Source of the DNA: Haloplanus rubicundus
GTDB taxonomy: Archaea; Halobacteriota; Halobacteria; Halobacteriales; Haloferacaceae
Length of the DNA: 64,000 nt
Reading direction: 5' to 3'
Assembly: GCF_003342675.1 (NCBI RefSeq)
Contig: NZ_CP031148.1
Span: 2,728,001 to 2,792,000, forward strand
The first letter of the stretch is position 1; each line of letters starts with the position of its first letter. Below the pieces are notes generated by a model. The model saw only the letters and a program-made list of their open reading frames with translations, made no database searches and was not told where the DNA came from. The position numbers and the translations under genes were made by a program. Below are positions 1-64,000 of the stretch, one piece after another.

Positions 1-5
1 CGGCC

Positions 6-611
6 GTGATCGCCTCGCCGGACGACGACGCGGTCGGGGACGGGGAGACGGACCGCGTCACCGCGACGGCCGCCGACGCCCGCCGTGCCGTCGACGAGGC
101 GCTGGCGCTCCTGCGGGGCGGCGAGGGCCGAACGGTCGTCGGCGTCGATCCCGGGGTCCGGCCGGGAATCGCCGTCCTCGCCGGCGAGACGGTCGTCGCC
201 GCGTTCCAAGTGCCCCTCGGCGACGCCGTGGAGACGATTCGGCGGGAGGTGGCCGACGCGGTCGATCCGCTCGTCCGGATCGGCGACGGCGCGCGCCTTC
301 AGGGCGCCCGACTGGTGAACGACCTCGACGACGTGACGGTCGAACTCGTCGACGAAACGGGGACGACCCCCTACCTCGGTACCGGCGCACGGGGGATGGG
401 CGACGTGCTCGCCGCGGTCAACATCGCCCGGCTGGAGGGGGAACGGATCGACTCCCGGGAGGTCGATCCCACGGCGGGCGAACTCCAGCGAATCAAGGAC
501 CGCTCCCGACAGCTGTCGACCGACGACCGCACCATCGACGAGGGGTTGGCCCGCCGGGTCGCCGCCGGCGACCTCACCGTCGAGGAAGCGCTGGACGAAC
601 ACCGGGACTAG
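6..611 (+). CDS. RuvC/RNase H-like fold protein, haloarchaeal, function unknown (5' end uncertain)
   Basis: Reads as a 201-aa acidic protein from a GTG six bases into the window. The frame stays open to the window edge, so the true start may lie upstream. The strand VVGVDPGVRPGIAVL near residues 43-57 resembles the first catalytic strand of RuvC/RNase H-like nucleases (hydrophobic run, then D-P-G). A second Asp-rich patch (LVNDLDDV) and a Gly-rich TGARGMGDVLAA segment follow. I cannot assign a reaction. The stop overlaps the stop of convergent ridA by three bases. The coding call is firm; the fold is a suggestion from one motif. Confidence 0.7.
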   Translation: MIASPDDDAVGDGETDRVTATAADARRAVDEALALLRGGEGRTVVGVDPGVRPGIAVLAGETVVAAFQVPLGDAVETIRREVADAVDPLVRIGDGARLQGARLVNDLDDVTVELVDETGTTPYLGTGARGMGDVLAAVNIARLEGERIDSREVDPTAGELQRIKDRSRQLSTDDRTIDEGLARRVAAGDLTVEEALDEHRD

Positions 612-991
612 TCCCGCGCGACCGCCTCCACCTCCACGAGCATCTCGGGATCGATCAGTCGCTCGACCTGCACCATCGTCGTCGCCGGCCGCACGTCGGC
701 GAAAGCGTCGCCGTGGGCGCGTCCGATTGCCTCCCAGTCGTCGATATCGGTGACGAACAGGCGGGTCCGCACCACGTCCGAGAGGGCGGCGTCGAGCGCC
801 GAGAGCGCCGTTTCGACGTTCTCGATGGCTCGCACCGTCTGCGCGTGGGGGTCGCCGGGGGCGACGACCTGCCCGTCGTCGTCCGTCGCGGTGGTTCCGG
901 AAACGTGTATCTCGTTGCCGGCACGAATCGCCCGCGAGTAGCCGACCGTCGACTCCCACTCGGTGCCCGAGGCGTAGCGCTCACGGTCCAT
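608..991 (-). CDS. RidA/YjgF/UK114 family protein
   Basis: A 127-aa protein of the RidA superfamily, whose characterised members deaminate reactive enamine/imine intermediates in the cytosol. The family pattern is visible: an N-terminal segment around GYSRAIRAGNEIHVSGTTA, then ENVETALSALDAALSDVVRTRLF, and a C-terminal TTMVQVERLIDPEMLVEVEAVA. The residue after the final ERL is Ile-Asp rather than the usual Ala/Pro, and the Arg typical of deaminating RidA members is not obvious, so it may belong to a non-canonical subgroup. ATG at 991 was chosen over an upstream in-frame GTG because it fits the family length. Confidence 0.88.
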   Translation of the reverse strand: MDRERYASGTEWESTVGYSRAIRAGNEIHVSGTTATDDDGQVVAPGDPHAQTVRAIENVETALSALDAALSDVVRTRLFVTDIDDWEAIGRAHGDAFADVRPATTMVQVERLIDPEMLVEVEAVARD

Positions 992-1022
992 GGTCGCGTC
1001 TCGCTGCCGGGACATGAAACCG

Positions 1023-2315
1023 TTACTCCGGGCCGTCGACGAGTGCTTCCGCCCGCCGCATCACCTCGCGCACCGAGAGGTCGGTCTCGCGGGCGACCGC
1101 CAGCGCGTCGTCGTACTCCGCGCTCACGTCGTAGACGGCGCCGTCGGCGTCGCTCCCGACCTTGACCGCCACGTCGTACGCCTCGCCCTCGACGGTCAGC
1201 GTCGCCGTCTCGAAGCCCCGATTCGCGACCCAGCGGTGGCGGGCACCTCCCTCGCGCACGCCGAGCGTCCCCGTCTCCTCGGCGAGGCGGCGGGCGACGG
1301 CGCCCGCGTCCGCGGGGTCGACGACCACCTTCACGAGGTGGCCCGGCCGTGACTTCTTCATCGTCGTCGGGACGATGGACACGTCACGCGCGCCCGCCTC
1401 CGCGAGCGTCTCCTGTAAGCTCCCCAGTACCTCGGGAGTCACGTCGTCGACGTTCGTCTCCAGGACGGAGATGGTCTCCCGTCGCAGGCCGCCGGTCCCG
1501 TCGCCGACGAGGACGCGGAGGACGTTCGGATGGTCGGGCACGTCGGCGTCGCCGGCGCCGTAGCCGACGGCGTCGACGTCGATGGCGGGGAGTTCCGCGA
1601 CGCCTTCGGCGAGTTCGGCGAGGAGGGCCGCCCCCGTCGGCGTCAGGAGTTCGCGGTCGACCGGGCCGCCACGGAGCGACCAGTCGGCGTCGGCCGCGAT
1701 CTCCGCGACCGCGGGCGCGGGGACGGGGTAGGTGCCGTGGCTCATCGCGACCGTGCCGCCGCCGGCCGACACCGGCGCCGTCACGACGCGTTCGGCGCCG
1801 AGATCCGCGAGCAGGAGGCAGGCCCCGACCACGTCCGCGATGGCGTCGTCGGCCCCCACTTCGTGGAAGTGCGTGTCGTCGAGATCGGTGCCGTGGACCG
1901 CCGCCTCCGCCTCGCCGAGTCGGCGGAAGACGGCGAGGGCGTCGCGTTCGACCTCGGCAGGGAGGTCGAGACTCTCGACGAGCGAGACGACCTCGGCGTA
2001 GGTTCGATTGGGACCGTGACCTTCGGCGTGGGTGTGGTCGTGGCCGTGTGAGTGGTCGTGGTCGTGGCCGTGTGAGTGGTCGTGGTCGTGGCCGTGTGAG
2101 TGGTCGTGACTGTGGTCCTCGTCCCCCTCGTCGAGTACCACGTCGACCGTCGTCGCCGCGATGCCAGCTTTAGTCGTCGAGCCGACGGCGTAGCGCACGT
2201 CGAGGGCGTCCTCGACGGGGGCGAGAACGGCGGGGTCGGCACCGGCGGCGACGAGCGCCGCACAGACCATGTCGCCGCTCGCTCCCATGCGGCCGTCGAA
2301 CGCGAGCGTCTTCAT
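1023..2315 (-). CDS. larC: LarC-type nickel insertion protein (nickel-pincer cofactor biosynthesis)
   Basis: A 430-aa protein matching LarC, the CTP-dependent cyclometallase that inserts Ni into the pyridinium-thioacid dithiocarboxylate precursor of the nickel-pincer nucleotide used by LarA-type racemases. The N-terminus (MKTLAFDGRMGASGDM) carries the LarC Asp-Gly-x-x-G-A-S-G-D-M signature. A His/Asp-rich stretch at about residues 67-97 is a probable Ni store, and TNVDDVTPEVLG plus KKSRPGHLVKVV in the C-terminal half are family hallmarks. The His run is encoded by near-exact 24-bp DNA repeats. No larA, larB or larE lies in the window. Confidence is high for family; the physiological client enzyme is unknown. 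Confidence 0.92.
   Translation of the reverse strand: MKTLAFDGRMGASGDMVCAALVAAGADPAVLAPVEDALDVRYAVGSTTKAGIAATTVDVVLDEGDEDHSHDHSHGHDHDHSHGHDHDHSHGHDHTHAEGHGPNRTYAEVVSLVESLDLPAEVERDALAVFRRLGEAEAAVHGTDLDDTHFHEVGADDAIADVVGACLLLADLGAERVVTAPVSAGGGTVAMSHGTYPVPAPAVAEIAADADWSLRGGPVDRELLTPTGAALLAELAEGVAELPAIDVDAVGYGAGDADVPDHPNVLRVLVGDGTGGLRRETISVLETNVDDVTPEVLGSLQETLAEAGARDVSIVPTTMKKSRPGHLVKVVVDPADAGAVARRLAEETGTLGVREGGARHRWVANRGFETATLTVEGEAYDVAVKVGSDADGAVYDVSAEYDDALAVARETDLSVREVMRRAEALVDGPE
2033..2115. repeat. 24-bp tandem repeats encoding the LarC His/Asp run
   Basis: Three near-perfect copies of a 24-bp unit (plus-strand core GTGTGAGTGGTCGTGGTC) lie in tandem, with degenerate partial units at each end. 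On the coding strand each unit gives H-G-H-D-H-D-H-S. Exactness at DNA level, including third positions, suggests slipped-strand expansion, so copy number may vary between strains. Confidence 0.85.
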
Positions 2316-2498
2316 ACGGGTCGCTCGCTCTCGACGGGCAAACGGCTTGCGACCGCCAGCGGACGATCCGGCCGGGATCGGTAGGGGTTTGTACGCCCTG
2401 GGCGTATGCTACGACATGACACGATCGACGACCACGGGACGGGACAACAAACTTATCCCGCCCCACCACGGAAGTTTCACCATCCTCGCGGGTATATC

Positions 2499-4727
2499 AT
2501 GAACGAAGTGCAACTCGAAGTGGCGAAAGCGTACCCGAACGACTCGGGGCGTGGCATCGCCCGATTGGACCCCGACACGCTCCTGCACCTGAAGCTGTCG
2601 CCAGGTGACATCATCGAGATCGAGGGGGCCGATCGGACGGCGGCGAAGGTGTGGCGTGCCGACCGACAGGACTGGAACACCGACACGGTCCGCATCGACG
2701 GGTTCACCCGGCAGAACGCGGACGTGGGCATCGGCGAGCGCGTCACCATCCGGAAGGCGGAGGCGACGAAAGCCGAGAAACTCGTCCTCGCGCCGCCGGA
2801 GGAGGCGAGCGTCCAGTTCGGCTCCGACGCCGCCGGCATGGTGAAACGGCAGATCCTCAAGCGGCCGGTGGTCGAACGCGACATCGTCCCGGTGATGTCG
2901 AGTACGAACCACCCGTTCATGCGGTCGCCGGGACAGGCCATCCCGCTGATCGCCGTCGAGACGGAACCGGAGGGCGTCTGTCTCGTGACGGAGGACACCG
3001 AGGTCGAACTGCGTGAGGAGCCCATCTCGGGCTTCGAGAAGACCGGCGGCGGCATCACGTACGAGGACATCGGCGGCCTGCAAAACGAGATCCAGCGCGT
3101 CCGGGAGATGGTCGAACTCCCGATGAAGCACCCGCAGATCTTCAAGAAGTTGGGGATCGAACCCCCGCAGGGCGTCCTCCTGCACGGGCCGCCGGGGACC
3201 GGGAAGACCCTGCTGGCCAAAGCGGTCGCCAACGAAACCTCCGCGTCCTTCTTCTCCATCGCGGGGCCGGAGATCATCTCGAAGTACTACGGCGAGTCCG
3301 AACAGCAGTTGCGCGAAATTTTCGAGGACGCCAAAGACGAGTCGCCGTCGATCATCTTCATCGACGAACTCGACTCCATCGCGCCCAAGCGTGAGGACGT
3401 GACCGGCGAGGTCGAACGCCGGGTCGTCGCCCAACTGCTGACGATGATGGACGGCCTCGAAACCCGGGGGCAGGTCATCGTCATCGCGGCGACCAATCGG
3501 GTGGATTCCGTGGATCCCGCGCTCCGTCGACCGGGGCGGTTCGACCGCGAAATCGAAATCGGCGTTCCGGACGAGGAAGGACGGAAAGAGATCCTCCAGA
3601 TTCACACGCGCGGTATGCCGCTTTCCGACGACGTGAGCCTCGATCACCTCGCGGACGAGACCCACGGCTTCGTCGGCGCCGACATCGAGAGCCTGACGAA
3701 GGAGGCCGCGATGAAGGCGCTCCGGCGGTACCTCCCCGAGATCGATCTGGACGAGGAGGACATCCCGCCGAGCCTCATCGACCGGATGATCGTCAAGCGC
3801 GACGACTTCGGCGGCGCGCTCGGCGAGGTAGAGCCCTCCGCGATGCGGGAGGTGCTGGTCGAACTCCCGAAGATCACGTGGGACGACGTGGGCGGCCTCG
3901 ACGAGCCCAAAGAGATGGTCAAGGAGGCCGTCGAGTGGCCGCTCTCCTCGCCGGAGAAGTTCGACCGCATGGGGATCGAACCCCCGAAGGGCGTCCTCCT
4001 GTACGGGCCACCGGGGACCGGGAAGACGCTGATGGCGAAGGCGGTGGCCAACGAGACCAACGCCAACTTCATCAGCGTGCGCGGCCCGCAGTTGCTGTCG
4101 AAGTGGGTCGGCGAGAGCGAGAAGGCCATCCGGCAGACGTTCCGGAAGGCCCGGCAGGTGGCCCCGACGGTCATCTTCTTCGACGAACTCGACTCGCTCG
4201 CGCCGTCGCGGGGCAACGAAGTGGGTAACAACGTCTCCGAGCGCGTCGTCAACCAGCTTCTGACCGAACTCGACGGGCTGGAGGAGATGGGCAACGTCAT
4301 GGTCATCGGCGCGACCAACCGGCCGGATATGATCGACCCCGCCCTACTCCGGTCTGGCCGGTTCGACCGCCTCGTGTTCATCGGCGAACCCGAGCAGGAG
4401 GGTCGCGAGCAGATCCTGAAGATCCACACGCAGCACTCGCCGCTCGCCCCCGACGTTAGCCTCCGGGAGATCGCCGAGATCACCGACGGCTACGTCGGCT
4501 CCGACCTGGAGAGCATCGCCCGCGAGGCGGCGATGGTCGCACTCCGCGAGGACGAGGGGGCCGAAGAAGTCGAGATGCGACACTTCCGGCAGGCCATGGA
4601 GAACGTCCGGCCGACGATCACGGACGACATCATGGACTACTACGAACAGATCGAAGAACAGTTCAAGGGCGGTGGGGGCGAGAGCTTCGCCAGCCGTGGT
4701 GGCGGCGGCCGGATCGGCTTCCAGTAG
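2499..4727 (+). CDS. cdc48: CDC48/VAT-type AAA+ ATPase
   Basis: A 742-aa type II AAA+ unfoldase of the Cdc48/p97/VAT family, which extracts and unfolds proteins, in archaea probably feeding the proteasome. Order: N-terminal double-psi barrel/beta-clam (about 1-190), D1 with Walker A GPPGTGKT near 230-237 and Walker [12 protein letters not shown]2 with a second GPPGTGKT near 503-510 and [15 protein letters not shown], then an acidic/Gly-rich tail ending RIGFQ. Length is normal. ATG at 2499 was chosen because it begins the conserved [19 protein letters not shown]; upstream in-frame codons are not conserved-looking. A T-tract at 4748-4752 follows the stop. Monocistronic by context. Confidence 0.97.
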
Positions 4728-4740
4728 GCGACTTCCCCGC

Positions 4741-4755
4741 CGGAGCCTTTTTGTA
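4741..4755 (+). terminator. T-tract after cdc48
   Basis: A GC-rich segment followed by five T residues (GCCTTTTTGTAAC) lies 14-28 bases after the cdc48 stop, which is compatible with an archaeal oligo-T terminator. It also lies at TATA-like distance upstream of the GTG of the next gene, so it could serve as that gene's promoter instead. Confidence 0.45.
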
Positions 4756-4777
4756 ACGATTCGTCCCATCCACACGA

Positions 4778-6457
4778 GTGGCCTGGGACCCGACACTGTA
4801 CACCGTCGTCGGCGTCGTGGCCGCCGGCCTGTTTTTCATCATCGCCGCCGTGGGACGAGAACACCGGTCCCAGCCCGCCGCGATGGCGTTTCTCGCCCTC
4901 ATCACGGCGATGGGGGGGTGGGCGCTCTGCTACGCCGTCGGCCTCGGGTTCACGACGCTCGACGCCCAGCTCGTCTGGCAGCGGTCGGCACTCGCCATCG
5001 GCGGCCTCGTCCCCTCCCTCTGGTTCCTGTTTGCGGTCCAGTATACGAATCGGGACGCGTGGCTCACGCCGGCGATCCGAGCGGTCATGATCGTCGATCC
5101 GCTCGTGTTCGGCCTGCTGACGCTCACGAATCCGACACACGGGTTGGTCTGGAGCGATCCGGCGCTCGTGACTTACGGCTCGCTCCACGCGGTCGAGTTC
5201 ACGTTCGGCCCGGCGTACCTGCTCCACCTCGCGTACACGTACGTCGTGACGCCCGTCGGCTTCGGCCTCCTTCTGTTCTCGGTAGTGCGGTCGACGCTCT
5301 ATCGGACACAGGCCGGACTGCTGTTGGTCGGCGCGATTCCGCCGCTCGTAGCGAACACGACGTTCGCGCTCGGCATCGATCCGGGCGTGATCCCCTCGCT
5401 CGACTACACCCCCTTCGCGTTCGTCATCACCGGCCCGTGTTTCGGGCTGGCGCTGTTCCGGTTCGACCTCCTCGAACGCGTCCCAGTCGCTCGGAAACAG
5501 ATCGTCGCCGACGCCGACGACGGGTTCGTCGTCCTCGACCAGAATCTGCGTGCCGTGACGGCGAATCCGTCCGCGGAGCGGATTCTCGGCGGGCCGATCG
5601 AGGGCGATCCGATCGCCGAACACTTCCCCGCCGACGAGTTCGACCTCGAATCGGTGTCGGGGACGACACTGACGATCGTCGTCGAGGGCCAGCAACGCAC
5701 CTACGACGTGACCCACTCGACCCTGTCCGACGATCACGGGCGGACCGTCGGCTACGTCCTCCAGTTCAGGGACGTCACGGATCGGCACACGTACCAACAG
5801 CGGCTGAAAGTCGCCAACCGGGTGTTGCGTCACGACCTCCGGAACCGGATGAACGTGATCACGGGGTGGGCGGACGAACTCGCCGAACACGAGACGGAGG
5901 ACGTGCGGGTGATCGGCGAACGGATCACGACGACGGCAGACGAACTGGTCGAGTTGGGCGAGCAGGTTCGACTTCTGGTCGAGACGGCCGACTACGTCGG
6001 GCGACCGAACGAATCCGTCGACCTCGGTGCGCACGTTACGCCAGTCGTGGAGGATATCCGAACCGCTCACCCCGAAGCGACGGTGGAGACGGAACTCCCC
6101 ACGGGGACGACGGTGCTCGTTCCCCATCCCAGGCTGCTCACGATCAGCGTCGAAAGCCTCCTCGAAAACGCGGTCGAACACAACGACGCCGAGCGGCCGT
6201 GGGTGAAAGTGACCGTCGAGTCGGTGTCGGAGCCGGACGACTACACCCGACTTCACGTTGCGGACGACGGTCCCGGTATCCCCGAAGCCGAACTGGAGGC
6301 GTTACGGGAGGGAAGCGAGACGTCGCTGAAACACGGGAGCGGCCTCGGCCTCTGGCTGGTCCACTGGACCGTCACCGCCGCGGGCGGCACCGTGTCGTTC
6401 GAACGGCGGGACCCACGGGGAAGCGTCGTCACGATCGCGTTGCGCCCTGGGGACTGA
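4778..6457 (+). CDS. 7TM-PAS sensor histidine kinase
   Basis: A 559-aa membrane histidine kinase. Residues about 1-215 contain seven hydrophobic segments like the histidine-kinase N-terminal 7TM region. A PAS-like domain follows (about 235-340, FVVLDQNLRAVTANPSAERI). The HisKA motif LRHDLRNRMNVI carries phospho-acceptor His352, and the ATPase domain shows N-box LLENAVEHND, G1 DDGPGIP and G2 HGSGLGLWLVHW. The start is GTG at 4778. No receiver gene is adjacent, so the partner is unknown. The gene ends with the TGA that also opens a dispersed repeat. Confidence 0.93.
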   Translation: MAWDPTLYTVVGVVAAGLFFIIAAVGREHRSQPAAMAFLALITAMGGWALCYAVGLGFTTLDAQLVWQRSALAIGGLVPSLWFLFAVQYTNRDAWLTPAIRAVMIVDPLVFGLLTLTNPTHGLVWSDPALVTYGSLHAVEFTFGPAYLLHLAYTYVVTPVGFGLLLFSVVRSTLYRTQAGLLLVGAIPPLVANTTFALGIDPGVIPSLDYTPFAFVITGPCFGLALFRFDLLERVPVARKQIVADADDGFVVLDQNLRAVTANPSAERILGGPIEGDPIAEHFPADEFDLESVSGTTLTIVVEGQQRTYDVTHSTLSDDHGRTVGYVLQFRDVTDRHTYQQRLKVANRVLRHDLRNRMNVITGWADELAEHETEDVRVIGERITTTADELVELGEQVRLLVETADYVGRPNESVDLGAHVTPVVEDIRTAHPEATVETELPTGTTVLVPHPRLLTISVESLLENAVEHNDAERPWVKVTVESVSEPDDYTRLHVADDGPGIPEAELEALREGSETSLKHGSGLGLWLVHWTVTAAGGTVSFERRDPRGSVVTIALRPGD

Positions 6458-6530
6458 TGCGGGTTATCGTCAGTTAGTGCCGATGGTTCGCCGGACCGTC
6501 GTGGCGAACCACCGATACACCGTTACGACG
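6455..6530 (+). repeat. Stop-codon-anchored dispersed repeat, copy 1 (degenerate)
   Basis: Starts at the kinase TGA with TGATGCGGGTTATCGT, related to TGATACGGATTATCGT in the other copies. The core has an intact 8-bp stem, GGTTCGCC (6485-6492) with GGCGAACC (6503-6510), followed by ACCACCG. The 3' terminal inverted repeat is largely eroded here. It has the same orientation as the other three copies, immediately 3' of a plus-strand gene. Confidence 0.7.
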
Positions 6531-6550
6531 GCCGTGCCGACCACCAACGC

Positions 6551-6557
6551 GTATTAG
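6551..6557 (+). promoter_or_regulatory. TATA-like element for the tRNA-like RNA
   Basis: GTATTAG is centred about 29 bases upstream of the predicted RNA 5' end at 6583, the usual spacing for haloarchaeal tRNA promoters. It is the only AT-rich patch in this GC-rich spacer. Confidence 0.5.
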
Positions 6558-6582
6558 TGACTCGTCGGCGTACGAGCGAGGT

Positions 6583-6718
6583 GGAAGGGTGGCTCAGTGG
6601 TAGAGCGTTCTCGCCGGTCGCCGGCCTCCGCGTCGACGCGGACCGGGTAGCCGGCGAGGGAGTCGACCGATTCTCGGTCGGCACACGGCTTCGCGTGGTT
6701 CGAATCCCGCCCCTTCCA
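6583..6718 (+). ncRNA. tRNA-like RNA with no recognisable anticodon arm (tRNA pseudogene or novel structured RNA)
   Basis: Has a perfect 7-bp acceptor stem (GGAAGGG 6583-6589 with CCCTTCC 6711-6717, discriminator A 6718), a normal D arm (GCTC-AGTGGTA-GAGC, 6592-6606) and a T-loop TTCGAAT (6699-6705). The T-stem is not intact: CGTGG faces CCCGC. Where the 17-nt anticodon arm should be there is a long hairpin (6608-6617 with 6651-6660, apical CCGCG/CGCGG), then a perfect 9-bp hairpin (6662-6670 with 6674-6682). No T33-anticodon can be placed, and I found no bulge-helix-bulge that would splice to a normal tRNA. Total 136 nt. Either a decayed or interrupted tRNA, or a tRNA mimic. Confidence 0.6.
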
Positions 6719-6726
6719 GTTCGCAA

Positions 6727-6885
6727 TCAGGAGTTTCGCGGAGAGCGGGCAGTACGGACGTCCGCGCCGTCGCGGACCATATCTTCACAGCGGGGGCATA
6801 CGCGGGGTTCGTCCACGCCGTCCGGCGTAAACACCCGGGCGTAGTCACGGGTGACGAACGCACCACAGTTCTGGCACTCGGGCAT
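6727..6885 (-). CDS. DUF7563-type small zinc-ribbon protein
   Basis: A 52-aa protein with CQNC at residues 4-7 and CPRC at 30-33, which would bind one Zn ion, followed by a charged tail. The opening MPECQNCGAFVTRDYARVF matches a short zinc-finger family widespread in haloarchaea (DUF7563, from memory). It is convergent with the tRNA-like RNA, ending nine bases after it. Function unknown; the size suggests nucleic-acid or protein binding. Confidence 0.82.
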   Translation of the reverse strand: MPECQNCGAFVTRDYARVFTPDGVDEPRVCPRCEDMVRDGADVRTARSPRNS

Positions 6886-6945
6886 ACGGCGGGGAAATCG
6901 CGTCAGATTTTACATAAGTCTTGGGGCAAGGGCCGAAAGTGATTT

Positions 6946-6964
6946 TAATAACCTATAGTTATTA
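6946..6964. promoter_or_regulatory. Inverted repeat at the XRE-CBS promoter, probable operator
   Basis: TAATAAC (6946-6952), five-base spacer CTATA, GTTATTA (6958-6964): a perfect 7-bp inverted repeat ending six bases before the ATG at 6971 and overlapping the only TATA-like sequence (TTTTAATA). The position suits autorepression by the HTH protein it precedes. Confidence 0.65.
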
Positions 6965-6970
6965 TGCCGC

Positions 6971-7510
6971 ATGGAACTACCCACGCCACAGGACCTGCGG
7001 GAGCGGCGGACCTCGCTGGATCTCACCCAGAGCGCCCTCGCCGAGATGGCGGGCGTCTCGCAGCCGCTGATCGCACGGATCGAAGGCGGGGACGTCGATC
7101 CGCGCCTCTCGACGTTGCGCCGCATCGTGGCGGCGCTCGACGAGGCCGAGGGCGGCGTCGTCCGGGCCGAGGACCTGATGAACGAGGAGCTGGTCAGCGT
7201 CGCACCGGACGACTCCGTCGCGGACGCCGAACGGCAGATGGAGGACGCGGCCTTCTCACAGCTCCCCGTCCTGCAGAGCGGACTGCCCGTCGGCTCGATC
7301 AGTTACAGCGACATCCGCCGTGCGGGGGAAAACGTCGGGCAGAAGGCCGTCGCGGAGATCATGAGCGAGCAGTTCCCCACCGTCTCGCGCGAGGACTCCG
7401 TCGACAAGATCAGCAACCTGCTCGACTACTACAAGGCCGTCATCGTCACCGAGGGTGGCGAAGCCGTCGGCATCATCACCGAAGCGGACATCGCGGCCGA
7501 ACTCTCCTGA
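6971..7510 (+). CDS. XRE-family HTH regulator with paired CBS domains
   Basis: A 179-aa protein. Residues about 5-60 form a Cro/C1-type HTH (LTQSALAEMAGVSQPLIARIE). Residues about 65-179 hold two CBS motifs (DLMNEELVSVAPDDSVADA; IMSEQFPTVSREDSV...ITEADI) that in other proteins bind adenine nucleotides or SAM. This suggests a repressor whose DNA binding responds to a nucleotide. A perfect inverted repeat covers its own promoter, so autoregulation is likely. It is transcribed divergently from the zinc-ribbon gene, which shares the 85-bp spacer. Target genes elsewhere are unknown. Confidence 0.9.
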   Translation: MELPTPQDLRERRTSLDLTQSALAEMAGVSQPLIARIEGGDVDPRLSTLRRIVAALDEAEGGVVRAEDLMNEELVSVAPDDSVADAERQMEDAAFSQLPVLQSGLPVGSISYSDIRRAGENVGQKAVAEIMSEQFPTVSREDSVDKISNLLDYYKAVIVTEGGEAVGIITEADIAAELS

Positions 7511-7621
7511 GGTTTTTGAGCGGGGACGCGGCCACTCGCTCGCGTGATCTGACACCCCACCCGGAACCGGTTCGCCGCCGTGCGTCCAGCCCGTTCCGGC
7601 GTCGCCTCGGACGCCTGCCCG

Positions 7622-8599
7622 CTACAGCTCCAGCCCGCGGATCGAGACGCCGTCGCCGTCCTCGACGTGGCCGATGATCCGGCCGTCCACCGCCTCCGCC
7701 AGCGCCTCGGCGTCCGACAGGGAGAGCGCCGCGACGAAGCCGGTCCCCATGTTGAACGTCCGGTGCATCTCCTCGTCCGAGACGTTGCCCGCCTCCTGGA
7801 CGTAGTCGAACACCGGCTGGGGATCGAATGGATCGTCGATGGCGTACCGGTGATCGCCGAGCCGGTCGAGGTTGGTCCACCCGCCGCCCGTGACGTGGGC
7901 CGCCGCGTTGACGCCGTGTTCCCGCATCGGATCGAGGAGGTCGGTGTAGATGCGCGTCGGTTCGAGCAGCGCCTCGCCGAGGGTGTCGTAGTCGCCGAAC
8001 GGACAGGGGTCGGTGTAGTCGTCCTCGCGCGTGACGGCCGTCCGCGCCAGCGTCAATCCGTTGGAGTGGATCCCCGAGGACGGCACCCCGACGAGCGCGT
8101 CGCCCACGTCGGCACGGCCGGGAAAGAGTGCGTCCTTCGCGGCGAGGCCGGCACAGGTGCCCGCGAGGTCGAGTCCCTTGACCACTTCGGGCATGACCGC
8201 CGTCTCGCCACCGACGAGTTCGATGCCCGCGCGCTCGGCCCCTTCGGCGAGCCCCTCGCCGATCTGTTCGGCGAAGCGTTCGTCGGGTTCGTCGACCGCG
8301 AGGTAGTCGACGAAGGCGACCGGCCGGACCCCCGCCGCCACGAGGTCGTTGGCGTTCATCGCGATGCAGTCGATGCCGACCGTCGAGTAGTCGGACAGCG
8401 CCTCGGCGACGAGGAGTTTCGTCCCGACGCCGTCGGTCGCCAGGCCGAGATAGCGGTCGCCGATGTCGAGGAGACCCGCGTAGTCGCCCGCGCTCTCGCC
8501 GACGGCACCGACGAGGGCGGCCGTCGCCGCCTCGCTCTCCGCGATGTCGACGCCCGTCGCCGCGTAGGTGAGTTCCTCGCTTTCGTCCTCGTCGTTCAT
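7622..8599 (-). CDS. purM: Phosphoribosylformylglycinamidine cyclo-ligase
   Basis: A 325-aa PurM (AIR synthetase), which closes the imidazole ring of FGAM with ATP in purine synthesis. Visible features are the N-terminal TYAATGVDI, LATDGVGTKLLVAE, GIDCIAMNANDLVAAGVRP, GGETAVMPEVV and VTGGGWTNLDR, all PurM signatures in the expected order and length. ATG at 8599 begins the acidic MNDEDESEE; the longer frame from 8632 overruns the upstream promoter region. No other pur genes are adjacent. Divergent from the microprotein-corA pair. Confidence 0.96.
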   Translation of the reverse strand: MNDEDESEELTYAATGVDIAESEAATAALVGAVGESAGDYAGLLDIGDRYLGLATDGVGTKLLVAEALSDYSTVGIDCIAMNANDLVAAGVRPVAFVDYLAVDEPDERFAEQIGEGLAEGAERAGIELVGGETAVMPEVVKGLDLAGTCAGLAAKDALFPGRADVGDALVGVPSSGIHSNGLTLARTAVTREDDYTDPCPFGDYDTLGEALLEPTRIYTDLLDPMREHGVNAAAHVTGGGWTNLDRLGDHRYAIDDPFDPQPVFDYVQEAGNVSDEEMHRTFNMGTGFVAALSLSDAEALAEAVDGRIIGHVEDGDGVSIRGLEL

Positions 8600-8648
8600 G
8601 CGCGACACCCCGTCGGCCGGACGCAAAAGCACACCGCATCGACGGGGA

Positions 8649-8656
8649 GATATTTG
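8649..8656 (+). promoter_or_regulatory. TATA box of the microprotein-corA operon
   Basis: GATATTTG lies 24-31 bases before the ATG at 8680 in otherwise GC-rich DNA, giving an essentially leaderless transcript for the microprotein and corA. Confidence 0.6.
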
Positions 8657-8679
8657 TCGGCGCCGTGGGAAGGGAAAGC

Positions 8680-8844
8680 ATGGATCGGACGTTCACCGTC
8701 GGCGCCGGCCTCACCGTCGTCGGCGTCTGTGGCTACGCCGGCGGCGTCTTCGTGGCCTACCCTGGGCGGGCGTTCTCGCTCACGGCGATCATGGTCGGCA
8801 TCACGCTCGCAGCCATCGGCGACGGTCGGGGGGCGGGCGCGTGA
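8680..8844 (+). CDS. Small hydrophobic membrane microprotein upstream of corA
   Basis: A 54-aa protein starting MDRTFTVGAGLTVVGVCGY. Two hydrophobic segments (about residues 5-28 and 33-47) are separated by a short PGR turn, so it is probably a two-pass hairpin in the membrane. A TATA box sits 24-31 bases upstream. Its TGA overlaps the corA start by four bases (GTGA at 8841-8844), implying co-transcription and translational coupling. I do not recognise a family. The coupling suggests a role in CorA function, but that is inference. Confidence 0.72.
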   Translation: MDRTFTVGAGLTVVGVCGYAGGVFVAYPGRAFSLTAIMVGITLAAIGDGRGAGA

Positions 8845-9836
8845 CCGTCCGCACGCTCGTCTACGACGGTGATCGGGTCGAGACGCGCGAATCCACCGAC
8901 GCCGAGTCGCTCCGGGCCGCGCGCACGGCGACCGGCACGACTTGGACGCGCGCCTCGGACGTAACCGACGACGAACTCGAGCGACTGAGTGCGGGGTTCG
9001 GCCTCCACACGCTCGAAATCGAGGACGTGCGGAGCAACGTCAGCCCGAAGGTCGAACTGTTTCCGGATCACACGTTCGTCCTCGTCAAGACCGCCCGCCT
9101 GCGCGGTGGTGAGACGACGTTCGAGGAGGAGATTCGCGACCAACCGGTCGGCCTCTTCTTCGGCCACGACTGGATCGTCACGCTCGCGGTCGAGGAGACG
9201 GCGGCCGTCGAGACGGTGTGGGAGCGGGTGCACCGCGAGGAGCCACGGCTCCTCCAGCGCGACGCCGACTTCACCGCCTACCGCGTCCTCGACGCCGTCG
9301 TCGACGAGTATTTCGCCATCCTCGACGAGATCGGTCGCGATATCGAGGCGGTCGAAGACCGGATCATCGACGATCCGGACACCGAGACGTTGGAGATACT
9401 CAACAGCCTCCGTCGCGAACTCCTGTCGATCCGGCGGATCGTCTGGCCGACCCGTGACGCCGTGAGCGTCCTCGCACGCGGCGATGCCGACTACGTCCAG
9501 GCGTCGACGGAGAAGTACTACCGCGACGTGTACGACCATCTGATCCAGCACGTCGAACTGGTCGAGACGTATCGCGACCTGGCGAGTGGCGCGCGCGACA
9601 TCTACCTCAACACGCTCTCGCAGTCGACCAACGAGGTGATGAAGCGCCTGACCGTCGTCGCGACCATCATCCTGCCGCTGACTTTCGTCGTCGGCGTCTA
9701 CGGCATGAACTTCGGGGGTGGCCCGTACAACATGCCCGAACTCGGGTGGCGCTTCGGCTACCCCGCCGTCCTCGTCGGGATGGCGCTCACCGCGACGGTC
9801 ATGCTCCAGTATTTCCGGAGCGAGGGGTGGCTCTGA
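8841..9836 (+). CDS. corA: CorA-family Mg2+/Co2+ transporter
   Basis: A 331-aa CorA channel protein for Mg2+ (or Co2+/Ni2+) uptake. The N-terminal cytosolic alpha/beta domain is followed by a long helical stalk (about 150-270) and two C-terminal TM helices, with the signature YGMNF after the first TM (TVVATIILPLTFVVGVYGMNF). GTG at 8841 was chosen because it overlaps the microprotein stop and gives the usual CorA length; the same frame runs on upstream without homology-like sequence. The stop abuts that of the convergent PAC2 gene with no gap. Confidence 0.95.
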   Translation: MTVRTLVYDGDRVETRESTDAESLRAARTATGTTWTRASDVTDDELERLSAGFGLHTLEIEDVRSNVSPKVELFPDHTFVLVKTARLRGGETTFEEEIRDQPVGLFFGHDWIVTLAVEETAAVETVWERVHREEPRLLQRDADFTAYRVLDAVVDEYFAILDEIGRDIEAVEDRIIDDPDTETLEILNSLRRELLSIRRIVWPTRDAVSVLARGDADYVQASTEKYYRDVYDHLIQHVELVETYRDLASGARDIYLNTLSQSTNEVMKRLTVVATIILPLTFVVGVYGMNFGGGPYNMPELGWRFGYPAVLVGMALTATVMLQYFRSEGWL

Positions 9837-10580
9837 TCACATGTACATCCGATCCTCCGGCATCTGCTTATTGGCGACCGTTTCGAGGCGCGCAGCGAGG
9901 TCCTGGTAGTACTGTTCGACCGTCCGGGCGAACTCCTCGAGAGGGCCGGCGTCGATGCCGAAGTCGTACACCCGGTCGAACGTCTCGACGAGGCGGATGG
10001 CAGCGGGCACGTCCGGCACCTGTGCGTGGACGGGGGTGATGAACAGCGCCGTCCGAAGGTCGGATTCGATGCCGCGGTACATCAACGACCCGTTGATCCC
10101 GTCGAGAAAGCCCCGTCCCATGGGTCGGATGTCGGCGTCGGCGAGTCGTCGCTCGCGGTAGTCGTCGGAGGCGACGTAGAACGTGTCGTGTTCGTCGGGG
10201 CCGTGGGCGTAGGGGATGCCCGAGAGCACCAGAATCTCCGCGACGTCGTGTTCGTCGGTCCACGAGAGCAGGGTGTCGGCGAAGGAATCGGCCACCGGCG
10301 TCGGCAGGAACAGTTCGTTGACGAAGACGGTCAGATCGAGGTCCGGCCGGGAGAAAAATCGCGAGTGGTGTCGGGGACGCCCCGCCTCGAACGGCGTGAT
10401 CGACGGCAGGTACTCGGCGGTGAGGTGGCCGGTCTCCTCCAGTTCGAGGTGGTCGACGAGGAAATCGACGGCCGTGAGGCCGGCGAGGCCGAACGCCGAG
10501 AAGCCGGCGACGACGGTTGTCGAGGGGGAGGCGTCGTTCGAGATGTGGAACGTCGGATCGCGCCCTGGATTCGTTGACAT
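9837..10580 (-). CDS. PAC2-family protein (proteasome assembly chaperone-like)
   Basis: A 247-aa member of the PAC2 superfamily, the archaeal relatives of eukaryotic proteasome-assembly chaperone PAC2. Key segments are the N-terminal VVAGFSAFGLAGLTAVDFLVD, EYLPSITPFEAGRPRHHSR, a central ILVLSGIPYAHGPDEHDTFYVA, and a Gly-rich PMGRGFLDGINGSLM. A C-terminal helix (VEQYYQDLAARLE) is typical. No proteasome subunit is nearby. Family assignment is good; a true chaperone function in archaea is not something I can infer from sequence. Confidence 0.88.
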   Translation of the reverse strand: MSTNPGRDPTFHISNDASPSTTVVAGFSAFGLAGLTAVDFLVDHLELEETGHLTAEYLPSITPFEAGRPRHHSRFFSRPDLDLTVFVNELFLPTPVADSFADTLLSWTDEHDVAEILVLSGIPYAHGPDEHDTFYVASDDYRERRLADADIRPMGRGFLDGINGSLMYRGIESDLRTALFITPVHAQVPDVPAAIRLVETFDRVYDFGIDAGPLEEFARTVEQYYQDLAARLETVANKQMPEDRMYM

Positions 10581-10633
10581 GAACGGTCGTACGGCGAAGG
10601 GTCACTTAGGCCTTCGCGCCGGGGTTCGGCCGA

Positions 10634-12043
10634 TCAGTCGGTCGCCGGTTCGTCGGCCACGTCGACCGACGATCCGCGAACGTCCGCCGATCGCCAGCTC
10701 CCACGCCCGAACCAGACGTACGCGATGACGGCGCCGGCGACGTTCGAGACGAAAAAGGAGAGCCAGATGCCGGGCGGCCCCATGAACCCGGAGGCGACCC
10801 ACGCGATGGGGAGGCGGATCAGGCCGAGCATCGAGACGGCGATGGCGGCGGCGGTGAGCGTCTTGCCGGCGCCGCGGAACCCGCCGTTGTACGAGCGCAT
10901 GATGCCGATGAAGCCGAAGGAGGGCGCGACGTAGCGGAGGAAGGTCGCCCCCACCTCGACGACGGCCCGGTCGTTCGTGAACAGGGCGACGATGGGGTCG
11001 GCGAAGAAGAACGTGACCACGCCTGCAGCGGCGAGGACGACGAACGTCGTCTTGGCGGCGACGCGGGCGGTCAGCGCCGCCCGGTCGGGCTTGCCGGCAC
11101 CGATGTTCTGGCCGGACATCGTCTCCACCCCGCGGGCGACGGCGATGGCGGGGAGGAAGATGACCGAGAACACGCGGACGCCGATGCCGAACGCCGCCAC
11201 GACGGGGGTCGAGAAGGTGCCGACGATGAACATGAGGAGGTTGATGGCGACGGCCTGTCCCGTCCCCTCGACGGACGCGGGGACGCCGATGCGGACGAGT
11301 CGCCGGCCGTAGTTCAGGTCCGGAACGATGTCGCGGGGGCGGATGCGAACGCCGCGCCGGCCGGAGAGCATGATCCAGAGGCCGACGGCGAGAGCGAGGC
11401 CGCGGGAGAAGACGGTGGCGATGGCGGCGCCTTCGATGCCCCACCGCGGGAAGATCCACCACCCGAAGATGAGGAAGGGGTCGAGAACGACGTTGAGGGC
11501 GACGGAGCCGAGCATGACGAGCATCGGCGTGATGGTGTCGCCGTACCCCCGCATGAGCGAGATGAAGACGAAGAAGCCGAACATGAAGAAGATGCCCAGC
11601 GAGATGATCTCCATGTACGCCGTGGCGAGGGGGAGGACGTCCTCGGACGCACCAAGCAGCGCGAGGACGTCGCCGACGAGGAAGTAGGCGACGGTGCCGA
11701 GAACGACGGCGGCGACGGCGGCGAAGCCGACGGTCTGGGAGGCGGCGTACTCCGCCTCGCCCTCCTGGTCCGCACCGGTGTGCTGGGCGACGAGGATGCT
11801 CCCGGCCACCGCCAGTCCCATCCCGAGCGAGATGATGAGAAAGACCATCGGGAAGGCGAAACTGATGGCGGCGAGGGCGTTCGTGCTGTACTGCCCGATC
11901 CAGAAGGTGTCGGCGAGGTTGTACGCCGTCTGGAGCAGGTTCGTGACGACGATGGGGAGGGAGAGATAGAACAGGGGTTTCCCCACGTCGCCGGCGGTCA
12001 GATCGAACTCGTCGCGGGACTTGAAGACGTCGGAGATCTTCAT
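10634..12043 (-). CDS. MATE-family efflux transporter
   Basis: A 469-aa membrane protein with about 12 TM segments in two pseudo-symmetric halves, as in MATE (MatE) cation/drug antiporters. The N-terminus (PLFYLSLPIVVTNLLQTAYNLADTFWIG, in shorter pieces) is typical of the haloarchaeal/DinF-type branch. It overlaps the upstream TetR gene by four bases (ATGA at 12040-12043), so expression should be controlled by that regulator, probably in response to the transported compound. Substrate unknown. Confidence 0.94.
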   Translation of the reverse strand: MKISDVFKSRDEFDLTAGDVGKPLFYLSLPIVVTNLLQTAYNLADTFWIGQYSTNALAAISFAFPMVFLIISLGMGLAVAGSILVAQHTGADQEGEAEYAASQTVGFAAVAAVVLGTVAYFLVGDVLALLGASEDVLPLATAYMEIISLGIFFMFGFFVFISLMRGYGDTITPMLVMLGSVALNVVLDPFLIFGWWIFPRWGIEGAAIATVFSRGLALAVGLWIMLSGRRGVRIRPRDIVPDLNYGRRLVRIGVPASVEGTGQAVAINLLMFIVGTFSTPVVAAFGIGVRVFSVIFLPAIAVARGVETMSGQNIGAGKPDRAALTARVAAKTTFVVLAAAGVVTFFFADPIVALFTNDRAVVEVGATFLRYVAPSFGFIGIMRSYNGGFRGAGKTLTAAAIAVSMLGLIRLPIAWVASGFMGPPGIWLSFFVSNVAGAVIAYVWFGRGSWRSADVRGSSVDVADEPATD

Positions 12044-12642
12044 CGGTCAGCTGTCGCCTCCTCGACGAGGTGGTCGTCGACGAACGACCGGATGGCCTCG
12101 GGCACGCCCGCGTCGTCGCCGAGGACGATCCGTCGGGAGTGGGCGCCGTTGACGAGCGTCACCAGCAACGTCGCGATTTCGTCCGAGTCGACGTCGGCCC
12201 GGAATGCACCGGCCTCGACGCCGGCCCCGACGACGCCGCGAATCTCGGCCTGGAGGTAGCGGTCGAACCGCTCCAGTCGCTCGCGGAAGGCGTCGTCGTG
12301 GGGGGCCTGCGCCTTGACCTCGAACAGCGCCGTGCGGAGTTCGCGGGTCGCGTCCGCGCGCGGTGGGTCGAGGGCGGCGGCGAGGAGGGCGTGGAGGCGC
12401 TCGTGGGGCGTCCCCTCGGCCGGGTCGGCGACGCGTTCGGTGTAGGACTCGAAGAGGTGATCCAGAAACGCGAGGAGGAGGCCGCGCTTGGTGTCGTAGT
12501 GGTAGTGGAGGGCGGCCTTGCTCTTTGCCCACTCGTCGGCGATGTCCTGCATCGTCAGGTCGGCGTAGCCGTGCCGACAGAGGGCGCGATACGTCGCGCA
12601 CATGATGTCGTCGGTCGGGGTGGAGGGCGGATCGCCGGTCAC
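12040..12642 (-). CDS. TetR/AcrR-family transcriptional regulator
   Basis: A 200-aa TetR-type repressor. An N-terminal HTH (TYRALCRHGYADLTMQDIADEWAKSKAALHYHY region, about 17-49) is followed by an all-helical ligand-binding domain. The start is GTG at 12642, seven bases from a perfect 14-bp palindrome, giving a leaderless transcript. An in-frame ATG at 12603 would leave 187 aa and keep the whole HTH. It is first gene of an operon with the MATE pump, the usual arrangement for a drug-responsive local repressor. Confidence 0.93.
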   Translation of the reverse strand: MTGDPPSTPTDDIMCATYRALCRHGYADLTMQDIADEWAKSKAALHYHYDTKRGLLLAFLDHLFESYTERVADPAEGTPHERLHALLAAALDPPRADATRELRTALFEVKAQAPHDDAFRERLERFDRYLQAEIRGVVGAGVEAGAFRADVDSDEIATLLVTLVNGAHSRRIVLGDDAGVPEAIRSFVDDHLVEEATADR

Positions 12643-12648
12643 ACTCTA

Positions 12649-12662
12649 ACTGACCGGTCAGT
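12649..12662. promoter_or_regulatory. Perfect palindromic operator of the TetR-MATE operon
   Basis: ACTGACCGGTCAGT is a perfect 14-bp palindrome starting seven bases upstream of the TetR start codon, where it would cover the transcription start of a leaderless mRNA. TetR dimers bind palindromes of this size, so autorepression is likely. Confidence 0.75.
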
Positions 12663-12681
12663 CAGCAAAAGCCTTCGGAAC

Positions 12682-13215
12682 CTACGCCACCGACGCGAGC
12701 ACGTCGCCGACGACGTACGCCACCGTCGCGGCGGCCATCCCCACGGCGAACATCTCTCCGCCGTTGAGCAGCCACCCTCGGTCGGTCACGAGCGACCGAC
12801 TCGCGCCGACGACGAAGAAAGTGAGGCCGGTGACGGCCACCGAGGCGGGAAAGAGCGGCTCCACGACCAGCAGGTACGGCAGGAGGGGAAACCCGCCGAC
12901 GACGACGAACGCGACGAAGGTGACCAGCGCCGTCGAGGCGGGTGGCTTGCCGTCGTCGTCGACCGCGGCGCCCTGTGCGTCGTGGTAGTCCGCCTCCGAC
13001 CGGCGACTCAGGAAGTTGCTCATGCCCATCGAGAAGCCGTCGGCGAAGAGGTTCGCGGCGCCGAGGACGAGCACGATGGCGGGGTCGAGAGCGGCGCCGG
13101 CCACGCCCGCGACGACGGCGAACGTGGTGACGATGCCGTCGTTGGCGCCGTAGATGATTTCGGGGAGATACCGGCCCCGATCGGTCACGTCGTCGCCGAG
13201 AAGCGTATCGAGCAT
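12682..13215 (-). CDS. VIT1/CCC1-family membrane protein (putative Fe/Mn transporter)
   Basis: A 177-aa protein with about five TM segments, related to the VIT1/CCC1 family of ferrous iron and manganese transporters. The segment YLPEIIYGANDGIVTTFAVVAG near the N-terminus is the conserved TM1 motif, with GAANLFADGFSMGMSNFLS as TM2. ATG at 13215 gives the family-like N-terminus; the frame extends further only through promoter DNA. Divergent from uspA. DpsA, another iron-handling protein, lies 4.3 kb away but is not linked in an operon. Confidence 0.9.
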   Translation of the reverse strand: MLDTLLGDDVTDRGRYLPEIIYGANDGIVTTFAVVAGVAGAALDPAIVLVLGAANLFADGFSMGMSNFLSRRSEADYHDAQGAAVDDDGKPPASTALVTFVAFVVVGGFPLLPYLLVVEPLFPASVAVTGLTFFVVGASRSLVTDRGWLLNGGEMFAVGMAAATVAYVVGDVLASVA

Positions 13216-13256
13216 ACGTCGGCTTGCACGGCGGGTACCGTAGCCTTGGCGCCGAG

Positions 13257-13264
13257 CTATATAC
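13257..13264 (+). promoter_or_regulatory. TATA box of uspA
   Basis: CTATATAC lies 24-31 bases before the uspA ATG, so the transcript is leaderless or nearly so. Confidence 0.7.
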
Positions 13265-13287
13265 GTCAGCGGCGCCAACTGATTCTT

Positions 13288-13716
13288 ATGTTGACACGCG
13301 TGCTGGTGCCGCTCGACGACTCACCGCTCGCGACGCGGGCACTCGAACACGCTCTCGACGAGTGGTCGGACGCCGAGGTGGTCGTCCTCCACGTCGTCGA
13401 TCCACTCGACGCCATCTACGAGTCGGAGGTCGGGGGGCCAATCGAGGCGGAGCGGTGGTACGAATCCGAGATGGAAGCCACCGAGGATCTGTTCGACCGG
13501 GCACGGGCGCGGGCGGCCGAGACGGACGTCTCGCTTCGGACGGCGACGGCCGTCGGCAACCCGGGGCGGGAAATCGTCCGCTACGTCGCGGCCAACGACG
13601 TCGACCACGTCGTCCTGGGGAGTCACGGCCGTCGTGGTCTCGAACGACTCGTCCTCGGGAGCGTCGCGGAACGGGTACTCCGACGGGCCGAGGCGACGGT
13701 GACCGTGGTTCGCTAG
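13288..13716 (+). CDS. Universal stress protein UspA family
   Basis: A 142-aa single-domain UspA protein. It begins MLTRVLVPLDDSPLATRAL, has VVVLHVVDP as strand 2, and ends with the ATP-binding signature VLGSHGRRGLERLVLGSVAERV (G-2x-G-9x-G-S/T), so the ATP-binding subtype is likely. It has its own strong TATA box. The stop overlaps the stop of the convergent M50 protease gene by two bases. Role in stress adaptation is inferred from the family only. Confidence 0.95.
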   Translation: MLTRVLVPLDDSPLATRALEHALDEWSDAEVVVLHVVDPLDAIYESEVGGPIEAERWYESEMEATEDLFDRARARAAETDVSLRTATAVGNPGREIVRYVAANDVDHVVLGSHGRRGLERLVLGSVAERVLRRAEATVTVVR

Positions 13717-14342
13717 AATCCGATGCCCAACACGAACACCACGAACACCGTGACGGCGGCGGCGGGGACGAACGTGAGGGCGAACACCGCCTTGCTCCAG
13801 TCGAGGACGGTCTTCCCGTCGAGCGCCCCGAACGGGATGAGGTTGAACGCCGCCAGAAAGAGGTTGATGGCGACGCCCCGGCCGCCGAGCAGGGAGAGCA
13901 GCGGCGACCCGACGAGGAGGCCGGTGACGTAAATCGGGGCGAAAACCAGGGCGAGCAGCCCGTTCGTCACCGGCCCGGCGAGGGCGATGAGGCCGTGTTC
14001 CCGCGCCGTGAGCCGGCCGCGGTGGTGGACGGCCCCCGGCGCGGCAAAGAGGAAGCCGACCATGGCGCTCACGACGGCGATAAAGAGCATGCCGTAGTCG
14101 GCGCGGAACTCGGCGATCTGATCGAACCGGACCGCGACCACCTTGTGGGCGAGTTCGTGGAGCAGAAAGCCGAGGCCGGCGGTGACCAGCGAGACGACGA
14201 GGGGCTGGATCAGTCCCTGGTCGACGAGCATCGAGAGGGCGCGGCTTCCACCGCCGGCGAAGAAGATGGCGAAGGCGACGCCGAGGGCCACCCACGCGAT
14301 GGCCAGGTCCTGCAGTTCGCGGGAACTGAACGTCAGGTTCAC
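13713..14342 (-). CDS. M50-family (site-2-protease-like) intramembrane metalloprotease
   Basis: A 209-aa polytopic protein with the zinc motif HELAH at residues 62-66 inside a membrane segment, and a distal NLIPFGALDG motif supplying the third metal ligand Asp, as in S2P/M50 proteases that cleave substrates within the membrane. It lacks a PDZ or CBS domain and is a minimal form. It starts with GTG at 14342, overlapping the stop of the upstream TraB gene by four bases, so the two are translationally coupled. The natural substrate is not identifiable. Confidence 0.9.
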   Translation of the reverse strand: MNLTFSSRELQDLAIAWVALGVAFAIFFAGGGSRALSMLVDQGLIQPLVVSLVTAGLGFLLHELAHKVVAVRFDQIAEFRADYGMLFIAVVSAMVGFLFAAPGAVHHRGRLTAREHGLIALAGPVTNGLLALVFAPIYVTGLLVGSPLLSLLGGRGVAINLFLAAFNLIPFGALDGKTVLDWSKAVFALTFVPAAAVTVFVVFVLGIGF

Positions 14343-16024
14343 GCGACGGTCCTCCAGAGGAGTTCGGCGCTGTTTCTCGCCCCTTCGAGCATGAGTCGCG
14401 AGACGCCCTCGACGCCGCCGATTTCGGTGGCGAAGAGGGGAAGGACGTACACCGCAAAGAGGAGGCTCGCGATCATGCTCCCGATGTTCGTCATCGCGAC
14501 GACCATGATGAGCCTGAAGAGTGGCACGTCGAACATCTGCCCGATCAGCGTCCGGATCGGCGTCTCCTCGTCGCTCAAGAGTTCGTTGAGCGTCCCGATG
14601 TCGCTCACGTTGACCGCGGTGTGTCGGAGTTCGACGTAGCCGGTGAACCACCCCGGGGCGAGCAGTGGGTTGACGGAGGTCATCCACGCGACGAGGCCGC
14701 CGACGAGCGTCGAGTCCCAGCGCGCGCCCGCGAGGCGGGCGAGGCCGGCCGCGAAGACGCCGTTGACGACGAACCACGCGGCAAAGAGCCGAAGGAGGAA
14801 GCCGTCGCGGACCCCCGCCATCGCGAGGAGGACGAAGAAGGCGACGAAGCCGAGCGAGACGAGGACGCCCGCGGCCTTCAGCCACGGGACGCCACCGCCC
14901 GAGTCGGTGCCGACGAGCGACTCCCACGGCGGGAGCGTCTCCGGCGCGTCGAGGTAGCCCTCGATGCCCTCCCGGTGGCCCGCGCCGACGACGGCGACGA
15001 CGTGGTGGCCGGCGTCGCGCAGTCGCACGAGTTCGTGGGCGATGTAGGCGTCGCGTTCGTCGATCAGGGCGCGGGCGCCGGCGGGGCTGAAGGTGCGGAA
15101 CTCCTCCATCATGACGCTCACCACGTCGGCGTCGGTGAGTTCCGCGACGTCGAACTCGTCGAACTCCTCGTCGGCCGTCGCGCCGTAGCCGGCACGGTCG
15201 GCGAGGAAGCCGACGACGAGGCCGACGGTCACGCCGCCGGCGAGGCCGAGCGTGAGGCTGCCGACGATGCGGGCGACGAACGTGCCGAGCGAGGCGACGA
15301 CGCCGTCGGCGAGGCCGAGACCGACGCCGCCGATCAGGCCGGCCGCGACGCCGACGCCCGCGGCGGCGAACAGGCGGTCGTCGGGACCGAGGGCGTCGAC
15401 GGCGTCCGCGAGCGTGTGGACGACGAATCCGACGGCGATAGCGAGCAGGACGCCGCCCGTCACGCGGGCCAGGATGGGCGTCGAGAGGCCGAGCGAGGGG
15501 CCAAAGAGGCCCAGCAGGGGACCGAGGACGACGCCGACGAAGACGCCGAGCGCGAGGCCGAGGCCGCGGGCGTCCGTGAGCCCGAAGGCGAGGCCGCCGA
15601 CGAGGCGGAACTTCTCCAGAACACCCATTCGCGCCCAGAACCGCTGGATGGTCGTCTGGATGTCGCGGTCGACCAGCGCCACGCCGATGCCGAGGTCCTC
15701 GGCCGTCTCGACGGCCGCGAGCATGTCGGCGCCGGGCTGGATGTCGAACTTCTCGCCCAGCCGCGACTGGACGTAGGAGAGCATCCAGTAGGCCAGAAAC
15801 TGAAAGACGGTGTTGCCCCGGAGCAGGTCGCCGGGTTCGATGTCGTCGGGCGTCTCGCCCTGCATCTGTCGGTAGCGCCCCTCGTCGAGTTCGACGGCGA
15901 CCACGTCCGGCCGGTCGGCCTCGATCACCTCCTCGACCTCTCGCACGCTCTCGGCGGAGACGTGGGCCGTGCCCACGACGCGGACACGACCCTCGCCCTC
16001 GGTCGAGGCGGCGGCGTCACTCAT
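14339..16024 (-). CDS. TraB/PrgY-family membrane protein
   Basis: A 561-aa protein. The N-terminal TraB domain (RVVGTAHVSAESVREVEEVI; VVAVELDEGRY; VALVDRDIQTTIQRFW) and the later VVAVVGAGHREGIEGYL are signatures of the TraB/PrgY family, whose enterococcal member lowers peptide-pheromone activity. Extra TM-rich blocks (about 135-260 and 365-520) make it larger than bacterial PrgY. A conserved His/Glu set suggests a metal-dependent hydrolase relative. ATG at 16024 was preferred to a GTG one codon upstream. Coupled to the downstream M50 protease gene. Confidence 0.88.
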   Translation of the reverse strand: MSDAAASTEGEGRVRVVGTAHVSAESVREVEEVIEADRPDVVAVELDEGRYRQMQGETPDDIEPGDLLRGNTVFQFLAYWMLSYVQSRLGEKFDIQPGADMLAAVETAEDLGIGVALVDRDIQTTIQRFWARMGVLEKFRLVGGLAFGLTDARGLGLALGVFVGVVLGPLLGLFGPSLGLSTPILARVTGGVLLAIAVGFVVHTLADAVDALGPDDRLFAAAGVGVAAGLIGGVGLGLADGVVASLGTFVARIVGSLTLGLAGGVTVGLVVGFLADRAGYGATADEEFDEFDVAELTDADVVSVMMEEFRTFSPAGARALIDERDAYIAHELVRLRDAGHHVVAVVGAGHREGIEGYLDAPETLPPWESLVGTDSGGGVPWLKAAGVLVSLGFVAFFVLLAMAGVRDGFLLRLFAAWFVVNGVFAAGLARLAGARWDSTLVGGLVAWMTSVNPLLAPGWFTGYVELRHTAVNVSDIGTLNELLSDEETPIRTLIGQMFDVPLFRLIMVVAMTNIGSMIASLLFAVYVLPLFATEIGGVEGVSRLMLEGARNSAELLWRTVA

Positions 16025-16046
16025 CACCGGTCGCTACTGGGGCACG

Positions 16047-16054
16047 CTTTTTAC
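16047..16054 (+). promoter_or_regulatory. TATA-like box of the glycerate kinase gene
   Basis: CTTTTTAC lies 23-30 bases before the ATG at 16077, in the short divergent spacer shared with the TraB gene. Confidence 0.55.
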
Positions 16055-16076
16055 CCTTGTCGGAGAGAGGCGGGGT

Positions 16077-17408
16077 ATGGTCTCCATCGAGAACGAAGCC
16101 GCGCTGGCATCGACCCGCGCGCGGGAGACGGCACTGGCCTGCGTCCGGGCCGGCATCGACGCCGCACGACCGGACCGCGTCGTCGCCGATTCGGTCCGCC
16201 TCGACGGCGACCGACTCCACGTCGCCGACGCCACCTACGACCTCTCTGGCGTGGATCGGATCGTCGCCGTCGGCGGCGGGAAGGCCGCGGACGGCGTCGC
16301 GGACGCGCTTGAGACGGTCCTCGGCGACCGCATCGCCGCGGGCGCCGTCGTGACGCCCGACCCGAGCGAGCGCGAGGACCACCGCATCGAGCGCCTGCGC
16401 GGCCACCACCCCGTTCCCAGCGAGGAGGGAGTGGAGGGAACCGACCGCATCCACGAACTCGTCGCCGACGCCGACGAGCGAACGCTCGTCCTCGCTATCG
16501 TCACCGGCGGGGGGAGTGCCCTGCTTCCCGCGCCCGCGGAGGGCATCACCCTCTCGGACCTGCAGACGACGACCGACGCGCTCCTCGACGCCGGGGCCGA
16601 AATCGGCGCGCTCAACGCCGTCCGCAAACACCTCTCGACGCTCAAAGGGGGCGGCCTCGCCGAACTCGCCGCGCCCGCGACGGTGGTCGGCCTCATGTTC
16701 AGCGACGTGGTCGGCAACGATCTGAGCGTCATCGCCAGCGGCCCGACCGCCCCCGACGAGTCGACGTACGCGGACGCCCTCGACGCGCTGGAGCGGTACG
16801 GCGTCGACCCGCCCGAGGCGGTCCGCGAGCGGCTGGAAGCCGGCGCGGCGGGCGACCTGCCCGAGACGCCGCGGGCCGACGACCCCGTCTTCGACCGGGT
16901 GACGAACCACGTCCTCGCGGACGGCTTCACCGCCATCGACGCCGCACGGGAAGTGGCCGCCGACCGGGGGTACGACCCCTGCGTCCTCTCCTCGTCGGTC
17001 CGGGGCGAGGCGCGAGAGGCGGCGCTGACCCACGTCGCCGTCGCTGAGGAAGTCGAGGCGACGGGGAATCCCCTCGAGGCGCCGGCCGTCGTCCTCTCCG
17101 GCGGGGAGGCGACGGTCACCGTCCGCGGCGACGGCGTGGGCGGCCCGAACGCCGAGTTCGCGCTGGCGGCGGCCATCGAACTCCCCGACGGGGCGACGCT
17201 CGCCTGCGTCGACACCGACGGCAAGGACGGCAGCAGCGACTTCGCGGGCGCCCTCGTCGACGCCGACACCGTGGACGACGCCCGCGAGGCCCGGGCGGCG
17301 CTCGGGAACAGCGACGCCTACGGCTACCTCGGCGAACGGGGGGTCGTCATCAGCACCGGGGCGACGGGGACGAACGTCAACGACCTGCGGGTGCTGGTCG
17401 TCGAGTAG
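16077..17408 (+). CDS. Glycerate 2-kinase (DUF4147/MOFRL family)
   Basis: A 443-aa protein matching MOFRL-type glycerate kinases, which phosphorylate D-glycerate to 2-phosphoglycerate, for example in the semi-phosphorylated Entner-Doudoroff route of haloarchaea. Visible are RIVAVGGGKAADGVA, LRGHHPVPSEEGVEGT, VTGGGSALLPAPAEGITL, NAVRKHLSTLKGGGLA, and the C-terminal MOFRL-type segment (SGGEATVTVRG...GTDG-like VDTDGKDGSSDFAGALV). The length is normal. ATG at 16077 was preferred to upstream codons overlapping the divergent gene. Confidence 0.93.
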   Translation: MVSIENEAALASTRARETALACVRAGIDAARPDRVVADSVRLDGDRLHVADATYDLSGVDRIVAVGGGKAADGVADALETVLGDRIAAGAVVTPDPSEREDHRIERLRGHHPVPSEEGVEGTDRIHELVADADERTLVLAIVTGGGSALLPAPAEGITLSDLQTTTDALLDAGAEIGALNAVRKHLSTLKGGGLAELAAPATVVGLMFSDVVGNDLSVIASGPTAPDESTYADALDALERYGVDPPEAVRERLEAGAAGDLPETPRADDPVFDRVTNHVLADGFTAIDAAREVAADRGYDPCVLSSSVRGEAREAALTHVAVAEEVEATGNPLEAPAVVLSGGEATVTVRGDGVGGPNAEFALAAAIELPDGATLACVDTDGKDGSSDFAGALVDADTVDDAREARAALGNSDAYGYLGERGVVISTGATGTNVNDLRVLVVE

Positions 17409-17486
17409 GCGCCGCTGGCGGGGACGAAGCGAAAGAAAAACGCGAGAGACGGCCGGTGAACCGCCCGTCAGCAGGATCGACGGTCG

Positions 17487-18035
17487 TCAGTTGGTCGCCG
17501 AGTCGAGGACGAGCGTGTCGTCTTCGAGGTAGTGCTCGATGTGGTGGGCGTGCTCTTCCATCGTCACGAGGTTCTGGCGGAGCATCTCGGCGGTGGCGTG
17601 GTCGCCGAGGCCCTCGGCGAGTTCGACGTGGTCGCGGACCGTCTCGATGATGTCGCCGTACATCTCCATGTCGTTGTGGAGCGAGGTCCGGATGTCGTAG
17701 ACATCGTCGCCCTCGGGGGAGACGGGGGCGTTCTCTTCGAGGCGCTTGCCGCCGGCGAGGGGGACGCCGCCGAGCGCCTGGGCGCGCTCCGCGATTTCGT
17801 CGGCCGCCTCCTCGGCGTCCTCGGCCGCCTCGCCGAGGAACTCGTGGATCGAGAGGAACTCCGCGCCCTCGACGTTCCAGTGGTGCTTTTTCAGCTGATG
17901 GTAGAGGACGTACGTCGCGGCGAGGTCGGTGTTGAGCGCCTCGACGAGCTGTTCGGTCTTCTCCTGGTCGAGCCGGAGCGCCTCGGTGGCTTCGACTTCG
18001 TCGGCCTGCTGTCGGACTGATTCCTGAGTGCTCAT
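17487..18035 (-). CDS. dpsA: DpsA, ferritin-like DNA-protection protein
   Basis: A 182-aa Dps/DpsA protein that stores iron by oxidising Fe(II) with peroxide inside a dodecameric shell. The Dps ferroxidase motif lies in KKHHWNVEGAEFLSIHEFLGE (shown in part), with further carboxylates in the following helix, and the C-terminal HAHHIEHYLED is typical. ATG at 18035 starts MSTQESVRQQ, and a TATA element (CTTATCCG on the plus strand, 18063-18070) sits 28-35 bases upstream. Transcribed alone; divergent from mscS. Confidence 0.96.
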   Translation of the reverse strand: MSTQESVRQQADEVEATEALRLDQEKTEQLVEALNTDLAATYVLYHQLKKHHWNVEGAEFLSIHEFLGEAAEDAEEAADEIAERAQALGGVPLAGGKRLEENAPVSPEGDDVYDIRTSLHNDMEMYGDIIETVRDHVELAEGLGDHATAEMLRQNLVTMEEHAHHIEHYLEDDTLVLDSATN

Positions 18036-18201
18036 TGCACTCGTTCGTTGGGCCTCCAACCACTTATCCGTTTTCGCTGTGAGCCGTTCACACGGCTTCA
18101 AACGCCCGAAATCGGGAGATAACGGCTCTGAGCGAAGCATTCAGATCGGCCGATATCGTCGTCGTGAGCAGAGGAGAGGGGTCGCCCATGATGTTGGTGA
18201 T

Positions 18202-18209
18202 TTTATATT
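18202..18209 (+). promoter_or_regulatory. TATA box of mscS
   Basis: TTTATATT lies 22-29 bases before the mscS ATG at 18231. No other AT-rich element is near. Confidence 0.65.
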
Positions 18210-18230
18210 ATCTGCCGTCGTGAACGAAGC

Positions 18231-19124
18231 ATGGATTCCGTAGCGCTGCAACAGGGGATACCGACCAGTGGAAGTGAGATCATCGCGAGATACGGCGACG
18301 CCCTCGTCGCGTTCGCCGTGACGGTCCTCGTCTTCGTCGTCGCGTTCGTCGTCATCTACCTCGTCGGCCGGTCGGTGCTGGTCAGGGTGACGAAGCGGGC
18401 ACTCGGCGCGCGGGAGTTCTCGCCCGCCATCGTGAGCCTCGGATCGAGTCTCGCGGGCCTGTTCGCGCTGTTCGGCGCGTTCGCGCTCGGGGCCACCATC
18501 GCGGGGTTCGGCGCCATCCTCACCGCCTTCGCCACCCTGACCGGCGCCCTCGCGCTCGCGGTTGGCTTCGCCGCACAGGACCTCATCGCCAACTTCGTCG
18601 CCGGCGTGTTCATCATCAAGGACGAGCCGTTCGAGGTGGGCGACTACATCGAGTGGAGCGGCAACGGCGGCATCGTCCGCGAAATCCAGCTTCGCGTCAC
18701 GAAACTCGACACCTTCGGGAACGAACAGCTCACCGTCCCCAACCGTGATCTGGGGAGCGCGGTGGTGAAGAACCCGGTCGCCAACGAGACGCTCCGGGTC
18801 GACTGCGACTTCGGCATCGAGTACGACGCCGACATCGAGGACGCCCGGCGCTGCATCGTCGAGGAGGGCGCGGCCGTCGACGGCGTGTTGGCCGACCCCG
18901 AACCGTCCGCGCCGGTGACGGCGCTCGGCGACTCCGCCGTCGTCCTCAACGGCCGAGTCTGGATCGACCCCCGGGAGACGAGCGCCGGCGGCACACGGGC
19001 GGCGTTCGTCGAGGCCGTCAAGACCCGATTCGACGCGGAGGGGATCGGGATGCCGTACCCGCACACCGAACTCGTCGGGACGATTGGCGTCGAGTCGTCC
19101 GGTGCGGTGCCGGCCGACGACTGA
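18231..19124 (+). CDS. mscS: Small-conductance mechanosensitive channel MscS
   Basis: A 297-aa MscS-family channel that opens under membrane tension and releases solutes on osmotic downshock. Three TM helices are followed by the pore-lining Gly/Ala-rich segment (LTGALALAVGFAAQDLIANF) and the beta domain (EPFEVGDYIEWSGNGGIV, LTVPNRDLGSAVVKN). Typical length. It ends at a TGA that is also the first bases of a dispersed repeat. Confidence 0.95.
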   Translation: MDSVALQQGIPTSGSEIIARYGDALVAFAVTVLVFVVAFVVIYLVGRSVLVRVTKRALGAREFSPAIVSLGSSLAGLFALFGAFALGATIAGFGAILTAFATLTGALALAVGFAAQDLIANFVAGVFIIKDEPFEVGDYIEWSGNGGIVREIQLRVTKLDTFGNEQLTVPNRDLGSAVVKNPVANETLRVDCDFGIEYDADIEDARRCIVEEGAAVDGVLADPEPSAPVTALGDSAVVLNGRVWIDPRETSAGGTRAAFVEAVKTRFDAEGIGMPYPHTELVGTIGVESSGAVPADD

Positions 19125-19192
19125 GACGGATTATCGTCCGCCATCGGACTGTCTCGGCGAACCACCGGTGAACAGGGACACTGATCCGTACG
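19122..19192 (+). repeat. Stop-codon-anchored dispersed repeat, copy 2
   Basis: Begins with the mscS stop as TGAGACGGATTATCGT, has the core CGGACTGTCTCGGCGAACC followed by ACCGGTGAA, and ends with CTGATCCGTAC as a degenerate copy of the inverted terminus. The 5' arm of the inner stem (GGTTCGCC) is missing. Same orientation as copies 1, 3 and 4. Confidence 0.8.
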
Positions 19193-19239
19193 AGACCGAG
19201 CGCAGGGTACTGTTGCGATTAGCGCGATTGGATTAGAGA

Positions 19240-19549
19240 CACCTCGAAAGCCCCGCCCCGCTGGAGTCGGGGGCCTCGCTGCGGTCCTCGGCCTTCGGCC
19301 TGCGGTCCTTGCGTCGGCCGCCTTCCTCCAGCAGCGAGGGAGCGAAGCTCCCTCGGGCAATCGGGCGGCGAAGCCGCCCGATGACGAGGCGCCCCTTTCA
19401 GTCCCGCCCGCATCGGCTTGCCAGACGGCCGCCGCCGGGCGGGACTGAAAGGGGCCGGCGTCTCGGCGTACCCGGACGACGCAAGCACCGCAACGCAGTG
19501 AGGAGCGCAGCGAGTCCCGGGAGCCGAGACGCCGGGGGCTTTCGAGGTG
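19240..19549. repeat. 310-bp hairpin-rich element bounded by 15-bp inverted repeats
   Basis: CACCTCGAAAGCCCC (19240-19254) and GGGGCTTTCGAGGTG (19535-19549) are perfect inverted repeats. Inside are a 9-bp hairpin with GAA loop (19335-19355), a 10-bp hairpin with GAA loop (19360-19382), and a perfect 20-bp inverted repeat (19391-19410 with 19436-19455, 25-bp spacer). No convincing ORF lies inside, so the 503-bp gap between mscS and the next gene is non-coding. It could be a MITE-like or REP-like element or a structured RNA. From memory, similar CTCGAAAG/GACTGAAAGGGG palindromes recur in haloarchaeal genomes. Confidence 0.75.
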
Positions 19550-19627
19550 GTCCCAGTTTCGAATGCTTATCTCAACACTACCGTGCAGGAGCCGAAAGTT
19601 TGTACCCCACCCCGTCGTAGGGGGCGT

Positions 19628-20260
19628 ATGGCAGACTTGCTGCCCTCGCGTCCCGACGCCCCCGCGGCGGAGGAGGCCGACCCACGTGTCATCGGCCTCG
19701 ACAGCGAGGACGCCGACGACCTGCTGTCGGCGCTCTCCTCCGACACCGCCCGCGAGGTGCTCGCGACCCTCCACGAGGAACCGGACACGCCCGCGAACGT
19801 CGCAGAGCGGGTCGACACCTCCCTCCAGAACGCCCAGTACCACCTCGGCAACCTCGAAGACGCGGGGTTGATCGAGGTGGCCGACACCGTCTACTCCGAG
19901 AAGGGAAGAGAGATGAACCGCTACGCCCCCGCCGACCGGCCGTTGGTCGTCTTCGCCGGGGCCGAAGAGGAGAGCCGTGGCCTGGAGAGTGCGCTCAAGA
20001 ACCTCCTCGGCGCCGTCGGTCTCCTCGGCGTCGCGAGCCTCCTCGTCCAGTGGTACGTCGAGGGACCGCCGTTCGGCGCACAGACGGGCGGCGCCGACGC
20101 CGGCGGTGGCGACGGTGGCGGCATGGGGACGATGAGTACCGAAGCGGCCCCGACGGCCGCCGACGCCGCAGGCGCGGGGCTGCCGCCCGGCCTCCTCTTT
20201 TTCCTCGGGGGGGCCCTCGTCCTCGCCGTCGTCGGCGTCGCGTGGTACGTGCGTCGGTAG
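19628..20260 (+). CDS. ArsR-like winged-helix membrane protein
   Basis: A 210-aa protein. Residues about 25-100 form a winged-helix HTH (LLSALSSDTAREVLATLHEEPDTPANVAERV...NAQYHLGNLEDAGLIEV). This is followed by a TM helix (GAVGLLGVASLLVQWYV), a Gly/Ala-rich low-complexity linker, and a second C-terminal TM (LLFFLGGALVLAVVGVAWYV). It is probably a membrane-anchored regulator with the HTH in the cytosol, an architecture common in haloarchaea. ATG at 19628 directly follows the hairpin element and starts MADLLPSRPDAP. Targets unknown. Confidence 0.88.
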   Translation: MADLLPSRPDAPAAEEADPRVIGLDSEDADDLLSALSSDTAREVLATLHEEPDTPANVAERVDTSLQNAQYHLGNLEDAGLIEVADTVYSEKGREMNRYAPADRPLVVFAGAEEESRGLESALKNLLGAVGLLGVASLLVQWYVEGPPFGAQTGGADAGGGDGGGMGTMSTEAAPTAADAAGAGLPPGLLFFLGGALVLAVVGVAWYVRR

Positions 20261-20310
20261 CGGGTCGATGGCCCCGTAGCTATTCATACTCCCCGCACCA
20301 AATCACTCCC

Positions 20311-20772
20311 ATGGAGCACACCGCCGAGGTGACCGGCATCGGGGTGGGCACGAGCGAGGACGGTTCGAACGTGCCGGCGGTCCTGTTGGCCGCCCGCGAG
20401 GAGTACCTCCCCATCGTCATCACGGCCGATCAGGCGCGGGCGATCCAGCTCGGGCTCTCGGGCGAGCCGTTCGAGCGGCCGCTCACCCACGACCTGCTGG
20501 TCGAGATGCTCACCGAGTTCGGCGGCGCCGTCGACGGCATCCGGATCGACGACCTCGCCGACGGCACGTTCTACGCCAAAGTCGACGTGGAGCGGTACGA
20601 CGACGGGGAGGCCCGGAAGTTCGTCTTCGACGCCCGCCCGAGCGACGCCATCGCGCTCGCGGTCCGCGTCGACTGCCCGATCACCGTCTCCGACGGCGTC
20701 CTCGACCGGGCCGGCCGCGACGAGGACGAGTTCGAACCCGAACGGATCGACGACTTCGACGACGAACGATAG
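20311..20772 (+). CDS. Bifunctional nuclease family protein (DUF151/BFN)
   Basis: A 153-aa protein of the DUF151 family, whose plant member has DNase and RNase activity. Typical segments are VPAVLLAAREEYLPIVITADQA, RPLTHDLLVEMLTEFGG, TFYAKVDVE and the hallmark FDARPSDAIALAVRVDCPI. The C-terminus is a very acidic tail (about 128-153). Start ATG at 20311. The gene is packed between the HTH protein and a thioesterase gene on the same strand with 50-bp spacers, so co-transcription is possible. Confidence 0.92.
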   Translation: MEHTAEVTGIGVGTSEDGSNVPAVLLAAREEYLPIVITADQARAIQLGLSGEPFERPLTHDLLVEMLTEFGGAVDGIRIDDLADGTFYAKVDVERYDDGEARKFVFDARPSDAIALAVRVDCPITVSDGVLDRAGRDEDEFEPERIDDFDDER

Positions 20773-20825
20773 GGACCGGGACGCGATAGCCGGCACTTTT
20801 CACCCCCGGGAGCAACCGGTCACCC

Positions 20826-21320
20826 ATGACAGCGGAGCCGGCGACGCTCGCGGAGTCCCACACCGAGATGACCGAAATCGTCCTCCCGAACGACACGAAC
20901 ACGCACGGACGGGCGCTCGGGGGGGTGGTCCTCCACTGGATGGATGTCTGTGGCGCCATCGCGGCCATGCGCTTCGCCAACGAGGGCGTGGTCACGGCGT
21001 CGATGGAACACGTCGACTTCAAACGCCCCATCGACCTCGGCGAGGTGGTGGTGGTCGAGGCGTACGTCTACGACACGGGACGGACGAGCCTCGACGTGAC
21101 CGTCGAGGTGCGCGCGGAGAACCCCCGAACCGACACCGAACGCGCCACCACTTCCTCGTTTTTCACGTTCGTCGCCGTCGACGACGACGGCGATCCGACG
21201 CCCGTCCCCGACCTCGACTGCCCGACGGAGGGTGAACGCCGTCTCCGCGACGCCGCCCTCGACGAGCGGGCGGCCCAGCTGGAACGGCTCGTCGAGCGGA
21301 TGGAGGATTCCGGGAGCTGA
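20826..21320 (+). CDS. Acyl-CoA thioesterase (hotdog fold, YciA/Acot7-like)
   Basis: A 164-aa hotdog protein. The conserved NDTNTHGRALGGVVLHWMD (Asn/Asp and helix of the hotdog active site) and TASMEHVDFKRPIDLGEVV are typical of cytosolic acyl-CoA thioester hydrolases, which release free acids from CoA esters. The C-terminal helical tail (about 125-164) is charged. Haloarchaea lack fatty-acid membranes, so the in vivo CoA ester is open. Convergent with the KaiC-like gene. Confidence 0.92.
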   Translation: MTAEPATLAESHTEMTEIVLPNDTNTHGRALGGVVLHWMDVCGAIAAMRFANEGVVTASMEHVDFKRPIDLGEVVVVEAYVYDTGRTSLDVTVEVRAENPRTDTERATTSSFFTFVAVDDDGDPTPVPDLDCPTEGERRLRDAALDERAAQLERLVERMEDSGS

Positions 21321-21333
21321 GGCCGAGCGGCCG

Positions 21334-22788
21334 TCACTCGTCGTCGAGGAGGTCCGGCCTCCCGGTCAGAATCCCCTGTACTCCCGTGAGGGGGTCGCCG
21401 ACGACGATGCCGTCGGTCGTGATCTCGAACTCGCGGAGCGTCCGCTCGAAGTCGCCCGTGCGCTTTTTGAGGACGCCGATGGCCTTCCGGAGTTCGCCGC
21501 GGAGTTCGAGATGGCGAAGGAAGACGATGTTGTCGGCCAGATAGCTGATGTTCTCCTGGGTCGCAGTGAACGGTCCCGTCGGGCTGTCGGTTTCGTCGAC
21601 GAGGATGGTGGTCACGCCCATGTTCTTGAGATAGCGCCCCAGCGCGTGGAGCCGCTTGAGTACCATGTCCGTCTCGCCGTGGAGCGTCAGCCGGTACCCC
21701 GCGATACCGTCGACCATCACGATTTCCGCGTCGTGTTTCTCCACGTCCTCCCGGACGATCCGTGCGAACTCCTGGGGCGACAGTTCCAGCGCGTTCATCT
21801 CCCGAACGTCGAGCGTGCCGCGGTCGGTCATCCGCTCGACGGGGATGCCGATGGCCTCGGAGCGGGCCAGAAACGTCGACTTGCTCTCCTCGAACAGGTA
21901 GACGACCGAGCGCTCGCCGCGGTCCGCGGCCGCGTTCATGAACTGAGTGCCGAGCGTCGTCTTCCCGACGCCCGTCGGCCCGCTGATGACGCTGACCGTC
22001 CCGCGTTCGATGCCGCCGTCGAGGAGTTCGTCGACTTCGACGACGCCCGAGGAGACGGGTTCGGTCGTGAACGTCCCGTGGTGGTCGCTCGGCGCCAGCG
22101 CCGGGAAGACGGCCATTCCGTCGTCAGTGATGCGGTAGGCGTGGTCCCCGCTTTTGACCCGCGATCCGCGGAACTTCGGCACCTGCACCGTCGAGCCGTA
22201 CGGGGCCGACTCCAGTCGAATCGTCCCGTCGGCGACGAACTCGAGTTCCTCGGTCGGCTGGTTCCGGGCGTCCTGTGCGGTGAAGACGACGGTCGCCCCC
22301 CGCTGTCCGAGAAAGCGCAGCAGGCCGACGACCTGCTTGCGGAACTGGTAGTCGTCCGTCGAGAGATATCGGAACTGCGTCAGCGGGTCGACGACGACCC
22401 GGGTCGGTTCGAGGGCCTCGACCCGGTCGACGATTGCCTCGCGGAGCGGCTCCTGTTCGACTTCGGCCGCGTCGAACACGTCGTACGTCCGGTCCTCGAC
22501 GAACACGTCGGCGGTCGGGCTCAGATCGAGGAAGTCGATGGCGTCGGTGTCGAATCCGAGCGCGTCGGCGTTGGCCGTGAGGTCGTCGAGGTCCTCCTCG
22601 ACGTTGATGAACAGCACGGGGTCGCCGGCGTCGACCCCCGCCTGCAGGAAGTGGAGACCGAGGATGGTCTTCCCGGACCCCGCCGTTCCCTTCACCAGGT
22701 AGTTCCGCTGAGGCAGGAATCCGCCGTACAGAATCTCGTCGAGACCCTCGATCCCCGTCGAGAGTCGACTCGTCGTCGCCGAGGCCAT
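21334..22788 (-). CDS. Double-domain KaiC-like RecA-fold ATPase
   Basis: A 484-aa protein with two tandem RecA/KaiC domains. Domain 1 has Walker A GTAGSGKT (34-41) and the catalytic Glu pair in FINVEEDLDDL. Domain 2 has GPTGVGKTTLG (about 270) and YLFEESKSTFL, plus EIVMVDGIAGY as Walker B. This is the size and layout of KaiC, but haloarchaeal members are not known to keep a KaiABC clock, and I see no KaiA or KaiB. ATG at 22788 was chosen; TATA (CAATTTATGT on the minus strand) lies 27-36 bases upstream. It is divergent from a LOV histidine kinase, suggesting a signalling partnership. Confidence 0.92.
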   Translation of the reverse strand: MASATTSRLSTGIEGLDEILYGGFLPQRNYLVKGTAGSGKTILGLHFLQAGVDAGDPVLFINVEEDLDDLTANADALGFDTDAIDFLDLSPTADVFVEDRTYDVFDAAEVEQEPLREAIVDRVEALEPTRVVVDPLTQFRYLSTDDYQFRKQVVGLLRFLGQRGATVVFTAQDARNQPTEELEFVADGTIRLESAPYGSTVQVPKFRGSRVKSGDHAYRITDDGMAVFPALAPSDHHGTFTTEPVSSGVVEVDELLDGGIERGTVSVISGPTGVGKTTLGTQFMNAAADRGERSVVYLFEESKSTFLARSEAIGIPVERMTDRGTLDVREMNALELSPQEFARIVREDVEKHDAEIVMVDGIAGYRLTLHGETDMVLKRLHALGRYLKNMGVTTILVDETDSPTGPFTATQENISYLADNIVFLRHLELRGELRKAIGVLKKRTGDFERTLREFEITTDGIVVGDPLTGVQGILTGRPDLLDDE

Positions 22789-22814
22789 GTTGAAACCCGG
22801 TTCGGTCGTCACCC

Positions 22815-22824
22815 ACATAAATTG
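22815..22824 (-). promoter_or_regulatory. TATA box of the KaiC-like gene
   Basis: On the minus strand CAATTTATGT lies 27-36 bases before the ATG at 22788. The 129-bp divergent spacer also holds ACGCTTATCCGGG just upstream of the LOV kinase ATG, so both promoters fit in it. Confidence 0.6.
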
Positions 22825-22917
22825 CCGAGTAACCTGTCATCCGGCGTATTACACGGGGAGAACAGTTACTTGCCCGGGCACTCACTAGCGGAACCAAGAC
22901 GCTTATCCGGGCAACAA

Positions 22918-24393
22918 ATGTCAAACGAAGTGAATCGTGACGAGCCGTCCGGGCACGGCAACGGGACACCCGCCGCCGTCGACGAGCCACGTGTCCTGCT
23001 TTTCATGCAGTCCGGACGGAACCGCGAACTGCTGGCCGAGGCGCTCGGCGACCGGTACCGGATCGAGACGACGACCGATCCGGCCGCGCTGGGGACGCCG
23101 TTCGACTGCTGTGTGCTCGATCACACCGAGTTCGGCCACGTCACGGACGCCATCGAGCGGACCCGCGAGCGGACGACCGTCTTCCTCCCGTTCGTGTTGT
23201 TGGTCCCCCCTGTAGCCGCCGACGCGCTGGACGGCAAACCCTGGGAGTACGTCGACGACGTGATCGAACTGCCGGTCGGGAAAGCCGAGCTGCGGACCCG
23301 CGTCGGGAACCTGATCGAGCGCCGCCGAACGGCCGTCGAACTGGAGGAGCGGTCGCGGGAACTCGAAGAGACGGTCGCGGACCTTCGGCTGAAAGAGCGG
23401 GCGATGGACGAGGCGCCCGTCGGCATCACGATCACCGACCCGGACCAGGCGGACAACCCGATGGTGTACGTCAACGACCGGTTCGAGTCGTTGACCGGCT
23501 ACGAGCGCTCGGAGTCGCTCGGCCGGAACTGCCGGTTCCTGCAGGGCGAGGACACCGACCCCGAGACGCGGCGGGCCCTGCGGGAGCGGATCGACGCCGA
23601 ACGACCGGTGGCCGTCGACATCGTGAACTACCGCAAGAACGGCGAGCGGATGTGGCAGAAACTCGATATCGCGCCCGTCCGCGACGACGAGGGGCGCGTC
23701 ACGAACTTCGTCGGGTTCCAGACGGAGATCACCGACCGGAAGATCAGGGAGCGACGGCTCGAAGTGTTGAACCGCGTCCTCAGCCACAACCTCAAAAACA
23801 AGATGAACGTCATCGAGGGCCACGTGGCGCTGCTCCGCGAGGAGTTCGACGAGGACGACGCCCCGGCGTCGCTCGGGACGATCACCGACTCGGCGCTCGA
23901 TCTGATGGGGCTGGCGGAGTCGGTACAGGAGACCGAACGGATCATCTCGAACGTCGGCACGTCGGATCGCCCCGTCGACCTGACCGACCACGTCGTCGGA
24001 CTGATCGACATGTTCGAGGACCGGTACCCGGAGGCGACGATCACGGCGTCGCTCCCCGACGACTCCTGTACGGTCGGGACGACCGGGACGCTCGCCGCCA
24101 TCGAGGAGGCGATCGAAAACGGCCTCAAGCACAACGAGTCGGGGTCGCCGTCGGTCGACGTCCGGATCGAGAAGCGGGAGGGCTGGATCGACATCGAAAT
24201 CGAGGACGACGGCCCCGGCATTCCGGACCAAGAGATTCAGGTGCTCGAACGGGGTGAGACGCCCCTGAATCACGCGGATCGACTCGGTCTCTGGCTGATG
24301 TACTGGGTCGTCACCAAGGCCGGCGGTCGGTTCGACGTCGCCGAGGCGGACGGCGGGGGGAGCATCGTCCACCTCTCCGTCCCCCACGGGTGA
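22918..24393 (+). CDS. LOV/PAS sensor histidine kinase with N-terminal receiver-like domain
   Basis: A 491-aa soluble kinase. Residues about 22-140 look like a degenerate receiver (CCVLDHTEFGHV; the usual acceptor Asp region is altered). A LOV-type PAS at about 165-275 has GRNCRFLQG with Cys205, the residue that forms the flavin adduct in LOV photoreceptors, plus NYRKNGERMWQ. HisKA holds LSHNLKNKMNVIEGH with His290, and the ATPase domain shows ENGLKHNE, DDGPGIP and RLGLWLMYW. It may be a blue-light sensor; flavin binding is inferred. Start ATG at 22918. Confidence 0.92.
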   Translation: MSNEVNRDEPSGHGNGTPAAVDEPRVLLFMQSGRNRELLAEALGDRYRIETTTDPAALGTPFDCCVLDHTEFGHVTDAIERTRERTTVFLPFVLLVPPVAADALDGKPWEYVDDVIELPVGKAELRTRVGNLIERRRTAVELEERSRELEETVADLRLKERAMDEAPVGITITDPDQADNPMVYVNDRFESLTGYERSESLGRNCRFLQGEDTDPETRRALRERIDAERPVAVDIVNYRKNGERMWQKLDIAPVRDDEGRVTNFVGFQTEITDRKIRERRLEVLNRVLSHNLKNKMNVIEGHVALLREEFDEDDAPASLGTITDSALDLMGLAESVQETERIISNVGTSDRPVDLTDHVVGLIDMFEDRYPEATITASLPDDSCTVGTTGTLAAIEEAIENGLKHNESGSPSVDVRIEKREGWIDIEIEDDGPGIPDQEIQVLERGETPLNHADRLGLWLMYWVVTKAGGRFDVAEADGGGSIVHLSVPHG

Positions 24394-24402
24394 CTGGGGC
24401 GC

Positions 24403-24861
24403 CTACTCGAAGTCCGGCAGGTCGTCCGGCGCTTCGTACTCCGTCTCCCAGTCGATGTAGTCGTCGAGCAACACGTCACAGACGATCTGTCCGAGTTCGG
24501 TCAGCCCCGCGTTGATCGACGAGACGGTCCCCCACGAGTCCAGTTCGGGGTGGTACTCGCGTTCCTTCCAGTCCTCGGGGATGCCCGGCGCGTGGTAGCC
24601 GACGCGCTCGGCGAAGGAGTCCCAGAAGAAGTCGAACCTCCGGAGCATCTCCAGATCCGTGACGATGTCGAACGTCCGTTCGTCCATGTCCGTCTCTTCG
24701 GCCCACTCGGTGAACGCCTCCGCCCACGCGCCGTCGCGGAGCAGCGCCTCGATTTCGTCGCGCTTGTAGTCCGTATCCCCGACCACGTCGGCGTCCTCGT
24801 ACTCGTTCGGGTCGATCCGCTCCAGTTCGGGCGGTGGGGGGACCTCGACGTCCAGTGCCAT
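24403..24861 (-). CDS. Conserved-looking acidic haloarchaeal protein, function unknown
   Basis: A 152-aa very acidic soluble protein beginning MALDVEVPPPPELERIDPNE, with an EWAEETDMDERTFDIVTDLEMLRRFDFF-type helical core (shown in parts) and many Trp residues in the C-terminal half. No Cys pair, nucleotide motif or membrane segment is present, and I recognise no family. ATG at 24861 is supported by a TATA-like CTTTATCG 24-32 bases upstream (24886-24894 region). Ends 10 bases from the convergent LOV kinase stop. Confidence 0.78.
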   Translation of the reverse strand: MALDVEVPPPPELERIDPNEYEDADVVGDTDYKRDEIEALLRDGAWAEAFTEWAEETDMDERTFDIVTDLEMLRRFDFFWDSFAERVGYHAPGIPEDWKEREYHPELDSWGTVSSINAGLTELGQIVCDVLLDDYIDWETEYEAPDDLPDFE

Positions 24862-25069
24862 ACCCCACCTTCGGCGAGGACGGCGATAAAGGTGTTCGGG
24901 GCCGTACCGGTGGGACCACGTCCAGTTCACCGACCCCAGCCTACGTGTCGAGGTAGATGATTTTCCCCCTACGAGACGTAACGTCCACTGGGGAACCCCC
25001 CTTTCCCCGTGCGGCACCCCCTTCCGGGCGCCTCTGGACGACCCCCTCGTCCACTTTTTCCCACGTGGC

Positions 25070-27574
25070 TCACGACCACGGACGCCTGGCGTCGTCGGCG
25101 AAGAGCGCGCGCATGAGTTTGCGCTCGCCGGCGCGGACGTGCTGGTGGAAGGTCGGCGGCGAGATGCCGAGGGAGTCGGCCACCTCCTCGCCCGTGCGCT
25201 CACGTGGCCACGAGAAAAAGCCCGCGAAGAAGGCCACTTCGAGGACGGTCTGTTGGCGTTCGGTCAAGTCCTGGTCGAAGACGGACTCGACGCGCCGGAT
25301 CGGCCGCTTCGGGGCCGTCGTCCGCCGCTGGGCGACGACTTCGGTGGCGGGGTACCGCGTCCGAACGGACCGGACGAGTCCCCGCACGTCCGCCTCGCGC
25401 GGGAGGTGGACGACCATCTCGTAGTCGCCGTCCTCGGCGATGGCCGACTCGACGCGGCCGCCGTACGAGGCGATGAGGGAGGTAGTCGGCGGTTCCGAGA
25501 GCGGGATTTCGAACCGCGTGTGGCCGTCGTCGGTGTCGAGGACGGTGACCCCCTCGGCGTGTGGCAGCGCCTCGGCGATCGACGCCGGCGTCTCGGGGGC
25601 CGCTTCGGGCACCGTGCCGTACGTGAGGAAGGTTCCGTCGCCCGCGGGGACGGCCCCGTCGAATCGGACCGAATCCACGGTCGAATCGAACAGGTCGGTG
25701 ACACGGAGCTGCAGTTCGACGACGCTCTCGCTCGTCAGCGCTCGCTTGTGCTCGATGGCGGTCAGGGCGTGACCGACGATTTCGCCAAGGTGGCCGACGA
25801 CGGCGCGTTCGTCCGGGTCGAACGCCGTCGGCCGCTCCGAGCCGAGCACCAATACCCCCTGAAGCGTGTCGTCGTACGCGATGGGGATGGCGGCCACCGA
25901 CCGCGCCCCGTTCCGGAGCGCGTGCCGCAGCCAGTCGGCGTCGGCGACCCGGTCGTCGAGACGGCGTGCCGTCCCCATCGTGCCGGTTCGGATCGCCCGG
26001 CGTATCGGGTCGTCACCCGACAGGTCGGCGCCGGCCGTGATCGTCCCGGCGTCGAAGTCGTCGTCGACGCCCGCCGTCGCCCTGACCCGCAGGCCGGTGC
26101 TCTCGCGTTCGATGGACCCTATCCACGCGAACCGGTAGGCGTCGGACGCCGCGAGCCGCTCACAGAGCAGCGCCTCGATGTCGTCCCGGGTCGAGGATTC
26201 GATCACGGCGTGGGTGATCCGCTGGACGACGCCGTTGAGCTGGTTCAGGGTGGCAAGCTGTTCGCGCTGGGCGGCGAGTTCGCGCTCCCGTTCCCGTTGC
26301 TCGGTCACGTCCCGAACGATGCCCGTGAACCGCCGGTCGCCGTCGAGGGTCCAGTCCGAGAACGAGACGCGGAGGTCGATTTCCTGCCCGTCAGTTCGGA
26401 CACCCGACAGTTCGACGCCCGACGGGTCGGTCCATCGGGCGTGGGAGTCGAGGAATCGGCCGAATCCCTCCCGACGGATCCGGGACACGTCGGGCATCAG
26501 CGTCGCCAGCGACTCGCCGACCAGTTCGTCCGGGTCGTACCCGAACACGTCCTCGACGGCCGGATTCGCGAACCGAATCGTGCCCTCGTCGTCGGCGGTG
26601 AGGATGGGGTCCGTCGCCGTCTCCGCCAGCGTCCGGTACCGCGCCTCGCTCGCTTCGAGCGCCCGCTCGCGTTCCTTCCGCTCGGTGACGTCCCTGAAGT
26701 AGACGGAGAGTCCCGTTTCGGAGGGGTAGGCGGTGACTTCGGCCCAGACGTCGAGCGGATCGTAGAACAGTTCGAACGTCACCGCCTCCTGTGTCTCCAT
26801 CGCCTCGTGGAACCGCTCCCAGACGGCGCCCTCGGCCGCCTCGGGAAACTCCGTCCAGAGACGTTCGCCGAGCAGCGACGCTTCGGTCCGCTGAAGGATC
26901 TCCGCCGCCCGCTCGTTGACGTGGGTGAACCGCCACTCCTCGTCGAGGGCGTAGAAGGCGTCGGTCACCCGGTCCAACACCGCGTCGAGTTCGGACCGAA
27001 GGTCGTCGCGCCCGCGCTCCAGTCGCTGTAGCCGTGCGGCCTTCCGGGTAACGTCCACGCCCGTGACGACGACGCGGGTGACGTCGCCGTCCGCGTCCGT
27101 GCGCGGGTCGACGGCAGCGGCGAGACGGACGTGGCCGCCGCCCGCCGTCGGGAGTCGGATCCGTTCGCCGGTCACCGGCTCCCCCGTCCGAACGGCTCGC
27201 TCTAGCGGACCGTCCGCCGTCCCCTGCATCGCCGACTGCGCCGGGGTGTCCACGTCGATACCCAGTCTCCTCGCCCGGTCGTTGGCGCGGACGACAGCGC
27301 CCGACGCGTCGACGACGACGGTGACCATCCCGGCGGCGCCGACGGGATCACCCGCCGGCCGCCACCACACCCGTCCGCGGGCGCCGACCTTCTTGGTCCG
27401 CAAAACGCCGTCGTCAGCGAGCGTCTCCAACTTGCCGAACGCGGTGCGGCGCGAACAGTCCACCTCGGCCGCCACGTCGCTGGCGGTGAGCGGCGTCGCC
27501 GGATCGTCCAGCCGCCGGAACGCACCCAACACGTCCCCGAGGGTGGTCGTCGGCGCCGGTCCCGGAGTAGCCAT
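25070..27574 (-). CDS. Bat-type PAS/GAF/HTH_10 transcriptional regulator
   Basis: An 834-aa cytosolic regulator. An N-terminal winged helix (about 10-65, DVAAEVDCSRRTAFGKLETL) is followed by three PAS domains (about 80-180, 195-305, 310-430), coiled linkers, a GAF domain (about 455-600), a bacterio-opsin-activator-type beta domain, and a C-terminal HTH_10 (LTERQQTVLEVAFFAGFFSWPRE... EEVADSLGISPPTFHQHVR). This layout matches Bat, the oxygen/light-responsive activator of bacterio-opsin genes, with an extra N-terminal HTH. ATG at 27574; TATA at 27596-27605. No bop gene is in the window, so the targets are unknown. Confidence 0.92.
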   Translation of the reverse strand: MATPGPAPTTTLGDVLGAFRRLDDPATPLTASDVAAEVDCSRRTAFGKLETLADDGVLRTKKVGARGRVWWRPAGDPVGAAGMVTVVVDASGAVVRANDRARRLGIDVDTPAQSAMQGTADGPLERAVRTGEPVTGERIRLPTAGGGHVRLAAAVDPRTDADGDVTRVVVTGVDVTRKAARLQRLERGRDDLRSELDAVLDRVTDAFYALDEEWRFTHVNERAAEILQRTEASLLGERLWTEFPEAAEGAVWERFHEAMETQEAVTFELFYDPLDVWAEVTAYPSETGLSVYFRDVTERKERERALEASEARYRTLAETATDPILTADDEGTIRFANPAVEDVFGYDPDELVGESLATLMPDVSRIRREGFGRFLDSHARWTDPSGVELSGVRTDGQEIDLRVSFSDWTLDGDRRFTGIVRDVTEQRERERELAAQREQLATLNQLNGVVQRITHAVIESSTRDDIEALLCERLAASDAYRFAWIGSIERESTGLRVRATAGVDDDFDAGTITAGADLSGDDPIRRAIRTGTMGTARRLDDRVADADWLRHALRNGARSVAAIPIAYDDTLQGVLVLGSERPTAFDPDERAVVGHLGEIVGHALTAIEHKRALTSESVVELQLRVTDLFDSTVDSVRFDGAVPAGDGTFLTYGTVPEAAPETPASIAEALPHAEGVTVLDTDDGHTRFEIPLSEPPTTSLIASYGGRVESAIAEDGDYEMVVHLPREADVRGLVRSVRTRYPATEVVAQRRTTAPKRPIRRVESVFDQDLTERQQTVLEVAFFAGFFSWPRERTGEEVADSLGISPPTFHQHVRAGERKLMRALFADDARRPWS

Positions 27575-27595
27575 GCCGCCACGTCGGCGCCGACG

Positions 27596-27605
27596 ATACA
27601 TAAAA
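27596..27605 (-). promoter_or_regulatory. TATA box of the Bat-type regulator
   Basis: On the minus strand TTTTATGTAT lies 22-31 bases before the ATG at 27574. A second AT patch (CTAAAATATTC, 27706-27716) in the same divergent spacer probably serves the plus-strand HTH_10 gene. Confidence 0.6.
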
Positions 27606-27783
27606 TCCATCCGTCAACGGAACGGTTCGGCGGCGGCGGGCCCGCCGTGAGCGCCGGAACGGGAACGACTCGGGACGATGGCCCGAATCGGCGCTCGGCG
27701 GCGCCTAAAATATTCGCCATCGTGCACTTGACCGTCGGCACCAAAGACGGTGACCACACGGCGCCCGCGGCCCCCGTTCACCA

Positions 27784-28503
27784 ATGTCATCGACATCCAA
27801 GCCCACCGACCGTACTGCGGACGGACTCATCGAAGTCGAGTTCGAGATCACCGATCCGGCGTACTTCTTCGTCGGCCTGTCGGAGCGGGAGTCCTGTCGG
27901 GTCCAGCTCGAGGAGATGATTCACCTCGCGGACGGGACGCTGATCGAATTTTTCTCCGGGCGGGAGTGCTCGCGGACGGCGATTCGGGAGCGTGCGGACG
28001 CCACCACCGGTATCGACTCCGCCCGGATCGTCCACGAGGGACAGAACGGCGTCCTGTTTCGGCTGGCCGTCTCGGGACGCTGTATCGTCGAGACCATCGA
28101 GGGCGCGGGCGGGATTCCGGAGTCGCTCGCAGCGACCGACGGCGACGGCCGCGTGACCGCACAGGTGCCGCGGGGTACCGACTCCACGGCGGTGGTCGGC
28201 GCCGTCCTCGAGACGCACCCGAACACGAGCCTCGTCGCCCACCGGCAACTCGACGCGTCGATGCCGTCGTTCTCCCCCTGGGGCGTCCGAGAGGTGCTCC
28301 GGGAACAGGTGACCGACCGGCAGTGGGAAGTGCTCCGGACGGCTTACCGCCACGGCTACTTCGAGCGGCCACGGGCACACACCGGCGAGGAGATCGCCGA
28401 GATGCTCGGCATTTCGAGCGCGACCTTCTCGCAGAATCTCCGGGCAGCCATGCGGAACGTCCTGATTGTGGCCATCGAGGACGGGGCGGTCGACAGCGCC
28501 TGA
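27784..28503 (+). CDS. HTH_10 (bacterio-opsin activator-type) regulator
   Basis: A 239-aa protein consisting of a Bat-type N-terminal beta domain (about 15-160; FEITDPAYFFVGLSERESC, ...LIEFFSGREC) and a C-terminal HTH_10 (about 180-235; VTDRQWEVLRTAYRHGYFERP, ...EIAEMLGISSATFSQNLR). It lacks PAS or GAF sensor domains. Divergent from the large Bat-type gene, with which it shares a 209-bp spacer, so the two may regulate each other. The TGA stop starts the best-preserved copy of the dispersed repeat. Confidence 0.92.
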   Translation: MSSTSKPTDRTADGLIEVEFEITDPAYFFVGLSERESCRVQLEEMIHLADGTLIEFFSGRECSRTAIRERADATTGIDSARIVHEGQNGVLFRLAVSGRCIVETIEGAGGIPESLAATDGDGRVTAQVPRGTDSTAVVGAVLETHPNTSLVAHRQLDASMPSFSPWGVREVLREQVTDRQWEVLRTAYRHGYFERPRAHTGEEIAEMLGISSATFSQNLRAAMRNVLIVAIEDGAVDSA

Positions 28504-28586
28504 TACGGATTACTGTTACCGTATACCCGTGGTTCGCCGGACTGTCTCGGCGAACCACCGGTACTGACGTACAATAATCCGTATGA
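28501..28586 (+). repeat. Stop-codon-anchored dispersed repeat, copy 3 (best preserved)
   Basis: Perfect 10-bp terminal inverted repeats ATACGGATTA (28503-28512) and TAATCCGTAT (28575-28584), the first starting on the A of the upstream TGA. Inside is a perfect 9-bp stem, GGTTCGCCG (28531-28539) with CGGCGAACC (28548-28556). Length and nested palindromes resemble a MITE or an intrinsic 3'-end hairpin. There is no coding capacity. Confidence 0.85.
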
Positions 28587-28608
28587 CGCGGCGGCCGGCG
28601 ACTGTGAG

Positions 28609-31600
28609 TCAGACGCCCGCCCGATCCTGCCAGTTCCGGCCGATCGCTACCGCGTCGAAGATGTCGATCACGCCGTCGTTGTTCAGGTCGGCCGCGTCCG
28701 CGTAGCCGTCGTCACCACGGGTAGCCTGCCACGCCCGTCCAACCATCACCGCATCGAAGATGTCGACCACGCCGTCGCCGTTCACGTCGCCCGCGATAGA
28801 CACCTCGGTTTGGACGGTCGTCGAATCGGTCGCACCCTCGTCGTCGACCGCGACGACGCGGTAGGACCGGTTGTCGTACCCGCCGGTCGAGTCGTTCCAG
28901 GATGACTCGGCGGGAGTCGTCGAGACGCTCCCCTCGCAGGTCGCGGTCCCACACGACAGCGTGTCGACCGACGTTCCGTCCGGGGCAACGAGTCGGATCT
29001 CCCGTACGCGGTCGTTGTCGGTCGCTTCGACGTCGATCCGGATCGGCGCCCCCACGTTGTTCGTGTCGAACGGTAGCGTCGCCATTACCGACGGTGGCGT
29101 CGGGGACGACACCTCGATCGTGGCCGTGTCCGCGGCGGTCGTGACGGTGTACGATCCGTTCGATGGCGTCACGTTCGTTCGGAGCGTGACCGTCCGGGCC
29201 CCCGGTGCAATCGCCACCGGCCGTCGCGCGCGGACCGTCCCGTTCTGGCGCACGGTAACTACCTCGCCGGTGGTCAGCGAGCCGGTGTTGTTCAGCGTGA
29301 GCGTGAGTCCGAGGTTCCCGTCGACGATCCGACCGGTGGCGTTGGCGATCGCGAGTGGGGTCGCACTGGCGTTCGACGCCGGTTCGATCGACGGACTTGC
29401 GCTACCGATGTCGTCGAACGGGGCGGCATCGACGCCGTCGACGGGCGCCGTCCGAACGCTCACGGCCGCATCCGCCGTTTCGGCCGATTCCGGGGCCGCG
29501 AGCGACACCGGGCGGTACCGGGCGCCGTCGGCGTCGTCGGCCGGCGGAACCGACACGACGTACGTTCGGCTCGCGTTCCCGATTGTCGTCGTCACCCGGA
29601 CGGGGCCGCTTCCGGTATCACCGTTCCGGAGGGCGAACTCGATGCGGCTTCCCTGCGGATCCTCGTAGGCGCGAATCGTGGGCGCGACCACGCCGATATC
29701 GGGGTGGAGAACCACCCCGACTCGGTCGTTGTTGCGTTCGTCGGCTTCGTCGATCCGGTCGTTCGGATCGACCGCGACACGCACCACCGAGGATCCGTTC
29801 GTCGGGAGCGTCTTGGACGACGTGTTGGTCTCCGCCGCGAGTTCGACGCCGATCCGTGCCGTCGCCGTCCGATTGGGCCCGACGTACGGAATCGTCTCCG
29901 TCCAGCTATCGTTCTCCCTCGAGAGCCGGACGGTGACGTTCCGGGTGGCGACCGAACCACCGTTTACGATCTCGACGTCGACGAGTAGTTCGTCGTCGCG
30001 GCGTTCGTCGATTCGGCCGACGAACAGGTCCGGCCGTGCGAACACTACCGTCGCGTTGTTGTTGGATTCGTTGCGTTCGACGATCCCGTTCCCGGGATCG
30101 ACCTCGATCGAGAGGGTGCCCGTTCCGTCGCGAGCGACGGTGACGTTTCTCGTCACCTGCTCGCTGGGATCCAGTCGCGGGATCCGGCGCGTGGCCAGCG
30201 TCCCGCGACGCCCCTCGACTGCTAGCGTCGCACTGTCCGCCGGTCGGGCGCCCGTGTTTTCGACGGTGTACGTCAGCGTGACGCGTCCGCCGGCATCCGG
30301 GCGGTCGTCCGTCTCCGCTCGAGCCGTCACGGTCAGATCCGGTCGATAGGCGTGGCTGGTGGCGAACACATCCGGGGCGATCCGTCCGCGGGCGTCTCCG
30401 GCGGTAAACGCGGTCAGGAATCCCTCGGCGTCGGACGCGACAGCTACCTCGCGGATGGTTGCGTTCGCCTCGCGCCCGCCGGCAATCGAGCTCCCGGTCC
30501 ACGTTTGAGGAGCCGCCAGCCGTCGGTAGTACAGCGTCGCGTTCAGCGATCCGTTCGGTATCGCCCGGTACGTGACGACCGGACGGCCACCGTCGGCGAA
30601 GAGTTCGACGTCGGAGACATCGGTCACGTTTCCGTTCGGAACCCGACTGATCGTCCCGTTACGGGCGTACCGGATCGTCCCCCACGATCCGGTTTCGACC
30701 CACGCGACGCCCCGTGGCCCAGCCGCGATCGACCGCGGCCCCTCGGCCGGGTAGCTGTCGGTCGTCTCCAGCGTCCCGTCGTCGAGTCGGGCACGGACGA
30801 TGCTTTCGTTGTCGGTGCGGTAGGCCAACACGAACCCGCCGCCGGCGTTCGCGTCGACGGCCGTGGCGTCGTCGATCGTCCGGATCGACCCGAGCGAGCC
30901 GTCGTCGTAGACGGCGTATCGAACCCGCCGGTCGTCGCGAGTGGTGAGGTTCCGGTCGACATCCTGTGTCCACGCGACGAGGTAGCGACCGTCGTCGCCC
31001 ACGACAGTCGGCGGAAGGTCGGCGACACGGTTGTCGGTAGCTAGCGTCGGGGCGGCCCAACCGTCGGCGCGCGTCGGTGCGTAGGCGATTTCGAACCGTT
31101 CGAGCAGCTGCGACGCGTTCGCCCTGTCCGCCTCGGTCAGCACGTCGTCGCTGCGAACCCACGCGGCGAACGCGTCGCCGCTCTCCGGCTGGCCGGCGAC
31201 CGACGGGAACGAGTCGAACCGCCGGTCGTCGGTGAGTCGGGCCCGGGGTGGTCGGCCGTCGTCCTCGGTTTCGGTGACGCGAGTGGCGTACACCTCCGAT
31301 CCGACGGGCGCGGGTTTCGAGGGATCCTGCCGGCTCCAGACCACGACGTATCCGGCGCCCAGATCCGCGACGGACGGCAGCCGGTCGCTCACCCGGTCGG
31401 CCGTGAGACGCCGCCCGTCGACCCGTGAGCCCAGCACGGACGAAGGCTGGCTGACGGCACGATCACCCGACTGCTCGTCGGTTTCGACGGGCGGCTGACC
31501 CGGGATCTGCGATCCCGCACGCAGCGCGATCATGTCGGAGTATTCGACGGGCGCACAGCACACCTCCGTTTTTGCCCAGCCGGATCCGATCACGAGATCC

Positions 31601-34600
31601 GGATCGGCGCGAAGTAGTGCCCGAGCCGACGGATTCAGTTCCGGGATGCTGATCCGGCCAGCCAGTTCCCCGTCTGCCGTCCCACTGAGCGAGGCCACGG
31701 TTACGTCCGCACCGGTGAATTTCCCGTCGGCATCCAGTGCTGGCTCTATGTACCGCCCGACCACCTCCGTGTCGTCGCCGGTGAGATCGACGACGATCAC
31801 GATCGTCAGCTTCGGGCCGACCTTGACCGTGGCCCGTGGGCCGTAGCTGTTGGACACCGAGAACGTCTTCGAGAGCGCCCTGATCGTCCCGGTGAACTCG
31901 ACCCGTGCCCGCTGGAACTCCCACCTCGGCGGCGGGAGGTTGGCCGTGCCACCGACCGTGACGCGACCCTTGGCGGAGCGACCGAGTACCTTCCCCTTCA
32001 GTCGGCCGCCGCCGGCGACGTCGAGTCGGCCGATGTCCATCACGTACAGGACCGCGACCCGCCCCCGGGCGCTGATGTTCTGTTTGCCGCCGACGACCGG
32101 AACCGGCGCGTTCACCGTCGTCTCAAAACCGCTTCGGTCTGGGAAATATCGACTGTATCTGACGAGCGTGTAGCCGGTTCCGGGTTGCTCAGACACCGTG
32201 AGATTCCCGAATCGAGCGAACGTCAGCAACCAGTCGGGCACCGACAGCACGTCGACGCGACGAGTGACTGAGTGGGTATCGCCGTCGGTTTGATACACGG
32301 TCGCCTCGATGGTGGCGTCGTCTTCGAGCCGGCCGAGGTTGAACCGGGCGGTGTAGTCCCGCCCGTCGCTCGATCTGACTGTTTCCAGGAATCGCCGGTT
32401 CGAGTCCTCCAGTCGGAACTCGACGCGGTCGACGGGCTCGTCGGACGAAACGACTGCGGTGAAGTTTTCGTAGAGTTCGACGTTTTCGAGCGTTCGGCCG
32501 CCGCGACTCCGTTCGAGCGCCACGATCCGGGGTTCCTCGCGCTGGCTTATCTCTACCTCCTTCGTGACCGTGTCGGAGACACCCGTGGTATCCGTCACGG
32601 TCAGCGTAACCTCGTACGTGCCGGAGAACGAGTACGCGTGATACACCGGTCGACCACTCTTCTCGGAGCCGTCGCCGAGTCGCCACGCATGATTGACGAT
32701 GGTCCTGTTACCGGGGGCTGACGACTCGCTTCTGAACGCCAGCGTCTCGTCGATGAGGAACTCCTCCCCGTCGCTCGTGGTCAGCGCCGATCGCAGATCA
32801 CCGATCCGATCTTGCCTGTCCGCCGGGATGACCGAAAAGTCGGCCTCCGGAGTCCGATTACCGGGGACCACCTCGACGGTCACGACCGCCGTCCCTTCGG
32901 CACCCCCGGTGTCGACGGTCGTCAGCCGCACGTCGTACGTCCCCGGGCTGTCGAACGACCGCTCGAAGCTTCGGCCGGTGTGGTCTACGTCCCCGTCGTC
33001 GCCGACGTCCCACTCGTACCTGATGACGCGTGTTTCGAGATCCTCACGCGCCAGATCCTCGTTCGCGACGAACTGTACCGGAACGCCGGTGCCGATCGTC
33101 TCGGCCGAGACGTCGGCGACGGCCGCGGGCGGCCTGTTTCTCGACACGCCGATCGACTGCGTCCTCGTGTCCGTCGCGCCCTCGTCGTCGGTCACGGTCA
33201 ACGACACCGTCCCGTTACCTTGCGGGGGCGGTTCGTACGGGACCGTCCGACCCGTCGCGTCCGTGTCACCGTCCCCGTCCGTATCCCACTCGTAGCTCCG
33301 TATCGAGCCGTCCGGATCACTGTCCGTCGACGAGCTGGCGTTCAGTCTGACAGTTCTCGGTGGGACGGCGATCGCCTGCGTCCGCGTCCGTGTCGCGGAT
33401 TGGTTACCGCTGGTGATTCCCTCGACCCGGAACAGCGCGTCGGGCGGACCGTTGCCGTCGGTAACGGTGACGACGGCGACCGCACTGTCGACTGGGCGGC
33501 CGCCGGCGTAGGCCCTCGCACGAACGAAGTACGTGCCGCTGGTGGTACCTGCGGGAACCGCGACCGAAAATCGGGGCGCCTTCGACCGACCGGTGGCGAT
33601 CGACTCGATCGACCAGTTCCGAGCGGTCCAGGAGCCGCCGTCGGCGACGGTCGGTGACACCGACCAAGACGACGGTACCTCGGTCACCCGTAGTCCGAGA
33701 TCGCCCGTGACGGTTCGATTCTCGATGTTGGTGACGAGGGCGCCGACGGTGGTCTCGTTGCCCGCCCGAACCGACCCACCGGCGAGCGCGAGATCTAGGG
33801 TGGCGTTGTCCGCGTTCACTCGGTCGACGACCACGTCGGCGGTGACGGTATCGACGATCCGGCCGTCGGCGGTGAGGCTTCCGACCACGGAGTAGCGCCG
33901 CGACGCCGCGTCGGCAGGCACCGACACGGCAACCGCGGGCTCGGTCGTCGCGCCCGCGTCGAGTCGGTCGAGCGTCCAGACTCTACTCTCCCGGTCCCAG
34001 GTGCCGGCCCCACCGTAGAAGCGGGTGACGTTCCATCCGGCGGGCATCTCCGACAGGTTCAACCGGAGATCACGGACCGGACGGGAGTTCCCATTGGTCA
34101 ACTGGACGGTGATCTGCTCGGAGGTGCCGGGATCGGCGTCGGCGTCGGTCACCGCGACGTTCAACGAACCCACGGCCGGCGGCTCCTCTAAGGGCGCCGA
34201 ACAGTCCACGTTGCCCTGGCAGTCGGGCGAATCCGGGCTTTCAGGGGTGCCGCCCCACCAGTTGCGCGTGGCGTCGCCCGTCGGACCGCCGGTGCCGCCA
34301 GCGATATCGACGGTGGCGTCGTCGCCGTCGAAGAAACGCGCGTCGAGCACACTCCGCTCGATATTCCATCGGCCGGTCGTGTTCGTCGCGACCACGCCGG
34401 CGATGTAGTTTCGCAGGATGCTCTCGCGAACGGTCCAGTTCCCGGTCGCGTTTCGAGCCGCGACGGCCCTCCCCGCGTCCGTGACCCTCGAGTCGTCGAG
34501 TGTCCAGTCGCCGCCGGTGCGGACGGCGTTCAGACCGACGCCCCCCGCCTCGATCGAACTGCCCCGAACCGTTCCGTTTCTGCCGAGCCGACTCGCGTCG

Positions 34601-36348
34601 ATGCCGATCCTTCCGGCCTCGATAGAGGCGTTGCGGACGGTCCAGTTACCGGGGACGGACTGGGAATCTCTCGGGAAGCGGGTATCCATCGAGATGCCCA
34701 CGCGACCGGCGGTGATTCGGGCGTCTCGGATCGTCCAGTTCCCCGTCACGACGGGTCCAGCTTCCCCGACCCTTCTGATCCCGACGGCGGTACGGTTGGA
34801 GGCGATCCGCACGTCCCGGACCGTCCAGTCGCCGGCGGCACGAAAGACATTCAGACCTCTATCATCGGCGTCGATCACCGAGTCGCGAACCGTCCAGTCG
34901 CCGAGCGATTCGCCGACGATGATCGCATAGGTGTCCGTCACGGTGACATCCCGTATCGTCCAGTTCGCGGAGGAGTCGTCAACGCTGATGCCGACGAGTC
35001 TGTTGTCCGCCACGGTGACGCCGCTGATCGTCCAGGAACCGACGCCCTCGCTGGCGGTCGAGACGTTCGTCGAACCAGTCAACGTGCGGACACTGCCTTC
35101 GACTTCGATCCCGTCGTCCCCGTTGTTCCGGACGGTCGTGTTCTCGATCCGCCACCCACCCTCCGTATTGACCGAAATCCCCGCACCCTCGTTGTTTCGA
35201 ACCGTGGAGTCGGTGATCGACCAGTTACTGCTGGCGCCGGTTACTTTGATCGCGTGTCCGTCGAACTCGAGGTCCCCGCGTGTCGTGTTGGTGACGGTGA
35301 CGTCTCGCAACCGGAACGCCCCGACCGGCCCGCGAACCAAGATGCCGCTGTTCCGGTGTCCGTCGACGGTCAGTCCCTCGACCGTCGGCGCGGCGTCGTC
35401 CCCGGTGATCAGCAGTCCCGGCGTGTCGCCGAGGTTCGTGCCGTCGACGACGGCGTTCGGCCCGCGGATCGTGATCGACTCGTTCACCCTGATGGACTCC
35501 CGGTAGGTCCCCTCGCGAACCTCGACGACCGCACCGGGAGCGGCGGCGTCGACGGCCGGCTGGATGGCGGTGTAGTCCGCCCCGGGTCCGCCGTCGTCGT
35601 CGACGACGATCGTTCCCGTCTCGTTCTCCGGGCCGACGGAGAACGACAGACCCCGGAGGCTGAAGTACGTGTCCTCGTGGTCGGCGTTGCTACAGGGGTC
35701 GGACGGATCGATGCCGACGGTGACGGTGACGTTGCCGTCGACGTCGACGCTCCCCTCGGTACCCCTGACGATGGTCCCGGATCGCTTCTCGAACGAGAAC
35801 GCAGCGACTTCCCGTCCGTCCTCGCGAACCTCGATGAACGGCGTCTCCCAGTAGTCGCCGGTGACCGTGACGTTGGTCAGCGCCGACCAGCGGAGGGTGC
35901 CCGAGACCGACCCCAGTGAGGCAGTCGCGTTGGCGTACGAACAGCGGTACACCCGAAGATCCAGCGCCGTCCGATTGCGTACCGTCGCGTCGGCGTTGCC
36001 CTCGGTCGCCGTCGTCCAGGCGTAGCCCTCGAGTAACTCGGTGTCGGCGAGCGAGCGGCCGTCGATCGCCCGCCGTCGCTCGTCGCCACCGGCGACCACG
36101 CTCCCCGTGGCACCCCTCGACGGCGGGCCGGAGGGAGCCGCCGGCCCCGATCCGCCCGGGGTGATGCTTCCATCGGTGTCGATTCCCGTCCCTGTTCCCC
36201 CGCCGGCCACCCTCGCATCGCCGGCCGCCGACACCGTCGTACCCCCGGCGACCGGTGCGATAGTCGTCGCAATCGCCAACGCAACTGCCACCACCGTCGT
36301 CCACTCCGGCGTTGACGTGTCCCCGCCCCGTCCGTCCGCCCGCACCAT
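28609..36348 (-). CDS. Giant exported beta-helix/PKD/CARDB/dockerin surface protein
   Basis: A 2579-aa protein. An N-terminal hydrophobic export signal (VVAVALAIATTIAPVAGG) is followed by: a right-handed parallel beta-helix (about 260-715) built on repeated NWTIRD/NWTVRD coils; NEW3-like Ig domains (about 720-960); three PKD-type domains (about 970-1265; YEWDTDGDGDTD, TVTDDEGATDT); a beta-rich centre and propeller-like repeats (about 1600-2000); two CARDB-like repeats ending NESNNN/DERNND; and a C-terminal dockerin with two EF-hand-like repeats (DVNGDGVVDIFDAVMVGRAW, DLNNDGVIDIFDAVAIGRNW). No PGF anchor or C-terminal TM, so likely secreted or held by the dockerin. ATG at 36348 was preferred to TTG at 36360. 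Many NxS/T sites suggest glycosylation. Carbohydrate binding is inference. Confidence 0.88.
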   Translation of the reverse strand: MVRADGRGGDTSTPEWTTVVAVALAIATTIAPVAGGTTVSAAGDARVAGGGTGTGIDTDGSITPGGSGPAAPSGPPSRGATGSVVAGGDERRRAIDGRSLADTELLEGYAWTTATEGNADATVRNRTALDLRVYRCSYANATASLGSVSGTLRWSALTNVTVTGDYWETPFIEVREDGREVAAFSFEKRSGTIVRGTEGSVDVDGNVTVTVGIDPSDPCSNADHEDTYFSLRGLSFSVGPENETGTIVVDDDGGPGADYTAIQPAVDAAAPGAVVEVREGTYRESIRVNESITIRGPNAVVDGTNLGDTPGLLITGDDAAPTVEGLTVDGHRNSGILVRGPVGAFRLRDVTVTNTTRGDLEFDGHAIKVTGASSNWSITDSTVRNNEGAGISVNTEGGWRIENTTVRNNGDDGIEVEGSVRTLTGSTNVSTASEGVGSWTISGVTVADNRLVGISVDDSSANWTIRDVTVTDTYAIIVGESLGDWTVRDSVIDADDRGLNVFRAAGDWTVRDVRIASNRTAVGIRRVGEAGPVVTGNWTIRDARITAGRVGISMDTRFPRDSQSVPGNWTVRNASIEAGRIGIDASRLGRNGTVRGSSIEAGGVGLNAVRTGGDWTLDDSRVTDAGRAVAARNATGNWTVRESILRNYIAGVVATNTTGRWNIERSVLDARFFDGDDATVDIAGGTGGPTGDATRNWWGGTPESPDSPDCQGNVDCSAPLEEPPAVGSLNVAVTDADADPGTSEQITVQLTNGNSRPVRDLRLNLSEMPAGWNVTRFYGGAGTWDRESRVWTLDRLDAGATTEPAVAVSVPADAASRRYSVVGSLTADGRIVDTVTADVVVDRVNADNATLDLALAGGSVRAGNETTVGALVTNIENRTVTGDLGLRVTEVPSSWSVSPTVADGGSWTARNWSIESIATGRSKAPRFSVAVPAGTTSGTYFVRARAYAGGRPVDSAVAVVTVTDGNGPPDALFRVEGITSGNQSATRTRTQAIAVPPRTVRLNASSSTDSDPDGSIRSYEWDTDGDGDTDATGRTVPYEPPPQGNGTVSLTVTDDEGATDTRTQSIGVSRNRPPAAVADVSAETIGTGVPVQFVANEDLAREDLETRVIRYEWDVGDDGDVDHTGRSFERSFDSPGTYDVRLTTVDTGGAEGTAVVTVEVVPGNRTPEADFSVIPADRQDRIGDLRSALTTSDGEEFLIDETLAFRSESSAPGNRTIVNHAWRLGDGSEKSGRPVYHAYSFSGTYEVTLTVTDTTGVSDTVTKEVEISQREEPRIVALERSRGGRTLENVELYENFTAVVSSDEPVDRVEFRLEDSNRRFLETVRSSDGRDYTARFNLGRLEDDATIEATVYQTDGDTHSVTRRVDVLSVPDWLLTFARFGNLTVSEQPGTGYTLVRYSRYFPDRSGFETTVNAPVPVVGGKQNISARGRVAVLYVMDIGRLDVAGGGRLKGKVLGRSAKGRVTVGGTANLPPPRWEFQRARVEFTGTIRALSKTFSVSNSYGPRATVKVGPKLTIVIVVDLTGDDTEVVGRYIEPALDADGKFTGADVTVASLSGTADGELAGRISIPELNPSARALLRADPDLVIGSGWAKTEVCCAPVEYSDMIALRAGSQIPGQPPVETDEQSGDRAVSQPSSVLGSRVDGRRLTADRVSDRLPSVADLGAGYVVVWSRQDPSKPAPVGSEVYATRVTETEDDGRPPRARLTDDRRFDSFPSVAGQPESGDAFAAWVRSDDVLTEADRANASQLLERFEIAYAPTRADGWAAPTLATDNRVADLPPTVVGDDGRYLVAWTQDVDRNLTTRDDRRVRYAVYDDGSLGSIRTIDDATAVDANAGGGFVLAYRTDNESIVRARLDDGTLETTDSYPAEGPRSIAAGPRGVAWVETGSWGTIRYARNGTISRVPNGNVTDVSDVELFADGGRPVVTYRAIPNGSLNATLYYRRLAAPQTWTGSSIAGGREANATIREVAVASDAEGFLTAFTAGDARGRIAPDVFATSHAYRPDLTVTARAETDDRPDAGGRVTLTYTVENTGARPADSATLAVEGRRGTLATRRIPRLDPSEQVTRNVTVARDGTGTLSIEVDPGNGIVERNESNNNATVVFARPDLFVGRIDERRDDELLVDVEIVNGGSVATRNVTVRLSRENDSWTETIPYVGPNRTATARIGVELAAETNTSSKTLPTNGSSVVRVAVDPNDRIDEADERNNDRVGVVLHPDIGVVAPTIRAYEDPQGSRIEFALRNGDTGSGPVRVTTTIGNASRTYVVSVPPADDADGARYRPVSLAAPESAETADAAVSVRTAPVDGVDAAPFDDIGSASPSIEPASNASATPLAIANATGRIVDGNLGLTLTLNNTGSLTTGEVVTVRQNGTVRARRPVAIAPGARTVTLRTNVTPSNGSYTVTTAADTATIEVSSPTPPSVMATLPFDTNNVGAPIRIDVEATDNDRVREIRLVAPDGTSVDTLSCGTATCEGSVSTTPAESSWNDSTGGYDNRSYRVVAVDDEGATDSTTVQTEVSIAGDVNGDGVVDIFDAVMVGRAWQATRGDDGYADAADLNNDGVIDIFDAVAIGRNWQDRAGV

Positions 36349-36639
36349 ACGTTCGAACAACAGTTATAGATTCTTTAATTTTTATCCAATGACATTTTTG
36401 TGCGTCGAGGGGGGTACGCGGAGACCCGTTTGGAGGGCCGTGAGGGCAGCCGACGGTTACGGTGGACGGCGTGCGATAGCGTGATCCGAGGGGCGTTCGC
36501 GGATCGGGAGGCGACCGCCTCCGACGGAAGTCGGGACCCCGGCGGCGACCGGGCGTCCGTCGGTCGACGGTCGGTATCCGGCGTTCTCGTCGGATCGCGC
36601 GACCACCGTTTTGATATACGCGCGGGGATTGGGTCGGGT
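36349..36639. other. Divergent intergenic region between the giant surface gene and ileS
   Basis: This 291-bp region has an unusually AT-rich island at 36358-36405 (TTATAGATTCTTTAATTTTT), likely the promoter of the giant gene on the minus strand, and a TATA (TTGATATACG, 36611-36620) for ileS. The GC-rich middle has no gene I can support. Confidence 0.6.
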
Positions 36640-39600
36640 ATGGACGACGCCGACGACGTCAGCGACCAGTACACCCCGGAGGACGTGGAGTCCTCGGTGA
36701 ACGCGTACTGGGACGACCACGACGCCTACGAGGCGGCGAAGGAGGCCCACGCGGACGACCCGCCCTTCTTCTTCGTCGACGGCCCGCCGTACACGAGCGG
36801 ACAGATGCACCTCGGCACGGCGTGGAACAAGACGCTGAAAGACGCCATCCTCCGCTACAAGCGGATGTCGGGGTTCGACGTGACCGACCGCCCCGGCTAC
36901 GACATGCACGGCCTCCCCATCGAGGTGAAAGTCGAGGAGGAACTCGGCTTCGACTCCAAGAAGGACATCGAGGAGTACGGGATGGAGGCCTTCATCGAGG
37001 AGTGCAAGTCGTTCGCGGAGGAAAACAGGGCGAAGATGGACGAGGACTTCCAGTCCATCGGCGCGTGGATGGACTGGGACGATCCGTACCGCACCGTCTC
37101 CCCCGAGTACATGGAGGCGACGTGGTGGGCGTTCAAGCGGGTCCACGAGAACGGCCTCGTCGAGCGCGGGAAGCGGGCGATCAACCAGTGTCCCCGGTGT
37201 GAGACGGCCATCGCCGACAACGAGGTGGAGTACCACGAAATCGAGTCCCCCTCCATCTACGTCAAGTTCCCCCTCACGGATCGGGACGGCTCTCTGGTCA
37301 TCTGGACGACGACGCCGTGGACCATCCCCGCAAACGAGTTCGTCGCCGTCGACGCCGACATGACGTATCAGGCGGTCGAAGCCGAGAAGGGCGGCGAGAC
37401 GGAGACGCTCTACGTCGCCGAGCCCTGCGTCGAGGACGTCCTCCGCGAGGGCCGGTACGAGGACTACGAGGTGGTCGCGGAACTGTCGGGCGAGGAACTG
37501 CTCGGCTGGCGCTACGACCACCCGCTCGCCGCGGAGGTGCCCGACCACGCCGACGGCGAGGGGGTCGGGCAGGTGTACGCCGCCGACTACGTCGAGGCCG
37601 ACCGGACGGGGCTGGTCCACTCCGCGCCGGGTCACGGTGAGGTGGACTTCGAACGCGGGCAGGAGCTCGGCCTCCCCGTCTTCTCGCCCGTCGCCGGCGA
37701 CGGCACCTTCACCGAGGAGGCCGGCGACTACGCCGGCCAGTTCGTCCGCGACGCCAACGACGACATCATCGCGGACCTCGACGCGAACGGCCACCTGCTG
37801 GCGTCGGGCACCACCAGTCACCGCTACGGGCAGTGCTGGCGGTGCGACACCGACATCGTCTATCTCGCGACCGACCAGTGGTTCATCACGGTCACGGACG
37901 TGAAAGACGAGTTACTGGAAAACATCGAGGACAGCGAGTGGCACCCGGGGTGGGCGCGGGACAACCGGTTCAAGAACTTCGTCGCGGACGCGCCGGACTG
38001 GAACGTCTCCCGCCAGCGCTACTGGGGCATCCCGCTGCCCGTCTGGGTGCCCGAGGACGACCCGGACCCGAGCGCCGAGGACATCCTCGTCGTCGGGACG
38101 CGTCAAGAACTCGCCGAGCGAGCGGACCAAGACGTGGACCCGGAGACGGTCGACCTCCACCGCCCGAGCGTCGACCCGATCACCATCACCGAGGACGGCA
38201 CTACCTACGAGCGCGTCCCGGACGTATTCGACGTGTGGATCGACTCCTCGGTGGCGACGTGGGGCACCCTCGACTATCCGGGCGAAACGGAGGCGTTCGA
38301 GGAACTGTGGCCCGCCGACCTCATCGTCGAGGCCCACGACCAGACACGCGGCTGGTTCTGGTCGCAGTTGGGGATGGGAACCGCCGCCCTCGGCGAGATT
38401 CCGTACGACGAGGTCGTCATGCACGGCTTCGCCAACGACAGCGAGGGCCGGAAGATGTCGAAGTCGCTCGGCAACATCGTCACGCCGCAGGAGGCCATCG
38501 ACCGCTTCGGCCGCGACCCCCTGCGGGCCTACCTCATGAGCCACGACCAACACGGCGTCGACCTCTCCTTCGAGTGGGAGGGCCTCGGCGAGACGCAGTC
38601 GACGCTCAACATCTTCTGGAACGTCTTCCGGTTCCCGCTGCAGTACATGACGCTGGACGACTACGACCCCGCCGAGGCGAGCTTGGACGACGGGGAACTG
38701 ACCGTCGTCGACGAGTGGGTGCTCTCCCGGCTCCAGTCGGTGAAGGCCGAGGCGAGCGAGGCGTGGGACGACTACGCCGTCCACGACGCGCTGAACGCCG
38801 TCCTCGAGTTCGTCACCGAGGACGTCTCCCGCTTCTACGTGAAGGCCATCCGCGAGCGGATGTGGGAGGAGGCCGACTCGGCGTCGAAGCGTGGCGCGTA
38901 CGCCACGCTCGCGACGGTGCTCGACGAGACGATCCGCCTGCTCGCACCCGTCACCCCCTACCTCGCCGAGGAGATGTACCAGATCCTCGACGGCGAGGCG
39001 ACGACGGTCCACCAGCTAGCCTATCCGACGGTCGAGGACGACCTGCACGACCCCGACCTCGAAGCGGACGTGGCCGTCCTCCGCGCGGTGGAGGAGGCGG
39101 CCGCGAACGCCCGCCAGCAAGGGGGTCGCAAGCTCCGCTGGCCCGTCCCGCGGGTGATCGTCGAATCCGAAGACGACGACGTGGCCGCGTCGATCCGCTC
39201 GCTCACCGACCTGTTCGCCGACCGGGTGAACACCCGAGCGGTCGAGGTGGTCGAGGCGTTCGACGAACTGGTCGAAATCGCGGACCCCGAGATGGGGATG
39301 ATCGGTCCCGCCTTCGGCGCCGACGCCCAGGAGGTCATGACGGTCGTCGAGGGACTGCGCCGCGAGGACCTCGACGCCGACGACTTCGTCGTCACCGTCG
39401 ACGGCGAGGAGTACGAGTTGACCGAGGAGATGGTGTCCTTCCGCGCGGAGCCACCGGAGAACGTCGCGAGCGCCGACTTCGATCTGACCCTCGACGGCGA
39501 CCGAACGGGCGGCACCGTCTACGTCGACACGTCGCTGACCGACGACATCGAGGCGGAGGGGTACGCCCGTGACGTGGTGCGGCGGATTCAGGAGATGCGC

Positions 39601-39825
39601 AAACGACTCGACCTGGACGTCGACGAGCGCATCCGCACGCGGATCGACGTCGACGACGACCGGGTGGCCGGCTTCGTCGACGACCACCGCGACCTGATCG
39701 CGGAGGAGACGCGGACGGCGGCGTTCGACGCCGACGCCGACGGCCTCGTCGAGGAGTGGGACGTGGAGGGCGTCGCAGTCACCATCGGCATCGAGCGGCT
39801 GGAAGCGGAACAGCGGGCGGCCTGA
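36640..39825 (+). CDS. ileS: Isoleucyl-tRNA synthetase
   Basis: A 1061-aa class I synthetase charging tRNA-Ile. The HIGH-like motif is HLGT (57-60) within DGPPYTSGQMHLGTAWNKT; an editing (CP1) insertion follows (about 200-400; WTTTPWTIPAN), then SWSRQRYWGIPLP-type WNVSRQRYWGIPLPVW and KMSKS near residue 605 (GRKMSKSLGN). An archaeal-type C-terminal anticodon-binding region completes it. Length is normal for archaeal IleRS. ATG at 36640 follows a TATA by 20-29 bases. A hairpin overlaps its stop. Confidence 0.97.
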   Translation: MDDADDVSDQYTPEDVESSVNAYWDDHDAYEAAKEAHADDPPFFFVDGPPYTSGQMHLGTAWNKTLKDAILRYKRMSGFDVTDRPGYDMHGLPIEVKVEEELGFDSKKDIEEYGMEAFIEECKSFAEENRAKMDEDFQSIGAWMDWDDPYRTVSPEYMEATWWAFKRVHENGLVERGKRAINQCPRCETAIADNEVEYHEIESPSIYVKFPLTDRDGSLVIWTTTPWTIPANEFVAVDADMTYQAVEAEKGGETETLYVAEPCVEDVLREGRYEDYEVVAELSGEELLGWRYDHPLAAEVPDHADGEGVGQVYAADYVEADRTGLVHSAPGHGEVDFERGQELGLPVFSPVAGDGTFTEEAGDYAGQFVRDANDDIIADLDANGHLLASGTTSHRYGQCWRCDTDIVYLATDQWFITVTDVKDELLENIEDSEWHPGWARDNRFKNFVADAPDWNVSRQRYWGIPLPVWVPEDDPDPSAEDILVVGTRQELAERADQDVDPETVDLHRPSVDPITITEDGTTYERVPDVFDVWIDSSVATWGTLDYPGETEAFEELWPADLIVEAHDQTRGWFWSQLGMGTAALGEIPYDEVVMHGFANDSEGRKMSKSLGNIVTPQEAIDRFGRDPLRAYLMSHDQHGVDLSFEWEGLGETQSTLNIFWNVFRFPLQYMTLDDYDPAEASLDDGELTVVDEWVLSRLQSVKAEASEAWDDYAVHDALNAVLEFVTEDVSRFYVKAIRERMWEEADSASKRGAYATLATVLDETIRLLAPVTPYLAEEMYQILDGEATTVHQLAYPTVEDDLHDPDLEADVAVLRAVEEAAANARQQGGRKLRWPVPRVIVESEDDDVAASIRSLTDLFADRVNTRAVEVVEAFDELVEIADPEMGMIGPAFGADAQEVMTVVEGLRREDLDADDFVVTVDGEEYELTEEMVSFRAEPPENVASADFDLTLDGDRTGGTVYVDTSLTDDIEAEGYARDVVRRIQEMRKRLDLDVDERIRTRIDVDDDRVAGFVDDHRDLIAEETRTAAFDADADGLVEEWDVEGVAVTIGIERLEAEQRAA

Positions 39826-39844
39826 CGGCGTTACTGACGCCGTC
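39824..39844 (+). terminator. Hairpin overlapping the ileS stop codon
   Basis: GACGGCG (39824-39830) and CGCCGTC (39838-39844) form a perfect 7-bp stem with a 7-base loop. The stem starts on the second base of the TGA stop. No T-tract follows, so it may instead be a 3'-end processing or stability element. Confidence 0.45.
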
Positions 39845-39945
39845 GCATCGGGGGGCGGCCACTGCTTCGGTCGTGGACGGCTCGTGAGCGAGGAAGCGAC
39901 GACGAGGTGGTGCAAAAATCGGGTAGAGACAGTCGTTGTGACTGC

Positions 39946-40581
39946 TCAGTTCGGCCGGCCGGACATCCGGGACACCTGCGGGGTGCCCCCGTGTCCGAGT
40001 GCCATCAGATTGTAGACGGGCGAGCGGGTGACCCACTCGCCGACTCGATCGAGGATGTCGTCGTCGAGATCCTCGCCACTGACCTGAATGTCGATCCGGA
40101 GGTCACCGTACATGTCCGTCGGGGTCCCGTCGGCGTCCCGGGGCGCTTCCAGCCCGAGGAAGACCGACGGATCGAAGTCGACCGAAACCGTCGTCTCGAG
40201 TTCGTCGATGTCGACGCCGGCCTGTACCGCACTCAGCGAGATTGCCCCGTTGATGCAGGCGGTCAGGGAAGCCAGGGCGACCTCGATGGCCTCCTCCCTG
40301 TCGGTCGGATCGACGAATCCGACGGCCTCCTCGACTTCTTTGTGGCCGCCGAAGTGCTGGGTGTACCCACGAGCGACGCGGTCGTACTCCTGCCCGCCGA
40401 GCATGTACGACTGTGTCTGCGAGCGAGTGTGCAGCACGCGACCCTCGTCGGTACCGACCGCGCTCAGGACGAACTGGACGGCTTCCGGGTTCTCCTCGGC
40501 GTAGGTGAGGAACTCCTCGTGGGCCGCCACATCGATGCCGTGTACAGGTTGCTTCGCTTGCGGTTGTGTAGTTGTTGACAT
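39946..40581 (-). CDS. OsmC family protein
   Basis: A 211-aa OsmC-fold protein of the family that reduces organic hydroperoxides with paired cysteines. The segment EVALASLTACINGAISL matches the OsmC helix with the first Cys, but I find no second Cys where the resolving residue normally sits, so thiol peroxidase activity is doubtful or needs an external thiol. The N-terminal 50 residues are longer than in bacterial OsmC. ATG at 40581 begins MSTTTQPQAKQPV; codons upstream are unlikely to be coding. Convergent with ileS. Confidence 0.88.
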   Translation of the reverse strand: MSTTTQPQAKQPVHGIDVAAHEEFLTYAEENPEAVQFVLSAVGTDEGRVLHTRSQTQSYMLGGQEYDRVARGYTQHFGGHKEVEEAVGFVDPTDREEAIEVALASLTACINGAISLSAVQAGVDIDELETTVSVDFDPSVFLGLEAPRDADGTPTDMYGDLRIDIQVSGEDLDDDILDRVGEWVTRSPVYNLMALGHGGTPQVSRMSGRPN

Positions 40582-40818
40582 TGTGCTCTCCTGTAGTAAC
40601 CATTGAAAGTCAGTACACACCCGGTCGCAAGACTGCGAGCGGGCGTGCAAACAGTTTCGAAGGCTCCTATAGCTTCTCAAAGAATCGTCGCCCAGCCCCG
40701 ACAGCGGCTCCGAGGTGCGGTCCGCTGAGAATTACGTCTATATACGCGCGGAGAGTATATATACCCGTCTGACACGCTCACCGGCGCTGGCTTCGAGCAG
40801 GCCCGAGGAACGCTCCAC
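40582..40818. other. Intergenic region between osmC and the UDP-glucose dehydrogenase gene
   Basis: This 237-bp stretch is upstream of osmC and downstream of the dehydrogenase gene, both minus-strand. It holds AT-rich patches (CTATATACGCG at 40738-40748, GTATATATACC at 40755-40765) that may be promoters. I see no gene in it. Confidence 0.5.
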
Positions 40819-42123
40819 CTACCACGTAAGCCCTTCGTACGTGATGCCCTCGCGGCGGTCGACGATCCGTCGGCCGTCGATCACGACCGAGTTCGACATC
40901 AGATCGAACTCCAGATCGAGGTCGGCGAACTCCGGCCAGTCCGTGACGATCAGGGCGGCGTGGGCGCCGGAGAGCGTCGGCGACGGACCGGCCAGATACT
41001 CCACGTCGGGGAAGCGCTCGCGCATCGCGGCCTTCGCGCCGTCGCTGGGGTCGTAGGCGATGACCTCCGCGCCGCGCGCTTGCAGCCCCTCGATGATCGG
41101 GATGGCCCGCGAGTTGCGGATGTCGTCGGTGCCGGGTTTGAACGCGAGGCCGAGGACGGCCACGCGCTCCCCCTCGACGTCGACGTGGTCGTCCATCAGG
41201 TCGAGCATGCGCTCGGGCTGGCGGTCGTTGACGTCGATGGCGGCCTGCAGGAGCTGCGGGTCGTAGCCCGCGTCGCGGGCGGCGGCGACGAGGGCGTCGA
41301 CGTCCTTGGGGAAGCAGCTCCCGCCCCAGCCGACGCCGCTACGGAGGAACTGCTCGCCGATGCGGTCGTCGAGACCGATGGCGTCGGCCACCTCGTAGGC
41401 GTCGACGCCGTACGCCTTGCAGATGTTCCCGATTTCGTTGATGAGGCTCACCTTCGCGGCGAGGAAGGCGTTGTTGGCGTACTTGATCAGTTCCGCCTCG
41501 CGGACGCCGGTGTCGACGACGGGTACCTCGCGGTCGTCGGTGAGGGGAGCGTACACCGCTTCGAGCGTCTCGCGGGCGCGGTCGTCGCTCGTTCCGAAGA
41601 CGAGTTTGTCGGGGTCGGTGAAGTCGGAAACGGCGCTTCCCTCCCGCAGGAACTCGGGGTTCATCGCGAGGCCGAAGTCGACGCCGACCTCGCCGCCGGA
41701 TTCGCGTTCGAGGATCGGGCCGACGATTTCCTCGGTCGTTCCGGGGACGACGGTGCTCTTGACGACGACGGTCGGATAGCCGTCGACGTCGGCGAGGATG
41801 CGGCCCAGGGATTCGGCGCCGGCCTCGATGATCGCGGTGTCGATGCTCCCGTCCTCCTGTGCGGGCGTGGGGAGCGCGAGGAAGATGGCGTCGGGAGCGA
41901 AATCGACGAGGTCCTCGTACTCGGTCGTCGCGTAGAGCGTCTCCCCGGCGTAGCGGTCGAGCAGGTCGTCGAGACCGGGTTCGTCGATCGGTGCCTCACC
42001 GTCGTTCAGCGCCGTGACGACCGACTCGTCGACGTCGACGTTCATCACCTCGTGACCCAAATCGGCGAAACAGGCCGCGATTGTCGTTCCCACGTACCCA
42101 CTACCGACGATACCGATCTTCAT
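40819..42123 (-). CDS. UDP-glucose/UDP-sugar 6-dehydrogenase (AglM-like)
   Basis: A 434-aa NAD-dependent dehydrogenase oxidising UDP-glucose (or a related UDP-sugar) to the uronate. The N-terminal Rossmann motif is [18 protein letters not shown]. The central substrate region shows [12 protein letters not shown] and [13 protein letters not shown]. The catalytic Cys is in [12 protein letters not shown], and the C-terminal domain begins [18 protein letters not shown]. Full length. In Haloferax the equivalent, AglM, makes glucuronate for the S-layer N-glycan. Divergent from a sugar nucleotidyltransferase that could supply its substrate. Confidence 0.94.
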
Positions 42124-42190
42124 GTGTAGCGTTGGCGGGGTGCCGGGGCAAAGAGGATTCGGATCGACACGTCCCGGGGCGCACGGGAGC

Positions 42191-42197
42191 TTATTAG
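42191..42197 (+). promoter_or_regulatory. TATA box of the nucleotidyltransferase-glmS operon
   Basis: TTATTAG lies 23-29 bases upstream of the ATG at 42220, inside the 96-bp divergent spacer. Confidence 0.6.
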
Positions 42198-42219
42198 TCG
42201 TCATTGTGAATACAGATCC

Positions 42220-43413
42220 ATGCGACTCGACTCCGCGGTAGTGCTCGCGGCCGGCGAGGGAACGCGGCTCCGGCCGCTGACGAAACACCGGCCGAAACCG
42301 TTGCTGCCGGCCGCGAACCGACCGATCCTCTCCTACGTCCTCGACGCGCTGATCGACGCCGGCGTCGACGACCTCCACCTCGTCGTCGGCTACCAGCGCG
42401 ACCGGGTGCAAGATTACGTCGGCCCGACGTACCGCGGTCGCACCGTCACGTACCACGTTCAAGAGAAGCAGTTGGGCACCGGGCACGCGGTGCTCCAGGC
42501 CCGCGACGCCATCGACGCGGACTTCCTCGTCGTCAACGGCGACGAGGTGGTGACCGCCGGAATGGTCGAGTCGGTGATGGACGCCCACTCGGCGACCGAC
42601 GCGGCGACACTCGGCGTCGTCGAGAGCGACCGAGCGGCCGAGTACGGCGCCGTCAGCCTCGACGGCGACCGGATCGTCGAACTCGTCGAACGCCCGGACG
42701 ACGACTCCTACCGCCTCTTGAACGCCGGCATCTACGCCTGTGGTCCCTCCCTCTTCGCCGACATCGAATCGACGGGGCGGCGGGCGGGCGAACTCTACCT
42801 GACCGACGCCATCGCGGACCAGATCCGCGGGGGCAACGCCGTCCGGGGCGTCCGCGTCGAGGGCCTGTGGTCGACCGCCACGTATCCGTGGGACCTGCTG
42901 ACGGTCGCGCGCGACCTGCTTGCCATCGGGCACGTCGACGAACCCGAACGCTCGCGGGGCGTCTACGTCGACGAGACGGCGAGCGTCCACGACGACGCCA
43001 CGCTCCGGGCGCCGGTCGTCGTCGGCCCCGACGCGGCCATCGGCCCCGGCGCCGTCGTCGGTCCAGACACCGCGCTCGGCCGGAACACGACCGTCGACGC
43101 CGGCGCCGTCGTCGAGGGGTCGGTGCTCGACATCGACACCCGCGTCGGGGCGAACGCGACGGTGGTCGACGCGGTGACCGGCCAGGGCGTGACCGTCGGC
43201 CCCGGGGCGACGATTCCGGGCGGCGAGGCGGACGTGCGCGTGGGGACGACGGTCCACGAGGGGCGGCGACTCGGCTGTATCGCCGCCGACCGCGCGACGG
43301 TCGGTGGCGGCGCCACCGTCGCGCCCGGCACCCTGATCGGGCCGGACGCGCGCGTCGCGACGGGGGCGTACGCCGACGGGGTCGTCCCCGAGAGCGCGGA
43401 GGTGCGGCGCTGA
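42220..43413 (+). CDS. Sugar-1-phosphate nucleotidylyltransferase with left-handed beta-helix tail (AglF/GlmU-like)
   Basis: A 397-aa enzyme. The N-terminal nucleotidyltransferase domain has [19 protein letters not shown] (G-x-G-T-R...KPK), [13 protein letters not shown] and VVNGDEVV. The C-terminal part (about 255-390) is a left-handed beta-helix of hexapeptide repeats ([19 protein letters not shown]). Likely forms UDP- or dTDP-sugars; the helix may be regulatory or acyltransferase. It lacks the GHLSYVGDS-type acetyltransferase motif seen in the second copy at 46169, so uridylyltransfer (AglF-like) is more likely. It overlaps glmS by one base (TGATG). Confidence 0.9.
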
Positions 43414-45215
43414 TGTGTGGCATCATCGGCTACGTCGGCGACGCCGACGAGACGCTTTCCGTTCTCCTCGACGGCCTCTCGAACCTCGAGTACCGCGGCT
43501 ACGACTCCGCGGGCGTCGCCGTCGGCGGCGACGGCCTCCGCGTCGAGAAGCGCGCCGGCCAACTCGACGCGCTGGAGGCCGCACTCGACGACGCCTCCGT
43601 CGCCGGCCCGGTGGGCATCGCCCACACCCGCTGGAGCACGCACGGGCCGCCGACGGACGACAACGCCCACCCACACACCGACGAGCGTGGCCGCGTCGCC
43701 GTCGTCCACAACGGGATCATCGAGAACTACCGCGAACTCCGTGACGAACTCGAACGCGAGGGCGTGACCTTCGCCTCGGAGACGGACACCGAAGTCGTCC
43801 CGCACCTGATCGCCCGCGAACTCCGCGGGGGTCTCGACCCCGAGGCGGCGGTCCGGGCAGCGACCGACCGGCTGGCGGGGAGTTACGCCCTCGCCGTCGT
43901 CGTCGCGGGGACGGACGCCCTCTTCGCCGTGCGGCACGACTCGCCGCTCGTCCTCGGGGTGGGCGACGGCGAGTCGTTCGTCGCCAGCGACGTGCCCGCG
44001 TTCCTCGAACGCACCCGCGACGTGGCCTACCTCGACGACGACGAGTTCGTCCGCCTCGACGATCAGGGGTGGACGGTCACCGACGCCGACGGCGCGACAG
44101 TCGAGAAGGAAATCCGGACGGTCGAGTGGGAGGCCGAACAGACCGGCAAGAGCGGCTACGACCACTACATGCTGAAAGAGATCCACGAGCAACCCGTCTC
44201 CCTCCGGCAGTGCATCAGCGGCCGGGTGGACGAACTCGACGGCCGGATCACGGTCGAGGAACTCGACGACCTGGGGGCTCCGGAGACGGTGCAGTTCGTC
44301 GCCTGTGGCACCTCGTATCACGCCGCGCTCTACGGCGCCCAGCTCCTGCGGGCGGCCGGTATCCCGGCGAACGCGTACTACGCCCACGAGTACGCGACTG
44401 CGCCGGCGCCCGTCTCGGGGGACGACCTCGTGGTCGGGGTGACACAGAGCGGCGAGACGGCGGACACGCTGAGCGCGCTCCGCGAGGCGGGGGGTCGGGG
44501 CGCCGAGACGCTCGCGCTCACGAACGTCGTCGGCAGCACCGCCGCCCGCGAGAGCGACCACGTCGTCTACATCCGCGCCGGGCCGGAAATCGGCGTCGCC
44601 GCGACCAAGACCTTCTCCTCACAGCTCGTGGGGCTGAACCTGCTCACCGCCCGGCTGGCGGACCGCGGCGTCGAGCGGCGGCGCGATCTGGTCGACGAGC
44701 TTCGGGGCGTGCCGAGCGACGTGCAGGCGGTCCTCGACGAGTCGAACGCCGCGGCGGTCGTCGAGGAGTTCGTCGACGCCGACGCCTTCTTCTTTCTCGG
44801 CCGCGGCCTCGACTACCCCGTCGCGCTGGAGGGCGCGCTGAAGTTCAAGGAGATAACCTACGAACACGCCGAGGGGTTCGCGGCGGGCGAGTTGAAACAC
44901 GGCCCGCTGGCGCTCGTCACGGCGAACACGCCCGTCTTCGCGGTGATCACGGGCGACGGCGAGGCGGCCCGCAAGACCCTCGGCAACGTCAAGGAAGTCG
45001 AGGCGCGGGACGCGCCGGTGGTCGTCGTCACCGACGGCGCCGCCGAGGCCGGCCAGTACGCCGATCACGTCCTGAAGATTCCGCGGACGGACGAGCGGCT
45101 GACGCCGCTGCTGGCGAACGTCCAGCTCCAGCTCGTCGCCTACCACATGGCCGCGCGGCTGGATCGGGCCATCGACAAGCCCCGGAATCTGGCGAAAAGC
45201 GTGACGGTGGAGTGA
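43413..45215 (+). CDS. glmS: Glutamine-fructose-6-phosphate aminotransferase (isomerizing)
   Basis: A 600-aa GlmS making glucosamine-6-P from fructose-6-P and glutamine, the first step to UDP-GlcNAc. The N-terminal glutaminase begins [10 protein letters not shown] with catalytic Cys2, then [19 protein letters not shown] and [15 protein letters not shown]. Two SIS domains (about 290-420 and 460-600) include [32 protein letters not shown] and the C-terminal [12 protein letters not shown] hallmark. ATG shares one base with the stop of the upstream nucleotidyltransferase, so translation is coupled. Confidence 0.97.
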
Positions 45216-45288
45216 ACGTCGGCGTCTCGCCGCGTCAACCGCCGCCGACGGAGAAACCCACTTGGTCGGCCGTGCCCTACCGGAGGTG

Positions 45289-46131
45289 ATGACCGACGCC
45301 CTGTTCGAGACCGGAGTCGCGCGCTGTCGACGGGAGGGGTTGACCGTCACCCGGTCGGACGACCGCGGGGAGCCGCCAGGGGTCGCCCGGCCCGCGAACG
45401 CCGTGCCGTCGCCCGACGATGCGCGGCCGTTCGAGCCGAGGCGAGCGACGCCGGCCGACGGGGCGCCATCGGTGTCGGCGCTGCTGTCGAGCGGCCGGAC
45501 GGTCGCCATCGAGTCGATTCGTGACCCCGAGCCGACGCTCGTGCTCTCGCGGCTGTGGAACGACCGGAACAACGGCCGCGCGGCCCTGTTCGTCGCGCCC
45601 GACCGCGAGACGGCCGACCGAATCGAGGCGATCCTCGCCCCGCCCGTCGGCGTCCGCGCCGCCGATACGGAGGGGCGGCGGTTTTTCGCCGGGCCGGACC
45701 GCGTGGCACTCGCCGAGGGCGGGTACGCCGCCGTCCCGGCCGGGACGACACTGGAGTGGCAGGAGTCGACGACGGCCCGCGAGCCGGTGGGGCTGATCGT
45801 CGACGGTGAGGGTGGGGACGCCGACGTCGACGCCGAGACTGCGGTCTCGGGGTCGTGGCTCGAACTGCGCGCCGACGGCGAGGTGGTAGCCCGTCTCGAC
45901 GGCGTCGACACGCTCGACTGCCCTCAGCGCGCACAGTTCCCGTACGCCTACCGCCGCGACGACGACAAGCGGATTCGGGTCGTCGACTTCGCCGGCCGGC
46001 CGGTCCAGCGCTACACCGGTATCGGAGCGATGCGCGACGGCGGCTTCCAGCCCGTCCCCGCACCGCTCGTCCCCGAACACATGTTCGACGGGGCCGTCGA
46101 CGGCTGGTGGGCGGTCCTCGTCGCCGAGTAG
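45289..46131 (+). CDS. Haloarchaeal protein of unknown function in the UDP-GlcNAc cluster
   Basis: A 280-aa soluble acidic protein beginning MTDALFETGVARCRREGLTV. It has a disordered-looking, Arg/Pro/Asp-rich stretch (about 30-65) and then an alpha/beta region (LLSSGRTVAIESIRDPEPTLVL, FVAPDRETADRIEAIL) ending in AVDGWWAVLVAE. No catalytic motif is recognisable to me. It lies between glmS and glmU on the same strand with 73- and 37-bp spacers, which suggests co-expression but does not show a shared function. Confidence 0.78.
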   Translation: MTDALFETGVARCRREGLTVTRSDDRGEPPGVARPANAVPSPDDARPFEPRRATPADGAPSVSALLSSGRTVAIESIRDPEPTLVLSRLWNDRNNGRAALFVAPDRETADRIEAILAPPVGVRAADTEGRRFFAGPDRVALAEGGYAAVPAGTTLEWQESTTAREPVGLIVDGEGGDADVDAETAVSGSWLELRADGEVVARLDGVDTLDCPQRAQFPYAYRRDDDKRIRVVDFAGRPVQRYTGIGAMRDGGFQPVPAPLVPEHMFDGAVDGWWAVLVAE

Positions 46132-46168
46132 GGACAACGGCTTTGTCGGCGCTCGCCGTCGTCCCGAT

Positions 46169-47353
46169 ATGCAGACCGTCGTGCTCGCGGCCGGCGAGGG
46201 GACGCGGATGCGCCCGCTCACCGACCGCCGCCCGAAACCGACCCTCCCCGTCGCGGACCGGACGCTCGTCGAACACGTCGTCGACGGCGCCCGCCGCGCG
46301 GGCGCCGAACGCGTCGTCGTCGTCGTGGGGTACGCCGCCGACGCCGTCCGTCAGGCCCTCGACGACCGGGACGTGACCTTCGCCGTCCAGGAGCGCCAGC
46401 GCGGCACCGCCAACGCCGTCCGCGCCGCGCGCGACGAACTCGAGGACGCGCCCTTCGCGGTCCTGAACGGCGACGTCCTGTACGACCGCGACTCGCTCGC
46501 CGCGCTCTACGACGCCGGCCCCGCTGTCGGCGCCGCCCGCGTCGACGACCCCGAGAACTACGGGGTGCTGGAGACCGACGCGGACGGCCACGTTCGGAGC
46601 GTCGTCGAGAAGCCCGCGAACCCGACCTCGAACCTCGTCAACGCTGGCGCGTACGTCTTCCCCGCGGCGGCGCGGGACTGGCTGGACGTAGGCGAGAGCG
46701 ACCGCGGCGAGTACGAACTCACGGACGTGTTGGAACGCGCCTGCGACGCCGTCGACGTGCGCGCCGTCGCGGTGGAGCGCTGGCTGGACGTGGGCCGGCC
46801 CTGGGAACTGCTCGCCGCCACCGAGTGGAAACTGGGTGACCTGGAGCGCCGGCTCGACGGCGACGTACACCCCGACGCCGACCTACGCGGGTCGGTCGTC
46901 GTCGAGGACGGTGCGACGGTCGACGCCGGCGTCGTGATCGAGGGCCCGGCGCTCGTCCGGGCGGGCGCGAGCGTCGGCCCGAACGCGTACGTCCGCGGCG
47001 CGACGCTGCTCGGCGAGGGGGCGAACGTGGGGCACGCAGTAGAGATAAAAAACAGCGTGCTGATGGCGGGCGCGACGGTCGGCCACCTCTCCTACGTCGG
47101 CGACAGCGTCCTCGGGCGCGACGTGAACTTCGGCGCCGGAACGACCGTCGCCAACCTCCGCCACGACGACGCGGCCGTGCGCGTCCGGGTGAAAGGCGAG
47201 TCGTCGTCGACGGGGCGGCGCAAGTTCGGCGTCGTCTGTGGCGACGCGGTGAAAACGGGCATCGACACGGCGCTGAACGCGGGCGTCGTGCTCGGAACCG
47301 GTGCGCGGACCGAACCGGGCGAGACGGTGCGGCGGGACCGCGACCGATCCTGA
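46169..47353 (+). CDS. glmU: Archaeal bifunctional GlmU (UDP-GlcNAc pyrophosphorylase/acetyltransferase)
   Basis: A 394-aa protein resembling the ST0452-type archaeal enzyme that acetylates glucosamine-1-P and then uridylylates it to UDP-GlcNAc. The nucleotidyltransferase domain has [19 protein letters not shown] and RRPKPTLPVADRT, QERQRGTANAVRAA and VLNGDVLYD. The C-terminal beta-helix (about 230-390) has KNSVLMAGATVGHLSYVGDS, VNFGAGTTVANLRHDD and the GRRKFGVVCGDAVKTGI segment typical of the acetyltransferase site. With glmS 0.95 kb upstream on the same strand, the pathway from fructose-6-P to UDP-GlcNAc is almost complete here; a phosphoglucosamine mutase is missing. Confidence 0.92.
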   Translation: MQTVVLAAGEGTRMRPLTDRRPKPTLPVADRTLVEHVVDGARRAGAERVVVVVGYAADAVRQALDDRDVTFAVQERQRGTANAVRAARDELEDAPFAVLNGDVLYDRDSLAALYDAGPAVGAARVDDPENYGVLETDADGHVRSVVEKPANPTSNLVNAGAYVFPAAARDWLDVGESDRGEYELTDVLERACDAVDVRAVAVERWLDVGRPWELLAATEWKLGDLERRLDGDVHPDADLRGSVVVEDGATVDAGVVIEGPALVRAGASVGPNAYVRGATLLGEGANVGHAVEIKNSVLMAGATVGHLSYVGDSVLGRDVNFGAGTTVANLRHDDAAVRVRVKGESSSTGRRKFGVVCGDAVKTGIDTALNAGVVLGTGARTEPGETVRRDRDRS

Positions 47354-47413
47354 CGCCCGGCGGACGAACGCTTTTGTCTACCGAACAACTAATTCCGAGA
47401 GACGACACCGGAC

Positions 47414-47962
47414 ATGGCCCAGTACGAACCGTTCGAGACGGGGGTGGAGGCCCGCGGGAGAGTCATCGTCGCCATCGAGGAGGGGATCGAGCAGTTCCGC
47501 GACGCTCACCGCGAGGCGGTACGGACGGCGCTCGCCGAGAAGGGCATCGCCGACCCGGACCCCGACGACTGGTACGCGCAGGCGGCCGAACTCGACGTGC
47601 TGGCGACGATTGCCGAGGAGTTCGGACCGCACGTCTTGGACCGGCTGGGCGAGCGGATTCCGTCCGTCGCCCGGTGGCCGGACGGCATCTCGGGCGTCGC
47701 GGCGGGACTGCGATCCATCGACGACGCCTACCACCGCAACCACCGCGGCGGCGACATCGGCCACTACCGCTTCGAGCGGGTCGACGAGGGGCGCGGCCGG
47801 GTGGAGTGCCGGAACCCCTACCCTTGCCCGTTCGACCGGGGGCTGATCCGGGCCGTCGCGAAGGAACACTCGCCGGTCGAGTCGTTCGTCTTCGTCGAGG
47901 AACGCGGCGGGACCTGTCGCCGCCGGGGCGACGACCGGTGTCTCTACACGGTCCGCTGGTGA
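47414..47962 (+). CDS. Cys-containing protein of unknown function, possibly V4R/HNOB-like sensor
   Basis: A 182-aa protein starting MAQYEPFETGVEARGRVIV. An N-terminal helical half (about 10-100) precedes a compact C-terminal half with CRNPYPCPFDRGLI, and then GGTCRRRGDDRCLYTVRW at the very end. The terminal G-x-C...C-x-Y-x-V-x-W pattern recalls V4R and heme-NO-binding-like small-ligand sensors, but I cannot confirm it. Four Cys in the last 45 residues could bind metal or form a redox pair. Stop lies seven bases from the stop of a convergent FAD enzyme. Confidence 0.75.
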   Translation: MAQYEPFETGVEARGRVIVAIEEGIEQFRDAHREAVRTALAEKGIADPDPDDWYAQAAELDVLATIAEEFGPHVLDRLGERIPSVARWPDGISGVAAGLRSIDDAYHRNHRGGDIGHYRFERVDEGRGRVECRNPYPCPFDRGLIRAVAKEHSPVESFVFVEERGGTCRRRGDDRCLYTVRW

Positions 47963-47969
47963 GCGGCCG

Positions 47970-49181
47970 TCACGCGTCCGCGCCCCGACCGTCGGCCGGC
48001 GCGTCGACGCCGAACGCCGCACACAGCGCGTCGAGTTCGGCGGGGTCGTCGGCGCCGGGGAGCGGACGGTCGGCGGTCCGGCAGGCAGCCGAGACGCCGA
48101 GACGATCACACACCCGGTCGGCCGTCGCCTCGGCCATCTTCCGGTAGGTGGTGAGTTTCCCGCCGACGATAGTGAGGAAGCCAGCCGCATCCTCAGCAGC
48201 GTGATCGAGGAGCGCGAACCCCCTGGAGATGGCCCGACCGTCCCGTCCGTCCTCGTCCGGCGCGTAGAGCGGGCGGACGCCCCAGTAGGTTCGCCGAACC
48301 GGCCGGTCGACCGCGGGACACATCGCGGCACACTCCGCGACGGTCCGTGCGACTTCCGCCTCGCTCCGCTCGAAGTCGTCGGGGTCGTCGACGGCGACGC
48401 TCGTGGTGCCGAGGACCGCCTCGTCGCCCCGCGGGACGACGATGTCGCCGTCGGCGGGCGGGCGACACCGGTTCAGCACGGCGTCGACGCCGGGATTCTC
48501 GACGCCGACCATCACGCCACGGGTCGGCCGCATGGGTACCGAGACGCCCGCGAGCGCCGCACACCGCCCGGCCCACGGGCCGGTCGCGTTCACGACGGCG
48601 TCGGCGCGAATCGTCGCGTCGAGGGTCCCGCCCACGTCGACGCCCGTGACGGCACCGTCCGCGACGCGGATGCCCTCGACCGGCGCGTGCGTGTGTATCG
48701 TCGCCCCCGCCTCGCTGGCGGCGGCGGCGTTGGCGACGACGAGCCGCGACGGGGAGACGACGGCGTCCGGGACGGCGAGGGCGCGCTCGACGGCGGGGGT
48801 CGCTTCGGGGACGCGTTCCCGGAGTTCGGCGCCCGAGAGCGTCTCGACGGACATCCCCAGGTCGGCACAGGCCGCGCGCTTGCGCTCGAAGTAGTCTGGG
48901 TCGTCGCCAGCGAGTTGGAGGAAGTAGCCGCCCGTCTCGTCGAGACAGGCCGGGGCGACCTCCCGAAGCACCCGATTCTCGGCGAGACAGGCGGCCGCGT
49001 CCGAGGGGTCGGCCTCGGCGTACCGGGCGCCGCTGTGGAGGACACCGTGCGAGCGGCCGGTGGTGCCGGCGGCGAGGGCACCCCGGTCGACGAGCGTAAC
49101 CTCGACGCCCCGGAGCGCCAGGTCGCGGGCGACGCCGACGCCCGTCGCGCCGCCGCCGATCACGAGGACGGTCGTCTGCAT
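47970..49181 (-). CDS. GlpA-like FAD-dependent glycerol-3-phosphate dehydrogenase/oxidoreductase (short form)
   Basis: A 403-aa FAD enzyme with an N-terminal dinucleotide fold VLVIGGGATGVGVARDLALRG, the DAO/GlpD motif TTGRSHGVLHSGARY, VNATGPWAGRCAALAG, and FLTIVGGKLTTYRKMAE near the C-terminus, the typical order for glycerol-3-phosphate dehydrogenases. It is about 150-180 residues shorter than usual haloarchaeal GlpA and lacks the C-terminal Cys-rich [2Fe-2S] domain. No glpB, glpC or glpK is adjacent. It may be a stand-alone paralog acting on glycerol-3-P or another 2-hydroxy substrate. Confidence 0.87.
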   Translation of the reverse strand: MQTTVLVIGGGATGVGVARDLALRGVEVTLVDRGALAAGTTGRSHGVLHSGARYAEADPSDAAACLAENRVLREVAPACLDETGGYFLQLAGDDPDYFERKRAACADLGMSVETLSGAELRERVPEATPAVERALAVPDAVVSPSRLVVANAAAASEAGATIHTHAPVEGIRVADGAVTGVDVGGTLDATIRADAVVNATGPWAGRCAALAGVSVPMRPTRGVMVGVENPGVDAVLNRCRPPADGDIVVPRGDEAVLGTTSVAVDDPDDFERSEAEVARTVAECAAMCPAVDRPVRRTYWGVRPLYAPDEDGRDGRAISRGFALLDHAAEDAAGFLTIVGGKLTTYRKMAEATADRVCDRLGVSAACRTADRPLPGADDPAELDALCAAFGVDAPADGRGADA

Positions 49182-49307
49182 GGCCGAGGATGCGGGAGCG
49201 GGTCACTTCACGGCGTCGGTGGTGGCGTAGAGCGGGCTCGGTGGCACGCCGGCCCGCCGCTCGCCCCGTGACGCGCCGTTTATCACCCCCGCGCCGCTGG
49301 ATCGGAT

Positions 49308-49973
49308 ATGGTGCCGCCGCTCGTACTCGACATCGACGGGACGCTGACGCGGGCGTCGGGCGGAATCGACCCCCGAGTCTTCGAGGCGTTGCCGGCGTGG
49401 GACGCGCCGGTCGTCCTCGCGACGGGCAAGGCGTTCCCGTATCCGGTCGCGCTCTGTCACTTCCTCCAGATTCCCGAACGGGTGATCGCCGAACACGGGG
49501 GCGTCGTCTACGTCGACGACGAGGTGCGGGTGACGGTCGACGCCGACCGACCGCGGGCGGCCGCCGAGGCGTTCGTCGACCGCGGCGGTGACCTGGGCTG
49601 GGGCGCCGCCGACACCGTCAACCGGTGGCGGGAGACGGAGGTGGCGGTCAGCCTCGACGCCGACGAATCGCTCCTCCGGAGCGCCGCCGCGGAGTTCGGC
49701 GTCGACGTGGTGGATACGGGCTACGCCTACCACCTCGTGACGCCGGGCGTCGAGAAGGGCGACGGGGTGCGCTCGGCCGCGGAGACGCTCGGCTACGACC
49801 CCGCCGACTTCGTCGCCGTCGGCGACAGCGAGAACGACGTGTCGACGTTCGAGGCGGTCGGCGAGTCCTTCGCCGTCGCGAACGCGGACGACCGGGCACG
49901 GGCCGCCGCGGACCACGTCACCGAGGGCGCACACATGGACGGGACGCTCGAAGCGCTGGCGTCGCTGCGGTGA
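49308..49973 (+). CDS. pgp: Phosphoglycolate phosphatase, archaeal HAD type
   Basis: A 221-aa HAD hydrolase of the archaeal TA0175-like family, which removes phosphate from 2-phosphoglycolate. HAD motif I is LVLDIDGTLTRA, motif II LATGKAFPYP, motif III includes the VEKGDGV Lys, and motif IV is AVGDSENDVSTFEAV. The type IIB cap lies between motifs II and III. It overlaps the next gene by one base (TGATG), so the two are coupled. Confidence 0.93.
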   Translation: MVPPLVLDIDGTLTRASGGIDPRVFEALPAWDAPVVLATGKAFPYPVALCHFLQIPERVIAEHGGVVYVDDEVRVTVDADRPRAAAEAFVDRGGDLGWGAADTVNRWRETEVAVSLDADESLLRSAAAEFGVDVVDTGYAYHLVTPGVEKGDGVRSAAETLGYDPADFVAVGDSENDVSTFEAVGESFAVANADDRARAAADHVTEGAHMDGTLEALASLR

Positions 49974-50488
49974 TGAATCGGCGCCGCCTCGGGACGAGCC
50001 TGTACGCGGGCGTCCTCTTCACCGTCCTCGGCACCGTCGCGTGGCTCAGCGGTCAGCCCTTCGTCTTCCCGAGTCTCGGCCCTTCGGCCTTCCTCCTCGC
50101 GTTCGAGCGACGGGGGAGTCGGGACCGACTGTACCGCGTCGTGGCGAGCCACGCCATCGGCGGCGTCGCCGGCCTCCTCGCGTACACGTTCCTCGGCGCG
50201 GGCGTGACGCTGACGGCGACGCCGGCGCCCGGATCGATAGCCGGCCTCCACCTCGTCGCCAGCGGCGTCGGCTCCATCGTCCTGACGAGTTGGGGGATGA
50301 TCGCCACCGACACCAACCACGCGCCGGCGTGTGCGACGACGCTCATCGTCTCGCTCGGCCTCCTCCCGACGCCGTGGCAGGTCGGGATCATCGTGGTGAG
50401 CGTCGTCGTCCTCGTCGCCGTCCACGGCGCCGTCGTCGGGGGATTCAGACGGCTCGTCGGAGAGTCACATCCGCGGTACGCGGACTGA
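49973..50488 (+). CDS. HPP-family integral membrane protein
   Basis: A 171-aa membrane protein with about four TM helices. The signature FPSLGPSAFLLAFE and the segment GVGSIVLTSWGMIATDTNHAPACATTLI (in parts) match the HPP family, some of whose members have been linked to nitrite transport in chloroplasts and cyanobacteria. The defining His-Pro-Pro here reads NHAPACAT, a variant. ATG at 49973 shares a base with the stop of the phosphatase gene. Confidence 0.86.
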   Translation: MNRRRLGTSLYAGVLFTVLGTVAWLSGQPFVFPSLGPSAFLLAFERRGSRDRLYRVVASHAIGGVAGLLAYTFLGAGVTLTATPAPGSIAGLHLVASGVGSIVLTSWGMIATDTNHAPACATTLIVSLGLLPTPWQVGIIVVSVVVLVAVHGAVVGGFRRLVGESHPRYAD

Positions 50489-50824
50489 TCACTCCGCGTC
50501 GACGACGGCCCCGGCACACCACGCCGCGAACGGGCCGTGGGCGTCCGCGGCGTCGATCCGTTCGATACAGGGCACGTCGTGGGGGTGCCAGCCGGCGAGG
50601 CGCTCCGCCAGCGCCGGATAGCGGTCGGCCGTCGTCTTCGCGAAGAGAATAGCCTCCTCGTCCTCGTGGACGGCGTCGTCCCAGCGGTACGTCGACGTGC
50701 AGTCGACGACGTTGACGCAGGCGGCCAGTCGCGCGTCGACGAGTCGGCTCGCGAGGTCGGCCGCCGCGTCGCGGGGGGCGGTGACGTAGGCGGTCACCGG
50801 CGCGTCGGCGTCGGAGTCGGGCAT
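50489..50824 (-). CDS. cutA: CutA1 divalent-cation tolerance protein
   Basis: A 111-aa CutA1 protein, a trimeric ferredoxin-like fold linked to Cu tolerance. Hallmarks are ARLAACVNVVDCTSTYRWD, VHEDEEAILFAKTTADRYPAL and DVPCIERIDAADAHGPFAAW. ATG at 50824 was chosen; a longer frame upstream overlaps the HEWD gene. Its stop directly abuts the stop of the convergent HPP gene. Probably co-transcribed with the HEWD protein gene five bases upstream. Confidence 0.95.
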   Translation of the reverse strand: MPDSDADAPVTAYVTAPRDAAADLASRLVDARLAACVNVVDCTSTYRWDDAVHEDEEAILFAKTTADRYPALAERLAGWHPHDVPCIERIDAADAHGPFAAWCAGAVVDAE

Positions 50825-50829
50825 TCGAC

Positions 50830-51039
50830 CTATACGTCGACCGCGTCCGTCCCGTCCATCTCGATGGGGACGAACGTGCCGTTGATGTCCCACTCGTGGA
50901 TGCAGTACACCCTGCCGACGACGCGTTCGCCGTCGTCGTCGCGCGCGACCTGCCAGGTACCCGTCGCGTCGTTCCAGACCTCCCGCCGGCCGCAGTCCTC
51001 ACACTGCCGAGCGGTCGGCTTCCTGATCGTGACGCCCAT
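50830..51039 (-). CDS. HEWD family small protein
   Basis: A 69-aa protein starting MGVTIRKPTARQCEDCGRRE. It has a CEDC pair (residues 13-16) and the motif CIHEWDINGTFVPIE that names the haloarchaeal HEWD family. With Cys13, Cys16 and the later Cys-x-His it could form a one-zinc ribbon. It lies five bases upstream of cutA on the same strand, so a metal-related role is possible. Function unknown. Confidence 0.87.
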   Translation of the reverse strand: MGVTIRKPTARQCEDCGRREVWNDATGTWQVARDDDGERVVGRVYCIHEWDINGTFVPIEMDGTDAVDV

Positions 51040-51121
51040 ACCCGACGATAGCGTCGGGCGGGGATTTAACCCTGTCTCATGGCCGCGCGGCACTTATGTC
51101 GCCGCGGCGGCAGGGGAACAC

Positions 51122-51685
51122 ATGGGCTTTCATACGTTCGACAGCGACCGGGCGACGGCGCTCGAGGACGCCGCCGAGCGGTATCGCTACTGTTCGCGCG
51201 AGGAACTCCACGGCCTCGTCGCGCCCCACGCGGAGATGCGTCTCGCCGACCTGGGGAGCGGCACCGGCTTCTACACCGACGACATCGCTCCCCACGCCGG
51301 GACGGTGTACGCCGTCGACGTGCAGTCCGTGATGCACGATCACTACCGCGAGAAGGGCGTGCCCGCGAACGTCGAACTCGTCGAGGCCGACGCCGCCGAC
51401 CTGCCGTTCGGCGCGGACGAACTCGACGCCGCCGTCTCGACGATGACGTTCCACGAGTTCGCGGACGGGGCGGCGTTGCGGGAGGTGGCGCGGGTCCTCC
51501 GGCCGGGCGGCCGCCTGATCACCGTCGACTGGGACCGCGATGGCGCGGGCGAGGCCGGGCCACCCCGCGACGAGACGTACGCCCTCGACGACGCCGTCGC
51601 CCTCCAGACCGACGCGGGCTTCGTCGTCGACCGCGCCGAACGCCGCCCGGAGACGTTCGTCTCGGTTGCCCACCTGACCGACTGA
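51122..51685 (+). CDS. Class I SAM-dependent methyltransferase (Methyltransf_11 type)
   Basis: A 187-aa methyltransferase. SAM-binding motif I is RLADLGSGTGFYTDDIAP, followed by motif II acidic residue in VYAVDVQSVM, motif III VEADAADLPFG, and post-motif LREVARVLRPGGRLITVDWD. Single compact domain with no obvious substrate-binding insert; substrate unknown (small molecule or quinone-type are family options). ATG at 51122. Its TGA opens copy 4 of the dispersed repeat. Confidence 0.92.
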   Translation: MGFHTFDSDRATALEDAAERYRYCSREELHGLVAPHAEMRLADLGSGTGFYTDDIAPHAGTVYAVDVQSVMHDHYREKGVPANVELVEADAADLPFGADELDAAVSTMTFHEFADGAALREVARVLRPGGRLITVDWDRDGAGEAGPPRDETYALDDAVALQTDAGFVVDRAERRPETFVSVAHLTD

Positions 51686-51758
51686 TACGGATTATCGTAG
51701 CTGTGTGCCGGACCGTCTCGGCGACCCACCGGTGAAGACTACAATAAACCGTATGATC
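51683..51758 (+). repeat. Stop-codon-anchored dispersed repeat, copy 4
   Basis: Begins TGATACGGATTATCGT on the methyltransferase stop codon, has core CCGGACCGTCTCGGCGACCC then ACCGGTGAA, and ends ACAATAAACCGTAT, a one-mismatch complement of the 5' terminus. The inner-stem 5' arm is lost. It fills much of the 141-bp gap before the next small gene. Confidence 0.85.
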
Positions 51759-51826
51759 ATCGCTCAGGCCGATCCCTCGACGCCCGAAACAATCATCTGG
51801 GTGAACGGTGTACGAACGTCGTAAGA

Positions 51827-51976
51827 ATGAGACACAATCTCATAGACCCGTACACGCCGGGTCGAGGGTACTACGAGTGCCGAACCTGTACACACCGGGT
51901 GGTAAGCGAGGACCGGCTGACGACCTGTCCGGCGTGTGGCGCCGGCGTCCGGAACCTCGCCGTGCCGCGGGAGTAA
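51827..51976 (+). CDS. Rubrerythrin-like zinc-ribbon microprotein
   Basis: A 49-aa protein with CRTC (residues 18-21) and CPAC (34-37), a knuckle pair for one Zn or Fe as in rubredoxin-like domains at the end of rubrerythrins. The opening MRHNLIDPYTPGRGYYECR and ending RNLAVPRE match a short family common in haloarchaea. Too short for most gene finders. Stop lies three bases before that of the convergent DUF368 gene. Function unknown. Confidence 0.82.
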   Translation: MRHNLIDPYTPGRGYYECRTCTHRVVSEDRLTTCPACGAGVRNLAVPRE

Positions 51977-51979
51977 GGC

Positions 51980-52915
51980 TCAAATCTCGATGCTGTCGGT
52001 GTAGTGTTCGAGGACGCCGACGAGGACGGCGCCGACGACGGCCGCGAGGCCGAACGCGAGGAGTGCGTCGGCCGTCCACCCGGCGGGGAGTTCCTCGGCG
52101 GCCTTCACCACCGGTGCGCGCAGGCCGCCGACGACCAGGCTCACGAGAAAGGAGAGCGTCGCGTAGCGATAGCGCACGAGCGCCCAGCGGACGGCGTGGG
52201 CGACGGTGAAGAGGCCGACGACGGCGCCGACGAGGAAGGCGACGACCGTCGTCGCGGGGTCGAGGATCGCCTCGACCGACCCGCCGACGAGGAGTTCGAG
52301 GAGGCCGTCGACGAAGGCCGTCAACTCGGCGACGAGGAACTCGTACTGGCCGAGAATGACGAGGATGAGCGACCCCGAGATGCCGGGGAGGACCATGGCG
52401 CTGATGGCGACGGCGCCGACGGCGACGGTGACGAGCGGCGAGGAGGGGAGCGCCGCGGCCGCGCGGCCGGCCGAGAGGAAGGCGAGGAGAAAGCCGGCGA
52501 CGGCGGCGCCGATCCGACCCGGCGTGTCGAGCGACGCCTGTCTCCGGAGGACGACGGCCGACGCGGCGATGAGGCCGAAAAAGAAGCCGAAGGTGACGAC
52601 GGGTTCCGATTCGAGCGCGACGTGGAGGAGACGCGTCGCGATCAGGACGGCCGAGAGAATCCCGGCGCCGAGGGCGAGGAGAAACGGGCCGTCGACGGCG
52701 AGAAAGGCCGTCCGCGCGTCGTTCCGGCGTCCGGGAAGCGGCGCGGCGAGCACCTCGACGATTCGGGCCGGCGTGACGGCGGTGACGGCGCCGATCAGTC
52801 GCTCGTAGATGCCCGTGATGAGCGCGATGGTCCCGCCCGAGACGCCGGGGACTGCGTCGGCCGCCCCCATGCAGACGCCTTTCAGGTAGACGACCGACAG
52901 GGAGCGGAGGGCCAT
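51980..52915 (-). CDS. DUF368 membrane protein (PopT-type polyprenyl-phosphate transporter)
   Basis: A 311-aa protein with about eight to ten TM segments. The N-terminal KGVCMGAADAVPGVSGGTIALITGIYERLI and the internal repeat AMVLPGISGSLILVILGQYEFL (shown in parts; paired PGxSGG/PGISGS motifs) are DUF368 hallmarks. Bacterial DUF368 proteins were identified as undecaprenyl-phosphate translocases (PopT). It starts six bases after the aglB stop on the same strand, so an archaeal role in returning dolichyl phosphate to the cytosolic face after glycan transfer is a good inference, not shown. Confidence 0.93.
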   Translation of the reverse strand: MALRSLSVVYLKGVCMGAADAVPGVSGGTIALITGIYERLIGAVTAVTPARIVEVLAAPLPGRRNDARTAFLAVDGPFLLALGAGILSAVLIATRLLHVALESEPVVTFGFFFGLIAASAVVLRRQASLDTPGRIGAAVAGFLLAFLSAGRAAAALPSSPLVTVAVGAVAISAMVLPGISGSLILVILGQYEFLVAELTAFVDGLLELLVGGSVEAILDPATTVVAFLVGAVVGLFTVAHAVRWALVRYRYATLSFLVSLVVGGLRAPVVKAAEELPAGWTADALLAFGLAAVVGAVLVGVLEHYTDSIEI

Positions 52916-52921
52916 CGGGCG

Positions 52922-55900
52922 TTAGTTGCGGGCGACGGCGGCCGCGGTGAGGGCACGCTGAGTGGCCGGACCGTCGTCGACGGTCGGGCTAGGTGTCCCA
53001 TCCGAGTCGTCGTCCGCCGACGCAGTCACCGGCTCGACCGGTTCGAGCGATCCGGATTCGTTACCGCCGCCGAGCGAGAGGTTCTGGAACGGGTTCGTCC
53101 GCTCCAGCGTCACGTTCCGTGCGCCATCGACGTCGCCGTTGACCCGACCTTCGTCGATCTGGACCTCCGTCTGGTACTGCGCGAGCGAGCCGTTGTCGTT
53201 GAGGAGCGGCGACTGGATGGTGTACGGGCCGACCGCCCGGACGCTCACGTTCGTGTACCCGTTCGACGGGCCGTACTCGTCGTAGCCCGTCGTGGCGTAG
53301 GGGAGCGTCATCGATAGCTCGCCGTCCTCGGTCGTTCGCGCCTCCTGCGTGTACCGGAACGTTTCGTTGGTCGTCGGGACGCGCACCGGAACTGAGGCTC
53401 GGACAGTGACGTTCGCCGGCAGACCGCTGGCCGTGACCGTCGCTCCCGGCACCTTCTCGAAGGACTTCACGAACGACGGCTCGTAGAGCGTCTGTGCCGA
53501 CGGCGGGACGCCCGTCACCGCGAAGGTGCGACGCGTCGCCGACTGGTAGCTCGAGGACGCGTTCGCGGACGACTCGCTCACCTGTACCAGCCGGTAGTGT
53601 TCGAGTGCCGGCACCCGTTCGGCGGGGTAGTGGCCGATGCCACCGACCTGGGCGGTGCCGTCCTCCGCGACGTACTCCTGGGCCGCGGAGACGTTCTCGA
53701 ACTGTCTGACGATCCGGCCGTCCTGCGGTCCGGCACGGATCGTGATCGTCTCACCGCTCTGGGTCTGGGCGCGGCGCTGCTCCCAGTCGACGACGACCGG
53801 TTCGGGTTCCATGGCGCTGCCGTGGTACGCGTACAGCCGCACCATCAGGCTCTCGTAGTAGCGCTGGCTCCGCAGGTAGAAGTTCCCGCGGAGGTTGCTG
53901 GCGTAGACGGGGTTGTAGAAGTCCGACGACGAGACGTTCGACTGGTCGTAGAAGACGACCGGCGCGCTGAACTTCGACTGCGGGTGGGCCATCTGCCAGT
54001 CAACCATCACGTATCGGGTGCCTCCGGCCTCGGCGTCCCGTTCGCCGAGCGCGTCCTGTGCCGTGGACTCGTTGGGTGCCAGCAGGTAGTTCGCCGCGTC
54101 GGTCGCCCCCTGCTGGAACGGGTTGGCGTTCGGGATGCGTTCGCCACGGACGGTGATCCAGTGGCCGTAGTCCCACCACGACTGGACGCCGTACGCCCCT
54201 GCCGGATAGTCGTAATCGTTCGTCAGATCGTAGCTACCGTAGTACTCCATCTCGTTGTCCGCGCCGCCGAGCGTCCCGGGTGCGGGCGTGTTCGACTCCA
54301 TCCACTGGAGCGAGCCGTCCCACTCGGTGACGGCGCCGGGACCGGTCGACTGGGCCGACTCCCACGCGGTCTGACTCTGGTCGAACTGGGGGTTCCCGGT
54401 GTTCCGAACGCCCATCGGGACGAGCAACACCGGCGTGACGATCAGCATGGCGGCCGCGAGCACCGCGAGCACCTGGTATCCCTGGATGTCACGGAGCGCC
54501 GCCACCGACGACACCCGCAGGTCGAGATACGAGAGGATCTGTCCGACCAGATAGGCGTTGGCGACGGCGACGACCGGCGCGAGGTAGTAGTGGAAGCGAA
54601 TCTGGGTGAACGCGGCCGAGGTCATGAACGCCGCCCAGATCACGAACAGGAGCTTCTCTGCGTCGTAGTTCGTCTGAAGGACGGCGCCGAACAGGATGGC
54701 GGCCACGAGCGCGACGCCGACGAGTTCCGAGACGACGCCGACGGCGTCGCCGACGGCCCGGAACGGCCCCGGGACGAGGAACAACAGGCCGAGGAGCGCG
54801 AGCGAGCCGACGGCGTACCCGACCCGCTCCGTCTCGCCGTCACGCACCAGTGGCTTCGCGACGAGCCAGATGACCGCCACGACGCCGGTAAAGAGCGTGA
54901 AGCCGTAGTCGGACATGATGCGACCCGTGGCCGTCATCGCGTTCTGTTGGAGGGCGGACGGCGAGAGATACGGCTGGGCCTCGGAGATGGTCCGGAGCCC
55001 CGCGCCGGAGCTGAAGCCGATGAAGCTGAGGGCGTCGGAGGCGATGCTGTCGAACAGCGACGGGAGGGCAACGGCGACGACGCCGGCGACGACACCGATC
55101 AGGCCGACGACGGCGACCGGGTAGTAGGTGCGGTCGAGGTCACGCCGGTCGAACAGTCGGGCCAGCCCCGCCATGAACGCCGCGCCGGCGGCGACGCCGA
55201 AGGCGAGGAGAGGCTGGAGGAAGCCGAAGTCGGTCGGGCTGAGGGTGCCCTCCTCGAACTGTACGAGCATCAACAGGGCGGCGACGACCATCGACACGAC
55301 GCCGACGAACGCGACCGGTTCGGGGGAGTCCCCGGTGACGTAGTCGCTGGTGAGCTGGTAGACGAGGTAGACGCCGAAGACGCCGACGAGCAGGACGCCC
55401 GGCGGCCACACCCACATGTAGACCGCGACGGCGACGCCGGCGAGCGCGCTCCAGAGGAGCGGTCGGCGGAGCGCGTCGGTGTCCCGGTCGAGGACGAGTT
55501 CCCAGACCGGCGTCTCGCGACGGGAAACCGCCAGCGCGACCATCAGTCCGAGGACGGCGAGCCCCTGGAAGAACGGCTCGGCGATGTTGTGGTCGGCGAA
55601 CCCGACGAGGCCACGCTGGAGGAACTGCCCCGGAAGGAGCAGGAGGACGGTAGCACCGAAGAGGCCGGCGACGCGTCCAGCGAGTCGCTTCCCGACGGCG
55701 TAGACGGGAATCGCGATCAGCGCGCCGAACACCGCCGGCGCGACGAGCAGCGTCTTCGCGACGGTGGTCGAGGACGGGCTCCCGAGACCGACGACGAGCG
55801 CCGCCGTCGCGACGAGCTGGTCGTACAGCGTCCCGAACTGGGCGGCGTTGGTCCCGTACGGGAAGTTCGTCCACGGATCGTACGACATCGTGAACGGCCA

Positions 55901-56107
55901 GTGTCGCACCGCGTACTCGACCTGGCGGAGATGGTACCAGGCGTCGTTGCCGGAGAAGTACACCGCACCGTCCCGAACGAAGGAGCCGTACTGCTGGAGA
56001 CGGATGGCGAGCATCGCGGCAACGACGAGGACGAGGGCGGGGACGTGATACCAATCGAAAAAGAGGTCTACGACCGACGAGGACCCCTGTCTCTGATCGT
56101 CGCTCAT
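52922..56107 (-). CDS. aglB: Oligosaccharyltransferase AglB (STT3)
   Basis: A 1061-aa membrane enzyme transferring lipid-linked glycan to Asn in N-x-S/T of S-layer and other exported proteins. The N-terminal half (about 20-585) has about 13 TM helices with the first external loop DGAVYFSGNDAWYHLRQVEY (DxD-like metal site) and FADHNIAEPFF. The periplasm-facing C-terminal part carries the catalytic WWDYG signature near residue 640 (GVQSWWDYGHWI), and a beta-rich tail. The length fits haloarchaeal AglB. First gene of an operon with DUF368; its TATA (56133-56140) overlaps a palindrome. Confidence 0.97.
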   Translation of the reverse strand: MSDDQRQGSSSVVDLFFDWYHVPALVLVVAAMLAIRLQQYGSFVRDGAVYFSGNDAWYHLRQVEYAVRHWPFTMSYDPWTNFPYGTNAAQFGTLYDQLVATAALVVGLGSPSSTTVAKTLLVAPAVFGALIAIPVYAVGKRLAGRVAGLFGATVLLLLPGQFLQRGLVGFADHNIAEPFFQGLAVLGLMVALAVSRRETPVWELVLDRDTDALRRPLLWSALAGVAVAVYMWVWPPGVLLVGVFGVYLVYQLTSDYVTGDSPEPVAFVGVVSMVVAALLMLVQFEEGTLSPTDFGFLQPLLAFGVAAGAAFMAGLARLFDRRDLDRTYYPVAVVGLIGVVAGVVAVALPSLFDSIASDALSFIGFSSGAGLRTISEAQPYLSPSALQQNAMTATGRIMSDYGFTLFTGVVAVIWLVAKPLVRDGETERVGYAVGSLALLGLLFLVPGPFRAVGDAVGVVSELVGVALVAAILFGAVLQTNYDAEKLLFVIWAAFMTSAAFTQIRFHYYLAPVVAVANAYLVGQILSYLDLRVSSVAALRDIQGYQVLAVLAAAMLIVTPVLLVPMGVRNTGNPQFDQSQTAWESAQSTGPGAVTEWDGSLQWMESNTPAPGTLGGADNEMEYYGSYDLTNDYDYPAGAYGVQSWWDYGHWITVRGERIPNANPFQQGATDAANYLLAPNESTAQDALGERDAEAGGTRYVMVDWQMAHPQSKFSAPVVFYDQSNVSSSDFYNPVYASNLRGNFYLRSQRYYESLMVRLYAYHGSAMEPEPVVVDWEQRRAQTQSGETITIRAGPQDGRIVRQFENVSAAQEYVAEDGTAQVGGIGHYPAERVPALEHYRLVQVSESSANASSSYQSATRRTFAVTGVPPSAQTLYEPSFVKSFEKVPGATVTASGLPANVTVRASVPVRVPTTNETFRYTQEARTTEDGELSMTLPYATTGYDEYGPSNGYTNVSVRAVGPYTIQSPLLNDNGSLAQYQTEVQIDEGRVNGDVDGARNVTLERTNPFQNLSLGGGNESGSLEPVEPVTASADDDSDGTPSPTVDDGPATQRALTAAAVARN

Positions 56108-56125
56108 TGGGCGAACGGACTTGGA

Positions 56126-56137
56126 TTATGGCCATAA
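56126..56137. promoter_or_regulatory. 12-bp palindrome overlapping the aglB TATA box
   Basis: TTATGGCCATAA is a perfect palindrome whose right half overlaps the minus-strand TATA (GGTTTATG, 56133-56140) 26-33 bases upstream of the aglB ATG. Could bind a dimeric regulator; the AT arms may also just be TATA elements. Confidence 0.45.
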
Positions 56138-56237
56138 ACCTTGTTATCTCCCGACGGCCGCAAGGAATTTCCACGGGCGAACGCGGGGGCGTCGGCAACG
56201 AAAACGCTTATTCGCGACTCGGCGGTACGTCGGGTCG

Positions 56238-57176
56238 ATGCAGGTGTCGGTCGTCGTCTGTACGTACGCGATGGAGCGATACGAGGCGTTCACCGAGGCC
56301 GTCGAGAGCGTCCTCGCACAGACGCACGAGCCGCTGGAAGTCGTCCTCGTCGTCGACGGAAACCCGGACGTGTACGACCGGGTGCAGGCGGACTTCTGTG
56401 GCCGCGAGAACGTCGTCTGTCACTGCAACGAGGAGAATCGCGGCATCTCTTACTCCCGGACCAAGGGCGCCGAACTCGCCTCCGGCGACATCGTCGCGAT
56501 GCTCGACGACGACGCCGTCGCCGAACCGGACTGGATCGAACGCCTGGTCGACGTCTACGAGGACACCGACGCCGTCGCCGTCGGCGGCGACGTGCGCCCC
56601 GACTGGCAGACCGAGCGCCCCGACTTCTTCCCCGCGGAGTTCTACTGGCTCGTCGGCTGCGTCGAACCCGGGTTCGCCGAGGACGGCGAGGAGGTCCGGA
56701 ACACGTACGGCTCGAACATCTCCTACCGTCGCGAGGCGTTTCTCGCGGTCGGTGGCTACGACCCGAACACGGGTCGGAAGGGCGACAAACACCTCCAGGC
56801 CCACGAGGCCCCCGTCGGGATTCGACTCCTCGAGGAGTACGGCAGAGGGATGGTGTTCACCGAGGACGCCATCGTTCACCACAAGCTGTTCGACTACCGT
56901 GGGGACTTCCAGTGGCTCGTCTTCCGATCGTTCTGGCAGGGCTACTCGAAGCGCGTGATGGACCTGCTGTATCCGGACGCCCCGGACGACAAGGGTGCGT
57001 ATCTCCGTCAGCTGTTGACCTACTTCGTCCCGGGGCGGCTCCGGCGCCTGATCAGGTCACCGTCGACCATCGAGGCGAAGCAGGTACTCTCGATTTTCGT
57101 GTTCACCGCCGCCGTCGGGCTCGGCTACCTCTACGCGATGCTGACGCCGAACGTCGTCGAGAAGGCTAACGCGTAG
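56238..57176 (+). CDS. GT2-family glycosyltransferase (AglG/AglI-like)
   Basis: A 312-aa enzyme with a GT-A fold: MQVSVVVCTYAMERYEAF at the start, VVLVVDGNPDVYDR, GAELASGDIVAMLDDDAVAEPDWI (the DDD metal site), and SNISYRREAFLAVGGYD. A C-terminal hydrophobic segment (about 280-302) anchors it to the membrane. The resemblance to Haloferax AglG/AglI, which add uronic acids to the dolichol-linked glycan, fits with the UDP-glucose dehydrogenase at 40.8 kb. Divergent from aglB, sharing a 130-bp spacer; TATA GCTTATTC at 56206-56213. The last 11 bases overlap the convergent GT4 gene. Confidence 0.92.
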   Translation: MQVSVVVCTYAMERYEAFTEAVESVLAQTHEPLEVVLVVDGNPDVYDRVQADFCGRENVVCHCNEENRGISYSRTKGAELASGDIVAMLDDDAVAEPDWIERLVDVYEDTDAVAVGGDVRPDWQTERPDFFPAEFYWLVGCVEPGFAEDGEEVRNTYGSNISYRREAFLAVGGYDPNTGRKGDKHLQAHEAPVGIRLLEEYGRGMVFTEDAIVHHKLFDYRGDFQWLVFRSFWQGYSKRVMDLLYPDAPDDKGAYLRQLLTYFVPGRLRRLIRSPSTIEAKQVLSIFVFTAAVGLGYLYAMLTPNVVEKANA

Positions 57177-58380
57177 GCGGGTTGTGGGCGCCGTCTCGGT
57201 CGCCCCCGTCCGACTCCGCGTACGACTCGTACCACGAGGGGGTGATCCGCGCCCGCTCGACCGCGGCGTCGACGGCGTCGCACATACCCTCGTGAAACGC
57301 CGCAACCGAGAAGCGGTCGGCGAACGCGGCGATCTCCGTTGGCGACCACTCGACCCCGTCGGCCTCGAAGCGCTCGACCGTCTCCGAGAGGGACGGCCCC
57401 GACCCGGAGCGGGTGTGACGGTAGCCGTTCTTTCCCGGGACGACCTGGAACTGGGTCATCCCCTCGTCGACGCCGAGCAACGGCGTTCCGGCAGCTAGCG
57501 CTTCGACCGGTGCGATGCCGAAGTCCTCGTCGCGCGCGTTGAAGACGAACGCCTTCGCGCCGGCCAGCAGTTCCCGCTTCTCGGCTTCGGGGACGAACCC
57601 GGCGAACTCGACGTTGTCGTCGGCCATCGCCTCCAGGCGCTCCCGCTCCGGACCGTCGCCGGCGACGATCAACCGCCGGTCCAGTTGGTTGAACGCCTCG
57701 ACGATGCCGTCGATATCCTTGTGCCAGTCCAACCGCGACAGGGTGAGGTAGTAGTCGCCCGTCTCGGCGTCTTCGGGATCGTACGCGTCCGTCTCGACGG
57801 GCGGATACACGACGCGAACCTTGTCCTCCGGCACCCCCCAGTACCGCACGACCCGCCGCTTGACGACTTCGGAGTTCACCACGAACAGGTCGGGTTTGTG
57901 GGTGTTGTGGTCGTAGGCCACCCGCATCGCGTAGTAGAGCAGCAGTTTCAGCCCCGTGAATCGGCCGTCGGTGGCCTCGGTGATCTGGTCCGACTGGCGG
58001 CGGTTCGTGTGGTGGACGTACGCGACCCACGTCTGGTCGTCCGGCGGGACGTAAAACAGGGGTTCGTTGCCGCTCGTGACGAGCACGTCGTACTGCCGGA
58101 GCGGCGACGCGACTTGCCAGCCGAGCAGGTGCGCGAACTGCCGGAGCACGCCGCCGCGCTCGAGCGCTCGACTCAGTAGTGGCCCGTCGATGAGTTGTTC
58201 CCCGTCGATGTCGTCGGGTTCGATGGCGTCGTCGTGCCACCCGACGTAGAACGGCGCGTCGAAGGCGCGAACGAGTTCCCAGGCGAGTCGGTCGCCGCCG
58301 CCGTCGGCGTGTTCGCCCCAGTGGGCGACGGCGAGCCGTCCCTCTTCGCCCGCGTCGTCCCCGCCGGTTCGTTCAGTCAT
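57166..58380 (-). CDS. GT4-family glycosyltransferase
   Basis: A 404-aa GT-B enzyme. The N-terminal acceptor domain has HWGEHADGGGDRLAWELV (Gly-rich loop), and the C-terminal donor domain has YYLTLSRLDWHKDIDGIVEAF, RLIVAGDGPERERLEAM, and the E-x7-E motif DEDFGIAPVEALAAGTPLLG. Nucleotide-sugar-dependent retaining transferase; sugar unknown. Its 3' end overlaps the GT2 gene convergently by 11 bases. Probably the last gene of a minus-strand run with the next GT4 gene (84-bp spacer). Confidence 0.92.
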   Translation of the reverse strand: MTERTGGDDAGEEGRLAVAHWGEHADGGGDRLAWELVRAFDAPFYVGWHDDAIEPDDIDGEQLIDGPLLSRALERGGVLRQFAHLLGWQVASPLRQYDVLVTSGNEPLFYVPPDDQTWVAYVHHTNRRQSDQITEATDGRFTGLKLLLYYAMRVAYDHNTHKPDLFVVNSEVVKRRVVRYWGVPEDKVRVVYPPVETDAYDPEDAETGDYYLTLSRLDWHKDIDGIVEAFNQLDRRLIVAGDGPERERLEAMADDNVEFAGFVPEAEKRELLAGAKAFVFNARDEDFGIAPVEALAAGTPLLGVDEGMTQFQVVPGKNGYRHTRSGSGPSLSETVERFEADGVEWSPTEIAAFADRFSVAAFHEGMCDAVDAAVERARITPSWYESYAESDGGDRDGAHNPPTR

Positions 58381-58464
58381 CAGTGAACTCCCCCGCCCCC
58401 AGCCACATATCGTTCACGACCCCGTGGCGAGGATGTCGAGTACCGGAGAGACCAACATCGACCG

Positions 58465-59598
58465 TCATTCGTATCGGTCGAGGACGCGCTCGTAGACGCG
58501 CCGGAATCGCGGCACGACGGCGTCGGGATGGTACTCCTGGCGCACCGTCCGTTCGTTCTCCGATCCGATCCGCTCGCGGTTCGCGGCGGCGTACTCGATG
58601 CTCTCGCGGAGCGCGTCCGGGTCGCCCGGGTCACACAGCAGTTTCGACTGTGGAACGGTCTCCGCCGGCCCGCCGACTGCCGTCGCGACGACCGGCAGGC
58701 CGGCCTGCATCGCCTCCAGAATCGTCCGTCCGAACGGTTCGGGCCACACGCCCGGGTGGACGAACACGTCCGCGTCCGCGTACGCCTGGGCCACCTCCTC
58801 GTACGGAACCTGCCCGGTGAACGTGATTCGCTCCGCGGCGCCGCCGTCCGAGGCTCGCTCGATCAAGTTCTGCTGCTCGGGCCCGCCACCGACGACCGTC
58901 AACGTATACTGCGAGGGGAGCCGTTCGATGGCGTCGACGAGGAAGCGGACCCCCTTCGAATCACGCAGGTAGCCGACGTACAACAGCCGGATTCGGTCCG
59001 CGTCGGCCGGCTCGCGGGCCGGCACGTCGAACGTCGGATCGATCATGTTCGGCACCACTTCGAAGTCGGCGTCCGCGAACCCGTGCTCGCGGTACACGCG
59101 TTCGACCGCCCCGCTCAGCGGGAGGAAGACGTCGACGTTCCGCATCTGCCGTTTCAGTCGCGGGCGCTCGACGCGGAGGACGGTGTGTTCGTACAGCCGC
59201 CGCTGCAACGACGGGGTCACCCCGATGTCCGCCCAATCGATCAGCGGATAGGCGTTCAGCGTCGCGACCGACGGAAGCCCCCGTTCGGCGGCGAGGCGCC
59301 CCACGGTCGGGTGGAGGTGCATGTTGTACGCGTGCAGGAGGTCGGCGTCGAGTTCGCGGGAGCGGAGCCGGCGGTAGGCGAGTTCGTTCGGGAGCGTGTA
59401 GGGGTACTGTGGGACAGCACCGAGTCGATGGACGGTGACGCCGCCGACCGTCTCCGTCGTGTCGCCGTCGAAGGCGTAGACGGTGACGTCGTCGATCCAG
59501 TTTCGGGCGGACAGTTGCTCGGCGAGCAACCGGGCGCTGATCTCACCGCCGCCGGCGTGGGTGGGCGGATAGCGGGGGGTGACGAGGGCGACGTTCAT
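58465..59598 (-). CDS. GT4-family glycosyltransferase
   Basis: A 377-aa GT-B enzyme beginning MNVALVTPRYPPTHAGGGEI with the Gly-rich acceptor loop, RLLYVGYLRDSKGVRFLVDAI in the donor domain, LTVVGGGPEQQNLIERA, and the E-x7-E motif WPEPFGRTILEAMQAGLPVV. It starts one base after the stop of the FkbM methyltransferase gene, so the two are an operon. ATG at 59598 was chosen as it starts the conserved strand; the upstream frame overlaps the methyltransferase gene. Confidence 0.93.
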   Translation of the reverse strand: MNVALVTPRYPPTHAGGGEISARLLAEQLSARNWIDDVTVYAFDGDTTETVGGVTVHRLGAVPQYPYTLPNELAYRRLRSRELDADLLHAYNMHLHPTVGRLAAERGLPSVATLNAYPLIDWADIGVTPSLQRRLYEHTVLRVERPRLKRQMRNVDVFLPLSGAVERVYREHGFADADFEVVPNMIDPTFDVPAREPADADRIRLLYVGYLRDSKGVRFLVDAIERLPSQYTLTVVGGGPEQQNLIERASDGGAAERITFTGQVPYEEVAQAYADADVFVHPGVWPEPFGRTILEAMQAGLPVVATAVGGPAETVPQSKLLCDPGDPDALRESIEYAAANRERIGSENERTVRQEYHPDAVVPRFRRVYERVLDRYE

Positions 59599-59599
59599 C

Positions 59600-60415
59600 T
59601 CACTTCGCCACCGACGGGTGGGTCGCCTCGACGAAGTAGTTCTCACGTCGCTCACCGAGATATTCGAGTTCGAACCCCTGGCTTCGAAGTAGTTCCTCGA
59701 CCTCTTCGGCCGAGCCGCCGATTTCGGTCACTTTCTCGCTGTGTATCTCACAGAAGAGATGGTGACACGGCACGTCGGCGAGTGTCTCGCGGAACCCATC
59801 GAGCGCGAGATATTCCGCTCCCTCGATATCGATCTTGATGACATCCGGCGAAGGGAGCCCGTGTTCCGTCACCAAGTCGTCGGCACGGCGTGTCTCGACA
59901 TCGACGGTCTCTCCGTCACCATCGGAAAGTTCGTGTCCCGTCTGTCCTCTGACGGACATGTGGGCCGTCCCGTTCTCGTTCGTGAGCGCCACGTCGAACA
60001 GCCGAGCGTCGATATCGTTTCGTTCGACGTTGGACTGCAGAATCCCGAAGGCGTCGGGGGTCGGTTCGAAGGCGACGACGGTCCCCGAGGATAGCTGCGT
60101 TCCGACGAGACAGGAGTAGATGCCGACGTTCGCCCCGATGTCGTAGAACACGTCGTCGTCGTCGACGACCGACAGAACGCGTTCGATGAGCCGTCGTTCA
60201 GAGCGGAGATCGTCCACGAAGTCGTGCTGATCGAGCCGGCGGTAGGCCATATTGAACTCGGCGCTCGCGTCACCGACCGAGTACGACTTGTACGTTGGCT
60301 TTATTCGCTGGTAGAGAAAATCGAACTTGCCAACGAGCCGTTTTGTTACGGCGGCTGCGAGGGCGCGCCAACCCTCCGATTGAAACAGCCGATACGCCCG
60401 GTGAAGAACGCTCAT
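59600..60415 (-). CDS. FkbM-family methyltransferase
   Basis: A 271-aa SAM-dependent O-methyltransferase of the FkbM family. The SAM site is VFYDIGANVGIYSCLVGTQL, then TVVAFEPTPDAFGILQSNV, and the family segment VIKIDIEGAEYLALDGF. About 70 N-terminal residues are basic and helical. In glycan clusters such enzymes methylate sugars (for example uronic acids), which fits here between a GT4 gene downstream and the phosphatase-superfamily genes upstream. The G+C content of this and the next gene is slightly lower than their neighbours. Confidence 0.93.
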   Translation of the reverse strand: MSVLHRAYRLFQSEGWRALAAAVTKRLVGKFDFLYQRIKPTYKSYSVGDASAEFNMAYRRLDQHDFVDDLRSERRLIERVLSVVDDDDVFYDIGANVGIYSCLVGTQLSSGTVVAFEPTPDAFGILQSNVERNDIDARLFDVALTNENGTAHMSVRGQTGHELSDGDGETVDVETRRADDLVTEHGLPSPDVIKIDIEGAEYLALDGFRETLADVPCHHLFCEIHSEKVTEIGGSAEEVEELLRSQGFELEYLGERRENYFVEATHPSVAK

Positions 60416-60532
60416 TGGTGAACAGGAAGCTGGTTTTGTTACAAGTACCTAACGCTACAGCGTTTTCGATCCGTCCAGCAGCCGGACGGGCGTCGAGGAG
60501 GTGTTCGCAGCGACTTCCGGATGTGGGCCGAG

Positions 60533-61468
60533 TTATTTGTAACCCAAAAACTGCAAGCGCTCTTCGACGGTGTTCGAATCTCCCCCCTCGAACTCGATCG
60601 GATCCTCGCTGGTTATCGTCCGGCGGTCGTCCGCCGGGACGTCGAGCCACGGCACCACGTACAGCGTCTCGTTGCGAATGTACTCGAGTGAGTGCCCGAA
60701 CTTCGGCCTCGTCCCGGGGATCAGCGTTTCGCCGAGCATCTCACCGTGGTCGGCGGAGACAACGCTCTTTCCGGATAGCTCGTCGACGAGTTCCTTCGTG
60801 TGATCGAGAACGATATCCAACGTCTCTCGGTACGCTTGTCGTGTCATATCGATCGGTATCTCCCCTCGTTCCATGAGCGTCGAAAAGGAGGGCTGATCGG
60901 TTCGAGCCCCGTCGTGAGCGATGCGTCTGTTGAATCCGCGGATCTGAAACTGGTCCCGTAGTCGCTCCCCAGTCTCGCCCAAGTAGGGCCGATGCGGCTG
61001 CATGAAGTGGACGAGCAGCCGCTTGTTCGGATACTCCTCGTGGGCCGCCACCGCCGCCTCGACGACATCCCCCGGAAGCACGGTTTCGCGTTCGTCGTCC
61101 CACGCGTTCAGATAGAGCGGTTCCACCGCGTGAAACACGTCGCTTCGCAGTTTCTCCGTGTGGGGATTCCCGGTCACGTAGACGGTATCGTGGAACTGTT
61201 CGCCGACGAAGTTGCCCTGCATGAACTCCCAGCTTCGCCCCCCGTGGGAGACGACCCGTGAGAGTTCGCCGGGAATGTCGTTTTGCGTCTCGAAGTAGTC
61301 GTACCGGCAGGCGTCGAGGAGGACGAGGTTGTCCCAGTCCTCGTCCATCACGTCGACGGCGTCGCCACCGTGTTTCAAGTCGAACAGGAGTCGCTGTAAC
61401 TCCCAACCGACGTATCCCGGTTGGCCCAACACCTTCCGCAGATTTTCCAGCGTGTATCGTTCCATCAT
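60533..61468 (-). CDS. Alkaline-phosphatase-superfamily (sulfatase-like) protein, paralog A
   Basis: A 311-aa soluble protein. VMDEDWDNLVLLDACRYDYF gives the first metal-binding Asp followed by Ala-Cys-Arg; KRLLVHFMQPHRPYLG and VVSADHGEMLGETLIPGTRPKFGHS supply the second set (DHGE, distal His) of the alkaline phosphatase/sulfatase fold. The classic sulfatase C/S-x-P-x-R is absent, so it is not a standard sulfatase. The role could be hydrolysis or transfer of phosphate or sulfate groups on glycans. Two adjacent ATGs (61468, 61465) are possible. Paralogous to the divergent gene at 61610. Confidence 0.87.
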   Translation of the reverse strand: MMERYTLENLRKVLGQPGYVGWELQRLLFDLKHGGDAVDVMDEDWDNLVLLDACRYDYFETQNDIPGELSRVVSHGGRSWEFMQGNFVGEQFHDTVYVTGNPHTEKLRSDVFHAVEPLYLNAWDDERETVLPGDVVEAAVAAHEEYPNKRLLVHFMQPHRPYLGETGERLRDQFQIRGFNRRIAHDGARTDQPSFSTLMERGEIPIDMTRQAYRETLDIVLDHTKELVDELSGKSVVSADHGEMLGETLIPGTRPKFGHSLEYIRNETLYVVPWLDVPADDRRTITSEDPIEFEGGDSNTVEERLQFLGYK

Positions 61469-61580
61469 CAGAGCAGGTGATTCGGGCGGTATATGAACCC
61501 TGGGTACCGGTGGCCGTTCACGTCGAAAACGCGACGCTCAGACGGGGGCGGACGGTTCGACGAGCGCCGGAACCGCAGGG

Positions 61581-61586
61581 TTATTG
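61581..61586 (+). promoter_or_regulatory. TATA-like element for paralog B
   Basis: TTATTG lies 24-29 bases before the ATG at 61610. The opposite strand of the same 141-bp spacer has TATATG (61485-61490 region) for paralog A. Confidence 0.5.
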
Positions 61587-61609
61587 CCCCGACCGAACAC
61601 TCTCCGACC

Positions 61610-62554
61610 ATGCGCCACCATCTTCGCAAAGCGAGGGAAATCTACGCCGGCGGGGGACTCCGAACCGTCGTTGGGAGTGCGTTGCGCTACGCACCGGTCG
61701 AGTTCAACAACGCCGTCTTTCACCTTCGCCACGGGAACGGAACCCACGTGATGGCGGAGGATTGGGACAACCTCCTGATCCTCGATGGCTGTCGATACGA
61801 CCTGTTCGAGGAGACAGTCGACATGGATGGGACGCTCGAATCCCGTATCTCGCTCGGGTCGAGCAGCGAGGAGTTCCTGGAGCGGAACTTCGGCGGGAAA
61901 ACGTTTCACGATACGGTCTACGTCAACGCGAACCCCTACATTCCCCGGTTGAATCTCGACAGGGATACGTTCCACGCGGTGATCGACTGTCTCGACGACT
62001 GGGAGCCGAACCTCCAGACGATTCCCCCCGAACCGGTGGCCGACGCGCTCCGAGAAGCCAATGCCGACTTCCCCGATAAGCGACTGGTCGGTCACTTCAT
62101 GCAGCCACACGCGCCCTTCATCGGGAAACTCGGCCAACGGATCGTCGGTGGCGGCTGGCGGTCCGACGAATCGGGCGAAGGCGAGCAAGGCATTTGGAAC
62201 TACCTCCGGGACGGGACGGCGGACGTCGACCTCGGAACCGTGTGGGACGCCTACCGCGAGAATCTCGAGGTCGTCCTCGAATCGGTCGAGGCGTTGCTCG
62301 ACGAACTCGACGGCAAGACGGTCATCACCGCGGACCACGGCAATCTCGTCGGCGAACGGTTAGGCCCCATCCCGACGCGACGGAAGTACGGCCACCCCTA
62401 CGGCGTCCACGCGCCGGGACTTGTCAGGGTCCCGTGGTTCGTCGTCCCATTCGACGACCGCCGCGAGATCACGGCCGACCCACCGATCGACCGGGGATCG
62501 ACGGCCGACCAGGAAACGGTCGAACAGCGCCTCGACGCGCTGGGGTACAAATGA
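61610..62554 (+). CDS. Alkaline-phosphatase-superfamily (sulfatase-like) protein, paralog B
   Basis: A 314-aa paralog of the protein at 60533. It has VMAEDWDNLLILDGCRYDLF in place of DACRYD, HDTVYVNANPYIPRLN, RLVGHFMQPHAPFIGKLGQRI and VITADHGNLVGERLGPIPTR with GHPYG distal. Both end in the same QRLDALGYK-type tail. The DHG-Asn here against DHG-Glu in paralog A is a notable change at a likely metal ligand neighbour. Start ATG at 61610; TATA TTATTG at 61581-61586. Probably acts on lipid-linked or surface glycans by context. Confidence 0.87.
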   Translation: MRHHLRKAREIYAGGGLRTVVGSALRYAPVEFNNAVFHLRHGNGTHVMAEDWDNLLILDGCRYDLFEETVDMDGTLESRISLGSSSEEFLERNFGGKTFHDTVYVNANPYIPRLNLDRDTFHAVIDCLDDWEPNLQTIPPEPVADALREANADFPDKRLVGHFMQPHAPFIGKLGQRIVGGGWRSDESGEGEQGIWNYLRDGTADVDLGTVWDAYRENLEVVLESVEALLDELDGKTVITADHGNLVGERLGPIPTRRKYGHPYGVHAPGLVRVPWFVVPFDDRREITADPPIDRGSTADQETVEQRLDALGYK

Positions 62555-62568
62555 TCGTCGGCCGGCAC

Positions 62569-63747
62569 TCACGCCGTCGACAGATCGCTAACCATCGCCT
62601 CCAACGCCTCGACGTCGACGACGATGTCCGTCGACCGTGGCTCGCAGACGAGTCGTTCGTACTCTAGGTCGAGCGTCTCCGCGAGGAGTTCGTACGGTTG
62701 TTTGACTTTCGAGCCGAACAGTTCGACGACGGTACAGTCCTCGGCGAAGACGATGTCGGCCAGTCCCGCACCGTGTGGTGCGACGACGAGGTCAGCCTCC
62801 GCGAACAGTCGAGCGTTCGTCGCCACCGACTGCTCCTCCAGGTTGTACGACTCGAAGCCGTACGCACGGAGCATCGACACGACCGCCGGTTCGTTTACCA
62901 CACGGCGTTCGACGGCGTTCGAACGGGAGACGTACACGTTGGAGGCGCCGGTAGACGACGAGGGCCGTTCGGAGAGCGCGCCGAGTATCCGGGACCGGAG
63001 CCACCGGTAATCGTCGATCCGTGGCTCGGGAAAGGACGGCACGAGGAGTTGCTCCGCCCGATAGACGGGCGCCGCCGCGCGTGTGATCTTGTCCTGCGGC
63101 CAGTCGAGCAGATCCAGCGTCTCGTCCGCGTACGGCGGGACACCGTCGGGGACGAGCAAGGTGACGTCCGCGCCCGTTTCCCGTTCGTACGCCTCGGCGT
63201 ACCGTACCTTCGGCACGGTTTCGACGAGCCAGTGGTAGTAGTTCGGATAGCGGGGTGAGAGGGGGAGGACGGTTCCGACCGGCGTCGCGTCCGATTCGAG
63301 GGCCGACCGATCGCCGCTGAGAATGTCGAACAGGACCGACCGGTCGCCGAAAAACGCCTGTCGCGAGAGACAGGCCATCGTGGCCTGTCGCGCGTGGTCC
63401 GGTGCCGCGGCCGTCTCCTCGACGATCTCCAGCGAGTCGGTGAGGGACAGCCCCGTGGTCGGCAGTACGTATCCCGGGCCGATGTCGGCCACGAACGGGG
63501 GGGAGAGCGTGCCCGCCCCGTCACCGAGAGAGTGGGTTCGACGGGCGCGGGTAACTAACTCGGCGCGGGAGACGGTCCGAAGGACGCCGGAATCCAGTAG
63601 GGGGTCGACGACGGATCGGCCCACTTTCTTCCGGAAGACCAAGTCGGCGGCCGAGACGAGCGTGGAGCGGAGTCCGTCGGCCGCCACCTTCCGTCTGAAC
63701 TTCCGGTAGGAGATGTCGGTCGGTGGCCACATGCTCCGGACTGTCAC
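62569..63747 (-). CDS. GT61-family glycosyltransferase
   Basis: A 392-aa protein of the GT61 (DUF563) family. LPLSPRYPNYYHWLVETVPKVRYAE gives the conserved NYYHWL signature, LLVPSFPEPRIDDYRWLRSRI follows, then VYVSRSNAVERRVVNEPAVVSML and the C-terminal VVAPHGAGLADIVFAEDCTVVELF, all typical. Likely adds a pentose or other sugar to surface polysaccharide. GTG at 63747 gives MTVRSMWPP; an ATG at 63732 is an alternative. Convergent with paralog B, ending 14 bases after its stop. Confidence 0.9.
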   Translation of the reverse strand: MTVRSMWPPTDISYRKFRRKVAADGLRSTLVSAADLVFRKKVGRSVVDPLLDSGVLRTVSRAELVTRARRTHSLGDGAGTLSPPFVADIGPGYVLPTTGLSLTDSLEIVEETAAAPDHARQATMACLSRQAFFGDRSVLFDILSGDRSALESDATPVGTVLPLSPRYPNYYHWLVETVPKVRYAEAYERETGADVTLLVPDGVPPYADETLDLLDWPQDKITRAAAPVYRAEQLLVPSFPEPRIDDYRWLRSRILGALSERPSSSTGASNVYVSRSNAVERRVVNEPAVVSMLRAYGFESYNLEEQSVATNARLFAEADLVVAPHGAGLADIVFAEDCTVVELFGSKVKQPYELLAETLDLEYERLVCEPRSTDIVVDVEALEAMVSDLSTA

Positions 63748-63923
63748 TTTCGGACGTTTGCCCGGGCAGGCATAATAAGGGAGGCGATTTCGTCACTCGG
63801 GGATCGGTCCCACTCCGCTGAAGGCGGAACGGGGCGTACTTCGTGATCAGACCGCCGCTGTCCGCCTTCGAACGCGGCAGCGTCTACACACGATTTAAGA
63901 AGAGGGACCCGAATCCTGACACA
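63748..63923. other. Divergent intergenic region before the last, truncated gene
   Basis: A 176-bp spacer with GATTTAAG (63892-63899), which sits 25-32 bases before the ATG at 63924 and is the likely TATA. A GCGG/CCGC-rich imperfect inverted repeat lies at about 63851-63881. No gene seen. Confidence 0.5.
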
Positions 63924-64000
63924 ATGAGCGGCCAGGGCCTGAGCGTCGAGAAGATCGTGAAGGGGATCCGAAATCCCAGCCGGGTCGTCGACGAGGTCAT
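63924..64000 (+). CDS. Truncated CDS at window end, probable third alkaline-phosphatase-superfamily paralog
   Basis: Only the first 25 codons are present (MSGQGLSVEKIVKGIRNPSR and on). The KIVKGIRNPSRVVDEV start resembles, from memory, the N-termini of haloarchaeal sulfatase-like proteins in glycan clusters, which continue into the DWDNLLLLDACRYD motif seen in the two complete neighbours. This is a guess from a short segment; the gene is real by TATA spacing and codon use. Confidence 0.6.
   Translation, partial: MSGQGLSVEKIVKGIRNPSRVVDEV

Follow-up and report, generated by a model that had tools for sequence, protein, structure and literature searches.

A conserved tRNA-like RNA without an anticodon arm in Haloplanus rubicundus and other Halobacteria

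In a stretch of the Haloplanus rubicundus genome (contig NZ_CP031148.1, positions 2,728,001 to 2,792,000; this whole stretch of 64,000 nucleotides is referred to as the window), a segment of 136 nt begins and ends like a tRNA gene and appears to have no anticodon arm in between. The question raised by this locus is whether it represents a tRNA remnant, a decoding tRNA whose anticodon is hidden by an intron, or a separate type of RNA that keeps part of the tRNA fold for another purpose. Here, we examined its structure, its relatives in Halobacteria and its genomic setting, and it is very probable that the locus is a conserved functional tRNA-like RNA.

Structure of the RNA and search for an anticodon

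The RNA (Table 1) is arranged as GGAAGGG, T, G, the D arm, 86 nt, the T arm, CCCTTCC and A. Most elements proposed in the initial annotation were confirmed, including a perfect 7-bp acceptor stem (GGAAGGG/CCCTTCC plus A73), a canonical D arm (GCTC-AGTGGTA-GAGC), the T loop TTCGAAT, and two stable hairpins instead of an anticodon arm. The minimum free energy (MFE) of the 136-nt RNA was -75.2 kcal/mol, versus -61.2 +/- 3.9 kcal/mol for shuffled sequences (z -3.6). Extension of the acceptor stem to 8 bp is impossible, as U8 and C65 do not pair. On the other hand, the T stem had been considered mismatched, with a CACG/CGTG hairpin formed instead, which proved to be wrong: the stem has five pairs and one bulged U, GCG(U)GG/CCCGC, a single-base bulge is kept in all 95 relatives compared, and the CACG/CGTG hairpin is not conserved. 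The same bulged stem (GCG/CGC and GG/CC) was also picked by RNAalifold from the alignment of the host genus.

Table 1. Features of the predicted RNA gene and its surroundings in the window.
Feature	Position	Strand	Remarks
Promoter segment GCGTATTAGTGACTCGTCGGCGTAC, with TATA-like TATTAG at 6552-6557 (-31 to -26)	6549-6573	+	Conserved across the genus
tRNA-like non-coding RNA gene (predicted), 136 nt	6583-6718	+	Single copy in the host genome
Acceptor stem, 5' strand, GGAAGGG	6583-6589	+	Invariant in 95 relatives except for one A3 to G change
D arm, GCTC AGTGGTA GAGC, with A14, G15, G18, G19 and A21	6592-6606	+	Tertiary-contact bases in 94-95 of 95 relatives
Hairpin H1, in the place of the anticodon arm	6608-6660	+	MFE fold; two-sided changes at 6 of 13 pairs within the genus
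Hairpin H2, 9 bp, extra arm at the variable-arm position	6662-6682	+	Smaller or absent in many relatives
Linker ACACGGCTTC	6683-6692	+	GGCTTC almost constant; final C (C48) invariant
T arm, GCG(U)GG - TTCGAAT - CCCGC	6693-6710	+	Bulged U at 6696; stem strands of 6 nt and 5 nt in 95 of 95
Acceptor stem, 3' strand, CCCTTCC	6711-6717	+	Invariant except for one base in one relative
Discriminator base A73	6718	+	Relatives: A 45, G 49, C 1; CCA not encoded
DUF7563 gene (PF24444), 52 aa	6727-6885	-	Convergent with the RNA, 8 nt past its 3' end

The locus was called neither by ARAGORN nor by Rfam at the gathering score. When the host genome was searched with the Rfam tRNA model (RF00005) at E<=0.1, 45 tRNAs were matched and the locus was not among them; none of the 45 has the acceptor stem GGAAGGG/CCCTTCC. 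Neither ARAGORN nor Rfam reported a tmRNA with a tag-peptide frame. Thus, the host copy has been passed over by tRNA finders and Rfam alike, which leaves an annotation gap. Elsewhere in the window, ARAGORN called a 94-nt tRNA-Ala on the reverse strand (56520-56613), but its sequence is not tRNA-like and is unmatched by the Rfam tRNA model; it is probably a false positive.

The anatomy of the family was based on 95 distinct full-length members. These were used to examine whether the RNA might be a decoding tRNA in which splicing of an unusual intron leaves a normal anticodon, a reading that we consider very improbable, even though haloarchaea do carry anticodon-loop introns and 4 of the 45 host tRNAs are of intron length. 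Position 33, counted from the D arm, is U in 26 of the 95 members, which is close to chance, and 32 different triplets occupy positions 34-36; in addition, the length of the middle region ranges between 28 and 93 nt, with hairpin loops of mostly 3-5 nt. A standard anticodon arm (5 bp, 7-nt loop, U33) was present in 2 of 95 members versus 40 of the 45 ordinary host tRNAs. An ordinary tRNA set is already present in the host; tRNA-Trp is missing from the 45, presumably owing to its long intron. No bulge-helix-bulge motif was found in the MFE folds of the 95 members, but the same search also missed the 4 intron-containing host tRNAs, and our argument against an intron therefore rests on the U33 and triplet statistics. 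With no conserved U33, no constant triplet and no standard arm, the original statement that no anticodon can be fitted holds, and splicing to a normal anticodon, which had been named as a refuting outcome, finds no support in these counts. Comparison of the members shows that a freely varying hairpin takes the place of the anticodon arm, and an RNA of this predicted fold cannot decode.

Conservation and covariation in Halobacteria

By DNA search, the RNA was present in 11 of the 12 genomes of the host genus. A covariance model (R1) gave matches in 64 of 148 host-family genomes and in 180 of 391 sampled Halobacteria genomes, and a broader model (R2) in 198 of the 391, covering 48 of 86 genera and six families; these model-based values are lower bounds, as the strict filters drop weak matches (in one genome, G009, the RNA was found by DNA search and not by R2). 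Absence from related strains had been named as an outcome that would speak against the proposal, and the opposite was observed, with about half of the sampled Halobacteria carrying the RNA. Copies were also found in Halorussus and Salinadaptatus, and, as far as the names could be inferred, Halegenticoccus tardaugens and Halorientalis sp. IM1011 are among the carriers. One genus (g28), with the RNA in at least 13 of its sampled genomes, was taken as Haloferax; a 2-kb fragment of a plasmid from Haloferax gibbonsii matched one of its genomes at 92% over the entire length.

In the phylum-wide search, the weak matches outside Halobacteria that were inspected were ordinary tRNA-Ser or tRNA-Ala. Several low-scoring R1 matches (L063, L067, L068 and L069) were rejected as ordinary tRNAs, tRNA pairs or chance, and a pattern scan of contigs with a gap of 0-2 also matched ordinary bacterial tRNAs and was mostly noise. 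Two groups of more distant haloarchaeal tRNA-like RNAs were noticed, one with GAAAGGG and no T-stem bulge (L051:5048-5132, L065:5013-5100 and L085:5730-5817) and the other with GGTAGGG and the bulge (L052:5013-5110, L053:4985-5082 and L054:5045-5137); both have long variable arms and odd anticodon arms.

Twelve bases (U8, A14, G15, G18, G19, A21, C48, U54, U55, C56, A58 and C61), which build the tRNA L-shape, are each retained in 94-95 of the 95 members. Variation in the acceptor stem is limited to single changes in one genome, and A3:U70 is present in 94 of 95. The T stem always has six bases facing five (GCGUGG/CCCGC in 75, GUGGCG/CCCAC in 18 and GUGUGG/CCCAC in 2 members) and shows a clean compensatory swap from C-G to U-A. 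Within the host genus, the ends of the RNA are 96-98% identical, compared with 66% for the promoter segment, 28% for the upstream flank and 38% for the downstream flank.

The middle region differs in form among lineages. The host genus has a long form with an extra 9-bp hairpin, the Haloferacaceae relatives (84-101 nt) mostly have one hairpin and most of them lack a variable arm, and Natrialbaceae-type, f6 and plasmid copies have two, one of them variable-arm-like. The discriminator base is G73 in 49 of the 95 members and A73 in the host copy, and the variable-arm-like hairpin also differs by clade. One genome (G029) has three family copies on three contigs (L055, L056 and L057), two of which are of the variable-arm form with G73.

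In spite of this variability, the middle region is predicted to be folded (mean z -2.9 versus shuffled sequences; 97% of the 95 members below -1). Covariance analysis across related genomes, which had been recommended as a check, gave a clear result in the host-genus alignment: both sides of a pair had changed in 15 cells, versus 5.1 +/- 2.2 in shuffles, exceeding all 500 of them, and sliding the pairing partners abolished the signal. Taken together, these sequence comparisons show that selection holds the upper tRNA half and the bulged T stem and allows the decoding half to vary.

Three identities had been offered at first, namely tRNA mimic, regulatory RNA and tRNA remnant. The last can be dropped, whereas mimic and regulator are both compatible with the sequence. 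A decaying tRNA pseudogene would be without an anticodon and would be passed over by tRNA finders, as this locus is, but the class-wide conservation, covariation, invariant core and retained promoter contradict it, and it is the least probable of all the explanations considered here; the initial argument against simple decay is well supported by the same four observations. A trans-acting small RNA, with loops that pair with mRNAs and a tRNA body that serves as a scaffold, possibly bound to the ribosome like rancRNA_s194, has a precedent in H. volcanii, in which a 97-nt intergenic RNA attaches to the 50S subunit and controls a single mRNA (PMC6104027). However, selection acts on the tRNA body, and conservation is lowest in the loops and hairpins, which differ across genera and even species; this reading is rather unlikely.

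Identity with rancRNA_s194 itself was also considered, on account of its length of 97 nt and C-rich 3' end. That RNA is intergenic and has its own TATA box (PMC6104027); its locus is HVO_2011s2, and conservation outside Haloferax was reported to be lacking (PMC3956466), with no copy in any other haloarchaeal genome. Its described locus and conservation pattern set it apart from an RNA that is class-wide and located behind sdhA, and identity was rejected. Another small RNA, H225.2R (96 nt, conserved in 19 genomes), is probably different, as its locus is HVO_1727s2 and not the site behind sdhA. In the H. volcanii genome paper, the RNAs listed are limited to RNase P, 7S RNA, tRNAs, rRNAs and one C/D RNA.

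Promoter and genomic setting

A TATA element at tRNA spacing had been noticed upstream of the RNA and could be verified: TATTAG (Table 1) lies at the same place as in host tRNA genes. Among the 95 members, an AT-rich box (78-94% A+T) is located at -30 to -27, and shuffled upstream sequence has no such peak; the position of the box is the same in 30 ordinary host tRNA genes. At the level of sequence, a putative tRNA-type promoter belonging to the RNA gene itself is thus shown.

The gene is located directly behind sdhCDBA in the majority of Haloferacaceae and in members of f3, f4, f7 and f9 (the SdhA family was found in 38 loci), and this site is therefore probably the ancestral location. The site behind sdhA is empty in 16 Haloferacaceae genomes without a convincing R1 match. 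The host locus differs, with the RNA between a 7TM histidine kinase gene and the DUF7563 gene. A DUF7563-like gene appears to lie directly behind sdhA in two genomes in which no RNA was found there (L415 and L425). No protein gene consistently accompanies the RNA; its neighbours are housekeeping genes and offer no functional clue. Since it is absent from many genera, the RNA is dispensable, which, like the lack of an accompanying protein gene, weighs against the role favoured below. Some variable-arm copies with G73 are near glycosyltransferase or orc1/cdc6 genes.

Extra copies in relatives are on plasmids or small contigs, and tRNA genes are att sites in haloviruses (PMC8707807). Both facts would be expected if the locus were a DNA attachment site for integrating elements and not an RNA gene. 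Nevertheless, no second or partial DNA copy was found in the host genome, the compensatory changes show selection on RNA pairing, and the synteny behind sdhA is stable; this explanation is hardly more credible than that of a pseudogene. The tRNA-like attP of haloviruses was also considered and is a different thing.

Possible role and comparison with known systems

The best overall explanation is a stand-alone non-decoding tRNA mimic of Halobacteria acting by the mechanism outlined here, to which we give slightly less than even confidence. From its layout, the RNA may have originated from a tRNA whose variable arm was long. Trimming by RNase P and tRNase Z and addition of CCA, as in tRNA, are probable because the features read by these enzymes are intact, and the upper half (acceptor stem and D/T elbow) should fold as tRNA. 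EF-Tu/EF1A grips the T stem, and the one-base bulge therefore probably keeps the RNA off aEF1A; certain phage tRNAs described below, which share the bulge, would point in the same direction if they are initiators. Most probably, and as the most economical function, the mimic would occupy a partner that binds the upper tRNA half, be it the large ribosomal subunit or an enzyme that matures or charges tRNAs, and thereby tune tRNA supply or translation; this mechanism is slightly more tentative than the overall explanation.

A pattern search of viral contigs (IMG/VR) for the bulged T arm matched phage tRNAs with a CAT anticodon (L448:1223-1297, L449:4066-4140 and L443:3041-3116), which have the same one-base bulge as the haloarchaeal RNA. 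These are possibly initiators, in which case their bulge fits exclusion from the elongation factor. The same bulged T stem occurs in viral tRNA-like RNAs of 129-130 nt missed by ARAGORN (L455:561-690, L446:8306-8435 and L450:6328-6456), in which the loop between the stem halves GGAGT and ACTCC starts with CTGTA and which may be phage tRNA-Tyr enlarged by an insert of about 55 nt. Two further tRNA-like RNAs of 125-126 nt (L445:6234-6358 and L457:2024-2149) are in phage tRNA clusters; they also have a bulged T stem and are not called by ARAGORN.

The anticodon is not read by SerRS. A seryl acceptor without an anticodon, recognized by this enzyme via a long variable arm and G73 and donating its amino acid outside the ribosome, would explain the variable-arm-like hairpin and G73 of several clades and plasmid copies (L048, L057, L059, L099-L101 and L111-L119); the weak matches outside the class also include tRNA-Ser. 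However, A73 is found in the host genus and many relatives, the variable arm is missing from most Haloferacaceae, and no partner enzyme gene is linked. We regard this reading as unlikely, albeit somewhat less so than the trans-acting small RNA. More generally, a single common charging enzyme is doubtful, since the discriminator base and the variable arm differ between clades.

With regard to the non-decoding mimic that we favour, examples of stand-alone tRNA mimics exist in bacteria, eukaryotes and viruses, and to our knowledge no conserved archaeal family of anticodon-less tRNA mimics has been recognized. We found no earlier description of this family in the main text of the freely readable papers searched, and it is possible that the Haloferax copy is already listed as an anonymous sRNA or tRNA-like element. 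That the RNAs constitute an undescribed class-wide archaeal family, anticodon-less, matured as tRNA, excluded from elongation by the bulge and regulating tRNA enzymes or the ribosome, is proposed as tentatively as the mechanism itself. As the carriers include Haloferax, in which deletion and RNA work are routine, the role of a non-decoding archaeal tRNA is directly testable.

The RNA resembles type II tRNAs (tRNA-Ser/Leu) in its acceptor stem, D arm, T loop and tertiary-contact bases, as well as in the variable-arm-like hairpin of some clades. Unlike canonical tRNAs, it has no anticodon arm or conserved U33, and its T stem is bulged (95 of 95) instead of a plain 5 bp. Hoelzle and colleagues reportedly described 47 tRNA-like elements. 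A tRNA-like element (t-element) is located upstream of 5S rRNA in Haloferax, and further tRNA-like elements are the subject of Hoelzle et al. 2012 (cited in PMC4326828). The t-element shares a tRNA-like structure in haloarachaea with our RNA, whereas the RNA studied here has its own promoter, adjoins sdhA and not 5S, and forms a class-wide family, although the Haloferax copy could be among the elements of Hoelzle et al. 2012. The selC* tRNA-Cys and irregular allo-tRNAs are bacterial and have 8-bp (or 9-bp) acceptor stems and an anticodon; one such odd tRNA-like RNA has a T-stem bulge at 51a, and some irregular allo-tRNAs are unusable in translation (PMC7609411). Our RNA shares with them the T-stem bulge and differs in being archaeal, with a 7-bp acceptor stem, a bulged 5-bp T stem and no anticodon. 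Its likeness to tmRNA lies in an upper tRNA half without an anticodon arm; in contrast to tmRNA, it lacks G3:U70, has a full D stem and no called tag frame, and is far too short. We know of no tmRNA in archaea. If our proposal is true, anticodon-less mimics would play in archaea a part that bacteria give to tmRNA-like RNAs.
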